From Aphrocallistes beatrix (lineage: Eukaryota > Porifera > Hexactinellida > Sceptrulophora > Aphrocallistidae): 64,000 bases of DNA. Positions within the stretch are counted from its first letter, which is position 1. Every line of letters starts with the position of its first letter. This document shows positions 1 through 64,000 of this stretch, piece after piece. The position numbers were made by a program, and so were the translations under genes. The stretch spans positions 2,355,550-2,419,549 of the forward strand of contig OY725493.1 in the NCBI GenBank assembly GCA_963281255.1, in the 5' to 3' direction. A model generated the notes under the pieces. That model did not search any database. It was not told the origin of the DNA and saw only the letters and a program-made list of their open reading frames with translations.

Positions 1-566
1 TTTAAACTCATATTCACAGGTAGCGGTTAGTTCTGTACCCCAAATACCCTACGTTACACTGGTGTACCTCTAGTACCCTAGTTAGAGAAACACTGATAAT
101 ATTAGGGCTGTCTACAACTATGCATCTTTCTAATTCTTGTACGAGTACACGATGAAATGTAAATGTCTCAGTGCACGATGAAATGATAACGACTACAAAA
201 TAGCGAAATCAATTTTGTAAATGAGTATTGCATATATTTATAGTTCTTCATGCAAGGGTCAGTCAGAGTCCCTATTTGGCAGTTAGGGATAGCATGTACG
301 TATGCATGGAGAATCCTTATTAGACGGCCATTTTTGCTTATATGGCTGCTAAACATACATAATAACGCATGAGAATCCTTATTTGGCGGCCATATTCACT
401 TATATGGCGGCTAGGAATAGGTGTGCATGAACTATCCTTATATGGCGGCCATATTTGCATATATGTCGGCCGCCGACATATAAGTAATCCGAATTATATT
501 ATCACAGCAAATCAAATTGCCAGTAGAAAGATAATCCTCTAACGAATACAATAAAAGAATTTAAAA
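1..566. other. Intergenic, short dispersed repeats
   Basis: No gene is visible. From about 245 to 480 three imperfect copies of a roughly 60-bp unit occur, each with a GGCGGCCATAT-type core next to TTATATGGCGGCTA, so the stretch can form small hairpins. It probably is the remnant of a subterminal transposon repeat. Confidence 0.5.
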
Positions 567-1582
567 CAGTGGCGGCGGACGGGGGGGGGGCGACCATGCG
601 GTCGCCCCCCCTCCAGTCATTTTTTTAATTGTACCCTTACCACAATGGATTCCAAAATTTGATTACTATTCGATGCGATATAGGCAGGGTATATGAACTT
701 ATGAAGCCCGCTATTGAGGGGTAAACAATTGTATTCAATGAACAACAAAATACTACTTAAGTACTATTGTTTTTCATGTTTTCATTGAAGAATTGTAGTC
801 CCGTATATATGTACTACATATTACTTTATTATTGATAATAACTACTGTATTAGCTTAATTAACCAGTTTTGTTACTGTCATTAGAAGAATTATCAAACGA
901 TGAAGCGGAATCTTAGTGACTTTTTCTGTCCACAGCCTGTAAAGCACGCAGAGACAGCAGAAGCTGTCCATATTCAAATATTGAAGTTCGAGGGGAGTAC
1001 GACAGGTGGCTTTTGAAATGGAAGAATATCCCGAAAGTTAAGTGACCGATTTGTCCCGTTGAAGCACTTGCCGAATGTGATCAATACTTTTACCCAGCTA
1101 TCCATTCGTATCTAAAAATCTATTGCTGTCTACCCACTACCACTGCATCATCGGAGCGGACCTTTTCTACTTTGAAATACCTCAAGAATTATTTGAGATC
1201 AACAACATCTGAGAAAAGACTCAACGGACTTGCACGACTATTTATCCATAGAGACATTGAAGTAGACGTTGAGAAAGTAATCGATACTTTCTCAACTAAA
1301 AAACGAAATGTTGATTTTACATTGTAGCACGACATGAATTACTTAATAATTTGTAACAGTTCTTATTATACATAACCTACTCGATTTCGATTATTTAACA
1401 TACTTTAATAAGTAAAGCACAGTCACGATATTCTTGAAGAATATCCTCTCAATCAAATGTTGGTGACCGGATGGATATAGACTTAACACCCTAGGTGTGA
1501 ATTAGTAAAACAGTTAGGTCGCTGTGTATTGGCAGCCACTTTGACCGCACCCCCCTTGAAGAAACTCCTAGCGCCGCCAGTG
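567..1582 (+). mobile_element. Internally deleted hAT transposon
   Basis: The ends CAGTGGCGGCG and CGCCGCCAGTG are inverted repeats and are flanked by a perfect 8-bp target duplication ATTTAAAA (559-566 and 1583-1590), the hallmark of hAT elements. At about 1 kb it is far shorter than an autonomous hAT. It keeps the first codons and the last hundred or so codons of a transposase, so it is an internal-deletion derivative that could only move with a helper. A G-run hairpin lies just inside the left end. Confidence 0.92.
900..1327 (+). pseudogene. hAT transposase remnant (N- and C-termini)
   Basis: From ATG 900 the frame gives an N-terminus starting MKRNLSDFFCPQP, the style of ZBED-type hAT transposases, and stops after about 38 codons. 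From about 1078 to TAG 1325-1327 another frame encodes the C-terminal dimerisation (hATC) segment: SSERTFSTLKYLKNYLRS, then RLNGLARLFIHRDIE. This matches the family pattern of SSERxFS, a basic LRS block and an L-rich IHR/D tail. The BED finger, catalytic acidic residues and insertion domain are missing. It is not functional on its own. Confidence 0.88.
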
Positions 1583-2620
1583 ATTTAAAATACATTGTTT
1601 CAGTTGCCTTTCGAATTATAAAGTTGGGCCTGGAACATATTGAACGCCCGAAGTATATCTTGCTGAACAAATACTAAAAAATTACACAACTAAATGATAT
1701 TTACATACATGAATATTTGCATTACTAAATTCAGTAGTATAGTATAAGAATACATTGCTATACTGTGATAGATATCTACTGGGATTTTCAAAAAAAAATC
1801 GACAAAAATTGAGTTTGCATTCAATTTTGTGACCTACTGTAATTTCTCGGTTGACCCTCCGTGGTGCTGGACTATTAGGGATTTTCCGAACAACAACCTT
1901 AACGTTGTATGCAGTCAGGGAGTCAGAAAAAAATTTGAGGAAGCGTGATGTAGAGTGGTGCTCGAAATTGTCTATGGGGATTTTGTATTGGAAAATTGCA
2001 ATGTCATTGTGGGATGAGGAGAGGTGACATACACTAACTATCAGAATGGAGGAAAGCCCCATACTAGACTATGCCATCTAACAAATTTGACCATGATTGG
2101 TACAGAATTGGTTGAGAAATTAATCGCTAAGTCGTGCTCTTATCTCGCTGCTAACTTCACACTCGTGTAAAATAAACGGATCACAAAGTAGACGACTATA
2201 CAAACGTATGTCAGAGATGTCTACAGGTGTTGCGAGTGAGTTCCCGTCGCAAAGCGATCGATCCCAAGGGCTCGTCTTAGAAATTAGGAATACCTCCGAA
2301 CTCCTGGGCATGCACTAATGTCTATCAAATTCCATCCCAACAATTTGTTTGATTGCAGAACTAAAGCCTATTTTGATGCAGCCAGTCTGCTAAAATATAT
2401 TTCTAACAAAGACTAACCCTATGTATTTCAAAGACTTAGTAAAAGTACTTTGTGAGAGACAAAACTATATCTATTGCAGCAAAAGGGAAAAATTGAGAAT
2501 AATTTACCTAAAATTTTGATTTCAAATGATCCGATCAAGTAGACATTTTGGTGTTTTTAACACAAAGTAGTAAATTCAACAATTTTTGTCCAAAAGTGAG
2601 CTTTTTTGCCTAATTTTGAA
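1583..2620. other. Intergenic with one shared repeat segment
   Basis: No gene seen. The part around 1790-2175 is a diverged copy of 47300-47805, sharing for example ATGTCATTGTGGGATGAGGA and the ending GCTAACTTCACACTCG. Small ORFs on either strand here match nothing I recognise. Confidence 0.6.
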
Positions 2621-3119
2621 ATACAAGCGCGCTTCGCATGCTTGCGCTTGCGGCTGGCGGACACTTTGTGTCCACCGGAGGCGCCTGGGGTCACATTGAT
2701 TAATCATAAGGGAAATAACATCTCTAAATACGTCTATCCTACTGTTATAATCGTTATCGCACGAAAAATCAGAAATTTTGTCAATTTTTAAATTTTTGAT
2801 GCATAATGATGACGGCATAACAGAGTGATGATGAGTCATCATTTTTTGATGATAGTTGCATCATATGTGAGGTATATTAATATACACATTCTATTAAAGT
2901 TTCAGTCTTCTATCACCTAAAATGGCTGAGTTATGGTCGAAAAACTGAAATTTCTAATTATTAAAAAGTTGACAATGACGTCATAATTCCATGATGAGTC
3001 GACATTTTCGTCTGAGGTCAGAACTTAGTGGAGCCATAGCCAAAAGACTCCAACATGCCAAAAATCAGTTTTCTGTGCCTGGCAGTTTCTTCAATCAATT
3101 CGTTACAGATATATATATA
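2621..3119 (+). repeat. Family A repeat, copy 1
   Basis: This dispersed element begins with a GC-rich end (AAGCGCGCTTCG, then a GGCGGACAC/GTGTCCGCC hairpin). It continues through an AT-rich body and ends at CAATCAATTCGTTACAGATATAT. Nearly the same sequence recurs about a dozen times in the window in both orientations. This copy has one intact TGACGTCA and one mutated site (TGACGGCA). Confidence 0.9.
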
Positions 3120-3287
3120 CAGTCGACTCCGCTTAATAGGGCCACTGTTTAATCGGGCCACTTTTGGCAGGACCGGAATAGCTCTCACACATAGAAGCTA
3201 ATACAAAATATTTTCGGTTAATAGGGTCCTCCGCTTAATCGGGGCAAAATGTCCTCTGACAGATGTGGCCCTATTAAGCGGAGTCGA

Positions 3288-3290
<3 letters not shown>
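3120..3290. mobile_element. pogo/Tigger-like MITE
   Basis: The 171-bp element has inverted ends CAGTCGACTCCGCTTAATAG and its reverse complement, flanked by TA on both sides. These are the TIR style and target duplication of pogo-type Tc1/mariner elements. There is no coding capacity. Confidence 0.88.

Positions 3291-3327
<37 letters not shown>
3291..3327. repeat. (TA)n microsatellite
   Basis: This is a pure TA run between the MITE and the following ORF. Similar TA runs occur at about 4273-4315 and 4441-4480. Confidence 0.95.
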
Positions 3328-3330
<3 letters not shown>

Positions 3331-4102
3331 GTCATACATGGCCCCGGTTCACCGCAACTCCTCCCTAGCCTCTCACCCCCGCGAAGCCCTTACAAGCTTC
3401 TTTCACCGCTATCTCCCCGCCCTTCTCAAGGCTGGCCACTCACCCTCCGAAATAACAGTAGCCATTACTGAGCTATTCTATTTCCCCACTACTACCCAGA
3501 AATCTCCTCCCCCGGACACTTTCCCCATACTCTACAACTACTCTCAAACCCGCCCCACTGTCCAGCAGTTAATACCCATAACCAAGCATCCATTCCACTT
3601 GGTACCCAAAGTCCCACTAGCACCCCTAGAAGCTGCCATTTCGCGCAGCTATCCCAACCTATCCCAAGATCACCATCATACGCTCTGTCGCAAGCGATGC
3701 ATAATCTGTCACGCTTACGATCAAGTCTTCCACTCCACCATCCATTACCCTTTCGAACCCTGCTGGCATTTACGCTGTACTTACTTACTCCATCATCCCT
3801 ACGTCCCAAAACTGTGCTACATCGGTCAGACCGGTGCCACTAAGCACGTCATCCATCAACCCCGCTCCAACCATCGAATTTGGAAACATCTCCAAAATTG
3901 CCCCTCACTCCGTTGGAAAATACTCAAGCCAATCAACACGGAGTTTCAAACCCCCACTCGCCAGGACACCACACTGGAACGCCAAGCTCTTTTGAAGCTC
4001 AAATCCTTACACCCAGATACTACCTTCATAACCCACGACCCCAAAACCTTCTATGACGCTGTTAACGCAGCGGAAGCACCCCTCTCAATCCTTGAGGACT
4101 AA
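3326..4102 (+). CDS. GIY-YIG endonuclease-like ORF, mobile element derived
   Basis: This 258-codon ORF is visibly richer in C and G than its TA-repeat surroundings. A Cys/His cluster (CRKRCIICHAY, later CWHLRC) precedes a GIY-YIG-like segment at about residues 168-240. The segment has CYIGQTG, then basic and His residues (RSNHRIWKHL), then a W..IL strand and a helix with LERQALLKLK, where the Glu would be the metal ligand. In animals a Cys-rich linker followed by GIY-YIG is typical of Penelope-like retroelements, but no reverse transcriptase is present here, so it may be a fragment or another element. The start inside the TA repeat is uncertain, and the true start may be Met 6 or further upstream. 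I do not know a cellular homologue. Confidence 0.5.
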
Positions 4103-4269
4103 AGCCCTCTCATGCCCTTACCCCTAAGCTCTCAATTCAGGCACTACTCATTATTCATAACTATTCTTATTTACCCATTTTCAATGTCTGACGAGTTTGC
4201 ATATAGCAAACGAAAGCTCTTATGTCTATGCTTACCAATTATATACTTCTATTGCGAATCTCTCTCTCT

Positions 4270-4318
<49 letters not shown>

Positions 4319-4438
4319 TTAAAAATAATTATTATAATCCCATATACCATGTCTGAAGAAGTTACATATAGTAACTGAAAGCATTTCTGTAATCTTGCTT
4401 ACAACCAATTATACTTCTATTGTGAATCATAATTCTCT

Positions 4439-4486
<48 letters not shown>

Positions 4487-4495
4487 CTACATATA

Positions 4496-4700
4496 TACAA
4501 GCGGGCTTCGCTTGCTTGCGCTGCGCGGCTGGCGGACACTTTGTGTCCGCCGGAGGCGCCTGTGGTCACCATTGATTAATTATAAGGGAAATAACATCTC
4601 TAAATACGTTAGTCCTACTCTTATAATCGATATCACACGAAAAATCACCAAATTTATCAATTTTTAAAATTTTGATGGGTAATGATGGTAATGATTAAGT
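4496..4700 (+). repeat. Family A repeat, copy 2 (truncated)
   Basis: Only the GC-rich end and about 150 bp of body remain. It has the GGCGGACAC/GTGTCCGCC hairpin and the ATAACATCTCTAAATACGT block typical of the family. Confidence 0.85.
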
Positions 4701-4889
4701 TTTAACTATGCCGAAATTTATCATCCTGTGCTACCCTGTGTCACCTATCACCATCTGCTACAGTGGTTGAGACTCTAGAAAAGTGGTACATGGTGGCACA
4801 GGTCGGGAATTTTAACCTTGGCAATTAGCAATTGATTTGAAACTTCGAAAATAGGTAATTCAAATGCGAAGAATACGAATCTGAAATCA

Positions 4890-5572
4890 AATATACTATA
4901 TCTCTTATATTTTAACTGCATGATCATTCTTTAATATAGTCTAAGACCTGGAACTGTGTTTTGTATGGTGAGTTTTGTGGAGAAAATATGTGTCCTGGCG
5001 CGCAGCAAAATTCCAGAATCAGGGTCACTGCTTCTGTAAAAAATATCTCTATAATCGATGTACCATGACGATTTAGCACCAGATACCTTTCATTCACCAT
5101 GAAAATATTTCACAAATCCTTTGAATTCATTATCAGAAACGAGATAAAGTTATTATTTCACGTGTTCAAATTAGGTATATTTTGCAAAATCACCCAAAAT
5201 GGCACTTTTTTTCACATCACCAAAAATCTGATCCAAATGGTTCTCAATATATACTGATCTAAACATCCTATATTTCTACAAATTTAGACTGTTCGAAGAA
5301 AATGTGAGAGCTAATTTGTCCGAAGACTCTAGAAAGATAATTTGAAAAGCAGTGGGCCCTGATTGTCGAATTTCTCTGCGCGCCAGGACACATATTTTCT
5401 CCACAAAACTCACCATACAAAACACAGTTCCAGGTCTTAGACTCGAAAACTCTTTTAAAATCATTGAGAATATTTGAATTACAATCTCTAAAGACCATAA
5501 TAACTAAGATTGTTTGAGTATAAGAAATTTTATACCTAATCAAGCATGGGAAAGAACTTAAAAGCTACCCTG
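4890..5572 (+). repeat. Truncated copy of the 58874-59644 foldback element
   Basis: It shares long blocks with the element at 58874-59644 (for example GTCTAAGACCTGGAACTGTG and its inverse) and ends with a degenerate TACCCTG terminus before TA. The left terminus is missing. Confidence 0.8.
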
Positions 5573-5580
5573 TATATATA

Positions 5581-6169
5581 CAGGGTGATCCAAAAGTTCT
5601 GCAACTATAAATTCTACTTCATTGATTTGACCAAGATAATTTAGTCTAACTTTAAATCGGTTTGCATCTATGGGATCTACCACCCTTCTAGTTTAGAAAT
5701 GAACACTATTCATTGCGCAAAATATTTTTTATACAAATTTTTGAAATATTATATACCCGGGACTCCAATAATCTGATCTCAAAAATGTCAAGTTCGAAAA
5801 AAACTTTTTTTCTCCTGTTTAAATCTATTTATATCTCCCTATAGTCAGTTATTGATTCAAAATACTAATATATGACTATTTCTTTTGGTTTTTTGACCGG
5901 GAATCACCAATAAGATCAACAATTGTTAAAGTATAATCATAGAATGTACCAAACATTCGAGATTTTTTTCTTTTGATTTTTCTCTTTTTTCTAAACACAC
6001 AAACATTTATGATCCACCTTAGCAAATATATTAGGAAAGAGAGGCAATTGGATTGCAAAATAATTGAAATAATCCTTATAATTTTCAAGTAAAACGAAAT
6101 ATCGGATGCTATGTATTCATGTGTAAGTATAATCAGCAAAATTTGTTGCAGAACTTTTGGATCACCCTG
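5581..6169. mobile_element. Tc1/mariner-type MITE (CAGGGTGATCC family), copy 1
   Basis: The inverted ends CAGGGTGATCCAAAAGTTCT and AGAACTTTTGGATCACCCTG are flanked by TA. A second copy in opposite orientation lies at 46542-47123. No transposase remnant is recognisable in either. Confidence 0.9.
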
Positions 6170-6880
6170 TATATATATCTGTAACGAATTGATTGAAGAA
6201 ACTGCCAGGTACAGAAAGCTGACTTTTGGCATGTGGGAGTCTTTTGGCTATGGCTCCACTAAGCTCTGAGCTCAGATGAAAATGTCGCCACATCATGGAA
6301 TTATGACGTCATTGTCACCTTTTTTAAAATTAGAATTTCAGTTTTTCGACCATAACTCAGCCATTTTAGGTGATAGAAGGCTGAAATGTTAATAGAATGT
6401 GTATATTAATATACCTCACATGTGATACACCTATCAACAAAAAAAGCTGACTCATCACTCTGTTATGACGTCATCATTATGCATCAAAATTTTAAAAATT
6501 AACAAATTTGGTGATTTCTAGTCAGGGTTTCATCTAGCTTTCCGAAGTCATACGCCTAAATGGACGTCACCATTTTTTAACGCGCCTAGACTCATTTTTA
6601 TATAGCATTTTCATATATGTTGACGTATGCCGCGCGCCTAGCCCCCCAAAATCATACGCCTAATTATGATCCATGGGATCAAATGCGCGCCCAGTACGCC
6701 TGGATGAAAGCCTGTTTCTAGTGCGATATCGATTATAACAGTAGGACAGACGTATTTAGAGATGTTATCTCCAATATAATTAATCAATGGTGACCAGAGG
6801 TGCCCAAAGGGCGCCTCTGGCGGACACAAAGTGTCCGCCAGCCGCGCAGCGCAAGCAAGCGAAGCGCCCTTGTATATATA
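6170..6880 (-). repeat. Family A repeat, copy 3, split by a hAT MITE
   Basis: This is an inverted copy running from CTGTAACGAATTGATTG to the GC-rich end near 6870. It is followed by the terminal motif CATTAATCGAGTTTTAATAG. Two perfect TGACGTCA sites and a TGACTCA site are present. It is interrupted at 6523-6714. Confidence 0.9.
6523..6714. mobile_element. hAT MITE nested in family A
   Basis: The 192-bp element has ends CAGGGTTTCATC and GATGAAAGCCTG with perfect 8-bp duplications TTTCTAGT (6515-6522, 6715-6722). Its body is rich in CGCGCCTA motifs. A 225-bp relative is at 50389-50613. Confidence 0.95.
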
Positions 6881-7309
6881 TATATAAACATTAATCGAGT
6901 TTTAATAGTAAGGATAGGGCCCGTTAGCTTAATTTACTCTAATTGATATAAATATTGTCTCCTATTCAGAATCACGATCACGATAGGATGCCATATTTGG
7001 GAATTAATGTATTTCAAAGGAGAATCGAACATCTTTACTCAAATATGGCACTGTTTCGTGATTTTGAAACACTAAAAAGGAAACAAATTAAGTCGATTAA
7101 TCAAAAACTAAAAAAATGTCAATAGTTTCGAGATATACAGCTTTGAATGATTTGAGCTAGAAATTTGATACCGTAAACTGGGACGAATTTGGCCCTAAGA
7201 GGTGACTTTGTCCCACAATAGCAATTTTGATAAAATGTACTCAAACTAATGAATCAATGTAATCACATCCTTACTATTAAAACTCGATTAATGTATATTT
7301 ATATATATA

Positions 7310-7735
7310 CAAGCGCGCTTCGCTTGCTTGCGCTGGGCGGCTGGCGAACACTTTGTGTCCGCCGGAGGCTCCCTTTGGTCGCATGGAGTCACATTGGTTA
7401 ATTATAAGGGACATAACATCTCTAAATATGTCTATCTTTGTGTGAAAATCGATATCACTCGAAAAATCACCAAATTTGTCAGTTTAAAAATGTTTTGATG
7501 CGTTATGATGACGTCATAACAGAGTGATGAGTCATCATTTTTTGATGATAGTTACATCATATCTGAGGTACATTAATATGCACATTCTATTAAAATTTCA
7601 TCCTTCTATCACTCAAAATGGCTGAGTTATGGTCAAAAACTGAAAATTCTCATTATAAAAAAAGGTGACAATGACGTCATAATTTCATGATGAGTCGACA
7701 TTTTCGTCTGAGCTCAGAACTTAGTGGAGCGATAT
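7310..7735 (+). repeat. Family A repeat, copy 4
   Basis: This plus-oriented copy is preceded by the terminal motif CCTTACTATTAAAACTCGAT at about 7272. It carries perfect TGACGTCA near 7509 and 7673 and TGAGTCA near 7528. It is truncated at 7735, where another copy begins in inverted orientation. Confidence 0.9.
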
Positions 7736-7905
7736 CGATTATAACAGTAGGGCAGACGTATTTAGAGATGTTATTTCCCTTATAATTAATCAATGTGCCC
7801 CAGGCGCCCAAAGGGCGCCTCCGGCGGACACTTTGTGTCCGCCATCCGCGCAGCGCAAGCAAGCGAAGCGCGCTTGTATACATTAATTGAGTTTTAATAG
7901 TAAGG
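7732..7905 (-). repeat. Family A repeat, copy 5 (GC-end only)
   Basis: This inverted fragment has only the last ~150 bp of the family, ending GCGCGCTTGTA. The terminal motif CATTAATTGAGTTTTAATAG follows directly. Confidence 0.85.
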
Positions 7906-8408
7906 ATATATATATCTGTAACGAATTGATTGAAGAAACTGTAAGGCGTAGAAAGCTGATTTTTGGCATGTGGGAGTCTTTTGGCTATGGCTCCAGTAAG
8001 TTCTGAGCTCAGAGTAAAATGTCGATTCATCATGGAAGTATGACGTCATTGTCACATTTTTAAAAGTTAAGCAATACAGTTATTCGAGCATAACTCAGCC
8101 ATTATAGGAGATAGAAGGCTGAAATTTTAATAGAATCTGTATACTAACATATCTCACATATGATGCAGCTATCATCAAAAAATGATGACTCATCACTTTG
8201 TTATGACGTCATCATTACTCATCAAAAAATTTTTAAAATTGGCAAATTCGGCGATTTTTCGTGTGATATCGATTACAACTGTGGCACAAACGTATTTCGA
8301 GATGTTATCTCTCTTATAATTAACCAATATGACCACAGGCGCCCAAAGCGCGGCTCTGGCGGACAGTGTCCGCCAGCCGCGCAGCGCAAGCAAGCGAATC
8401 GCGCTTGT
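7906..8408 (-). repeat. Family A repeat, copy 6
   Basis: This nearly full-length inverted copy has two perfect TGACGTCA palindromes (about 8041 and 8203) and a TGACTCA. It ends at the GC-rich hairpin end near 8407. Confidence 0.9.
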
Positions 8409-8708
8409 TCCTAATATGTTGAATGAAAATCTCAATATATCCAAAGGTATTTAAACTGCGGTATTTCTACTTTGGAGTATATTTTATTAAAATTGCTATT
8501 GTGGGACAAAGTCACCTCTTAGGGCCAAAGTCGCCCCAGTTTATGGTAGGTTCAATCCAAATAACACAATATCATTTTATAGATAGTGATTCCATAATGT
8601 TGCTAATATTATGAATTAATGTCGATTTTTTTTATTATGTTGAAAAATCTGATGTGAAGAATAATATTGATGTAATGTACTTTTAATAACTTCAAAAATA
8701 AAAATATA

Positions 8709-8865
8709 TAGTGGAGTTCCCTTATTAGCAATATCATATTGTTTTATTTGCAACCAATTTTCGGATCCCAGGTATAGATTTTTTATAACTATGTTGCCCT
8801 ATTAGCAACTTCGCGTATTAGCAACCTTTTCGTCAGCAAAACTTGCTAATAAGCAAATTCCACTG
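8709..8865. mobile_element. Short pogo-like MITE
   Basis: The ends (T/C)AGTGGAGTTCCCTTATTAGC and GCTAATAAGCAAATTCCACTG are imperfect inverted repeats next to TA. The body repeats TATTAGCAAC-type words and has no ORF. Confidence 0.8.
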
Positions 8866-9335
8866 TACTAGTATTTTATACTATTTGTATTCAGTTTATT
8901 GCTTAATTAAATTTATTTAAAACTAAGTTTAAGTTTAAGATTTCTAACGAATAACTGCCCAGGGTGTTTATTAATTCGAAAACAGCTACAAAGATAGATT
9001 TGCTTGCATATCGCCCAGCTACTTAAATAACGGTAAGATTTATTAGTGCTTGTATATCTGCGGTCGGTGATCTGCGGTCGGTGAAGTATACCTTATTATC
9101 AAATTAAATGAATATTTATGAATTATAAGGTGCTAACTTAAACTCACTCTCGGAGTTATCGAGTCTATCCTATTCCATGATTGACAGCGGAATGCTGATG
9201 TCGTGAAATTAAACAGGGTATTGGCTCTAACAAGATATCACTAGGGAGTGTTAATTAATATGTGCTTGTATGACGATACTAATCACTGACAATATAAAAG
9301 CAGAGAACTGTATTCTTTTGGAATTCTTTCTTGAA
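8866..9335. promoter_or_regulatory. Upstream region of the DOMON monooxygenase gene
   Basis: This AT-rich stretch precedes the first exon. A short direct repeat CTGCGGTCGGTGA occurs twice near 9060-9085. No clear TATA box or other promoter element can be assigned by eye. Confidence 0.3.
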
Positions 9336-12300
9336 ATGTTTGAGACCTATCTCATTCTTGCTTCAACAATAGTGCTACAACTTATGGTAGTTGAGAGTTT
9401 TCATGAACCTCTCAACTATCAATTCTCAATACCTCTCCATCCAAACTATACTCTACATTGGAATACGCCTAACGATGGGAGAATATGCATGGCAGTCGAA
9501 GTGGAAACTTTGGGATGGGTGGGACTAGGATTCTCTCCTAACGGAGGTATGATCGGCTCTGACATAATGATGGCGTGGGTGATAGATGGGAAAGTCACAA
9601 TCACAGACAGACATGCTGAGCAACTAAGCCTGCCTCAGCCAGATGTTCGACAAGATTTCCAATTGATTGGAGGGTATGAAGAGAATGGCAAAACAACCAT
9701 CGAGTTTTGTAGGTGAGGTCATTAAATCATTCGAAACATAAGAGCACTTGTTAATATTATACATATTCATACATGCCAACCTGAGCCATGATAAAAGAGG
9801 GATGCAGCATTGATTTTGGCGGGACATGGCGAGACGCAATAGAAAAGTACTATACATATAATAAAAAAACATACATAATGGGGAAATTTCATTTAAAAAG
9901 CGGAACACTCGAGAAAATTAGTTCAATAGAGAAGCAGGACGTCCCGCCAAAAACGGGATAGCTGGCAAGTATGCATATTATAAGATTTCTCACATCTTTA
10001 CATTATCCTCAGATCACCAGGACTTAATATTACTCGTATACTTATATTTAATTTGTTAATATTACAATTAGGAGACAGAAAACTTGTGATGAGGAAGATA
10101 GGGAAATCGTGTCAGGAACAACAAAGGTTATCTACAGTTGGAATGACAATGACCCTAACCCTGAACCTTCTCAGCATTCTAATCGAGGGACAAAGAGCAT
10201 CAATTTAGTCGGTTTTCAGAGATCATTTGATAATGTGCTACCTGCAAACACAGCGGAAATAAAGTTTCATATGGGAAACTTTACTATTCCGCACAACACT
10301 GATACTACATACCGGTGCCGAACATTCAGAGTCAATCACCCAGCAACGAAGCATCACGTCATCAAGATTGGTAAGCACGACATAATGAATACACAATGTT
10401 CTCCCGATCACCTCATCTCGATGTATCGATAACCGCGCTCGCCTATTTCAGGAATGGTTTCCCAGCATGATAATTCTCCTTATAAATTACCCCTGCTATT
10501 CAGTTACCGCCAATAGCCTTTGTTTCTCTAGGGATGTAGTTTCCCATATAATCCCCCGCTTTTATCGCCAACATTGAAAATCCAGCCCGTTTTTGCATAA
10601 CACCGTGGCTTTGAAAGTTTATATCATTAATTTGATGGTTTTCGCCTTTAGGTACCTGTACACGTATACATGTACTGCAATGAATGGACCCAATCGTTAT
10701 ATTAATTACAAGCGCGCTTCGCTTGCTTGCGCTGCGCGGCTGGGGTCACATTGATTAATTATAACGGGGATAACATCTCTAAATATGTCTGTCCTACTGT
10801 TATAATCGATATCGCACGAAAAATCACCAAAGCTTTCTGTGCCTGGCAGTTTCTTCAATCAATTCGTTACATATATATATATAAACATTAATCGAGTTTT
10901 AATAGTAAGGATGGATGAATATGGACATCTATAATTATATATTCAGTCAAGTTCCAAAGTGGGCGATATAAAGAGGGAGCACTGATTCTTGCCTAAACTT
11001 GGCCGATTATATATGAACTCTTTTTTCCAAAACTTAAAACCTATTTACTGCTTTAGGAGTGGACCTCGATCCAAGGAGCAGTGAATATGTGCACCACATC
11101 GTGATATATAGATGCGTAGGCAGTTATTCGGAGTTTACTGGTTATTGCTATGATCCATCTGATATAATCCACACTTCAGGAGCATTTGCTGACTGTTATA
11201 ACTCCATTATCAGCGTATGGGCCATCGGGGGAAATGATATCGATTTGCCTACAGAGGCTGGACTACCACTAGGTCCAGAGGAAACATTCGATACAGTCAT
11301 TCTGGAAGTCCATTACAACAATCCAAGTTTACAGGCTGGGATCGTGGATGATTCAGGCTTTCGTTGGTACTATACTGAAACGCTAAGGAGGCATGACATT
11401 GGGATACTTCTTCTTGGCAATTCTTTCCCACGTGATTTGAGAATTCCTCCACAAACAGAATCCTTCCTCGTACAAGGATATTGCCCCAACAATTGCACTA
11501 ATTTATTCCCACACGAGATCAACATAGTTGCTTCAATGCTTCACTCACACTTGACAGGAATTGCTATGTGGACGCAGATTCTACGCGGCAAGAAAGAAAT
11601 AGGATACCTGGATGTCAATTTGAACTATGATTTTGATTTCCAAGTGAGTTGCATATTACTTCGTAAAACCATTTCATGACAGGCAGCAATCCCCAACCAG
11701 GGTTCCCCGTAACATTGGGTTCCGTTCCTTGGGAATTCATTAGGATATCGATTATTTTTCTTCAGAAAATTACAGCGTCTTGGACTAATCGTAAACATGA
11801 CTCAAAACTTGTTTTCCATTTTCAGTTGTCAAATACACCAATTGTACCTGCACTGAACTCTATTGTTAGAAAATATAAATACATATGTACGTAGTATTGA
11901 AAATTATTAGCACATAGCAATCAGGACCTAATTTAGGAATGAGGGTATCATACACATATACACTGCCTGAACAAAAGTATTCGTACACCCCACAATTCCC
12001 CACACAAATAGTTATAACATTGATTTATTTAGCGAGTCAAGGTATTTAATTGGTAAGAGATACACTTAATTTTACTTCAAATTCGAATTCTCCACATTCA
12101 AATTACCCACTTTATAAGTTTTTAACTTAGTTACTCTTCTTCAAGATTAAGTATTTTCAGCATTTGCTTTCCTATCCCACATGTCGCGAGTGATCACCAT
12201 TGTATATGATGGCATTGGTGGTATGAGGTGGCACAGTTTGAAAATATTTAACCTTGTGGGAGTGTAAACAAGTTGAAAGATTTTAAAGTGAGTAATTCGA

Positions 12301-12985
12301 ATATGGAGAATTCGAATTTGAAGTTAAATTAAGCGTATCTCTTACCAATTAAATACCTTGACTCGCTAAATAAATCAGTATTATAACTATTTGTATGGGG
12401 AATTATGGGGTGTACGTACGAATACTTTTGTTCAGGCAGTGTATTTTCATTGCTAAAATAAGACCTTTCATAAAATGAAGCAGTGAAATTTGTTCGTAAA
12501 ACCTATCTATGTGAAAAAGGATTTTCTTGTCTCACAAACAGATAAAAACGAAAACAAGGAATAGTGCTCTCGGCAATCACAATCCGTATTATTAAAGAAA
12601 CAACAACAAAAGTCACAACTTATTAGTTCTTGTATTCATGATGTAATCATGTTAATTGTAATTTGTTACCATTAATATCTAATGAATAGAAGGGGGTTCC
12701 TCTATACGGTTACTATTTCGAAAGGGTAGGTGCATCTAAAAAGTTTGAGAACCACCGACCTAGCTGGTTATTTTAGTCTGAGGATGACATAGCCCATATG
12801 GGGTAACTAGGGAAATTTTAGGTGGGCACTTGCCCACCCAGAATTGTTTGGCCTATAATACAAAGGTATAGGAAGCGCCACTCTACTAAGAAACATCCAG
12901 TGATCAGAACACCTAGCTGCGCCTATGACGTAGCCATAATGCAGACATTTTATTTTATCAGGTCATTTAAATCCTTTTAAAGTAC

Positions 12986-13023
<38 letters not shown>

Positions 13024-13689
13024 ACTAGGAAAAAAATGCTTTCATTTGTTATTTTTCAATTTCTTTAGGATACTCTCTATCTCGAAAATCCCTTCACTCT
13101 CCAACCGGGAGATGAGTTAATATTGAACTGTCTTTACAATACGAAAACTCGGAATGAATTCACTCTAGGAGGATTATCTGCACAGCAAGAGATGTGCTAC
13201 AACTTCCTATATTATTATCCGAGGTTGGATATAACGGTTTGCTCCTCATACTATCAAGGAGCAACTTCCTTTCAATCTGCATTGGATTCTTTCCAATGCA
13301 ACAACGTGAATGTTAATGGCAGTACAACATATACAGACTTGAGTACAAAAGCGAGAAATATAGAATGGACAGACAAGATTGCAAGAACGCTTGAAGTATC
13401 GCAAATGGTAGATACGAATGGCCAAATGGTTTTCTGCGGTCAGAGATTTCAAGTAAACATTCCAAAGCCAGGTGTTGATTACGATGTGTTCCCTTATCGT
13501 TATGACACTTGCGGGAAGTATAACGGGACCTACTATCCAGGAGGAAACACAGCTGACTACTATTATGACTGTAGTACCAATCGGCCTTACTTCCAACCAA
13601 TCGGTCCCACAGGCTCGGCCCCAGCCACTTTTATCTCAGCGGCAACCTTGATTTGGTTGTTGGTCGTTACTATACTAACTCTTGTATAA
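9336..13689 (+). CDS. DBH/MOXD1-like copper type II monooxygenase, four exons
   Basis: Exons by GT-AG sites and reading phase are 9336-9712, 10072-10370, 11057-11643 and 13069-13689; they join in frame to about 627 aa, close to the usual ~610 of MOXD1. Met 9336 is preferred over Met 9270 because it opens directly into a signal peptide (MFETYLILASTIVLQLMVVES) and has a Kozak-type context. A DOMON domain covers about residues 22-150, followed by the two copper-monooxygenase domains. All expected copper ligands are visible: HH in VHHIV and His in VHYNN for CuA, and HSH in LHSHLTG plus Met in DEMCYN for CuB. The TCDEED and GGLS motifs are also kept. The family hydroxylates phenethylamine-type substrates in the secretory pathway with ascorbate. 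The C-terminus is hydrophobic with no charged tail, suggesting a GPI anchor or tail anchor. Substrate unknown. Confidence 0.93.
9769..9974. mobile_element. Probable hAT-like MITE in intron 1
   Basis: Imperfect inverted ends CATACATGCCAACCT and AGCTGGCAAGTATG bound about 205 bp of intron 1. I could not find a clean target duplication, so the class is tentative. Confidence 0.5.
10706..10913 (+). repeat. Family A repeat, copy 7 (internally deleted), in intron 2
   Basis: The GC-rich end is joined to the CAATCAATTCGTTAC end with most of the body missing, followed by CATTAATCGAGTTTTAATAG. The TGACGTCA sites are lost with the deletion. Confidence 0.88.
11961..12441. mobile_element. Tc1-type foldback MITE in intron 3
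   Basis: The ends CACTGCCTGAACAAAAGTAT and its reverse complement are flanked by TA. The inverted arms extend well over 100 bp (around GAATTCGAATTTGAAG). There is no ORF. Confidence 0.9.
12988..13021. repeat. (TG)n microsatellite in intron 3
   Basis: A TG dinucleotide run lies about 50 bp upstream of the last exon of the monooxygenase gene. Confidence 0.95.
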
Positions 13690-13751
13690 GCGATTGAAGC
13701 TTAATTATGTTTGTATAATAGGATTAGTTGTAGGTTAGGATAGAACACAAA

Positions 13752-13757
13752 AATAAA
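13752..13757 (+). terminator. Likely poly(A) signal of the monooxygenase gene
   Basis: AATAAA lies about 63 bp after the stop codon, with a GT-rich stretch following it (GTGTTGGTGTGG), the normal layout of an animal cleavage site. Confidence 0.75.
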
Positions 13758-14213
13758 GTGTTGGTGTGGAGTATGTGTGTGTGTACAATCCACTCCTTTT
13801 ATAAATTAATAGGATGTCTTATACTCAGGTGTGGCAATATCTTTAATAATTTATCTCATACTGCCTTAAAGTTTAAAAAAATTCTGGAGGGCAAGGCCCA
13901 CCAGATCCCCTTATTGGTCGCTTGGTACTCTCGTTAATTCTGTCCAGGAACCCACGACAGATTGATATCGGAGGCAAAACTTTCCGTCTATGCGGTGGAC
14001 ACTGGACATTATTCTTATAAACTACAGTAACACTCGATTAAATTAAAGTTCACTTAAGCAACCAATTCTCTCCATGCGCGAGACAGTAAAGTACTCGAGA
14101 ACCACAATGTAACTACCTAGGTCGATTTCATTAAGACCGGTTGAAGTTAACTATTACTTACAAAAAAGTATAAAACAGTTAAGTGATAAAGTTGAGTTGC
14201 AGTGACTGTGGAG
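13758..14213. other. Convergent intergenic spacer
   Basis: This lies between the plus-strand monooxygenase and the minus-strand coiled-coil gene. A MITE-like motif (ACACTCGATTAAATTAAAG, near 14029) is the only structure noticed. Confidence 0.4.
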
Positions 14214-14819
14214 TTAGGATAGAGAAGGATTGCGGGAATGAATTGAAGAGCTTCTACTCGAGGTTGGGGGGAGGATGGGCAGTCTTTGTTTTTGAGAGAA
14301 AGAAGAGCACCTTGATAGATCTTGAATGCTTCGATCTCGACCGAATCTGTCTTCTAGCTTCTGATATTTTTCTAGAATCATGTTTCGTTCCTCCTTCGTC
14401 TTGCTCAGAGCACTAGTAAGCAGCTTGTTCTTGTCGAACATTTCTTTCAATTTTAGCTCTCGCTCCTCTATGACACACTGCATCGAGTCGAGTTGATCTT
14501 CATAGTTCTTACACAGTGTGTCCTCCTGAGACATTCCCTTCCTAAGGGAATACACAAGCTTCAGATTGTCAAGCTGCTCCCATAACTCTGCATTCTCTAA
14601 ATTTAGGTCTTTCATTAATTTTTTATTGTAATCGAGGTCTTTTACTAAGGCTTCTCCTCGAGAAGTTTCTGATTGCCTAAGTTTTCGCTTCCTCTCATCA
14701 GCTGACACTTGGAGCAGAGCTATCAGGGAGTTACCCAGGTTCTGTATGTTCAGCCCTCCTCTGGCATGCTTTATACCGGAAAGGATTTCCTCCAAATCTT
14801 TTCCATCCCTGACTTCCAT
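14214..14819 (-). CDS. Coiled-coil protein, unknown
   Basis: An intronless frame of 201 aa ends in TAA. From about residue 45 to 165 it is rich in E, K, L and D with heptad spacing (KKLMKDLNLENAELWEQLDN, EERELKLKEMFDKNKLL), so it should form a long coiled coil. The last 35 residues are Ser/Arg/Pro-rich (PPTSSRSSSIHSRNPSLS) and look disordered and phosphorylatable. The ATG at 14819 lies 205 bp downstream of the HAP2 stop on the same strand. I do not recognise the family; centrosomal or ciliary coiled-coil proteins are one possibility. An upstream exon cannot be excluded. Confidence 0.75.
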   Translation of the reverse strand: MEVRDGKDLEEILSGIKHARGGLNIQNLGNSLIALLQVSADERKRKLRQSETSRGEALVKDLDYNKKLMKDLNLENAELWEQLDNLKLVYSLRKGMSQEDTLCKNYEDQLDSMQCVIEERELKLKEMFDKNKLLTSALSKTKEERNMILEKYQKLEDRFGRDRSIQDLSRCSSFSQKQRLPILPPTSSRSSSIHSRNPSLS

Positions 14820-15024
14820 TTGTAAGGACTAGAATGGAATGCTAAGGAAATATAAATAACTCCTTATGAAATATCAAGTTAGATCCCTGTTTTCTCATTT
14901 TAAAATGTGTCAGAAATGTTACTCATTTCGAAAGAATAATTTCATCAACTCAGCGAACTCGCTATTATCATACGTAGGTATTATACGGATGTTATACATC
15001 GGAGGAAGATAGGAAAGAAATTCT

Positions 15025-17844
15025 CTAACTGAGGTAGGGAGGAGGCTTGTCCACGGGTTCCTGGTTGAGACACAAGTACTCAGGGGCTAGTGAGACCATT
15101 TTGAGAGTTTCATCAGAACTCAACTCGATCAAATAATCGGTAGGAAGGAGCGAATTGGAAACAGGAAGCAGAATCTGCACATCATCAACCTGTTTATAGA
15201 ACTGAGTTGGATATTCTTCCACTGAGAAGGAGAGTCTACCTCCATTCCTCTCCTCCCCACGCAGCCTCCCCTTGAGAGAGAATGCGCTGCCGGGAGAAAT
15301 GAGCGAGTTAAGAGGTCGGCGTGTGCCACACACTATATTAATGTAGAGAGGAGGGGCAGACGCAAGGAGCTCTTCTAGCCTGTCCACATGAGAAAGGTCG
15401 TTTTCAGACTCAGAGCTTGAATCGGAGTCAGATAGAAGCAAGTGTTTGTGGTTCTTATACAGCTTCTCAAACTCCTCACTATCTGCCTCGGGTAGGTAGA
15501 GTGATTCGAATTCTTTGAATAATTTCTTTTCCAGCCTCCGTTTCCTAAAGTGGAAGAACAAATGTCTCAGGCACCAGAATGCCGGGATGTAGCAGCAGTA
15601 GAGGAAGAAGCAGAGCCCCCTCAGCAAGGCCACGATGCTCAGGCGGGAGTTCACCATACAGGTGCAGTTGTACGGATCATCCCACCAGGCCTTGTTGACG
15701 GGAAGCCCGCTGCGTAGCCGTGTCCTCATCTCGCCCCTGTACTTGCTTCTCGCCTCTTTCGCTCCGCCGCACAGCCCGTTGCAGTAGGAAGGCCGGATGA
15801 AGGCCGAGTTTTTGTGAGCCCTGAATGACCCCATGCTCTTCTCTTCGCGACTGCGCAGCTTGAGACAGAGGATGTGGAAGTTCTGGTAGAGATAGGAGCA
15901 GAGGTTCTTCAAGGCGTAGAGCAGCATTTTCAGCTCAGGAATGCTGAACTCGCCGTTCACTACCATTTTGTACACGCGGATGAAGACCAGCATGATGCAG
16001 CTGATCCCGCAGATGCAGACCAGGCAGATGAGCGGGAGGAACCGAATCACGTTGACAAGAAAATTCTGAATTCCCCCGAATAGCGCGCCCTCGATAGCAG
16101 CCACGGCCCGGTCAATGAACTGGCCCACATCGTCCCAGCTCGTGTAGCTGCCGCCCAGTGCGATGTCCACCTGACTCACGTCGCTCTCATTCACGCAGAA
16201 CTCCGACAAGTAACGAGCAAAGGTCATGTTGCTCCTGGTAGCGTTCCCGCCAGCGGACTCATCGGAGGAAGGGAGGGAAGAGTTGGCTCGGGTGAGGTTC
16301 CCACAGGAACAAGGGCAGTAAGCAGTGCAGAAGCAAGTGGAATACGTCTCAAAGCTGAACTCGATCTCGTGCAACAGGTGCCCCTGCCTGTTTCGGAGAT
16401 AGGCAGTGCACTGGTTCTCCCGGAACAGGGGGTGGTGCGAGTAGATGGTGTAGTTGACTGACACCGAAGCCCCGGGGTTCAGGGTGAGTATCCTCCCATG
16501 CGGGAGCTCGATCCCCGGGGAGCACTTGTACACGCCCAGGTGGTACGAGGCGGTGAGGTTCCCCTCATTCAGCACCAGCAGCATCGCGTTACCATGCTGT
16601 GTGAGAGCTTCGAAGTCCTCCACAAACGCAGACACTATCCGCGCCTGTGAGTTGTGGATCACGAACTGGAGCTCGTCCGCACTCAGGGTGAGGACCAGTT
16701 GGGAGCGGCCCAGGTCTTGGTTCTCAAACTGAACCCTGTAGTCCTGGAGATCCCCCGGGTTGTCGGGGGGCGGTACCAGTTTGCCGTAGTAGGAGAGCAG
16801 CCCGCTGAAGGAGCGGCCATTCCGTCTTCTCCGGTTGTTCACTGCCCAGATGTCCTCCGCTTGGTTGAGGAGGCAGCTACCGTTGCGGAGGGAGCAGAAC
16901 TGCTCCTGATGCCTGAACGCTTGGAACCAAACTCCCACCTTGTTGCACTGAGTCCCAGACAGGTCCACCTGCTCCCTGTCCAGCACCAGCCAGTCGCCCT
17001 GGCCTCGCCGCAGCTCCTCGGAGCCGCCGGCGCTGGCTGGGTCCGGCGCGAGCAGAAGTTTGGAGTGGAGCGAGAAGAAGTGCGCCTTCGGAGCGAACTC
17101 TCCATTCAGCTCCACGCGCACCTGTCCGTCAAGCAGGGAGCGCCGTGAGAGACTGGGCCCCACCACCGCCTCTCCGACCCGGCGCCACCCCTCCTCGCCC
17201 CGCTCCGTCACGACCACGGAGATGTTGAAGAGGATCTGGGGCGCCAGGAACTCGAACACGTGCAGGAAGACAGGGTGCAGCCGCATGCAGTGCGCAGACT
17301 CGGACACGCCGATCAGGCCGCACTGCAGCTTGGAGCGCGCCCACTGATGGCTCTGCTTCAGTTTCTCCCAGAAGCCGCACTTGCAGCAGCGCCCGTGAGA
17401 GTCGGGCACTTTCTGTCCGTCCAGCACTGCGGTCCCGCACACCTCCCGGCCGCTGTAGATGTTCTCGTCGCAGCCGTTGAAGTAGAGGACCTCCTCGCGC
17501 GGTTTGTAGTTGACTCGTCCTATCTTGCGCAGCTTATAGGACACCAGAGATCGGGACTTAGAGATGGAGATGCGGATCGGTTTCTTCAGTAGGGAGGTCC
17601 CATCCTCTCCTGCCACCTTGGACACCAGCTGAGATTCCAACTTCTCACCTCCCCCTCCTCCCGAAGGGACGGACACGGCTATGACCAGCTTCTTCGAGCA
17701 GGGAGATCCATCCCGCCTCTTCACTTGAGTGCCTCTGCCTAGGATGCAGGTCTCTAGGGAACTCTTGGCGATCAAGTCGAAACAAACACACGCTGGAGAC
17801 AAGAGTAGGAAGTATAACAAACAAAGTTTGATTGATGCAGTCAT
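15025..17844 (-). CDS. HAP2: HAP2/GCS1 gamete fusion protein
   Basis: This 939-aa single-exon gene encodes a type I membrane protein. It has a signal peptide (residues 1-21, MTASIKLCLLYFLLLSPACVC), a Cys-rich ectodomain and a transmembrane helix at about 597-622. The HAP2/GCS1 signature region is at about 460-515, including ENQCTAYL and the Cys-dense STCFCTAYCPCSCG. HAP2 is a class II fusogen that merges gamete membranes, usually on the male gamete. The cytoplasmic tail of about 315 aa has a second Cys/aromatic hydrophobic stretch at about 735-755 (LCFFLYCCYIPAFWC) followed by basic RKRR, then an acidic Ser run (SDSDSSSESE). Base composition is much more GC-rich than the flanks. It sits 194 bp downstream of SMARCD and 205 bp upstream of the coiled-coil gene. 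Confidence 0.95.
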   Translation of the reverse strand: MTASIKLCLLYFLLLSPACVCFDLIAKSSLETCILGRGTQVKRRDGSPCSKKLVIAVSVPSGGGGGEKLESQLVSKVAGEDGTSLLKKPIRISISKSRSLVSYKLRKIGRVNYKPREEVLYFNGCDENIYSGREVCGTAVLDGQKVPDSHGRCCKCGFWEKLKQSHQWARSKLQCGLIGVSESAHCMRLHPVFLHVFEFLAPQILFNISVVVTERGEEGWRRVGEAVVGPSLSRRSLLDGQVRVELNGEFAPKAHFFSLHSKLLLAPDPASAGGSEELRRGQGDWLVLDREQVDLSGTQCNKVGVWFQAFRHQEQFCSLRNGSCLLNQAEDIWAVNNRRRRNGRSFSGLLSYYGKLVPPPDNPGDLQDYRVQFENQDLGRSQLVLTLSADELQFVIHNSQARIVSAFVEDFEALTQHGNAMLLVLNEGNLTASYHLGVYKCSPGIELPHGRILTLNPGASVSVNYTIYSHHPLFRENQCTAYLRNRQGHLLHEIEFSFETYSTCFCTAYCPCSCGNLTRANSSLPSSDESAGGNATRSNMTFARYLSEFCVNESDVSQVDIALGGSYTSWDDVGQFIDRAVAAIEGALFGGIQNFLVNVIRFLPLICLVCICGISCIMLVFIRVYKMVVNGEFSIPELKMLLYALKNLCSYLYQNFHILCLKLRSREEKSMGSFRAHKNSAFIRPSYCNGLCGGAKEARSKYRGEMRTRLRSGLPVNKAWWDDPYNCTCMVNSRLSIVALLRGLCFFLYCCYIPAFWCLRHLFFHFRKRRLEKKLFKEFESLYLPEADSEEFEKLYKNHKHLLLSDSDSSSESENDLSHVDRLEELLASAPPLYINIVCGTRRPLNSLISPGSAFSLKGRLRGEERNGGRLSFSVEEYPTQFYKQVDDVQILLPVSNSLLPTDYLIELSSDETLKMVSLAPEYLCLNQEPVDKPPPYLS

Positions 17845-18038
17845 AAGTTCGGTTTAGTCTTACACAATCATATTTTTCTCAAATAAATGAACTCGCGAGA
17901 AGAAACCAGATGGAAGGAGACTGCATTTTGATTGGACAGAATTAAGTCAATTAAGAAGGAATGGATTTTGAAACCTTTTGAATTTATAAAGTGAAATTAG
18001 TAAATATATTAATTAATTTCAATCACATTAAATTTGCA

Positions 18039-19538
18039 TCAATTGAATGATGAATTTCTCACAGTCTTCTCAATCTCTTGCTTCCTGCTGTGCACTTTGA
18101 GGTAGATGTACTTTCGGACGGCATCGGACGTCCAGTCCCCCTGGTAGCTGTCGGATCCTCTCTCCGCATCCGGCTTCCTGTCCAGCTCCTGCATCACTTT
18201 CAGGTCCCGCGTCTGGGAGGCCATCCAGTCGGAGAGGAAGCGCCGCGGCTGCTGCGCGTAGGCCAGGAAGAACTCGCGGCTCTGTCTCAGGTTGCTGATG
18301 TGCTCGATCTGCTCCCCGATCATCTGGTCCAGGGTGGCGATGTCCTGCTGCGGGTGGTTGATGTTCTGGATGAACTGCTGCACCATGGAGTACGTGGGGT
18401 CCTCCAGCTCCACGTCGATGTCGTAGACGGAGAACTGCTTGTCCAGCGCCTCGCGACTGATCATGTAGTTCACCACGATGGGGTCGGGGGCGCTGAAGTG
18501 CGGCTGGAGCGCCTCCAGCAGCTGAGAGAACTTGAGCGTGTCCACGGAGAAGATGGCCCTGAGTCTGTCGTCCAGGTTGATCACCTCCTTGTTGTGCGCG
18601 TCCTGCAGGCCCTGCGTCTTCACGTAGTTCCACAGGGCCAGCAGCACCCCCTGCTGGCTCTGGATCTGAGTCCCCAGCAGGCCGGCCAGCATGGGCTGCA
18701 GCTGGAAGCGCGGCGGGTCGTAGAGCACCTGCAGCAGGATGTCGCACTTGACGGGGCGGTAGTCGCACATCCTCTTCACCACGATCCCGTCCTTCTCCTC
18801 CTGCGGGCTCTCCTTGCGCTGCCAATCCAGCAGGTGCGAGTCCGGCCCGAACAGCTCGCTGTCCAGCTCCAGGATGACGCTCCGGAAGAAAGTGGAGAAC
18901 TTGGCCTTCGGGAGGCTAGCCTCGTCCGTGTCGGGGGAACCCGGGTCCAACAGCTTCCCCTCTATCTTCAGCTCCCACTGCAGGTTGTCCGCGGGGGTGG
19001 CCGGCTCGATGTAGCTGTGACTCACGTACATGCGCAGCTTGCGGGGCAGTTTGTAGCTGTTCTTGTCCTTCACGTTGTGCTCCAGCTGAGTTTTGATGCG
19101 CTGCAGAATCCCGTCCAGTCGCTTCTCCAGCATCAGCAGCTGGTGGTAGTTCTCCCCCTCCGGGACGAAGGAGCGGATTTGTCTGGGGAGGACGCGGTCC
19201 GAAGGCTTGTATCGCTTGGACCTCGGCATCATCACCTGACCGGAAGGCATTCGTGGCATCCCCTTCAGCTCCAGTCCGTGGGAAATGGGCGGCTTCCTCT
19301 TGACGCCGGTGTGGGTAGCTGAGGTTGCAGAGGACAGAGGGTGCATATTGGACACAAGGTTGGAAGAGTAGTCATGAGGGGGGTAGGAGAGATTGTTGGG
19401 CAGGAGGGGGAGACGTGGGGGCTGGTTAGATCCGGGAATGGGCGGTCTTCTCATTAAGCTAGTGGGGAAATTCGGCATAGCTCCTCCCGACGGAACACTT
19501 GTGGATGGAGGGAAGGGTTGATTCGGGTAAGATGCCAT
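18039..19538 (-). CDS. SMARCD: SWI/SNF subunit SMARCD/BAF60
   Basis: This intronless gene of 499 aa has the usual family length. It has a Pro/Ser-rich N-terminus, then the conserved basic stretch (MPRSKRYKPSDRVLPRQIR), an N-terminal core with RKLRMYVSHSY, and the SWIB/MDM2 fold at about residues 274-352 (FQLQPMLAGLLG through LQPHFSAPDPI). The C-terminal coiled coil follows (IGEQIEHISNLRQSREFF, about 415-440). SMARCD links the BAF chromatin-remodelling complex to transcription factors in the nucleus. GC content is high, and no intron interrupts a gene that is usually multi-exonic in animals, so retroposition or intron loss is possible. The ATG 19538 gives the expected MASYPNQP start. It stops in TGA. 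Confidence 0.97.
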   Translation of the reverse strand: MASYPNQPFPPSTSVPSGGAMPNFPTSLMRRPPIPGSNQPPRLPLLPNNLSYPPHDYSSNLVSNMHPLSSATSATHTGVKRKPPISHGLELKGMPRMPSGQVMMPRSKRYKPSDRVLPRQIRSFVPEGENYHQLLMLEKRLDGILQRIKTQLEHNVKDKNSYKLPRKLRMYVSHSYIEPATPADNLQWELKIEGKLLDPGSPDTDEASLPKAKFSTFFRSVILELDSELFGPDSHLLDWQRKESPQEEKDGIVVKRMCDYRPVKCDILLQVLYDPPRFQLQPMLAGLLGTQIQSQQGVLLALWNYVKTQGLQDAHNKEVINLDDRLRAIFSVDTLKFSQLLEALQPHFSAPDPIVVNYMISREALDKQFSVYDIDVELEDPTYSMVQQFIQNINHPQQDIATLDQMIGEQIEHISNLRQSREFFLAYAQQPRRFLSDWMASQTRDLKVMQELDRKPDAERGSDSYQGDWTSDAVRKYIYLKVHSRKQEIEKTVRNSSFN

Positions 19539-19837
19539 GCTAACACGACATTTAAGATATTATGTACAGTTTTTAATTATTAGTCCAGGTGATATGTATA
19601 AAAGACCCCTCATAATGTACATTTTATCAAAACCCCCAGCGTTTTAACATGTAAGATTAACACATACTACGTACATATGTTAACATGTGGAGAAACAATA
19701 AGTAAAAGCAAATCATTTCAAGATGTCGGATATGCTACCATAATTATGCAAGTATTTTTATGCCAAAATGATTAGAATCATTAAGGATAAATTTAATATA
19801 TTAACAACTACAAAGGGGAATTAAAATAAGCAAATCA

Positions 19838-19902
19838 GCGGCCGTATTCACTAAGAACTTAAGATCGATCTTAGTGCTTAAGATCTTAGTGAATACGGCT
19901 GC
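19838..19902. repeat. 65-bp near-perfect palindrome
   Basis: GCGGCCGTATTCACTAAGAA pairs with TTCTTAGTGAATACGGCTGC-type sequence across a central GATCGATC. This is a small foldback element in the upstream region of SMARCD. Confidence 0.8.
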
Positions 19903-20301
19903 AGTCTTTTAAGAGGAAACCTAAAAAGGGGTATCATCCCATGAAATTTACATATATTAAATAAGTTCATCCGCATGCGGATGTACGTCTATCCGCATGC
20001 GGGTATCGCATGCAGAAACAAATAATTACTAAATTAAATCCTTTCAATATGTGTGGTACTCTACAGGTATTCATGACTTAGATCTCTTTTCGCACCAAGG
20101 AAATGGCTGTAAATTTAGCAATTAAATATACTGGTTCTCTTTTCTGCAATCACCTATCTCATTAACTATCCACAAGGCTACACATTCTGTAACAAAATAT
20201 ATATGATCATCAGGGTCGGCGCAACAAGGTTTCCTGGGTGTCCGAACACCCACTGCCTTAAGCAAAGAATTGTAACAACATTATAATGTAGATTGTATTA
20301 C

Positions 20302-21375
20302 GTTCTGCGCCAAGTAAGAGTTCCTACTTGGCGAAACAATTATTTATTGAAATATTTCCATTTAGCGCTGCGCAAAGTAGAAAATAGGAATATATTTCAT
20401 TCAAATACTGTTAAGGTGAACAAATTTTTGGATATATCTTTTGAAAATCATACAGCTAAAGTGTAGAGAAACGGATGTACCATTATTTGGCAAATATATT
20501 CCATTCATTCCATTGGTTGCCAAAATGATGTTACCGAAAAATATACAATTTAATTGACAGAATAAGATTACATCCGTCTCTACAGTGCTTTATTTTAATT
20601 ATTTATTTACGCATTCAAAACTGCCCATCTTTGAGACTTTCAAATCAATTCTTTATTTCCATGTAAATATAATCCTGTGCAACCTAACATAGGTCATTGA
20701 TCATAATTATTATATAAGATGGTGACTAATGACACAAAGTTGATAATGTCACTCTTAACAATAATTATTCGAGTTAAAAGATTCAAACTGAGAAATTTCA
20801 GTGTATAGCTAACGAATTTGAGATCAGATATCAAGTATCTCTATGATTTGATTGCAAAGTCTGTCAAAAATAGGGCCATTTTAATAGTATTTATACATTT
20901 CTTGATTAATAAAATATGTTCCCATACTTTCCATATGCAACCCCGAAATAAATTGTAAATACAGTGGAACCTGTATATAAAGACCACCCAAGGGACTGGA
21001 CAAAATTGGCCGTTATACACGGGTGATTGTCGTAATCCCCAAAAAGTATCAACGTAGTGCAATAAATAACAAGTTTTTAGAAATCCGTTCCTTGAAGTAA
21101 TTACATGAAACTTGTTTATCGTTCGTAACAAGTCCTGTAATGAACACATAAAAAGGTGAAAAAGGTGATGGCCGTTATACACAGTTTTAGGGTCAGTAAG
21201 GGACTACAAACGGGTGGCCGCTGGCCGCGTTGAGCAGGTGACCGTTATATAGAGTGGTCGTTATAGCAGGTTCGACTGTAAATGTAATTCCTACTTTGTG
21301 CAGCACTAAGTAGGAATATTTCAAAAACTCCAACTTTGTTGCGCCAAGTAGGGATATTCTTACTTGGCGCAGAAC
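20302..21375. mobile_element. Nested element with ~90-bp inverted ends
   Basis: GTTCTGCGCCAAGTAAGA at the left returns as TCTTACTTGGCGCAGAAC at the right, with further pairing through GCTGC(G/A)CAAAGTAG. ATTAC occurs at both outer edges. It contains the MITE at 20962-21278. Confidence 0.8.
20962..21278. mobile_element. pogo-like MITE, third level of nesting
   Basis: The ends CAGTGGAACCTGTATATAAA and TTATAGCAGGTTCGACTG are flanked by TA, and GTGACCGTTATA-type words repeat inside. The small minus-strand ORFs in it are not credible genes. Confidence 0.85.
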
Positions 21376-21789
21376 ATTACTACGACGGTAAGGCATGAAA
21401 TCTGGATCTTGCTCTTAGAAGTGTATCTCCTTTATTAAATGTGAAGCTATGATACTACGATTTTAGTCGAAACATAGGATATCCAGGCTTATCCCCTTCC
21501 CGTCCCGTCTAGGTTTTAGTTACAACCAATTTTTCTGAAATACTACAATAAACAACACATTTGTTTAGAAAAAATTAGCCATGCGCCCAAGTTCAATCAG
21601 TGCGTGTCCTAAAGTATTTTTAATATATCATTTTCCGGCACTAGAAAACTATTACTTATTCTGATAGCTGAGGTTGTAGGTATTTCGAATTTTAGTTCTT
21701 ATTTTGAATTTTACTACTACATCAGCTCTTACAGTCGAACCTCATTAATGACCAATTGACCACTTAATAAGACGGGCATTTGCGCAGAA

Positions 21790-22394
21790 GGGAGTCCGAC
21801 AATTCGCAAAACGACAACTCGCAACGCCGACAATTCGCAACGTGAAGACTTATGAACATTTTGATTAATTAGTTTCAATTATAAGTTTCCTTTAAAATGG
21901 TTTCATTAGATGGGTACAACAACCCCTGTGAAATGAAAACATCAAGGTGTATTATGTACGATAATTCGCAACATGACTATCCTCATAAAAGCTACTACTT
22001 TATTATTCCTTTTAATAAGCGAAGTCAAGTATTTAACTATTTATTAACAATTCTTCTCTATTTCCCATAAATGTACCCTCCTTCGATTAGCTTCTCTGCA
22101 CCTCTCTGAGACCTGGTTAGTCTGAAAGACGGGTGGTGTACTCCTACCATAATAAAATGTGTTTGAGTTCAAAAAATAGAGTATTTTGACGACAATCACG
22201 ATCTTTTTTATTAATTATAGAGATCTACATAATACACCTTGATGTTTTCATTTCACAGTGGTTGTTGTACCCATCTAATGAAACCAATTAAAGGAAAACT
22301 TATAATTGAAACTAATTAATCAAAATATTTATGAGTCTTCACGTTGCGAATTGTCGGTGTTGCGAATTGTCGTGTTGCGAATTGTCGGACTACC
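21790..22394. mobile_element. Foldback element with 9-bp target duplication
   Basis: This 605-bp element has arms of about 180 bp, starting with GGGAGTCCGACAATTCGC and ending GCGAATTGTCGGACTACC. CGACAATTCGCAA is repeated tandemly at the tips. TGCGCAGAA is duplicated exactly at 21781-21789 and 22395-22403. A 9-bp duplication fits a Mutator-like element better than hAT. Confidence 0.9.
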
Positions 22395-23315
22395 TGCGCA
22401 GAATACCACCTATGTCATTTTACAATATCTGTTCCAAGCAATGATCATGCCCGGTGCCACGTATTATGATGTGTGGTCACCGACTAGCTTAGTGTGTGTC
22501 TGGACAGTGGACACACAAAGACTATACATTATCAGTTAACCTTGATTACAGTAAACTAACCTAGGTATCTAAGCACCGCATCCTGCCTTTGAGGCAGTGG
22601 GTGTTCAGACACCCAGGAAACCTTGTGCGCCGACCCTGATGGTCATATATATTTTGTTACAGAATGTGTAGCCTTGTGGATAGATAATAATATAGGTGAT
22701 TGCAGAAAGAGAACCAGTATATTTAATTGCTAAATTTACAGCCATTTCCTTGGTGCGAAAAGAGATTCAAGTCATGAATACCTGTAGAGTACCACACAAT
22801 TGAAAGGATTTAATTTAGTAATTATTTGTTTCCGCATGCGATACCCGCATGCGGATAGACGTAAATCCGCATGCGGATGAACGTATTTAATATATGCAAC
22901 ATTTTCACTCTTTGATACGCGATACGTTGGGTACAATCAAGTAGTAGCAAATACATATCTGACATTTAGGGTGATTAATTCTTTAGGTTTCACTTCTTTT
23001 CTCTCTCTGCTGATCTTAGTTAGAATAACAACACAATACTTACAAAGTCGGATTTTGAAGAATATTTTCGGCTAAAGCACAAGTTATTATATTTTGCTGT
23101 GTTAATCAAATCATATGCGGATTGGGAATTTTCAGGTACTTGATCATAATACAAAGTGTTTTATATCCAATTCTATTAATCGCTGAGTACATTGTGTATG
23201 TAAATACTTAAATCAAATTAAACCGCTGTCTCTACAAACGTTATTTCGATTCAGAACTTTATGAATATCGAGAGAAATGGGTGAGAAATATTACAGACAA
23301 ATTCATAGGAATTTT

Positions 23316-23656
23316 AAACTGACTTCTACTACGATTGCGATTGGACTAGCCTGCCATATCATTACGTTTTCAATCCTATCAACTGCACCACAAGTCTATG
23401 TCCTGGAGTCTCTTTTGCCAAACGTACCGTCTATATTGCAAATAATCATCAGCTATCTGGAAGCTTGTACAATCATTATGAAAGCATCAACCACGATTGG
23501 ATCAATTTTTTAAATCTGCCCATACATCTTATTCAGCCTGGACACTTCTACATTAGATTGAAGGAAATTTACTGCTTCAGAAATAATAATTTTTATTCCA
23601 ATCTAATTACTCGACTGCTTCAACGTCATAACGCAGCATACCAGAGGAATTATTGA
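23316..23656 (+). pseudogene. Possible isolated exon or gene remnant
   Basis: After an in-frame TAA at about 23312 the frame stays open for about 113 codons to a stop at 23654-23656, without an early Met. It includes a Cys- and aromatic-rich segment (YYDCDWTSLPYHY, INCTTSLCPG) that resembles extracellular protein more than noise. I cannot name a family. It could be an exon of an unrecognised gene, a remnant, or chance. Confidence 0.25.
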
Positions 23657-24214
23657 GATATTAATCCATTACTATATTGCCTGTATATGTGTCATAAACA
23701 AGATGTAAATAAGTGATGTGGTTTTAGTGTCTTCCTATAGGATCTATGATCTTATATAATGGGTATAGGTGCACAGTTCTAAAATGGATGGTGGTGTCCG
23801 GCCAGCGCCGCTCCAGCTTCCGCTCCAGTGTTTCAAAGGAGCGCGCTCCAGCCTCCGCTCCTCAAAATAGGATCGCGCTCTTTTAATGCTCTGTTAATAC
23901 CAAAGGTACACTATAGGTGTTTCTACAATATGAATATATGATGCTGATATCATCATGATGAAGTCATGATGAGCTAGTAACATCTAAAATCGGGGTACAG
24001 TGACTCAATGAGATATCTTTCACATGTGTATTCTCACAATAAGATGGAAGCACACTCCAATCCCGTCTGTGAGGGTTTTTTAAACATAATATAAGTAGTA
24101 CAGTACCGGTAATACAAAATGTATATAATCAGATAATCCTTAAACCTTTTTTAATCATTAAACAACAAAAGTAATTATTAAAATTATGTTTGTTTGGTTT
24201 TTCCAGATAGCCCA

Positions 24215-24945
24215 CAAATGTGCCGCAATACCAAGTGAGTACCGTCTAGCACAGTAGGACTTATTTGAGCAATAACTGAGCTGGACTATGCTCACTGGGA
24301 TCCCGACGTACTTGTGAGATGTCTGGATGGCGACTGCATGATAAAGGTGGAGGAAAACGGGGGTATCTTTAAAAGGTGCCAAGAAAATAATGAAAACTAC
24401 CCCAAACGTATATGGCTTCCCCGCCCAAAATGACGCGACAATTTATCGGGGCAAACGCAGGGCTAGCTTCTGGTAATTAGTGTTAAACTTGAAAAAATAG
24501 ATTTTGGATAGTGTGAAATGAATAATTAATTATTAAATAAAAATTGTGAAAAAATTGTACGTCATAGAAAAATCTGCAACTGCAGAAGGTGTTAGAATTG
24601 TTTTATGTACATTAAGCGTCAAAAAATTATAGGGTTGCATTCATGGATTCTGAGTTCACACACTGTCTGGCCATTCTAAGGTGTCTCATTTTGTCCTTTC
24701 GTGTCGGATTGAAAGTCCTACCCATAGGTGCACACCCCATATTCTTAAAGCACCTATTGCCATAATTTCAGACTCTAATCTCTTATGGTTCGGCTGAGAG
24801 ATAAATCACCGAGAAAATATTGTCTACGTCTAGCACAGTGAAATTTATTCGCTCAATAAACTGAGCTAGACTACTCACTTATCGCGGCGCATTTGTGGGA
24901 TGGCGACTGCATGATAAAGGTGGAGGCCAACTTGAGTATATTTAT
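24215..24945. repeat. Pair of related ~120-bp segments
   Basis: 24235-24365 and 24832-24935 share GTCTAGCACAGT, the GAGCTRGACTA word and the long block GGCGACTGCATGATAAAGGT. GTCTAGC/GAGCTAGAC could pair as a hairpin in the second copy. Function unknown; probably a repeat. Confidence 0.55.
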
Positions 24946-25609
24946 GATATTTTCTCAAATTAGATTCTTACACAGTTCATTCTGATAATATGCAGAAATA
25001 AGTGCTGAAATAATAGATTGGATTGACGATATCCTAGTGAAGGAAATACTAACCAAACTTATTTAACACCTATTTCTTGACTATATAGGTATTGGCGTAT
25101 ATGTATAACAACGCTTCCTAACCAGTATGCTTTGTTAAACCTACTATATATGTACAAGTATTAGAGAAGCTCGCCATTTCTATATTTTCTCCTCCAAACA
25201 GTTTTTAATTCCATTCTAAAATATCAGCGACGAAACTTCCGTTTACCACTAGGAAATGTACTAATAATGAAAAGGAATTAAGAAAAATAAATTCTACATC
25301 GTTTGTTATATCTGATATATCGATTGAATCCATTAATTCAATTGTGTTAGTTATAAGCGGGAAGACAGATAGTGCCAAGCTCGATAGGTCGGGTCTCAAA
25401 TTTCATACCGAGGGTATTTTCCAATAGTAACATTCCTTCTTGTCCTAAGTTTATAAGAATGATTTTGTCTCAGACTGATATTAAATTTGCATTTATTAAC
25501 ATAGAAAAAATTGACGGAAATATATAGAAAATGCTTTCTTTAAATTTAATGCAGAGTCTTAGCAAACTCAATCTTTTAGATAAGTAAACATACTACAACA
25601 TACAGTCTC

Positions 25610-26338
25610 ATGGGTTGTCATAGCAGCAAGAGCAATCGTGTGGAGCATACAAGCGAACTTCTGAAGTCCCCTACAATCCACAAGTCAACTAAACAAAATA
25701 TTATCAATCCCCGGGAGCCCGTTACGCCCCAAAAGCCATTTTGTTGTCACCCAAAAATAATAATTATCACTATTGTTCATAAGGCTCTTCTTAAATTCTT
25801 CGGGAGTGAATCCAAAATCTACATTCCCCTATGTCTAGAATTGCTGAATCATGATTCAGGTAACTTTGTCGTCCCAAAATTCGATGGAAAAGATAAAAAG
25901 CTAACATTAAAGGAAAATTTGCCTAGAAATCTCGTTCTTCACGTGGTAACTACAGGAGACAACATGGTATTCGTGTACCAGGCAGTAGGTGATAATGGTA
26001 GTTTAACCAGTCCTTATTTGCTAAATCCTACAAGTGGAGACTTACCATGTAAAACAGAAAGCATTACTCAGGATGAAACAACGATAATGGGAAGCATTCA
26101 AAATTTGTTTTCATTGAATGGGATGGTAAACAAGGATGCATTCTATTGGAACAAAGGCGAAGATCAAACTGGTAGTTTCTTCAAAATATTTTCAACAGAA
26201 AAACTGCAAACAAATGAACTCGACTCGGAAACTAAACTCTACTGGCAATCCACTGGAGGTGTAGTCAAACTCGGGGATTACAGTGCCAGTGCACTCAAAT
26301 TTCAATTAGATTTCAAAGACTCTAATTCTTATATCTGA
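25610..26338 (+). CDS. Small protein with MGC lipidation signal, unknown
   Basis: This 242-aa frame begins MGCHSSKSNRV. Gly2 and Cys3 followed by Ser and Lys form a classical dual N-myristoylation/palmitoylation signal, so the product probably sits on the inner face of a membrane. Residues 1-45 look flexible. The rest is a mixed alpha/beta globular part with no motif I know (VLHVVTTGDNMVFVYQAVGD, KLYWQSTGGVVKLGDYS), perhaps a beta-rich fold. A truncated copy of the upstream region and first codons lies about 1.3 kb downstream, so the locus has duplicated. The ATG is supported by that shared upstream sequence. Confidence 0.6.
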   Translation: MGCHSSKSNRVEHTSELLKSPTIHKSTKQNIINPREPVTPQKPFCCHPKIIIITIVHKALLKFFGSESKIYIPLCLELLNHDSGNFVVPKFDGKDKKLTLKENLPRNLVLHVVTTGDNMVFVYQAVGDNGSLTSPYLLNPTSGDLPCKTESITQDETTIMGSIQNLFSLNGMVNKDAFYWNKGEDQTGSFFKIFSTEKLQTNELDSETKLYWQSTGGVVKLGDYSASALKFQLDFKDSNSYI

Positions 26339-26789
26339 GTACTTTCTCTCCAGCATATCTATTTCTAGTGGTAATTTGTTGTATTCTAGATAGTATTCAT
26401 ATAGCTCCAATAGGGAGGCATAATTTTTATTTCTTAGTATATTTGTTTTCTTTCTACTACAAATGTTCTTAAAATAATCATCAATTGACTCTTTGGCTAG
26501 TATGGGATACAATGAGCAGAGTTTCCAGACATAAGAAAGTCTAGATTACGGAGTATTTCCATCTTCCTCTGTGAAGCAATGAGCTCTTCTTCGTCACGTA
26601 ATGATTATATTTGGTTAATTCTTATTCTAAAATGTCAATAATGAATTAAGGACAAATTTTATTTATAAAATTTATACTATTTATACAATTTTAGTTATAA
26701 AATTCACGATTCAGGAGAACTAACAATAATGCGGAATTATGTAAGTCTAAAAAAGCAAGAAGAGTTAAAATGTGTTTTTGCTAAAAAAT

Positions 26790-27040
26790 AAAAATAAAAT
26801 TTCATTTTAAAACTGCTTTCTCTAAATGTAGTGCAGTGCTCAGTTTTAGCAAACTCAATTTTTGTTTGTACAGATTTAACACATGCACACAGTCGAATGG
26901 GTTGCCATAGCAGCAAGAGCAATTGTGTGGAACATACAAGCAAACTTCTGGAGTCGCCTGCAATCCACGAGTCAGTTAAGTAAGATAGAAACGATGCACA
27001 TGAGCGCACATTACGGCCCAAAAGTCATTTAACCAGATGA
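26790..27040 (+). pseudogene. Truncated duplicate of the MGC-protein gene 5' end
   Basis: 26800-27030 aligns with about 25530-25745, including upstream AGCAAACTCAAT and the start codon at 26897. It encodes MGCHSSKSNCVEHTSKLLES and continues to TAA at 26981-26983, 28 codons in all. Beyond the GGCCCAAAAGTCATTT block the similarity ends. The lipidation signal is intact but there is no downstream domain. Confidence 0.8.
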
Positions 27041-27984
27041 AAACGGCCTCCAGAAGCTCGATAAACTCGATTGGGGTTTATACTAATGGTTCATGAGGTT
27101 ATTCATAGTATCTTAGTGCAAAAACTACATTATACTAACAGAAAATAGTAGTACTATGTATAGTGACCAACTTCTGAAATGAGTGCCTCCCTATATTTTT
27201 TTTGTTTGATCCTCTTTTTTCCGAGAACACCATAAGTGAGACGAATGAAATTTAGACACAGGTGTAGAATGTTTATGGGCACACGAAGTTACTTTACGAT
27301 TTTCGATTCGATATTCAATGATAAATTGAGACATCTTTGATGGTCCAGGCAAGGTGTTAAATTGATAATTCATGATGGCAACCCGATCAATTTTTAGTTA
27401 CATAAGGTGCATAAGCACATTTTAATACCTGTAGTTACATATTTTTCTATGACGTTCCATATTTTTACAATATTTATATAAAAATTAATTATTAATTTCA
27501 CACTATGTAATGCGATTAAAATTATATTCTTCATTCTCAATATTTAACACTTGTTAAGAAAGTGTGAGAATGGAGATTGTGAGCTTAAACTTTATTATTA
27601 AAATAGAGTAGAGGGTCAGTTATCTGAATATGATGGGATCAAAGGGGTTTCGGATGAGTGAAACGTTCGGTTATTATGACTCTCAAATTGTTATTTTTTT
27701 CAAAATCCAATGATATTCTAATTTAAAAAAAATATTATTGTAAGATGTCTAAATAATCCGAGAATGAAATATAATGTCAATCTAATTATTATTGATGTAC
27801 TTATGGCAGGTCAAATCTGGGATACAGACTTTTCGTGCAGGACATTACAGGGAGAAAGCCTTCAAAACGTAGATGCTGCGATGATAGGGAAGCTGCGTTG
27901 GAGAATTTGATTGAGGGATATTTAACAAGACCTAAGAAAGAATTTTTGAGAGGGGTTGCTCATCATTTTACATTTCCTTACTAT
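27041..27984. other. Intergenic
   Basis: No gene recognised. A MITE-like segment (GTCAGTTATCTGAATATGAT, then TCGGATGAGTGAAACGTT) lies near 27615-27690. Confidence 0.4.
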
Positions 27985-28500
27985 TAAAACTCGATTAATG
28001 TTTGTGTGTTTGTGTATATATATATATCTGTAACGAATTGATTGAAGAAACTGCCGGTCATAGAAAGCTAATTTTTGGCATGTGGGAGTCTCTTGGCTAT
28101 GGCTCCAGTAAGTTCTGAGCTCAGAGCAAAATGTCGACTCATCATGGAATTATGACGTCATTGTCACATTTTTAATAGCAACACAGTTATTCGGGCATAA
28201 CTCAGCCATTATAGGAGATAGAAGGCTGAAATTTTAATAGAATCTGTATACTAACATACCTCACATATGATGCTACTAACATCAAAAAATGATGACTCAG
28301 CACTTTTTTATGACGTCATCATTACTCATCAAAACTTTAAAAATTGATCATTTTGGTAGATAACAGTAGGACAGACGTATTTAGAGATGTTATTTTCCTG
28401 ATAATTAACCATTGTGACCTCAGGCGACCGAAGGGAGCCTCCGGCGGACACTTTGTGTCCGCCAGCCGCACAGCACAAGCAAGCGAAGCGCGCTTGTATT
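27985..28500 (-). repeat. Family A repeat, copy 8, with left terminal motif
   Basis: The copy begins CCTTACTATTAAAACTCGAT, then a TG/TA-rich stretch, then CTGTAACGAATTGATTG. The body has two TGACGTCA sites and the GC-rich hairpin end near 28498. This copy best shows the order of family parts. Confidence 0.9.
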
Positions 28501-28643
28501 GATTAATATAGTATACTAATTATTTTTAATCTGTTTTAATTAACTTTTCTTTTCACATTACAACATATAGCATTCCCTATTTAATTCATAACATTAATTA
28601 CAGGGGTTTTAAAATTGCGTAAACAGCTGAATAAATTCATTGT

Positions 28644-28708
28644 TTGTCACGAACTGTCTATGTCACGAAGTGTCTTGTTACGAAATGTCCTGTCACGAAA
28701 AGTCTGTA
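28644..28708. repeat. TGTCACGAA tandem repeat
   Basis: There are four imperfect repeats of TGTCACGAANTGTC, similar in design to other subterminal TE repeats in the window (compare AATTCGCAA at 21790 and ATATGCATAATG at 54707). Confidence 0.7.
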
Positions 28709-28939
28709 ACTCGTCAAATCTAGCCTAATTTAATCCGAATTTCGTTCATTTTCTGACTTTTGGATCAAAATATTGTCAAACTAAATGATCTGAAAATTAC
28801 TTTCTAGGTCAGGTCTGGTCAAGTTAATGCTCAACTTTATAACAAACCGCGAATTGTGTCCAGAAAACGCTCTTTCACTACGCCACCCCCCCAAATTAAA
28901 GAGGCTGATTTGAATGGGAAATAATTTCTGAAATTTTTG

Positions 28940-29925
28940 CCCTTTCAATGTCTACTCAGGTCAGCAAAGTTGCCTCCTCCTGCTTCTACTACATCTATAA
29001 CATCCGGCGTATTATAAAGTATCTCTCTAGGGAAGTCTGTGAAACTCTTGTTAATTCTCTTATCACATCTCGTCTTGATTATTGTAACCAGAGTGGACCA
29101 TGGGTCACTTACAGTGACCCATGACCCATCTGACCCATTGCATGCGTGACCCATGACCCAGTGACCCAGTACGTGACCCAGTGACCCAGTGACCCAGTGA
29201 CCCAGTACGTGACACAGTGACCCAGACTAGTTTAACACAACACATACAAGTAAATGATGTTAATCAATTAATTTATTCTTATAACCTTCTAAAACTACAG
29301 AGATGATCCATCGATTTATGTGGCCCATGTGACCCATGACCCTGTAATCCAGTGACCCAGTGACCCAGTGGGCTGGGTCACTGGGTCAAGAGGTCGTGAC
29401 CCATGACCCAACTGACCCAGCGATTTATGTGACCCAAGTGACCCATGACCCATGACCCAGTGACCCATGGTCCACTCTGATTGTAACAGCCTCTTGTATG
29501 GTTGCCCCTCATCCCTCTTAGCTCGACTCCAGCGAGTCCAGAACAGTGCAGCCAGGCTTATCTACAATATCTCTCGTACCTTTTCGTCATCTCCTCTTCT
29601 TATTAACCTCCACTGGCTGCCTGTTAAACATCGCATCCTCTTCAAAATTCTCCTCATAACTTACAAAGCCATCCATTCTCTTGCTCCGGACTATATCATC
29701 CAGCTCATAAAGGTTAAGTCATCCAATCGTACTCTACGATCATCCAATGCCATCCTCCTTGAACATCCTATTATCAAATCTTCCAAAACGGTGATCGTGC
29801 ATTCACTTTAGCTGCGTCTGTTGAATGGAATCTTCTCCCTCCGAGCATTCGGAATGCCCCCTCACTTCTTCTCTTCAAAAAACTCCTGAAAACTCATCTT
29901 TTCCGTATCGCGCACGACACATCCA
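28940..29925 (+). pseudogene. Non-LTR retrotransposon RT C-terminus, broken
   Basis: The end of a Jockey/CR1-type reverse transcriptase is readable: SKVASSCFYYIYNIRRI, then TSRLDYCN, then after an insertion SLLYGCPSSLLARLQRVQNS, LHWLPVKHRILFKILL and LAPDYI. After about 29790 a frameshift moves to a frame reading WNLLPPSIRNAP and FKKLLKTHLF, the usual last block of these elements. It is dead for three reasons: 5' truncation, a 391-bp hAT insertion inside the LDYCNSLLYG motif, and the frameshift. Confidence 0.92.
29089..29479. mobile_element. hAT MITE made of GTGACCCA repeats, inside the LINE
   Basis: The ends CAGAGTGGACCATGGGTCAC and GTGACCCATGGTCCACTCTG are flanked by the exact 8-bp duplication ATTGTAAC (29081-29088, 29480-29487). 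Most of the body is tandem and inverted GTGACCCA/TGACCCAG words. Confidence 0.97.
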
Positions 29926-30053
29926 CTTAAATAAATACTGATTAAATTATTTTCAGTGCATATATACATACCTTACAAGCATACATACACATACATTCAC
30001 ATACATGCACATACATACACACAAATACGTACATACATGTAGGGTTCTATTTG

Positions 30054-30375
30054 GGGGAGACCCCCCCAAATTGACAAATTTGAAATAATATTTGGGGGGG
30101 TCTCCCCATTTTTTGGGGGGACCCCCCCATTTATATATCTCGGATTTCATTTGGGGGAATCTCCCCCATTTTTGGGGGGACCCCCCCAAATTGACAAATT
30201 TGAAATAATATTTGGGGGGGTCTCCCCATTTTTTGGGGGGACCCCCCCATTTATATATCTCGGATTTCATTTGGGGGAATCTCCCCCATTTTTGGGGGGA
30301 CCCCCCCAAATTGACAAATTATATGAATATTTGGGGGGGTCACCCCCATTTTTTGGGGGGACCCCCCCATTCACC
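30054..30375. repeat. 120-bp tandem repeat of G7/C7 blocks (left arm)
   Basis: Two nearly identical 120-bp units (30069-30188, 30189-30308) are followed by a variant partial unit. Each unit alternates TTTGGGGGGG and ACCCCCCC blocks with AT-rich linkers (AAATTGACAAATT). The right arm at 32270-32455 has about one unit, so the left arm has expanded. ORFs reading GGPPQ-type repeats here are artefacts. Confidence 0.92.
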
Positions 30376-30762
30376 AAGACTGAGTTTTAAATTTGGGATT
30401 CCCCATATACTTCCCTTTAGAAGCATAATTGAATTTATATTATGTGCAACCTCTTCAATTATATTCAATTGATACAAATTGGTCACAAGGGTTCTTCGTA
30501 TTCATAAGGAATAGACTTAAATCAAACATAAGTGTAAATATAGTGTGTATAATTTGTAATTACAGATTGTTAGTGTTCCTATAACCATTATTCATAAGTA
30601 GTAATAATTTTCTGATATTTTGCTGTTCAAATTAGAAGTTGGAGTAAGAATTTTTAAAAAAGATACTTATTCAAGATTATCAAAACTTGGTAACATCGCG
30701 GATTTTAAATTCATTTTCAATTTAAAAGGAGTCATAAAGTTGAACCGCTGTGGTTCTTTTAG

Positions 30763-31862
30763 GTAATCTTCAATTATCAACTGACACATCACAAAGTAAA
30801 AGCGTTAAAAAATTGAAAACTTCTCCAAACGATCTTCCAGAAGAAGATCTATTCAGGCCCATCCAGAGTTGGGTTTTGTCCGTCCAAAACAGGTTTTGGA
30901 CAGGGCAGTGGACAAAACCTGGTTTTAACCGGTTAAAACCGGACAAAACTGGACAAAACCTAATGGAAAATGTAAATCATTGCAGTGGGTACGAAACAGT
31001 TTAGGATGGAAAGAGAGCGAGGACAATGAATGGATTTTCTTGCTAACTCCTGTTTATTACCATAACTATATTTTGTATTCGATTTATCATGGAAGCCACG
31101 AACAACACTTGGACAAAACCTGGACAACACTTGGACAAAACCTGGACAAGACTTGGACAAAACTTGGATATAACTGTGAATTTATGAATTAAATTAAATT
31201 TTGAGGTTTTGTCCAGTTTTGTCCAGTTTTGTCCACCCAAGAGGTTTTGGACAGGACGGTTTTAACCTGGTTAAAACCACTAGGTTTTGTCCAAGTGGAC
31301 AAAACCTGCCAACCCTGGGCCCATCACAATTAAGTGGCGACATAAAATTAATCAAGACATTTTACTCCTAAAATTGGACTTTGAGCATCCATCAGAATTC
31401 ACTAAAACAACATATATAAAGCTAAGGAATTGTATTCTGAAAAAGACTATTTCAATCATTCCTGATGGTAATTGTCTATATAGGTCCATTAGTTGGTGGT
31501 TAACTTGTAAAGAAGACTTTCATGGGTTCATTCGAACCAAATTAGTGGATTATATGGAGTCATCTTCTCCCATTAAACAATATATTAAGAACAAAACAAA
31601 TGAATCAATAGAAGAGTACCTAGCTCGCAACAATACAATCATGTCAACAGTTTGGGGTGGTGATGTTGAGCTATTTAGTATGGCGATATGGCTACAAACA
31701 GATGTATATGTATACATAAATGATGGTTGGGATAAATTCTCTTTCAAGGGATTTAACCCAAAAGTAGGAAGAAACATTGCAAGTAGTCAAGCAATTTATC
31801 TTAGAAATGAGGCATCACATTATGAACCCATAGTATCAGTTGTTAGGAAGGAAATTTGTTAG
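30763..31862 (+). pseudogene. OTU-type cysteine protease ORF, split by a hAT MITE
   Basis: After a TTTTAG acceptor-like site, the frame 30763-30863 (ending EEDLFRPI) is cut by a 454-bp insertion. It resumes in the same frame at 31318 (PITIKWRHKINQD) and runs to TAG 31860-31862. The downstream half has the OTU signature: catalytic Asp-Gly-Asn-Cys in IPDGNCLYRSIS, the central WGGDVELFSMA block and the His in NEASHYEPI. OTU enzymes cleave ubiquitin or related conjugates. The insertion brings stop codons, so the joined product cannot be made unless the insertion is spliced out. A start at Met 31287 lies inside the MITE and is unlikely to be natural. It lies within the long-TIR element 30040-32458. 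Confidence 0.88.
30864..31317. mobile_element. hAT MITE inserted in the OTU ORF
   Basis: The ends CAGAGTTGGGTTTTGTCC and GGACAAAACCTGCCAACCCTG are flanked by the perfect 8-bp duplication GGCCCATC (30856-30863, 31318-31325). The body is largely GGACAAAACCTGGACAAAAC-type repeats in both orientations. Confidence 0.97.
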
Positions 31863-32269
31863 GGAAATATAGGAACTATAGTAAATAGGACATTTAGAAT
31901 TAGTTTTTCTTCTGAATTTCATTTTCTTTCTATTTTCATCATTTATTTTCATTACTAAATTCATTTTATACTGTCATTTTATTCACTATATATTCTGTTT
32001 TACTTTATCTGTAATACTAATGAGATCTAACATAAATTGCTTTCTTTACTAAATTACAAGTAATTAAGGTAAAGCGTAAATGTTCAGAACTGAGTAGGAA
32101 TTTTCAAGCTAAATAGGAATATTTCTGCTAAACTTGAATATATTACTAGATAATTAATATTCTTTCAAAACCATAATATAAAATTAAAATGAAGAAATCC
32201 TCTTAATATATTACTTGAAGTTGCATATTTTGGAGAGTTACCCCAAACTTAAAAATCAGTCTTGGTGAG

Positions 32270-32455
32270 TAGGGGGTCCCCCCAAAAAATGGGGGGGACC
32301 CCCCTAAATATTCATATAATTTGTCAATTTGGGGGGGGTCCCCCCCAAATGAAATCCGAGTTATATAAATGGGGGGTCCCCCCAAAAAATGGGGAGACCC
32401 CCCCAAATATTATTCCAAATTTGTCAACTTGGGGGGAACCCCCCCAAATAGAACC
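32270..32455. repeat. Right inverted arm of the OTU element
   Basis: GGGGGTCCCCCC blocks lie in reverse order to the left arm, about 1.5 units long and ending CCCCCAAATAGAACCC. Confidence 0.9.
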
Positions 32456-32458
32456 CTA

Positions 32459-33301
32459 CAATACATGCATAGCATACACTTACTTTTATTGAATTGTACT
32501 GCGCACTTGTACATATTACGCTGCTGAAGAGAATATTCGTTCAGCCTCAACTGAAGTTGGTGGAATGATATAAAGCATATGATATATTTATTCCAAGAGA
32601 TTTAGATTTAGATGGCAGGCCTTAAATACAGAGGGCTATGGTTTGGCATAAAATATAATGAGTTGTAGTGCATCTGAGCATTTTGTTGATATTTGCGCCA
32701 TCTTGTAGTTGTATACGTAGTGATGAAATAATTGATGAAACTTATGATTCACATCTCTAACTTACTTCCTATATATACCGTAATACATAGTTGTTTGTCT
32801 GGAAAATATTTCGGTGCATGAATAATATTGGCAGGGCGTTTGGAGTATAGAGTAGCTTTCAAACTTTGAAAGCTACTCTGCAACTACTCTCGAAAATACC
32901 CTTTGAAAGGGTCTTTTCGAGAGCAGGGGTGTCGAAGGAACATTAGCCAAATGATGGGACTTCTAAGGGGGGCTCACGCCTAAGTTTTGTATTATGTCTA
33001 TGGACCATCTTTAAATCCAGTGGGAGGTCGAGTCCCCCCAGAGCTCCCCGGGTTCGGTGCCTCTGATCAACAGTATAGTCAAATCAAATATCGAATTCTA
33101 GGAAGTGATATTTGGTTGACTGTTTTAGAAATAGAAATGGAGCAAGAATAACGAAAAGTTGCGAGGAAGTGAAAAACGAAATAGTCTATTTAATTAACAC
33201 AATTTGTAACAATAGATGGGATATATTTAGAGAAAACTACTACGAATCTAAGAACTATAAAAAGAGGAACTACTCAATATGATATCCTGTTAATGATAAA
33301 A
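32459..33301. other. Intergenic
   Basis: No gene seen. An inverted repeat GAGTAGCTTTCAAA/TTTGAAAGCTACTC lies near 32850-32880 with a second hairpin GAAAATACCCTTTGAAAGGG just after. Confidence 0.45.
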
Positions 33302-34804
33302 CTATGATAAGATATGAGTGAAGTTAGACAGAAAGTCTGGCAGTTCGATGAGAAATGGGATTAACAATGAAGATCCCGCAATTAGAACAACATGAAACAC
33401 GCCTGAGGTCAAATCGCCGAATATTGCTACTTTAAATCGCGTTTTACTGTTGGAAATATAATGCAGACTTTTCAAAACTTCATCTACAAACAGATGATTT
33501 TCTAATCTTTGTGACTTCAAATGAACGCGAACTTCCTTATCCTGAAGAATCAGATCCGAAAACTTGCTAAGTTTGGAGTTGAGCTTCGCAATACTCTGGG
33601 TCATTAGCATTATTACTATGATGAGATAGAAACTGACAAACAGATAAGCCACTCTTGGCACACTACCTCTCTGAAAATTAGTTTTATATGTGTTTAAAAT
33701 CCCTTCTTCGTCATTAAAGGACGTTAAAAATATTATGACAACCATTGAGAAAACCGTCACGATATTTAAAGTTGCGATGTACTTGACTCGAGAAGCTAAC
33801 TTGACTACACGGTCCAAAAGTTCGTAATAGCTCAAAATAATACCTTCTTGGATTTCTGCCTTCCCTAAAATGTATTCTTTTACCTTCACTAACTCTGTGT
33901 CTGTTTCATGCTGTAATTGCTTACAGATTGACCGTACTGTGAAACACAACATGAAAGGTGCCAAGTGCCATGTAATACTATGCATAACGAACAATAAACA
34001 GAGAAACACAATTGCAGCTGGGTTGAGAGATATAAATAAGAATATCACATTTAGGACAGTTTTCCAAATCACACTTATAAACAGACCCAAAGATATAGCA
34101 ACATAAGCAACAATGACGAAAACGCAGGCTACCCAGTATTTCTTGAAATATTTCAAAGTCCATTTCCGGAATATAACCTTCGATCGAGAGAGGATATCAG
34201 AGAAAATGTAAAGAAAAGCCAGTGAACAAACGGAAATCAGAGAAAATGACACTGCAAGGACAACTGTCGTCGTGTCGGCCTTGCCGAGTGTTAAAAAGGA
34301 ATTATCGCTTGAAATCATATAATCACTCCATAATTCTAAACTCACCGTAGTTACAGTAAGAGCTGCGAAAGTTATGAATAGAATGGCCTGGACAATCCGT
34401 TTCGCAAGCCAAGACACTCTCATCGCGTTTGGGAACGCCCAAATGATCAAACTATCGATGATCTGCAAGGTGAATAAATCCATTATTAGCATAATGGACA
34501 CATGAAAAACTTTGTTGCTATCTCGGTTTTCAGCTGTTGAGGGAACTTTAGCAGCCGCTGGGGGGATTGGAGGTATTTCTTCTCGTATCTGATGAATGGC
34601 AGGAGTGATTTCTGGTTCAGGAAAAATCTCGTAAACGATTTCTTCTTTGTCTTGGTTTAATTCTTCATGAACGAGTTCTGTATTCATGTATAAAGATAAT
34701 TGCGTAGCTCGTGAAACATTTTCAGGATTGTCTGGTGTACTTCCCGGGATTGTACCTGGATCTTTGCCCAAGTTTGAGTAGACGGTAGATTCAGATTCAG
34801 TCAT
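33302..34804 (-). CDS. Multi-pass membrane protein, gustatory-receptor-like candidate
   Basis: A single exon encodes 500 aa. The first 95 or so residues are acidic and Pro-rich with no signal peptide. About seven or eight hydrophobic helices follow (roughly 100-125, 137-160, 178-202, 228-250, 255-290, 342-365, 385-410, 465-490). The long polar loop before the third-last helix (KVKEYILGKAEIQEGIILSY, then LLDRVVKLASRVKYIA) and the amphipathic stretch before the last helix fit the insect gustatory receptor / GRL plan, with intracellular N-terminus and long inner loops. The final helix begins FKVAIFGDLTSGVFHVV, where Gr proteins have a similar F..a.G.F segment, but the TYhhhhhQF motif is absent. 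If correct it would be a cation channel subunit of chemosensory type. No GPCR motif (DRY, NPxxY) is seen. Confidence 0.55.
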   Translation of the reverse strand: MTESESTVYSNLGKDPGTIPGSTPDNPENVSRATQLSLYMNTELVHEELNQDKEEIVYEIFPEPEITPAIHQIREEIPPIPPAAAKVPSTAENRDSNKVFHVSIMLIMDLFTLQIIDSLIIWAFPNAMRVSWLAKRIVQAILFITFAALTVTTVSLELWSDYMISSDNSFLTLGKADTTTVVLAVSFSLISVCSLAFLYIFSDILSRSKVIFRKWTLKYFKKYWVACVFVIVAYVAISLGLFISVIWKTVLNVIFLFISLNPAAIVFLCLLFVMHSITWHLAPFMLCFTVRSICKQLQHETDTELVKVKEYILGKAEIQEGIILSYYELLDRVVKLASRVKYIATLNIVTVFSMVVIIFLTSFNDEEGILNTYKTNFQRGSVPRVAYLFVSFYLIIVIMLMTQSIAKLNSKLSKFSDLILQDKEVRVHLKSQRLENHLFVDEVLKSLHYISNSKTRFKVAIFGDLTSGVFHVVLIAGSSLLIPFLIELPDFLSNFTHILS

Positions 34805-36391
34805 TAGACAAGTACAAGTATGTATAAATTATTTCAACTGTTCATTCCATGAGAATATATACGTACAAGAGAGATGTATATGTAGGGCTTCAATATTACG
34901 TAATAGATGTAACAGAACAGTTCCCACTAGATTTATTTATGGAATGTAATAGATTCTTGATATAGAAACTTGCATTTGCTGAATCATCCAGTTTGGATGA
35001 CATCCTATTTTGTTATTACATATACGTAACTCATAGATTCGATCATTTTCATGAACTTTTGAGTTGTGGCATGAACATTTGAGCTTTGGCAAGAACTTGG
35101 CATGGACATTTGAAGGTAGTATGTGGCATGAACATACTAAGCAGTCCATCTGGCAACACTGGCTTCTTTCTAACTATAATTACTAGTAGAAATGTTCCAC
35201 CTAACCCTGTGCAGAAATGTACTAAGCCAAAGGAGATATTCCTTCCTTTTCACTATGGAGAAGGGTGGTCCTAATGGGCAAACCGCCTGAAATTCCCTAG
35301 GTCAGTTTTCTATTTAACAACCACGTAATAAAAATTGAAGAAAACATGTTGGAAGTTTGATATTAAAGATGCATAAAAAGAGCGGCCCCCGTTAATGCTA
35401 TAGTAATAAGCTCTATAAGACATAATAGTTTACTGTCTGTCACTGAGTGATAAAATCACTCAGTGACATATAGTAAGTAATTCGAAGATATAATCTATAC
35501 GAGGAAAATCTAACGAAGATTTATGAGAGTAGTCAGTATGAACCAAGTACACTCATTTCTTGAATATCGGGCTGTATCCAGACTCATTGAATCATACACA
35601 AATGACAAAATAGTCACTCAGCACACTCTAATTTGTGCATTTGCATTGTTAGTGATCCAGTGTGTTAAAACCGGACCAACCGGATCACTTTTGAAAAGTG
35701 GTCCGGTTTAACTGGTGCCACTTTTCAAAGTGGTCTGGTAAAACGGGACCAACCGAACCAGTGGCGCCTGGCCGCTGGGCCTGTAAGATTAGTTTTAAAA
35801 TTATCCATAGTAGCTGTGTTATAGAGTTTCTAAAAAGAATGGCACTTCCGCCAATCAGTTAATAGTATATCGATCAATTTTATAAACAGTAGAAACTCGC
35901 GAACCTAGGCTCCTCGGTGCCCCCTTAAAAAGTGACCCGGTTTGAGAGTGGATTTCATATGGGATAAAACCAAAGTTAATGGAAGGTAGACTTTAGGTCA
36001 GCGGTGGACCCCGCTATATCAATTGTCCTATATTCTGTGAACCCCCTCCTATTAACTGTAATACAAAATTTCGAATCCTGTGGACCCCCTGTTATCTTAT
36101 GTGGATCACTAAGGGGTCCATGGACCCCAGGTTGTGACTCACTGCTTGAGGTGATCGCCCCGGTTTAGGAGTTGCTCCGGGTCCGAGTTTCTACTGTAGT
36201 AGGATATCGCAACTAGTGAAAGAAAAATCTAGCAGATACGGCTTAAGTTGACTGGAGAGTTAGGGTAGAGGTATTGAAACAAACAATCACTGTGCTGTTC
36301 AATGATAAATGCCCTAACAATGTATTATACATACCACTAATGATCTGATATGATAATGACAATAACCGCCAGTGTGTAAACACACAAGATT
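34805..36391. other. Intergenic with MITE remnants
   Basis: 34930-35150 ends in GCAGTCCATCTGGCAACACTG, the right-end type of the hAT family at 58068-58688, preceded by GGCATGAACATT repeats. About 35660-35775 is an imperfect palindrome of ACCGGACCAACC and GTGGTCCGGTTT words. No gene recognised. Confidence 0.5.
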
Positions 36392-36702
36392 AGTTGCATC
36401 ATATGTGAGGTATAATAATATACACATTCTATAAAAATTCCAGCTTTCTATCACTTAAAAATTAAAATGGCTGAGTTATCGTCAAAAAACTGAAATTTCT
36501 AATTATAAAAATGTGACAATGACGTCATAATTCCATGATGAGTCGACGTTTCCGTCTGAACTCAGAACTTAGTGGAGCCATAGCCAAAAGACTTCCACAT
36601 GCCAAAAATCAACTTTCTGGGCCTGACAGTTTCTTCAATCAATTCGTTACAGATATATATATATACACAAACAAACATTAAGAGTTTTAATAGTAAGGAT
36701 AT
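36392..36702 (+). repeat. Family A repeat, copy 9
   Basis: The body half of the family runs from GTTGCATCATATGTGAGG to CAATCAATTCGTTAC, then the TA-rich spacer and ATTAAGAGTTTTAATAGTAA. One TGACGTCA is present near 36521. The GC-rich end is missing. Confidence 0.88.
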
Positions 36703-36710
36703 ATTATATA

Positions 36711-37006
36711 TATATCATAGATTTTGGCATGTGGGAATATTTTAGCTATGGCTCCACTAAGTTCTGAGCTCAGACGAAAATGTCGAATCATCATGGAATT
36801 ATGACGTCATTGTCACATTTTTATAATTAGAAATTTCAGTTTTTCTACCATAACTCAGCCATTTTAGGTGATAGAAGGCTGAAAATTTAATAGGATGTGT
36901 ACATACCATATAATTAATCCATGTGACCCCAGGCGCCCGAAAGACGCCTCCGGCGGACACAAAGTGTCTGCCAGTCGCGCAGCGCAAGCAAGCGAAGCGC
37001 GCTTGT
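36711..37006 (-). repeat. Family A repeat, copy 10
   Basis: This inverted and internally deleted copy has one TGACGTCA (about 36801) and the full GC-rich hairpin end ending GCGCGCTTGT at 37006. It lies about 180 bp beyond the 3' end of the giant GTPase. Confidence 0.88.
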
Positions 37007-37187
37007 CCTAAATAAACAGTTTTCAGTGAATTTAACTATGGACAAATATCAATAATTCATTTATCAACACAAAACAAGCCTATACTAACAGAGGGTAGTC
37101 AACAATATATCCAACCTAATAAAAATAAAATTGTAATCGCCACAAGTAGTTGCTAATTACTCTAAATCTATCCTCAAAAACAAAAAG

Positions 37188-40100
37188 TTACTTGTCCGTT
37201 TTGTAGTTAATGTAAATCTGCGCTTGAGGCTTTGGTTTAATCGGGTTGAGATTGGGAACAGTTGGATTCTTAGGGTTTAAAGATTCTAGGGGACGTTTGG
37301 AAATCCGTGTTAGGGGGTTTGATTCCTTTAAGATGTTGGGAGTTTTAAGACTTCTAGATATTATGGAACGCCGGAAAGATTCAGGGTGAGTGTTATTAAG
37401 GTGCCTTTGTTTATCATATCCAATTTTTAACTCATCCATTTTATCTCTGAAATTTGTTTTCCAGTCGATTCGACAACCCTGGCTACAATTTCCTTTAGCT
37501 GTAAAGACATCAAAGTGTCCATTTGTAGGCTCCACATACGAGTGATCAATAATGTTTTTAACTCCTAATCCCGTTTTCCAATCGCTTTCTGTCGCTGCTG
37601 AAGCTAGACCATGTAACATAGCGGATTCATTTCCTTCACCATATAAGCTGATGTTTTGTAGAAAATGTTCTATACTCTTCTCATCTGAAGTAAACTCAGA
37701 ATTATATGGAAATCTTTCAGTACACTCTTGATCATCGAGACCATGACCGTGGTATATGATTACTCTAAAATACGCCGTTCCTTCATTTGTATATCTTTTC
37801 ATGGAGGATGAAACATAATATTTATAATAACTTGAGCCAAAAGATACACATTTCTGGTTCGCCCCATCAATAACAAAACAGACGTAATAATTGGGAATGA
37901 ATAAAGATTTATATATCTCCTCAGGAGAGGTATAAGGAATGTATGTAATATGTATACCTTTATTGGAATAATACTTAAGAATTTCCCAGCCGAATTTATT
38001 CCAGATATTTTTCATTTTGTCGCGGTTCTTTCTCTGTAAAGCTACATATTTTTCATCTATGGGAAGGCTCCAATCCCACTGGTCTCCGCATTTCTCTTTA
38101 AACTCAGACCACTTCATGTTCTGCCCTGGTGTGAGCACTGGTGTATCATCCATGTAGTCTTCGCACATGAGCAATATTGCAGTTCTATCTTCGTTAGTAT
38201 TCCAGACATTCCCTCCCATTGAGCATAGCTGATGACCGGTCATTATCTGGCACTTACCTCCATGGGGATGGATTTCTCTCTCGCAAAATTTTCCACAACT
38301 AGGACACTGATATGGACAGTTAATGACGTGGGATTCAAATTGCTCTTTTGTAGCTTTTAAAATATTTTCATATTCAGCTTCGGTTACGTGATATTTATAA
38401 CAATTTAATGTACGCAAGAATTCCAGCACGTATACCTTGATGTTGAAAATTGTTTCAGTACACCTGAACATATTTGTATCAGTTAACATGTTAAATATGT
38501 CCTCATCTAGTACGTGTGTTTGGTTAAACGGTTTTTCAAATAACACGTAGGTGTCATGGTGCTTTTGCATTATAACACTATCTACTTCAAAGCTACCGTT
38601 GAATAGATTGTTGAACTTTTCTGGACTTACTTTTGGATCGAGGTATTTCTCCAGAAAGAGTACCATTGCTTTAAATGGACTCTCTCTTGATTTACTAGCA
38701 GAATCTTGTGTCGCTGCTGCTTCAGGAACTTCAAAGTTGCTATCTGAATCGGTTCCTACTTCATGGAGACGGTCTTTTTCTGCACACATACGTTCAAGCC
38801 CCTCTAAGAATTCTGTTAGGGCAGATTTGACTATTGCTATTTGTTTGAGAAATATTTTTTCCATATTCTCTACAATTCTGCGATAGAGTTCATTTGCAAC
38901 CTTTCGCCATTCTTCTTGAAACACTGTTTTCAGGGCTTGGATCCGATTGCATATGAACTGAACAACGAAGTTGTTGCTTTCACTAATCGGTTCGTTTGGG
39001 TAAGACAGTGGTGTAATAAAAATATTTGGCTGTGGTGAAAATGAATGTTCTTCGTTGATTAGTTCGTTTGGATAACGTTGTAGTTCTTTTGTTAGCTTGT
39101 CATTTGCAAGGAGCGAAATACTTTGGTGTGAAAGCATGTGTGCATTCTTATCGAAATATTCTTCTTTGATGCTCCGTACACACGCTGTTTTCACTCTTCT
39201 CCAAACAGCTGCTAGAAAGTCGCCAGTGAATTTATGAGCTATTGACTGATCGCCCTTTCTCATTTCCTTACGATCCCAATTTCCTCTAGTCAATTTCCGA
39301 TTTTTAACTTTTTGTAAGAAATATATAAAATTTTTTTCCTTTTTCTCAATTTCCCTAGATTTGTTTTCTCGTTGTTTCTCAAATTTTGTTTCCAGGAGGG
39401 ACTTGAATGCGAAAGCGAAGGCATAGGTCGAGATTGTCCTCTCAGCAGCATTTGTCAATTTTGCTTCGATAAAATTAATTTCATAATTTACCACTTTGCA
39501 GATGTGACACAAAAAGTCTACGATCTCCTTTACGGTTGAGTGAGAAATACTTGGATCTCTCTTTATGAACTCCTGAACACGTTTTGATATGTCATTGAGA
39601 AATTTATCCCAAGTGCTTCTCTCAAAATTATTGGGATCTTTTAGTTGAGATGCTAGCAATATTATCTGCTTCCTCTTCTCAAGCTTCCAAATGATATCAG
39701 GATGATTGTAATAACCAGAACAGTATTTGATCAGTGGATAACATTCTTTTGGAACCCAATTGAGAAAATTTAGATTAGGTTTAGCGATCTGAATAACATT
39801 TTTTCTTCTTTTCTTATATTTCGTATTAAATAAAGATTCTTTATTTAGGTATTCACACTTGACTTTCCCTGTGTATGGTGTCATTTCCTTTATAGGCACT
39901 CTATTCTCCTTCCAAGGATATATGAACTTATCTATTCTTGCAAAGTTGTCTAGCCCTCGACAAAAGAGTGAAAACATTTCTTCGCCAAGTAACTTTACTA
40001 TGTTATCCATGTCAAAATTTAAATTACGGAATCTGATTAGAATTGTTTGTTTGTTTTCCATCGTTTTGGACTCCATCCTGAAAACAGAATACAAGTTATC

Positions 40101-42365
40101 AAATTTTTCATCAAGTTCAGCTTCTTCTTCTTCTTTGTTGTCACTATCAAAGCACCTTTTCCAGACTTTTCCAAATTCATTAGTTTGTTCCTCGATGTTT
40201 AACTCGAAAAATCTGTCTGCATTCTGCTCAATAGCATCTTGGAACTTCATCATGCTCTCTGATAGTTTTATCTCACTCAGTCTAGCTTTGATTGCTAAAT
40301 TGAGTTTGTCTTCATAAATCTTTTTCTCCATGTAGATAAGTCGGCATAAGTTTGATTTAGTTTCATCACACATATAATCCATTCTTTTGAGTAATGAATC
40401 AGCTTGACATTGCGCTGCAAAGTCGGTAAGTGCTATTTCCAGATATTCATTGAATACATCGTCCAACTCCTTTTTCACACCTTCTAGTAGTACTTTTGGA
40501 GGACTCCACTCGGCAATGTTCTTCACTGCAAGGATCAATCTTTCCGTAATTTCTCGATATTTTTCTTTATTAAAATGAATTATGTTTTTCATTAAATCAT
40601 TCACTAACTTGCTAAGCGAGATGCTACACTTTAGTTCGTCAGAATTTCTGTATTTTACTACGTCCTGGTATTTGACGATAGTATCCCAAACAACACCAGA
40701 CATTTCCATCCATTCACTCATTGTGTTAAATGGCATTTTATAATCATGGGTCATTTTGCTGAAATCCGTTTTATTATCATCTATCAGTTGGTGGATGATG
40801 GATATTCGTAAATCAGCACATCCGATTGAGAAACTAATTGTCGGGGTTAACTTATATAAGTCAGAATCAAATTGCTTGGCCATTTGAGTGTTCAAAGATT
40901 CTGAGTTGAATGCAGAAGGAAGTACGAACAAATTTTGCTTCGACACTAGGATTAGATCTGAAATCTTCAATCCTTCTGTTTCCATAAGATACGATTCTTC
41001 ATTGAGTTTCTCCAAAAGAGTATTGATCGAATCTAAATGTTTATCTGGATCAGGATCTGCTTGTTGGTTTAGAACAAAGAATATCTTGGGAGCTGCTACC
41101 TTATTCACTTTCAATTTGTAAAGAGAGTAAGAACATATTTGTAAAAGATTACGCATTTCTTCTCCGAGATCTCCTTTTACATTGATTATGGCTACTTGCG
41201 AGACTGCTAGACAGAACAGAACCATCGTTCTGTCAAAGCTTATACAAGAGCTATCCTGAAAGGCCCTTCCTTTTTCAATTGCATCCAATCCTTCTGTATC
41301 GAGAATAAGGAAATGATCAGAATTGTTAACTGGTTGGCTCAACTTTGAAAGAGATGCATAGACCCCCTTTGTACATCTGCCAGCACTAGTTAAGAACTTA
41401 CAACCGAAGCAGTAATTCAGTAACGTCGACTTTCCAGAACTCTGAGGCCCGAATATGCTCACAACTATGGGCGGCCTTTTAATTCCATCAGTTGCACTTT
41501 TTTCATAAAATTGGTTCCCATAGAAATTTGATAATAAAACATTAATGTCTTGGTTAAAGAACCTGAGATTATCTCCATCAATCAACTCAAAAGGCTCTCC
41601 TCTCTCTACATGGTTACTGAAGTTTGCTGAAAAAAGTTCAGGATAGTTACCTCCAGGTTTATCATAACTAATAGTTTCATTGTATTTACTTGACAACAAT
41701 GCCTCTCTCCAGAGAAGTTCTAAAGTGTATGATGTTTTCTTATTTACTCCCACTAGCCGTTGGGAGAGTATTTTGAATTCCTGAGATAATTTCCACAAAA
41801 TGAGCGGGGAGTTTTCCTCAGCTAGGATGTCATTGAAGTACCATACAATCGCATTCATTTCAGTATTTTGGAGATGGTTAGAGAGTTGTTCACATTTTTC
41901 ATTCAGTTTATCGATAGTCTTTTGGTCTGTTTCGTTTAAAGCATCATAGTAGCAACACATGTATTCGACAAAATGTGGATAGTAACTTAAGAACGAGAAA
42001 TCTATATTAGCAGTAATTTGAGTATTCGTATGGATATGACTTTTAATATTGTCGACTAATACTTTCTCTCTCTCTAGATTGTCCCAACTACCATATCGAG
42101 TGATTAGGTTTTCGAGGAAATTGCTTCCAACTGATCTCAGGCTTTCAATTGTCGGATGTAAAATCATGTATCCAATTTTTTTCAAGGCTAATAATAATTT
42201 AATATCCTGTTCGATTAAATGAGGAATGAAAATAAATGTATATGTTTCACTTGTTCTATCACTTATTGAAACCTGCTTAGTAGTTAGCTCAGTTCCCATA
42301 CAATCTCGAACGAATATATATACATGCTTAGTGTTGAGTGTGATTGTATTTAAGTCTTCCTCCAT
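37188..42365 (-). CDS. VLIG/GVIN-type giant GTPase, main body
   Basis: This uninterrupted frame of 1725 codons ends in TAA. The G domain lies at about residues 300-450: P-loop GPQSSGKST (about 308-316), the TKG switch (CTKGVY) and DTEGLDA (about 355), typical of very large inducible GTPases, which lie next to the dynamin/septin-like GTPases. A long helical region follows. At about 1345-1385 a Cys/His cluster (CPYQCPSCGKFC, HPHGGKC, HQLC) matches the zinc-binding block near the C-terminus of GVIN proteins. From about 1490 to 1620 the order YVCFVIDGANQ, FRVIIYHGHGLDDQE, FTSDEKSIEHFLQNIS and LHGLASAATESDW fits a VWA fold whose metal site DxSxS is lost. Vertebrate relatives are interferon-inducible cytosolic proteins. 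The upstream frames 42369-43547 and 43548-44009 are in the same phase and probably belong to this gene. Confidence 0.85.
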   Translation of the reverse strand: MEEDLNTITLNTKHVYIFVRDCMGTELTTKQVSISDRTSETYTFIFIPHLIEQDIKLLLALKKIGYMILHPTIESLRSVGSNFLENLITRYGSWDNLEREKVLVDNIKSHIHTNTQITANIDFSFLSYYPHFVEYMCCYYDALNETDQKTIDKLNEKCEQLSNHLQNTEMNAIVWYFNDILAEENSPLILWKLSQEFKILSQRLVGVNKKTSYTLELLWREALLSSKYNETISYDKPGGNYPELFSANFSNHVERGEPFELIDGDNLRFFNQDINVLLSNFYGNQFYEKSATDGIKRPPIVVSIFGPQSSGKSTLLNYCFGCKFLTSAGRCTKGVYASLSKLSQPVNNSDHFLILDTEGLDAIEKGRAFQDSSCISFDRTMVLFCLAVSQVAIINVKGDLGEEMRNLLQICSYSLYKLKVNKVAAPKIFFVLNQQADPDPDKHLDSINTLLEKLNEESYLMETEGLKISDLILVSKQNLFVLPSAFNSESLNTQMAKQFDSDLYKLTPTISFSIGCADLRISIIHQLIDDNKTDFSKMTHDYKMPFNTMSEWMEMSGVVWDTIVKYQDVVKYRNSDELKCSISLSKLVNDLMKNIIHFNKEKYREITERLILAVKNIAEWSPPKVLLEGVKKELDDVFNEYLEIALTDFAAQCQADSLLKRMDYMCDETKSNLCRLIYMEKKIYEDKLNLAIKARLSEIKLSESMMKFQDAIEQNADRFFELNIEEQTNEFGKVWKRCFDSDNKEEEEAELDEKFDNLYSVFRMESKTMENKQTILIRFRNLNFDMDNIVKLLGEEMFSLFCRGLDNFARIDKFIYPWKENRVPIKEMTPYTGKVKCEYLNKESLFNTKYKKRRKNVIQIAKPNLNFLNWVPKECYPLIKYCSGYYNHPDIIWKLEKRKQIILLASQLKDPNNFERSTWDKFLNDISKRVQEFIKRDPSISHSTVKEIVDFLCHICKVVNYEINFIEAKLTNAAERTISTYAFAFAFKSLLETKFEKQRENKSREIEKKEKNFIYFLQKVKNRKLTRGNWDRKEMRKGDQSIAHKFTGDFLAAVWRRVKTACVRSIKEEYFDKNAHMLSHQSISLLANDKLTKELQRYPNELINEEHSFSPQPNIFITPLSYPNEPISESNNFVVQFICNRIQALKTVFQEEWRKVANELYRRIVENMEKIFLKQIAIVKSALTEFLEGLERMCAEKDRLHEVGTDSDSNFEVPEAAATQDSASKSRESPFKAMVLFLEKYLDPKVSPEKFNNLFNGSFEVDSVIMQKHHDTYVLFEKPFNQTHVLDEDIFNMLTDTNMFRCTETIFNIKVYVLEFLRTLNCYKYHVTEAEYENILKATKEQFESHVINCPYQCPSCGKFCEREIHPHGGKCQIMTGHQLCSMGGNVWNTNEDRTAILLMCEDYMDDTPVLTPGQNMKWSEFKEKCGDQWDWSLPIDEKYVALQRKNRDKMKNIWNKFGWEILKYYSNKGIHITYIPYTSPEEIYKSLFIPNYYVCFVIDGANQKCVSFGSSYYKYYVSSSMKRYTNEGTAYFRVIIYHGHGLDDQECTERFPYNSEFTSDEKSIEHFLQNISLYGEGNESAMLHGLASAATESDWKTGLGVKNIIDHSYVEPTNGHFDVFTAKGNCSQGCRIDWKTNFRDKMDELKIGYDKQRHLNNTHPESFRRSIISRSLKTPNILKESNPLTRISKRPLESLNPKNPTVPNLNPIKPKPQAQIYINYKTDK

Positions 42366-42368
42366 GCG

Positions 42369-43547
42369 TTAATAGTTCTCAACATAGTCTGAGTAACTAA
42401 CATGAATTAATGCTATATCCAAGTTTTGACAGATATCCTTAATGACCTTTATATCTGAACATCCGTGACAATCTAAATATGCCCATTTTGTGGATTCATC
42501 ACTAGTTTTCTTTATTTGTCCGAAAAGATTTTTTGTCATCTGAATATCAATGGAATTCATATGGAATGGACTCTTTTGGGGACTACGCTTTACAAAATCA
42601 GTTTCAAATATTAAATCAACTAACTGGGATTTCCCAATAGGATTCCAGGAAGCCCACCCTAACCCAAACGAAACCAAACCAGTAAATTGTTGAAGAGAAT
42701 ACCAGAGTTCTTTACAAATTTCGAATCGGATAGATGTTTCCTCCCGAAGATGGGATTCAAGGATTGGATAATAGAATGGGACTGGATTACTGAATGAATA
42801 GTGTTCTAGACAGAGACCTCTAACTACGGAATCTGACATTTGAAAGATTAAATGAAATATGTCCAGCGTAGTTAGTGATATGTTAGTTATGCTCACGATT
42901 ATTCGTGTGAGTTCTTCTAAAGGCAAACTGCACTTGATATAATAGAATGCCAGAGGCAAGAGCTCTTTAAATATCCTATTTAGTGACTTCTCTTCCATAC
43001 TTTCTGCGTTCTTGATTAAGCTATCGAATGAATCTGAAATAATCATTCTGTATGTAGTGTGTGGTATTTGTGTATCTCCTCCAAAATTCGCTTCTATTTT
43101 TTGAATTTGCTTCAATTGTTCTTGTGTGAAATAAATTAAGAGATTTATATCTGGGTCGTACTGGAGTAAGTAATTACGAATCACTCCTTCGATTCTATTC
43201 AGTTTTATGCTGAGTTCTCCTATATCGTCCAGACTGCTTGCTCTGATGCGTGTCTTAGCTTCAATGCTCAGAATCTCGTCGATTTCAAAGAAGTTTTGGG
43301 ATTCTTCGAATTTTAGAAAGTATCGCTTAACATCTCTATAATCTCTCTCATTTCTCTTGGGTAGTTCACAGCATATTTTTTCTTGAAGTTTGACGTTTGT
43401 AGTTATAATCATTTCTCTCAATTTCATCATTGGATATTCCTCAAAATGTTTGTTTAAGATTTCAAAAATCTTAGCCCCTTCTTTTCCGTAGAAAAATATG
43501 AATGTGTTCTCAACATATTCTCTAATCTTCTTTTCAGATAATGCGAG
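42369..43547 (-). CDS. VLIG N-terminal segment, separated by one in-frame TAA
   Basis: The frame is open from 43547 (first Met 43430) to TAA at 42369-42371. One codon (CGC) follows, then the ATG of the main body, in the same phase. About 40 codons before the stop, the segment SFGLGWASWNPIGKSQLVDL, then FHMNSIDIQM, fits the degenerate first GTP-binding-like block of URGCP/VLIG proteins (family pattern: F.R.G...SKS.LLN, then G..EI.W). This strongly suggests that it is the N-terminal half of the same protein. Translation would need a short intron, readthrough or a functional allele without the TAA. Otherwise the locus is a recent pseudogene. Confidence 0.75.
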   Translation of the reverse strand, partial: LALSEKKIREYVENTFIFFYGKEGAKIFEILNKHFEEYPMMKLREMIITTNVKLQEKICCELPKRNERDYRDVKRYFLKFEESQNFFEIDEILSIEAKTRIRASSLDDIGELSIKLNRIEGVIRNYLLQYDPDINLLIYFTQEQLKQIQKIEANFGGDTQIPHTTYRMIISDSFDSLIKNAESMEEKSLNRIFKELLPLAFYYIKCSLPLEELTRIIVSITNISLTTLDIFHLIFQMSDSVVRGLCLEHYSFSNPVPFYYPILESHLREETSIRFEICKELWYSLQQFTGLVSFGLGWASWNPIGKSQLVDLIFETDFVKRSPQKSPFHMNSIDIQMTKNLFGQIKKTSDESTKWAYLDCHGCSDIKVIKDICQNLDIALIHVSYSDYVENY

Positions 43548-44009
43548 TTAGTTCCCAATTTCTGTTATTGAGAAGCCATCGTTATATTTTTCTTTTATTG
43601 TTATTTTTTCTAACTCGGTTAATGAATTTGTTTCTGAATACGCTAAATAAGCAGAGACAATATCTCTGTGAATGCCGTACGATAAGGCAGTCTGCTGTGG
43701 ACTTTCCAGTGGATTTTCTTTGACCATCAATTCAAATTTCTTAATTTCCTCTTTAGAAATTTGCTTGATCTTGAAAGCCTGCAATACATCTAATGCATCT
43801 TTCGCAACGCTGACTTTCATTGACAACCTTTTTGCTAAAGCTTCTGGGTAATCGACAAAATCTTGCCCATGCTCCACTATAAATGCCACATTTTTTTCTG
43901 ATAGATCCAGATCGAAAAGTCTATCTGCTAATGACTCTTGTTTCTCAATTTCCTTGACATCCGAGTTTTTAAGATATTTTCCCACAAAATTGCCCACTTC
44001 TTTGAACAT
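43548..44009 (-). CDS. N-terminal HTH-like segment of the VLIG gene, ends at a second TAA
   Basis: This frame of 153 codons from ATG 44009 is again in the same phase, ending in TAA 43548-43550, and the frame is open on both sides of it. It is helical, with two repeated helix-turn-helix-like units: one around SPQQTALSYGIHRDIVSAYL, the other DGFSITEIGN-(stop)-LALSEKKIREYV. The second unit spans the stop codon, so the TAA falls inside a domain and most simply replaces a sense codon (CAA, GAA or AAA). An alternative is a short A-rich intron ending just after CTGAAAAG with ACTAAC as branch point. Upstream exons may exist. Confidence 0.6.
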   Translation of the reverse strand: MFKEVGNFVGKYLKNSDVKEIEKQESLADRLFDLDLSEKNVAFIVEHGQDFVDYPEALAKRLSMKVSVAKDALDVLQAFKIKQISKEEIKKFELMVKENPLESPQQTALSYGIHRDIVSAYLAYSETNSLTELEKITIKEKYNDGFSITEIGN

Positions 44010-45351
44010 TCCAGTAACCTGTGTACAAATCTATACGATTAAAGCTCAATATTTATGGTTCACTCCTCGCTAAATGATGACGAATTGAATTTAACAATCA
44101 ATCTAAGTATTCAGTAGTACTGCTGAAAATGTAGCTAATTGTTGATAAGTAGAACATGTACAATCAAAATTATGATGGTTTCTAATGATAAAATTCAGTA
44201 AAATGGACAGAGTAAAAAAATTTTCTGCATAGACTTGTTAAACCATGTTCCTATCTCCAAAATTCCCCGAAATGGTCACATAGATCAACATCTTGGAAGT
44301 GGATTTTTACAAAATTTCCAACCTCCCTCCATTTGTGTCAGCCTAACTCAGCGAGTTTTGAAGATATCTTGATTATCTCATTGTTAATTGAAACAGAATC
44401 AACTCAGCTTTCAGATAACTAGCAAAATACGGCCATCTCTGTGAGTTATAGTGTTTTATAGTTCGAACATCCTGGAATTTTGAGAGAATTTGAACTTTGA
44501 AAACGTTATAACTCAGAAAAACGCTGATCTGTGATGATTCTATGTCGATTGGTGCCGAGAGAATCAAGATATCTTCAAAATTGCTTGAGTTATTCAGCAA
44601 AAAAAATTATAAGATAGGAAATTTTGCAAAATATTCCTTTCCAAGTAGTTGACTCATGTGACCATTTTTGTACGCTAAAATCCTTCTTTGGAGTTTTTGG
44701 GGGTTTTGATGAATAATAACAAAGTTTGACAAATTCTACGCCGAAAGCAAAGCTTTTTTGAATTCTGAAATTTTGTCCTTTTGACCGAATGTTTAGTCAA
44801 CTTTAAAATATTTAAAACAGAAATAGAATACACAGTTTCCTTCCTTCCTATTACTGTTTGTTACTTTTCTGACTTACCGAAAGGAATCGTGATGGTATGA
44901 CAGATTGCAAGAACTGCGATTTACTAATATCTGTGACTCATTGTAAACTCGTTACGTATAACTTTAATATTAAAATTCAATGATTTTTATTTGTTTGTAT
45001 GTATTGATTGAAGATCTCGGAGATGCTAGAAATATAAAATTGGGGATGCAGGAATAAAATAATTCTTAGTTTACAAAGGATCTAAGTGAAATTTTCAGAC
45101 CTCACCGAGATAGGAGACAAATTGTGCAAACCAATGAAATTTGATTGAGTATTTTATGCTACAGATTGTTTTAAAACTAAAGTACTTTAGTATGTATACA
45201 TTTGCGATGCATACTAAGGGACTTTTCGAGATGAAAATGCTAATAAATTTAGAAATATTTTACTTATCATATCATCTTATATCTTTTTCAGGTAAGAAAT
45301 TTGTAATTTCTTGATTGCTATGATAGTTTATATAATGCTCGTTTCTATATG
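44010..45351. other. Upstream region of the VLIG gene, with foldback
   Basis: An imperfect inverted repeat runs about 44190-44710 (TTTTGAAGATATCTTGATT at 44351 against AATCAAGATATCTTCAAAA at 44563; GGTCACAT against ATGTGACC). No other gene-like content. Confidence 0.5.
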
Positions 45352-45454
45352 CAGTCAACTGCGCTTAATCGGGACAACCGCTAAATTTAGTCTCTAGGAA
45401 AGTCTCCAGGAACGGAAGAGACCTATTTTATAACTAGTTATGATGGAAAATAGT

Positions 45455-45937
45455 TAGGGTTGCCAGGCGTCCGGTTTTGTGCCGGACTTTCCGGTTTTCG
45501 AGTAATTTGTCCGGCGTCCGGTTTGGATTCTCTAATGTCTGGTTTTGAGATACTCCAAGTTTGGGAAATATTCAATTATCAGTGCTTCATATTTATTATT
45601 TCACATTTTCTTTTACGAGTTCATTTTGGCTTACCCTTGCCTTGATTCATTTTATTATAAGCTCCAGACTGCTTAATTTTGATTTTGATTATTCAATACA
45701 TTTAATTAACCATATTTGACAGGTAATCACCCCCCATTTGATGTTGTTCACATAAACACATACTATATTATCCCTTTGCTGTGGTTTTTGTACTTCTGGT
45801 CATACCAGGCATGGCCTAAAACACAGTAGCCCGTTTACCATGAACTATAAATTTCCACAATAACATCTGGGGATTGAATTAAAAGTGCTACAAGTTGATT
45901 TGTCCGGTTTTGAACAATTCCAAATCTGGCAACCCTA
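45455..45937. mobile_element. hAT MITE
   Basis: The ends TAGGGTTGCCAGGCG and AATCTGGCAACCCTA have perfect 8-bp duplications AAAATAGT (45447-45454, 45938-45945). GTCCGGTTTTG words recur at both ends. Confidence 0.93.
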
Positions 45938-46290
45938 AAAATAGTAAGGATTTCAAATACCTTTGTCCGGTTAGAGTATATGTATATCATGTCTTTCATA
46001 TTATTTTAATGCTAATCCTTTGTCTTTTCAATAAATCTATTATCAATTGTTCATTTATATAAGGATACAAAATACGTGCTCAGCTCCCGGTTGCAAGAGC
46101 AATTACAGACCAGAGATCGCATTCCACGTTTTCGGATCCAAACCCCACCTGAACTTAAGCAAGCATGGACTCGAGCACTACGTCGAGAGCATATTGACAA
46201 ACTTAGATATATCCGTTTGTATCAAACACTTTAGAGAAGATAATGTTGAATACACTCACAAGGTGCCAAATGGTGACGGTACTTTCAGAG

Positions 46291-47230
46291 TAGTGAACGA
46301 CCGAAACTAAACTTTCCCACCGAAATATCGAAACCGAATTTCGGTATTTCGGCCACTAATTGCAAGACAATACATACTATTTTAATTTTAACCTTCACAG
46401 TTGCAGTAATAAAATTAATAAAATTACTCAATTAAACTCATACGTACTAGCAAATTACATTGGATATAGTATATGGCTTACCACTTGAAAAACTACATAG
46501 ATTGTGAGTGTTGATTATTTATTCAGCTTTCTTGATAAATACAGGGTGATCCAAAAGTTCTGCAACAAATTTTGCTGAAGTATTGTACTCAAACAAGTGG
46601 ATCTAACATCCGACATTTCATTTTACTTCAAAATTCTATAGATTATTTGAATTATTTTGCGATTCAATTGCCTGTATTTCTGAATATATTTGCTAAGATG
46701 GATCATTAATGTTTGTGTGTTTAGAAAAACAAGAAAATCAAAAGAAAAAAGTCTCGAATGCTATGTACATTCTATGATCATAATTTGTTGTTCTTATTGG
46801 TGATTTCCCGTCTATAAACTAAAAGAAATAATCATATTCCAATATTTTGAATTAATAACTGACTATAGGAAAATATAAATATATTTAATCAGGAGAAAAA
46901 AAGTTATTTTCGAACTTGACATTTTTGAGAGCAGAGTATTGGGGTCCCTGGTATATAATATTTAAAAAATTTGTTTAAAAATATTTTGCGCAATGAATAG
47001 TATTCATTTCTACTAGAAGGGTAGTAAGTTCCATAGTTGCTAACCAATTTAAAGTTAAACTAAATGATATTAGCCAAATCAATGAAGCAAAATTTATCGT
47101 TGCAAAACTTTTGGATCACCCTATATTCTTTCCTTATTACGATTACAAATGCAATATTAGCATGATTTCGGTGAAACAACCGATACCGAAATTCGGCCGA
47201 AACCGAAACCGAAATTTCGGTCGTTCACTA
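46291..47230. mobile_element. hAT MITE in the THAP exon, itself carrying a Tc1-type MITE
   Basis: The ends TAGTGAACGACCGAAA and TTTCGGTCGTTCACTA have flanks TTTCAGAG and ATTCAGAG (7 of 8 identical). CCGAAATTTCGG palindromes lie near both ends. Positions 46542-47123 are an inserted second copy of the CAGGGTGATCC MITE. Confidence 0.88.
46542..47123. mobile_element. CAGGGTGATCC MITE, copy 2 (inverted)
   Basis: It is homologous over its length to 5581-6169 in reverse orientation, with ends CAGGGTGATCCAAAAGTTCT and a slightly decayed right end (TTTTGGATCACCCTA). Confidence 0.9.
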
Positions 47231-47299
47231 ATTCAGAGAAATTTCTCTAGCAAATCCGAAACTCAAACCACCAAAAAAGTTAAATACTTCTCAATTTCT

Positions 47300-47820
47300 C
47301 TAGTTGAGCCCCCGTGGTTCTGGACTATTAGGTATTTTTCAAATAACAACCTTGTATGCAGTCAGGGAGCAGGGGTTTATCTAGGTGCTAAACCGACACT
47401 TATAGGTGCCAGTCTGGTATCATCCGAGGAGCCAAGGTGCTTACAGTGCGATTCGATTTTGCAATGTCATTGTGGGATGGAGAGGAGTAATATACACTAA
47501 CTATCAGAATGGAGTAAAGCCGCACACTAGATTATTCCACAGGACAAGTTTGACCATGATTGATGTAGAATTGACTGGGAAATTAAGCCGTAAGTTGTGC
47601 TCGAAATTGTCTATTGGGATTTTGTATTTGAAAATTGCAATGTCATTGTGGGATGAGGAGAGGTCATATAGGCTAACTATCAGAATGGAGGAAAGCCCCA
47701 TACTAGATTCTGCCATATATCAAGTTTGACCGTGATTGATGCAGAATTTACTGAGAAATTAAGCCCTAAGTCATTCTCACATCTCACTGCTAACTTCACA
47801 CTCGTAATGCCGTATGATTA
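47300..47820. repeat. Repeat shared with 1790-2175, with internal duplication
   Basis: It contains the same CTGGACTATTAGG and TATGCAGTCAGGGAG blocks. The unit around GTGGGATGGAGAGGAG / GTGGGATGAGGAGAGG, followed by ACTAACTATCAGAATGGAG, occurs twice here. Origin unknown. Confidence 0.75.
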
Positions 47821-48660
47821 ATTTGACTAGTGCCTCAAAATACCACGGTGCTTCAGAATACCACGCAACAGGCCTTATACTATACTAGTGTTTGGAAGTA
47901 TTCGTCATTCACATATATCTGGATACCGGATATTTTTTTTAGCCAGGTATCCGGATATCCATTTAACAATCTGTCTATTTGAATTTGGCCCAATTATGCG
48001 TAGTATAGATCATTTAATAAATATGTTTATCGAGGATCTGAATAGTAATAGATATCTAAACGAGCTAAGGTATAGTAATTAGTTCTTTAGTTTCCTAAAG
48101 TGACTTCTTAGAAAGCATAAGCCTACGCATACTTCTTATTTTAGTTACAAATTGGGTACAAATATTATACAATAAATGGCATTGGTTTCGCATTGCACCT
48201 ACACAACTACCTTGACGATAAATTTTTGTATCACAAGCGTTGCAACTTGCTAGCTATCGCCGCCTCGAGAAAAATGATCCCAAACTTCCGACTATTTAAT
48301 CCTCTTTGCCATATTTTCAAAGAATCATAACTGATATCATTCTTATTGAATATCCTCACAGTTAGGCTTCCACAACAAGCATTTTACTTGAATTATGGAT
48401 TTTAAGGCGAGTATCATAAACAAGTATCTTGATATCAGTAAAGTTGTAAATAATAGAATGACAGTGACTCTCTGAATCCTTGACTAATTACCAATTGCAG
48501 TCAAGATATCTAAATATCCTACAAATCCGGATATTACTATCCGGTTTCCAAACACTATACTATACAGAGGGCTAAGCCGGGACTAAAGTGTCCCGATTAA
48601 GTGAAGTCACCTGTAATAGTGATAATTTGTTCAATTAATAGCATATCAAGAATACTAATA

Positions 48661-48831
48661 CAGTGAAGATTGGATATAACGACGTACCATCGGGCAAGAG
48701 AAAAATGTCGTTATTTGCGATCTGTCACTATATCCGATCACACAATATACACAATATACGCTTAGGATTTCGCTATGGGCAAGGAAAAATGGTCGCTATT
48801 TGTGATTTGTCGTTATATCCAATATTTACTG
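48661..48831. mobile_element. pogo-like MITE
   Basis: The ends CAGTGAAGATTGGATATAAC and GTTATATCCAATATTTACTG are flanked by TA; 171 bp in length. Confidence 0.88.
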
Positions 48832-49123
48832 TATACCAAAAGGAGAATGGGTAATAAAGTTGTGAACCACTCTTATAATGTGTAATCCTCCGAGATGCGA
48901 CATCATTAGGAGTAGATTTTGCTAATCCTCAGAAGTTGTCGCACCATAAAACAGGCATCTTAACCCGTCCTGTCCCGGGGATTAGGCATCTTGACTCGTC
49001 CCGTCCCCCAGAACTTAGGTATACCTAATTTTTTGGTAGTCTTAAACACATTTTACCAGTTTTGTCGAGTACTAGTGATCTTGCACTATTTTGGCACCTT
49101 TTACTATGATATTTTATTATGTA

Positions 49124-49743
49124 CAGGGTGTCCAATAATTGTTGGCCTATTGTATTAATCTAGATTATATGTATTGAATGAATACAGAACTAATCATTCA
49201 TTTTCCTATATAATCTCCTTTATATTCTAAGCATTTAATTATCCTTCCCGACATCCAAAGCAGAATATATCCCAAATATTTTGGATTTATCTCCTTCCAA
49301 GCTTTTTCCAGGTGATTTTTGAGCTGATTCAAATTTGTTGCTGGCATCATTCCATCCAATGATTGTTTTAGTATCCCCCATACATTTTCGATAAGATTCA
49401 GATCTGGGGAATTTCCAAGTCATTCTTCTTTAGCTCAGAAGTGATTGAAATGCCTTTTGCATCATTCTTGGGTTACATTTGTTCTGTGCGCTGGTGCCCC
49501 ATCCTGTATGAAATGAGCTTCAGACCTTTTTGATACCATCTTCTTCCTCATATGAACAGGTCCAGTCGTTCGTCTCCTTTTGAGTGCACAGAGACATGTT
49601 TTCTCTAAGATTTCTTCAACATAATACTGTGTATTAACTTAAAATATTCTACACCACACTACATTACTAGACTGGATCGATTAGTATTACTATGAATGAA
49701 TTGATTGTATATGATAATAGGCCAATAATTATTGGACACCCTG
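49124..49743 (-). mobile_element. Tc1/mariner remnant with transposase C-terminus
   Basis: The ends CAGGGTGTCCAATAATTGTT and AATAATTATTGGACACCCTG are flanked by TA. The minus strand still reads QDGAPAHRTNVTQE and, after several stops and shifts, SPDLNLIENVWGILKQSL and LEKAWKEINPKYL. These are the D and D/E-region motifs of a Tc1-like transposase. It is internally deleted and dead. Confidence 0.92.
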
Positions 49744-49992
49744 TAATTACCTGAGAGCAATAAATCCAGAATAGATAAAATATCAATTGAGTATAACTCA
49801 TTAAAATGATTAAATCTTAGCTAACTTGTGTAATAAAAGTCATTGCCCAGTATCTCAGATGTAGTATGTACCTAATTAGTAAACTGATATGATCGGATAA
49901 AATATAAGTTATATAACTGTTGTTATGTAGATTTAGGTTTCTTCAATCAATTCGTTACAGATATATATATATATAGATATATACATATATAC
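49744..49992. repeat. Spacer with family A end fragment
   Basis: TTTCTTCAATCAATTCGTTA at about 49935 is a family A terminus. Its counterpart CATTAATCGAGTTTTAATAG resumes at about 50754, so the element 49993-50746 landed inside a family A copy. Confidence 0.75.
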
Positions 49993-50012
49993 CAAGGTTG
50001 AAACCGATTGAA

Positions 50013-50340
50013 CCGAATATCAGTATTCATGAATAGTTCCCTAACCGAATATCAGTAGTATTCATGAATAGTTCTCTAACCAAAATATCAGTATTCATGA
50101 ATAGTTCCCTAACCAAATATCAGTATTCATGAATAGTTCCCTAACCAAATATCAGTATTCATGAATAGTTCCCTAACCAAATATCAGTATTCATGAATAG
50201 TTCCCTAACCAAATATCAGTATTCATGAATAGTTCCCTAACCGAATATCAGTAGTATTCATGAATAGTTCTCTAACCAAAATATCAGTATTCATGAATAG
50301 TTCCCTAACCAAATATCAGTATTCATGAATAGTTCCCTAA
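50013..50340. repeat. 32-bp minisatellite, ten units
   Basis: The unit contains the 12-bp palindrome TATTCATGAATA followed by GTTCCCTAACC. Variant units of 35 and 33 bp occur as a pair twice (units 2-3 and 8-9), so the array shows higher-order duplication. There are no unique spacers, so this is not a CRISPR. Confidence 0.92.
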
Positions 50341-50388
50341 CAGATACGAATACTGATAATATTTGGTTACTCTAACGAATATGAATAC

Positions 50389-50613
50389 CAAGGTTTCATC
50401 CAGCTTTCCAAAGTTATACGCCTATATGGACGTCACCATTTTTTCGACGCGTCTAGACTCATTTTTATATAGCAATTTTATATATGTTTTGTGCCACGCG
50501 CCTAAGTAGGCGTATGCCGCGCGCCTAGCCCCCAAAAATCATACGCCTAATTATGATCCATGAGATCAAATACACGCCTCTAGGCGCGCCCAGTACGCCT
50601 AGGTGAAAGCCTG
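50389..50613. mobile_element. hAT MITE nested in another hAT MITE
   Basis: The ends CAAGGTTTCATCCAGC and TAGGTGAAAGCCTG have perfect duplications ATGAATAC (50381-50388, 50614-50621). It is a relative of 6523-6714. Confidence 0.95.
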
Positions 50614-50789
50614 ATGAATACTGATAATATTCGGTTACTCTAACCGAATACGAATACTGATAATATTCGGTTCCCAACCGAATATCAACTATTTGCCAAA
50701 TAGTATTTGGTCTAACCGAATATTGAACTATTCGGTTGCAACCTTGATATAACACATTAATCGAGTTTTAATAGTAAGGATATATATAT

Positions 50790-51395
50790 TTATTCAGTTT
50801 GTAATCTATATGCCGAAATTGTTTAGTATTTTTAAATATTTGTATCCTTAATAATTTTGTCTTGAAAACATTTTTCATATCTGCTGTCCAGGGATTTTTT
50901 AGTTGTAACTGTCCAGGGATTTTTTTAGTTGTAGCAAATACAATATCTTATAAAACTACACAATATGCAATTATTGATAACATATCAATTATCCAATTAT
51001 TTATAGTATGGCCTGCTAGGAGTTGCTGGAATATGATTGACTGGAATAGGATCGACTACAGAATTTTCTCTACTGGACTATGATCGACCTGAATAAGATC
51101 GACTAGTCTCCTCGACTGGACATATACGTATATCGGATATGTAGATTTACATATTATTAGAAGCCAAGTTAAAGTGTCAACACAACACGTTAATCTAGAA
51201 ACAAACTGGACGAAGTAATACCTACGTATGTTATTATAACTTATTGTATCATTGCAAGTCAATCATATCCTAGTCATGCAAGCTAGTCGATCCTATTCCA
51301 GTCGATATTATTCAGGTTTCCCGCCTGCGAGGATATATTTAATTTTTTCTTGTGTCCAGGGAATCTCTGGACATACTTTAATCTCAATATGTGTA
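50790..51395. other. Intergenic
   Basis: No gene recognised. GGATCGAC/GTCGATC-type words (ATAGGATCGACTACAG, CTAGTCGATCCTATTCC) form a long-range inverted repeat between about 51040 and 51310. Confidence 0.5.
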
Positions 51396-51399
51396 TATA

Positions 51400-52015
51400 T
51401 ATCTGTACGGATTTGATTGAAGAAACTGCCAAGCGCAGAAAGCTGATTTCTGGTACAGGGAGTATTTTGTGAATGGCTAGAGAAATGTATAGCCTCAGAG
51501 GAAAATGTTGACTCATCACGGAATTATGACGCCATTGTCATATTTTCTATAATTAAAAATTTCAGTTTTTGGACCATAACTCTGCCATTGTATATCATGG
51601 AAGGTTGAAATTTGAATCGCAGATTTGTAATAACATCCTACATATGATATATATTAGCATCATTACCGCATATTATCAGTCATGATTTAGTTATTACGTA
51701 ATCATTATGCAACAAAAATCGAAACAGAACTTATTCAAAAATATTTGGAGTAATATAAGTGGTTAGATATTAAAATTGACACACGGACCCATAATTACAT
51801 TCCATACATTAATATCTTATGTAAATTGAAAATGCTTACTCAGCATGGATGTTGACCTCATTGTCACCTTTTAATTATTCTAAAATTCTGCCATGTGCGA
51901 GTTATCTACCATTTGTGTGGTATATGATGCAAAATCTTTATTATTAAAGGGCGTCTCCGCGGATACGAAGTGTTTGCTAGCCGCGCTACGCAGTGCGGAA
52001 AGCGCGCTTGTATTC
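51400..52015 (-). repeat. Family A repeat, diverged copy 11
   Basis: It starts CTGTACGGATTTGATTGAAG and ends GAAAGCGCGCTTGTA. The TGACGTCA sites have decayed to TGACGCCA and TTACGTAA, so this is the oldest-looking copy. Confidence 0.8.
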
Positions 52016-52578
52016 ATGATTTCTACGACTATTTGTTGTGTTATTAATGCTCAGCGATTTTTGATCCCGATCTTAGCTTATTTATGATCGGCGATCCTTC
52101 AAAATCAAAATTTCAAAAAGGATCGCGATCACGATCATTTTTTTCGATCGTTTTTTTTACTTGACACATCATTTTTATCAGAACTAAAATGCGAAATACC
52201 AATTAAATTAGTGCTGGAAAAAGACTCAAATTGGTAACAGCATAGAAAAATAGATAAAGTTAATGATGGTGAGGAGAGAAGACAATACAAATTTCCTATG
52301 ATAAATGATCGGGGTAAAAAAAGATTGTGATCCTCATTCGATCTTCAAAATAGGATCGCGATCGTGATCGAACGATCAATGAAATCTAATCTATATTTCA
52401 TTGATAGCACTGTTTAACAGTTAAAAAAACGTGAACGAGATGAATGTGTTTATATGTAATTTTTCGCGTAGATTACGAATATACCATTCATTTGCTTCAA
52501 TCACCTACTAATTTATGAAATTTCCAGATTCATTTTATGAATATTTTTTATGAAATTTTGTTTTAAAAGCTAGCTCTA
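52016..52578. other. Intergenic, GATCGCGATC-rich MITE
   Basis: About 52045-52380 is an inverted-repeat element of GATCGCGATCACGATC-type words at each end. No coding region. Confidence 0.55.
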
Positions 52579-53541
52579 ATGAATAGAAAGTGTAAGAATT
52601 CACCAGACAGCTACTGTTATATTTGTGGATCATTTACATTGAAAAGGTACAGAAGACAACTGTCTCCGCATATGATGAAACTTTATGAATTGTACTTTGG
52701 ATGCAAAGTTGGTGATCAAGACAAACGCTGGGCACTTCATGTATGTTGTGTTGGTTGCTCAAGTTCACTCTCAGCATGGTACAAAGGCACCGGTTCTGGA
52801 GTTCCAATGATATGGAGAGAGCCTCTAGATCATTCAACTGACTGTTATTTCTGTTTAACAGATATTCAAGGTTTGTTAACACATTTATATTCAATTATTC
52901 GTAATTAATTTTGGGTGTTTATCGTTTCTATCTGTTCTTAATATAGATTTCAATAGGAAGAGCAAACAATCCATAGTTTATCCAAATCTTCCTTCCGCTA
53001 TGAGTACTGTTGCACATTCTATTGATATTCCGGTACCTCAGGCCCCGTTCAATCTGGAAACGAACGACACAATTAATTCAGAAGAGTCAGTATCAGATGG
53101 AGATTCCTTGCCCCAGAAACTGACACTGTTGAGAAACCACATCTCATATCGCAACCTGAACTCAATGATTTGGTCCGAGATTTATGGCTAACAAAACAGC
53201 AGAGCGAACTATTAGCTTCACGTCTAGGGGAATGGAATCTTTTGAATGAAGATGTGAGGATTTCATCATTTAGAAAACGTTCTTCAGATTTACAACAGTA
53301 CTTCGCATTGGAAAATAATCAATGTTTTTTGCAATGACGTACAGGGTTTGTTTTATTGTCTTGATTCGATCTATGCTCCTTCTCAATGGCAGCTCTTTAT
53401 TGACGCGAGTCTTTGCATTAAGAGCGTTCTGCTGCACAATGGAAACACCATGCATTCTATTCCGATTGCTTACTCAGTATTCTTGAGGGAAACATATGAA
53501 AATCTTGAGTTTATCCTAGACCGAATTTTTGCTGGAATTTG
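52579..53541 (+). pseudogene. CYICG-type zinc/cysteine protein gene, frameshifted
   Basis: The first exon-like part (52579 to GATATTCAAG at 52870, with GT following) encodes SYCYICGSFTLKRYRRQLSP, YFGCKVGDQDKRWALHVCC and WREPLDHSTDCYFCL, a Cys-pair-rich N-terminus. After an AG near 52944 the frame reads YPNLPSAM and IPVPQAP. A shift near 53120 leads to ELNDLVRDLWLTKQQSELLA and LGEWNLLNEDVRIS, and another shift near 53330 to FYCLDSIYAPSQW, FIDASLCIKSVLLHNGN and HSIPIAYSV. I recognise this order from a widespread uncharacterised, repetitive invertebrate protein family that behaves like a mobile-element gene. Two frameshifts and a missing 3' part make this copy a pseudogene. Confidence 0.75.
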
Positions 53542-53895
53542 AAACGTGATCAGCCAGAGACATCCCACAAAAGACAAAGAAAATACAACGAATTAGATAA
53601 ACACATTAGTTAGGTACTTTTACTCTGAATACTTGTTTTCACTAGTAATTTCAGTCTTTATTATAATAAATTATGCTAAAATCTTATAAATACATATAAT
53701 TTCAAATTATTAATTACTAGAAAATGTTGCGTGATTGAGCCAAACTGTATTCATATTCGGAATCAGGAGATCCTAATTGACAATAGAAACCCTATCAGGT
53801 TCTCTTTTTTCTCCAAAATGAAATTTTGTTGTAGTGTAATCAGCACTTGATTTTCAGCAGTTTGATAGTATATTTAGATGAACTAATTCAAATCA
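53542..53895. other. Intergenic
   Basis: AT-rich; nothing recognised. Confidence 0.4.
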
Positions 53896-53903
53896 CTTTT
53901 GGT

Positions 53904-54185
53904 CTAAGTTGACTAATTCATTGAAAAATGGCAAAGAATTATGAATTATTCGAATAATTCATAATTCAAGCATGAATTAGTCAATCATAAGCTAAGTTGA
54001 CAAATTTATGGATTAATGAATAATTCGAATGATTCATAATTCAGGAATTATGAATTATTCGAAAAATTAATTCATATAATCATGATATTTTCTTGTAAAA
54101 CCTTTCATTTTGAATAATTCTTCTCAAGCTTGATGAATTATGAATTATTCGAATTACTCATTAATTCATGAATTAGTCAACTTAG
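53904..54185. mobile_element. hAT MITE (CTAAGTTGACTAATTCAT family), copy 1
   Basis: The ends CTAAGTTGACTAATTCAT and TGAATTAGTCAACTTAG have perfect duplications CTTTTGGT (53896-53903, 54186-54193). The body is ATTCGAATAATTCATAATTC-type palindromes. Copy 2 is at 62001-62176. Confidence 0.95.
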
Positions 54186-54706
54186 CTTTTGGTCACATTC
54201 AAAGTTTCTATATCGTTGTTTTAAGGATCAAAATGGTTTGAAAATGTTCAACTTAGATCCTTTTCTATCACTTCTTAAAATTTTCCCCCATGCAACCATA
54301 TCTCACTCAGAATCCTATGGTTTAAAACATAGCATTACATCCCTGATCCATATACGTATACAAGCGCCTCTGAATACTATGAAACAGGCCTTAAAGTACC
54401 GTGGGCTATGAGTGATCTGAATAATCCGGAAATTAATCACTAACGTGTTTCTATGGAAATGCAGTGCTAAACTAATCAACCGGATCAATCAAATATATTT
54501 ATGATGATAAAATTTTAAATAATTGACCTTTTGTTATCATACATTCTTTGCCGAACCTGTATTTGGAAATAAAGATGCACAGTTAACATGTTCATTAAGT
54601 AATTTTGCTCCCTTTATAGCTGATTTAATTGTTAAATACTGATGTATCCTGTTTGGCTTCAAATGTCCCAAGTATCAACTTACTTTCTCAACATTATTGG
54701 TATATA

Positions 54707-55509
54707 TGTTATGGGCAATATGAGAAATTGGCCATTTTGCATAATGCCTAGGCAATATGCATAATGCTATTTTCTGAGTCAATATGCATAATGTCCAGAC
54801 AATATGCATAATGCTTCTCTCATTGGACAATATGCATCATGTTCTGATGCAATATAGATAACGAACCCTTTGATTTCGGTCGCTTTTTTGATTGAATTTC
54901 TCTGCCGCTAGTTATATAACACCGGTCGACACAATTCCACTTGTTCAAACATTGGCCTTGCTCCTAGCAAAAAATTATGACTGAATGGGTACGATTAGGC
55001 CATCATTAACTATTATTAGAAACTTATCTCTGCTCCACCGCCCGCATCAAGTTTACTTACCGCTTAACTATAGTTATTATTTAAAACATTACAGTGAATT
55101 TCAACTACACGATATATTTAATAGTTAACGGCTGTGTATAACCCTAACATGCTAAACATATTTAGAAATAGGGTCATTGAAATATTTCCATGTATCAGGC
55201 ACTTCGCATGATGATAACGTAAACAATAATGAGAGAATGATAATGAAATACTACTCAATCATAGGCTATGACTCAATTCACAAAATTGTTACAAATTAAT
55301 TAGTAGAAATAGGCTTTGTTTAGTAAAAATAATGCTGACAACCAGAAAATTTGTATAATGCGTATGGAAAATTGTATTTCGTATATTGTCCAATGAGAGA
55401 AGCATTATGCATATTGTCTGGACATTATGCATATTGACTCAGAAAACAGCATTATGCATATTGTCTGGACATTATGCAAAATGGCCAATTTCTCATATTG
55501 TCCATAACA
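54707..55509. mobile_element. Foldback element with CAATATGCATAATG repeats
   Basis: The arms 54707-54850 and about 55376-55509 are inverted copies. Each has several CAATATGCATAATG units and ends TGTTATGGGCAATATGAG. ACATTATTGGTATATA occurs just left of the element and again 11 bp beyond its right end. It ends about 110 bp upstream of the channel gene start codon. Confidence 0.88.
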
Positions 55510-55618
55510 TATAGTATATAACATTATTGGTATATAAGTAATATGCACAGTAGGGATATTATATAAACTTTCATTATTCTTGCTCATATTCACCAAATAA
55601 GAGAATCAAGTTATCGAG

Positions 55619-58600
55619 ATGAAAAGAGTCTTACTAAAGGTCCAATCGATAAGGGAAAATTATGAGACGTCCTTATTATTAGATGCAAACATGGAACCTG
55701 GAAACAAATCTCAGTACAAATGTAGGAAGATCCATCACATCCTAGATATAGACACGGCTTTTGAAGGTTATGCTGAGATAAATAATTGTCTGAACAATGT
55801 ACTTGATTGGGAAATGACATATCTAGACACGGAATCTATCCCTGCTTTCAAACCATACGATGAAGTCAATACAGACGACCAACAGAGAGAAGTTTCTACT
55901 GATACTGATTCAATCAAACCAAGCCGTTACGTGCCTCTCAAAAGCGCTGCAATTGATCAGTCCGGTTCAGCTGAATACTTGTGGAAAGCCCCGAATGATG
56001 ACAACTGTAAAACATTAGAGAATGATAACATTGATTTAGCAATTCCTCTACCCATTGCACTCGAGCAGCGAAATTGGCCATTGGTGCTGTTGTTACTCGT
56101 ACGTTCTAGAATCTACAATGATGAGCATAGTTATAGGCAGTCACTTCGTGAAGTATTCTTCTTCACTTGTCTCGCAGATTCTTCCCACCTTGCTCTTCTA
56201 TTTGTACACCTTCCACACCTGGATATAACACAGCCCTTTAAATCTGAATTCCTCTTTCGCAAATACCTTGTTCCACTTCTCAGCTCCATTGTATCCCGCA
56301 CATGTCCCATCCCTAACGAGCTCCAGTATACGCACATCTGCTGCATAACCAAACAACACGATGTACTGCAGCTGATCCTAGAACTCAAGTTGGGCAGGTC
56401 TGATGATTTGGATTCCAATCTGCAAACCCCACTCCATATAGCTTGCCTATCTTCTTCCCTGGATTGTGTCAGGTTGCTAATAGATAGTGATGCTAATGTA
56501 AACGCACATAGCATACTTCCCGACATTCCCACTCCTCTCTACTGCGCCATTTTGTCCAAATCTTCTCCTCAGCTCATGATGCTGCTCCTGCAAGCATCAG
56601 CAAATCTTGAATTCAAACATTCCAGCTTTGGGACTACACTGCACTTAGCAGCCACTCTTGGAAATGTGAAGCTTGCGGAAATTCTGATCAGAGAAGGTTC
56701 TGACATCAACTCCCAAGTTTATGTGAACTGGGAAAGTATCGCTTCACTATTCAAGCATAAACGACTGCATCGACAGAGTAGCTCACCACGTAAAAGCATC
56801 AAGTCGAGCCAGGAATTTTTGAATCAGTTCGACAAACGTATCAGTACCCCGCTTATGATAGCTTGTGCTCTTGGAAATATCCAAATCGTGGATTTGCTTT
56901 TGACTAACAATGCAGATATTCATGTTCAAGATTGTCATCAGGATACAGCCATCTTCTATGCTGCAGGTGAATGGTCTTACGGTATTGTAGAAAAATTAAT
57001 CTTGAATGGAGCAGATGTGAATAGTAGAAACTATTTGAATGACACCCCGATGCTACATGCACTGAAAGCCAAACAACATCAACGTAGCGTTAAATCTTGT
57101 TGTCAGCTTTCAGGTGATATCAAGCAACTAATACGTACAATAGAGACATTGGCTAGAAATAGCGCAGATCTTAATTATGAGAATCCTCAGGGGGATTCTT
57201 TCATATCTCTCTTTTTGCAACATTGGATCACCTGCAGTAAACTCCTTGAATTAGCGACAAAATTCGATCTGGACCTTGATATGCCAGATCAAGATGGCAA
57301 GACTCTGTTACTCCACGCGTGTGAACAAGGTCTAAGCAACATTGTACGCGTGTTGTTAATTGATGTCAATACTGAGGTGTCTGATTATGATGGCAACAGT
57401 CCTCTACTGATTGCTTGTGAAAACGGCAATAACGAATTGATCAAACTCCTGCTACAAGTAGGGGCTGATCCATTTCAAGAAAATGCAAATGGATTGTCTC
57501 CATTCATCGTCATAGTAAATCGAGGTAACGCAGATGTACTGGACTTAATATTATTGCCTGGTTACATGCGCTGCGAGCAGTTACGAACTCTTAAATTCCT
57601 TTCTATCCAACCTCCACCGTGGGTAGTTGCTGGCAAGGCCGGTGACGACAGAGTACTCAGCAAGTTAATCAAACACTTATTATGGGACGACGGAATTCCT
57701 TTCAAAGAGATGTTCCGTCAAGGTTTACGTGAAAGCATCTACTGGTGGCTTCTACATCCTGTCTACTTCGTATCGTGTAATCCGAGGCAAAATACTGGTG
57801 AGTTCATTGTTTGCGATACTGCAAGTATCAATATGTACATATACCACAGTCTGCTATATTCATGGCGCAACTAGGCCATTTTAGAGGCACATGCCCCCAT
57901 CTAGTAGTGCTATTGATTATCCTATAATAAGTATAGGCCTGACCATCCAGCCCTCAGAACATACGTAGTCGCACGGAAAACTATATTAATTAACTGCGAT
58001 TACTAACTGCCAGGGCCGGACTGAGGACTGAAATTGTAAAGTGCTTCCAATGTTTTTTAGACTTGTCCAGTGTTGCCAGATGAACTGCTTAGCACAGGGG
58101 TGCTCAAACTTTTAAATCTACGGGCCACATTAAAAATTAGGCTCCGCCTTACGGGCCACAAATCATAGATCGCCTCTGGCTTTAGTTTAATCAATTTTCA
58201 AGCAATACATTTGTAGAGTATCTATAATTATTTCTATATGGTGTTTATAAAAAACAATTATTATCTGTGACGATTGAAGCACGTCAATCTACTGTATATA
58301 CTCGTATATAAATAATGGAAACAAGCGAATTATCCGCGGGCCACAGCGAATGGTCTCGCGGGCCATAGTTTGAGCACCCTTGGCTTAGCATGTTCATGCC
58401 ACATACTTACAAATGTTCATGCCAAGGTAATGCCATACAGCGGTAATTTTTTTGCCAAAACTCAAATGTTCATGTCATCAAAGAAGTATTTTGTCATGTT
58501 CATGCCAAAAGTAATTCTTGCCATGTTTATGTCAAAAACAAAAAGTTCATTCCAAGTTCATGCTAAAAGTAAAAGTTCGTGCCATATTCATATCACAAAT

Positions 58601-61600
58601 CAAAGGTTCATGCCATGTTCATGCCACAACTCAAAAGTTCATGAAATTGGTCAAATCTACGAACTTTGTTCATGATATGGCAACATTGCACTTGTCCCGC
58701 CTAGAATAGATGTTACTCGTTACGTTATGATTGGTAAGCAGTGAAACTTGTCGAATATTAAAAATGATTCGATTAAAAAATCTTATAAACTGTTTGTTTT
58801 TTTTATCACAAGATGCTTATCCAAATTCTAATGGTCCGCTTATAAATTGGCGTAAATAAGCGGCCCAGATTTACAGGGCGGCTCATAAGTTCTGATACAA
58901 GCTTCATTAGGTTAAAATTTTTTATACTCAAATAATCTTAGTTATTATGGTCTTTAGAGATCGTAATTCGAATATTTTCAATGATTTTAAAAGATTTTTC
59001 GAGTCTAAGACCTGGAACTGTGTTTTGTAGGGTGAATTTTATGGAGAAAAAATGTGTCCTGGCACGCAGCGAAAATCGAGAATCAAGGTCACTGCATCTG
59101 TAAAAAATGTCTTCATAATCGATGTTCTATGACGATTTAGCACCAGATACATTTTATTCACCATGGAATTATTTCATAAATCCATTGAATTCATTATCAG
59201 AAACGAGAGAAAGTTATAATTTCACTAGATCAAATTAGGTACATTTAGCAAAATCACCCAAAATTGCACTTTTTTCCACATCACCAAAAATCTGATCCAA
59301 ATGGTTCTCAATATGTACTGATATAAACATTCTTTAATTCTACAAATTTAGAGTGCTCGAGGAAAATGTGAGAGCCAATTTTTCCTAGAATTTGAATACT
59401 CTAGAATGATCATTTGGAAAGCAGTGGGCCCTGATTCTCGATTTTCGCTGCATGCTAGGGCACATTTTTTCTTCATAAAAATCACCATACAAAACATAGT
59501 TCCAGGTCTTAGACTCTAAAAATCTTTTAAAATCATTGAAAATATTCGAATTACGATTTCTAAAGATCATAATAACTAAGATTGTTCGAGTATAAGAAAC
59601 TTGATACCTAATGAAGCTTGGCACATAACTTATGAGCCACCCTGTAGGTCAGCGCTTCTGACAGAACGACATGTGGGCCAGTCCGGCCCTGCTAACTGCC
59701 TTACTTTTCATATTTTTGTCTAGACTATAGTATGTACATATTTGATGCCTCTGATTTCTTTTAGTAACAATCAAATTTTCTGAAATGAAGAAGAAGTATG
59801 CAGGAAACAAGAGTCTCTATCACCTAATCACAGAGAACACCGGATTAGATCTAGGATCACACCCGGTAGTACATGCTTATGTCCATTCTGTCTTCACTTC
59901 TTTTGCGGCTAAATATCTCTGGGTTCGTATATTCTTGAGCATCCTGTTCACCTTTGCTTTGGGATATTTGTTTGCTTCTGATGCTCATTCTCGAAACAAA
60001 ACTGGATATAATACCTCAATCCTCCCAGCTGAATTATTCGTGATTGCCTACTGGTTGAGTAACATAACGTCTGAAGTACTTGAATTTAGCCAGTTACTAG
60101 CTTCTGGTAAAAAACCTAATTCGTATTATTGGAGAAAGCTGCTTTGCAAGCTTGGATTCACAAAGAGAGACTATCACGATGTTATCAAGGCTTACAAAGT
60201 AAAAACTAATGCATTGAAGGGGAGGTTTGAAAAACTCGTGAACCGTCGTCACTTTGTATTATGCGCCTTTTTGAACTACTGCAAAGATGGCTATAATTGG
60301 GTTGAATTAGTCGCCAATCTCTCACTCTTGATGTATTTCTGTATCAGGATATTCCTTGTAATTCATCCCGACTTCAGCCATGGAGATTACCTCTATTACT
60401 TCAGGTTGATAACTTACCTCTTCAATTGTTCTTCCTTCATTAAGTTTATTATCATTCTGTCTCTCTTCGGCGAATACTTACACATTTTATTTCTTATTTT
60501 TAAGAGAGAAGTCCCCAAATTCCTCGTTTTATTTTTAATGACCCTATTCGTCTTTTCTGTGACTTTTATTATCGCACTTCGTATTCCAATTTACTATGAT
60601 ACCAACCAAACAATGAATGGATCTGACACTGGCGAACACATCAATTTGTTTCATTTGAGGGAGTTGGATGGAATATCAGACAATTTCGGCTATCTTCTGC
60701 TTTTCGGTATCAGAACTATGATTGAAGGAGATCAGATTGACTTTAATTTTTACCATAACAAATTCAACTATGTTGCAGCGATAATCTATATCGGATTTGC
60801 GTTCTTAATTCTAATAGTCTACGCGAATTTATTCATTGCCCAACTCTCGGATGCGTATCAATCAGTGAAAGAAAATGCGAGGAGTATTGTTGCCGAGAAC
60901 AGGATGTGTTTTGTGTACAATAATCAAGCTAGGTCAATATTCTCTGCTTGCTTCCGACCTAAAAACGATTTCCTTATTCTGGACGGAGAAAATATTGGAA
61001 AATACTTCGAACAAGGTAAATATAAGTGTGTTACAGTGAAACTTCAAATATTATTATGTAAAATAGCTGAAAATTTCAAGCATTATGCATAATAACCAAG
61101 GTTGAAACCACTTCAACCAAATACTAATTTAACCGAATAATGGTCAGACCAAATAATTTGGTTAACTGAATAATGGTCAGACCAAATAATTTGGTTAACC
61201 GAATAATTTGGTCAACCGAATAATTTGGTTTACCAAATAATAATTTGCATGCTTTCCCAACACAATCACTATATATTCAATATATAAACATTTATACAAA
61301 AATATAATCAAGTATATGTAGGCCTATTAGATGTATTTGTGTTCGGACCACATCATGTTAGAACATGTGATTGTGTTGGGAAAGCATGCAAATTATTCGG
61401 TTGACCAAATTATTTGGTTCTCAACCGAATACCAAATAATGATAATTGGTTACGAACCAAATAACAACTATTTGCAAATAATATTTGGTTAAACCGAATA
61501 ATCAACTATTCGGTTTCAACCCTGATAATAACACACAAAATGCATGAATTTCCCAGGTATTATACATAATAACTGACATTTTTCAGATATTTTACATTAC

Positions 61601-62725
61601 AGAATACTTATATGGCGCTGACTCTAGCGACAATGCTAGCTTAAGAACTCCTGAGATCAGTGATTTTTAGGCCCTATTTCCTCAACTAAAAGCCACCCTC
61701 CCTGCTAGTAAATGCCCCGTTCGACAACCTGAGAGCCATATCTCCTACCCCAAATGCTGCTAAATCGCTCTGAAAGGGACTGCATTCTCCACTGAAAACG
61801 CTGCGTTATTATCGCTAGAGTCACCGCCAGTATTCTGTTTGCATTATAACTGATTTGACGTTTTAAATGTAGCATATGTAGTATACATACAGTCAACATC
61901 TGAATTTTCGAAAATTCGAACAAGATTTTGTTTTTGAAATTTTCAAAATCCGCTTAATCACTTTTCATCAAGAGTTGATAATTATTTCTTCACGTCAAAC
62001 CTAAGTTGACTAATTCATTAAAAAATGGCAAAGAATTATGAATTATTCGAAAAATTCATTCATATAATTCATGATATTTTATTGTAAAAAACTTTCAATT
62101 TTGAATAATTCTTCTCAGGCTTGATGAATTATGAATTATTCGAATTATTCATTAATTCATGAATTAGTCAACTTAGCGTCAAACAAAGAGAAAAAACTTT
62201 TTTATTACACATAACAACTATTTCGTATAGTATCGTGCAAGTACAAGTATTTGAACTTATAAGTTACATTGCTCATGATACGCATATCATTTAAATACAA
62301 TAAATGAACTCTCATTTTCATGTCCCACTAGTGTTAACATTGCAACTTCAATCATGTTTTCCCCTGTATGAACTAGACTGTGTGAACTATTCTTCCTTTC
62401 AAAACCTTCTTGACAGTTTTTATCTTGCTAATTGATCTTTTTAGAGTCAGCACTTCAAGTCCAAGAACTCTTGTTCCCTAGTGATAAGCAGGAATTCACC
62501 GAAGTGTTGGAAACATCTCTGACTGAACTCCGTACTGAGCTGAAAACTACCAACTACAACCAAAGACCAGATGAACAGAAACAGCAGATTGAGCATCTCA
62601 GTCAGAGAGTCGTGAACCTAACAGAAGAGTTGGTGGAATGTAAGCAGGACATTAAAGAACTGTTAGGAGGATTTAAGCAAATGAGAGAACAAATTGAACC
62701 AGCTGATAAACCACTCAGCAACTAA
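55619..62725 (+). CDS. Ankyrin-repeat TRPA-like cation channel, three exons
   Basis: Exons 55619-57797, 59765-61015 and 62445-62725 join with matching phases (all phase 1) and GT-AG sites to 1236 aa. Exon 1 carries about nine ankyrin repeats from roughly residue 260 to 645 (for example TPLHIACLSSSLDCVRLLID and SPLLIACENGNNELIKLLL). Exon 2 holds the membrane part: S1 (YLWVRIFLSILFTFALGYLF), further helices, then a pore loop FGYLLLFGIRTMIEGDQI and S6 (IIYIGFAFLILIVYANLFIA) followed by the QLSDAYQSVKENA linker, in the style of TRPA channels. Exon 3 gives a C-terminal coiled coil (QIEHLSQRVVNLTEELVECK), expected for tetramer assembly. The likely role is a sensory or stress-gated cation channel. 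Both introns contain several MITEs. The TRPA assignment is by architecture; TRPN or a lineage-specific TRP remains possible. Confidence 0.85.
58068..58688. mobile_element. hAT MITE with ATGTTCATGCCA repeats, intron 1
   Basis: The ends CAGTGTTGCCAGAT and ATATGGCAACATTG have flanks GACTTGTC and CACTTGTC (7 of 8). The body has about ten GTTCATGCCA words. A related right end lies near 35150. A younger hAT MITE is inserted at 58095. Confidence 0.85.
58095..58382. mobile_element. hAT MITE (CAGGGGTGCTCAAAC type), nested
   Basis: The ends CAGGGGTGCTCAAACTTTT and AGTTTGAGCACCCTTG have perfect duplications GCTTAGCA (58087-58094, 58383-58390). CGGGCCACA words near both ends are typical of this widespread hAT MITE type. 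Confidence 0.96.
58874..59644. mobile_element. Tc1-type foldback MITE, full copy, intron 1
   Basis: The ends CAGGGCGGCTCATAAGTT and AACTTATGAGCCACCCTG are flanked by TA. The arms are about 250 bp (AAGACCTGGAACT against AGTTCCAGGTCTT). It is the parent copy for the fragment at 4890-5572. Confidence 0.92.
61097..61524. mobile_element. hAT MITE (CAAGGTTGAAACC family), intron 2
   Basis: The ends CAAGGTTGAAACCACTTC and CGGTTTCAACCCTG have perfect duplications ATAATAAC (61089-61096, 61525-61532). Most of the sequence is CCGAATAATTTGGTTAA-type repeats. Confidence 0.96.
62001..62176. mobile_element. hAT MITE (CTAAGTTGACTAATTCAT family), copy 2, intron 2
   Basis: It has perfect duplications CGTCAAAC (61993-62000, 62177-62184), the same ends as 53904-54185 and a 176-bp length. 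Confidence 0.95.
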
Positions 62726-63128
62726 CATGTTTTTACTATGTATTACCTGCAGGATAATATATTTTCAGTATCCTGTGTACATTACTTAGTTGTTGTATCA
62801 TAATTTATTCACCTGTTGAGGTCAAAATACTGCTCCTGGGTCAATTTTTATTTTGTTTAGATTGTATACTACAGGGTGTTGCATAAATATTGATTAGTTA
62901 TATCTTAAACAATCATGAATTCTTTATTTCTTTTCTCTTTTAGTACAACACAATACTCTACTTCATTCATTTTAGGTTTTATTCCGCGTCTCACAATAGT
63001 AAATCGCTTTGAATCATAAATAATAAATATTTTGCAATACAAACCACAAGATAGCTAATGACAGTACAAACAAATCATATAGAAATAAGTGAGTGCTAGA
63101 TTTGAGAGAAGAGCATCTCTTGCACAGG
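62726..63128. other. Convergent intergenic spacer
   Basis: This lies between the channel stop and the Argonaute stop. A solitary MITE-like end CAGGGTGTTGCATAAATATT occurs near 62872. No gene. Confidence 0.5.
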
Positions 63129-64000
63129 CTAAGCCCAGAACATCTTACCAGGCTCAATGCAAGCCTGTACCTCTCTACGCAGACGGTCCCAGTCTATCAT
63201 TGCGGGGTCCTCCCCCCTGACCACCCTAGGATCGAAGTACTTACTGTATCGGTAAGCGATGAGGTCTGCATGGTAGACGGGGGGTGGGATGGACACGGAT
63301 TTGGTGCACCTAGCATAACAATAGCACAGTTGGTAGGTTAGCATGTAGAGTATGTCGGGAGGGAATCTGTTCTCATCGTGCAATACGTGATAATGCGCTG
63401 CCTTAGCCGTCCCTTTAAGCGCTACATGGCTGCAAAGGTAGAAGTCATACTCGAATGGGTGAGTAATCGTATTGTCAAGGTAAGTACCCGGGTTTACGTT
63501 TTCAATTCGCTCCTTCCCATTGACAAACATCTTCATGTGATGACGCTTTTGCACACACACAAGAGTGATAAGGGGGTTGTAATCTAGTGCGATTCTGTGA
63601 CAAGCGCGCTTCAATGCCCTCAACTCTAAATCGATCACAGCCTGGAACTGACCTTCAGACACACCATCTCTGAAACATAGTATCTTCTGACGCCTGTTGC
63701 CGCTTTCAGGTTTGAGTTTACGTAGAAGCTCAAGACACATATCTTCGAATTCTAGAATAACTTCTTGTCGTTGCCTAGGATCGACAGGATTCTTCTGGAA
63801 ACGGCAAGTACTGGCATAACGTGAAAAGGTCGGATCTAGAGCGACACACGCCGCTGCTATCGATGGGAAATCCTGAATTCCTGGTTTGGGGTGGTTGACA
63901 TCAGCGCCTATCACTATCGTGTCTGACAGCAGAGATTTCGTCTTCTCAAATTCAGCGAAGTGATTGATTCCGCCCTGCTTCGCGTTTATTTTCAGACACA
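63129..64000 (-). CDS. AGO: Argonaute (AGO clade), PIWI domain, 5' part outside the window
   Basis: The frame runs from the window edge (CLKINAKQGGINHF) to TAG 63129-63131, about 290 aa covering most of the PIWI domain in one exon. AGO-clade motifs are clear: VIGADVNHP, SRYASTCRFQ, RQEVILEF, CFRDGVSEGQFQAV, KRHHMKMF, DFYLCSHVALKGTAKAAHYHV, LTYQLCYCYARCTKSVSIP and C-terminal MFWA. Catalytic Asp (GADVNHP), Glu (RQEV) and Asp (RDGVSEG) are present. At the fourth position, usually His in YYAHLVA of animal AGO1/2, this protein reads YHADLIA, so the tetrad is DEDD. It should load small RNA and cut or repress target mRNA. PAZ, MID and N domains lie beyond the edge. Confidence 0.96.
   Translation of the reverse strand, partial: CLKINAKQGGINHFAEFEKTKSLLSDTIVIGADVNHPKPGIQDFPSIAAACVALDPTFSRYASTCRFQKNPVDPRQRQEVILEFEDMCLELLRKLKPESGNRRQKILCFRDGVSEGQFQAVIDLELRALKRACHRIALDYNPLITLVCVQKRHHMKMFVNGKERIENVNPGTYLDNTITHPFEYDFYLCSHVALKGTAKAAHYHVLHDENRFPPDILYMLTYQLCYCYARCTKSVSIPPPVYHADLIAYRYSKYFDPRVVRGEDPAMIDWDRLRREVQACIEPGKMFWA

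Follow-up and report, generated by a model that had tools for sequence, protein, structure and literature searches.

Two premature stop codons in a giant VLIG/URGCP-type GTPase gene of Aphrocallistes beatrix probably mark a recently disabled family member

The window, that is, the whole stretch of 64,000 nucleotides analysed here (contig C7:2355550-2419549), carries on its minus strand, between positions 37188 and 44009, what is very probably a full-length copy of a VLIG/URGCP-type giant GTPase gene, encoded in one giant exon and recently disabled by two nonsense substitutions (probability about 0.92). As the first of these stops would end the protein at residue 153 or earlier of 2,273, ahead of the GTPase domain, the allele present in the assembly should be null; a full-length protein would not be expected from it, and its transcript would probably be subject to decay. 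Most likely, the copy is thus nothing out of the ordinary, belonging to a gene family of known kind and having been disabled recently. Its parts are given below in the order in which they are read.

43551-44009, minus strand: N-terminal piece, which starts at the first in-frame ATG and runs for 153 codons until the first premature stop, aligned with paralogues
43548-43550, minus strand: first premature stop, TAA, codon 154 of 2,273
42372-43547, minus strand: middle piece, 392 codons, its two best full-length matches being 72-73% identical and both on contig C10
42369-42371, minus strand: second premature stop, TAA, codon 547 of 2,273
37191-42368, minus strand: C-terminal piece, 1,726 codons, containing the GTPase domain match and with its first ATG at 42363-42365
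40998-41603, minus strand: URGCP/VLIG-type GTPase domain, a match to PF25683 at residues 256-457 of the third piece
37188-37190, minus strand: native terminator, TAA followed by C, after the C-terminal residues INYKTDK, which are similar to those of intact paralogues

The sequence-only reading had described three minus-strand frames in one phase, separated only by two TAA codons, and the stop map confirmed this. The stop-to-stop frames at 43548-44030, 42369-43547 and 37188-42368 share a common phase, in which the two internal TAA and the terminal one are the only stops along 2,273 codons and no frameshift is found. The two remaining minus-strand frames contain 173 and 222 stops, compared to about 171 expected from base composition, showing that the open phase is not there by chance. 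As the C-terminus of the gene is similar to that of intact paralogues, the three frames constitute one complete gene. The second premature TAA is followed by CGC ATG, as had been noted. By eye, at 44007-44018, the first ATG of the near paralogues corresponds to GTT in the window copy, whose own in-frame ATG follows three codons later, and paralogues L013 and L016 seemingly also lack the first of these ATG.

The third piece matched PF25683 (URGCP_GTPase) with 95.8 bits (cut-off 55) and RHD3_GTPase with 49.9 bits (cut-off 42.4), supporting the earlier assignment to the VLIG-type giant GTPases, and PF25683 was also matched above the Pfam cut-off by the intact paralogue L024 (99.6 bits). When solved structures were searched with this piece, three matches were obtained, to SEY1 (E 1e-7), GBP2 (7e-4) and GBP1 (3e-3), all of them in the GTPase region. 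Ahead of the second stop, over 545 residues, nothing matched Pfam above cut-off, and the HTH-like motif that had been placed at the first stop drew no match there either; the region around this stop is a conserved family segment with a putative fold only. Two further suspicions raised by eye, namely N-terminal HTH repeats and a GTPase domain in degenerate form around the second stop, gained no usable support from profile comparison and were dropped. HTH units 1 and 3 reached a probability of 0.8 and the GTPase 6.2 at best, the higher scores of 95.3 and 68.5 stemming only from residues common to both cuts. A relative in viral contigs was also looked for, with eight stretches fitting the pattern and none confirmed.

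Regarding the surroundings of the gene, a MITE-like inverted-repeat element lies just upstream, at 44270-44667, with related stretches on many contigs (at least 75 match rows from the 40 of 63 candidates that were scored, three of the rows being the element itself), and a second, nested inverted repeat with 145-nt arms that are 92% complementary lies just downstream, at 36418-36904. Nine frames of the window were scanned, six of which matched HAP2-GCS1, SWIB, copper type II monooxygenase, OTU, ankyrin repeats and an ion channel, a set in keeping with animal DNA. The match to the gamete fusogen HAP2-GCS1 extends over 942 aa in a single frame at 15025-17853 (307 bits), beside a single-frame SWIB-domain protein at 18039-19559 that we take to be SMARCD-like; GC content is 0.55 at 16001-20000. 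At 29953-30318 the translated frame contains recurring units of about 40 residues in which GGSPQKWG/GGPPKKWG is abundant, and this is probably a tandem repeat.

The gene belongs to a large family in the assembly, which comprises 100,537,919 bases (100.5 Mb) in 28 contigs. With the third piece as query, at least 33 matches were obtained (27 of 133 candidates scored), and the 392-aa middle piece yielded 71 (all 74 candidates scored), from which about 63 VLIG/URGCP-type giant GTPase loci were counted, window copy included, once the six weakest rows (E above 1e-43) had been removed and two pairs of pieces manually joined. By our own count, 19 of the 63 loci lie within an open frame of at least 2,150 aa and have a match without internal stop, and several loci are found on each of contigs C2, C3, C4, C10, C14 and C15. 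Among the matches obtained in the assembly, the gene itself excluded, identity to the window gene does not exceed 74%, except for one fragment of 26 residues at 77%.

Besides the window copy, 26 paralogues were read. Open single frames of 2,184-2,430 aa were found in 15 of them, 11 from a near subfamily (L009, L010, L012, L013, L014, L016, L017, L020, L024, L026 and L029) and four from a distant one (L027, L030, L033 and L034). These copies are called intact in the sense of a frame open from stop to stop, with predicted starts; counted from the first in-frame ATG, L020 has 2,041 aa and L030 has 2,111 aa. The other 11 carry stops, frame breaks or deletions: a stop is the sole damage in L031, one frame break is present in each of L018, L021, L023 and L028, L022 is a shortened copy, and several breaks or large losses affect L011, L015, L019, L025 and L032. 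With 11 of 26 paralogues damaged, the window copy looks like a product of routine birth-and-death. As a side observation, frame breaks in the damaged copies number about ten, and four of these (in L011, L018, L019 and L021) lie in the last tenth of the protein, around codons 2,090-2,180 of the window gene; loss of the C-terminus is perhaps tolerated, the pattern having been seen post hoc.

For a comparison of the two stop sites, the window copy was aligned with 17 paralogues, 15 intact and two damaged. Among these, members of the near subfamily have D, E or Q in the column of the first stop and S, P, F, D or A in that of the second, and members of the distant subfamily have I, V or L and I, F, P, S or L, respectively. 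All 15 intact relatives have sense codons at both sites and thus lack the disabling lesions of the window copy. The nine further damaged copies were followed by tblastn, seven of them reaching the first site and eight the second, all with sense residues, so that damaged copies with a sense codon amount to 9 of 11 at the first site and 10 of 11 at the second (L015 reaches neither and L025 misses the first). Over all covering paralogues, the first site shows D, E, Q or K or, for members of the distant subfamily, I, V or L, and a stop was found at neither site (24 of 26 paralogues covering the first and 25 of 26 the second). Within 30 codons on either side of both sites, the alignment of the 11 near intact copies comprises 1,342 cells, one of which is a gap and none an insertion. 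Therefore, given the sense codons and the nearly gap-free alignment, both TAA are single-codon point substitutions in ordinary coding sequence. Editing of TAA to a Trp codon was also considered and rejected, as W occurs at neither column in the 17 aligned paralogues.

Selection on the gene was analysed with a GY94 codon model implemented in our own script (2,143 codon columns, 18 sequences, IQ-TREE tree). The terminal branch of the window copy showed an omega of 0.228 against a background of 0.261 (2dlnL 2.26), although this background is uneven, with several near branches clearly higher and the long distant branches lowering it. The intact L024 gave 0.227, the other ten near intact copies 0.256-0.486 and the four distant ones 0.100-0.336, and for the stop-bearing copies in the tree the values were 0.289 (L011) and 0.306 (L031). 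By piece, the window gene yielded 0.250, 0.195 and 0.235 (2dlnL 1.94, 0.59 and 0.76 against the background of each piece), so that each of the three was under strong constraint when the branch is taken as a whole, and no difference in selection among the pieces was seen in a piece-wise fit of 6 of the 18 terminal branches. Likewise, 674 columns do not vary among the other near intact copies; the window copy has changed 24 of them, compared to 9 to 35 for the 11 near intact copies themselves. Thus, no relaxation is visible on the branch to the window copy, and the loss of function is probably recent. These values describe the whole long branch rather than the interval after the stops arose. Relaxed constraint usually marks a pseudogene, and its lack here would fit a recent loss and equally a gene still in use.

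The age of the loss was approached in two ways. When a neutral tail was added to the branch with the earlier omega left free, the best fit was 0, and two log units were lost at 0.08 per codon (branch 1.38); with the earlier omega fixed at 0.20 or 0.18, the best tail became about 0.02 or 0.06 per codon, which corresponds to an older loss. The age limit therefore hinges on the assumption made for the earlier omega. The second estimate came from the lesions themselves. Nonsense changes make up 5.6% of the neutral point mutations in the window frame, and two nonsense changes with no frameshift place the maximum-likelihood estimate of the neutral tail at 0.005-0.009 per codon, or 0.0016-0.0030 per site (0.16-0.30% neutral divergence), with 0.0015-0.032 per codon as the 95% range, under three indel:substitution ratios of 0.05-0.15 that were assumed rather than measured. 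Under these same ratios, both lesions would be nonsense with a probability of 0.09-0.32. Overall, the lesions are in keeping with a recent loss. Against a recent null, then, it can be held that two nonsense changes without a frameshift would be mildly unlikely under neutral decay, and that the loss would be older if the earlier omega were in fact as low as 0.20 or 0.18.

Of the four options offered by the sequence-only reading, the paralogue comparison upholds a recent pseudogene or a segregating null allele and speaks against tiny introns and programmed readthrough. That both TAA sit on a null allele still segregating with an intact one is a tentative possibility within the recent-null reading. 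The loss seems recent, relaxation not being visible, and five paralogues show a single visible break (in the frame in L018, L021, L023 and L028, a stop in L031), as could be expected from sampled alleles of a polymorphic family. However, no near-identical copy was found in the assembly (the identity limits given above apply), and a haplotype that has gathered two lesions is suggestive of an age beyond the very youngest. In one assembly, a fixed pseudogene and a segregating null would look alike.

The remaining explanations fare much worse. Separate expression of the pieces, notably of a 1,725-residue GTPase protein starting at the ATG just past the second stop, is very unlikely: this ATG does lie one codon beyond the second TAA and the GTPase domain match is in the third piece, but the same Met is present in the intact L010 and L013, making it a family residue and not a new start. 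Moreover, two upstream frames would need to be bypassed, and the first and second pieces have been as constrained as the third over the branch. There is a similarly slim chance of a sequencing or assembly error at both positions; the lesions are isolated, as errors would be, but two independent substitution errors that both create TAA in one gene would hardly be expected in an assembly whose 28 contigs are long. Continued use of the gene, with low-level readthrough of TAA or translation of the third piece alone producing a regulated form of a giant putative immune GTPase, would be an equally improbable outcome, and the idea draws on the human GVINP1 having proved to be a working gene.

Programmed readthrough of both stops to yield a full-length protein is extremely unlikely. 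The frame is fully open between and beyond the stops, with all pieces constrained over the whole branch, and both internal TAA are followed by C, a base held to favour leakiness, which follows the terminator in only two of the 15 intact copies. Nevertheless, the true terminator of the window gene is likewise TAA followed by C. Thus, although TAA-C is uncommon at the ends of the family, it is also the gene's own termination context and gives no good reason to call the internal stops leaky. Constraint over a long branch is in turn no proof of constraint after the stops arose, and the absence of a stop at either site from every covering paralogue rules out a readthrough signal shared by the family. 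The terminators of the intact copies (seven TGA, six TAA and two TAG) agree with the earlier view that reassignment of the code is unlikely.

The excision of both TAA as two tiny in-frame introns has a negligible probability and is rejected, as the paralogues align across both sites nearly without gaps and conserved codons would be lost. The branch-like words ACTAAC and TTAAC are indeed present close to the stops, as had been pointed out, but they are weak evidence, occurring 4 and 12 times, respectively, in 6,843 nt. In-frame GT..AG pairs of 40-160 nt exist at the first (6) and second (20) sites, but the intact paralogues have no extra or missing stretch at either one. At the first stop, the candidate that sacrifices the fewest conserved columns would take out 31 codons, of which 14 are conserved; at the second, it would take out 19 codons, of which four are conserved, in a stretch free of gaps in 11 paralogues. 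The donor patterns searched for were found in a single candidate at the first stop (159 nt) and in none at the second.

A recently disabled copy offers a clean example of a giant putative immune-type gene soon after its disabling, in an animal whose genome of 100 Mb holds about 63 loci of the family, and the size of this family is more notable than the two stops. The expansion suggests a fast-turnover repertoire of giant GTPases in an animal possibly far from vertebrates. Should the null allele still segregate, the gene would provide a tractable case of gene-content variation in invertebrate immunity. No literature on VLIG in sponges or Amphimedon, or on a VLIG pseudogene with a stop codon, was found in PMC, and for VLIG in invertebrate GTPase evolution only a prawn transcriptome paper was retrieved there.

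With respect to known systems, families of immune genes under birth-and-death evolution contain recent pseudogenes with isolated lesions in an otherwise constrained frame and with intact sister copies, and the window copy shares isolated lesions, a constrained frame and intact sisters with them. VLIG stands for very large inducible GTPases, and inducibility by interferon or infection and an immune role are part of the definition of the class; a very large protein (more than about 2,000 residues) encoded in one exon is a criterion for VLIG/GVIN/URGCP. The family described here has this architecture in the 15 open paralogues and, apart from its two stops, in the window copy, and it also shares with VLIG/GVIN/URGCP the URGCP-type GTPase domain PF25683 above cut-off (window copy and L024) and the presence of many paralogues, several of them broken. 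It differs in the 545 residues of the window copy up to the second stop, which are without Pfam match above cut-off. The closest precedent for the status of the gene is human GVIN1, once filed as the pseudogene GVINP1 and reported to be functional and to make a working antimicrobial protein (PMC11974893). Both are giant-GTPase genes given a pseudogene label, and that case is a warning against calling giant-GTPase pseudogenes on annotation alone. In contrast to the human gene, the frame of the window copy is broken by two premature stops, and its classification as a probable null rests on these stops, at sites where the frames of its relatives are open.
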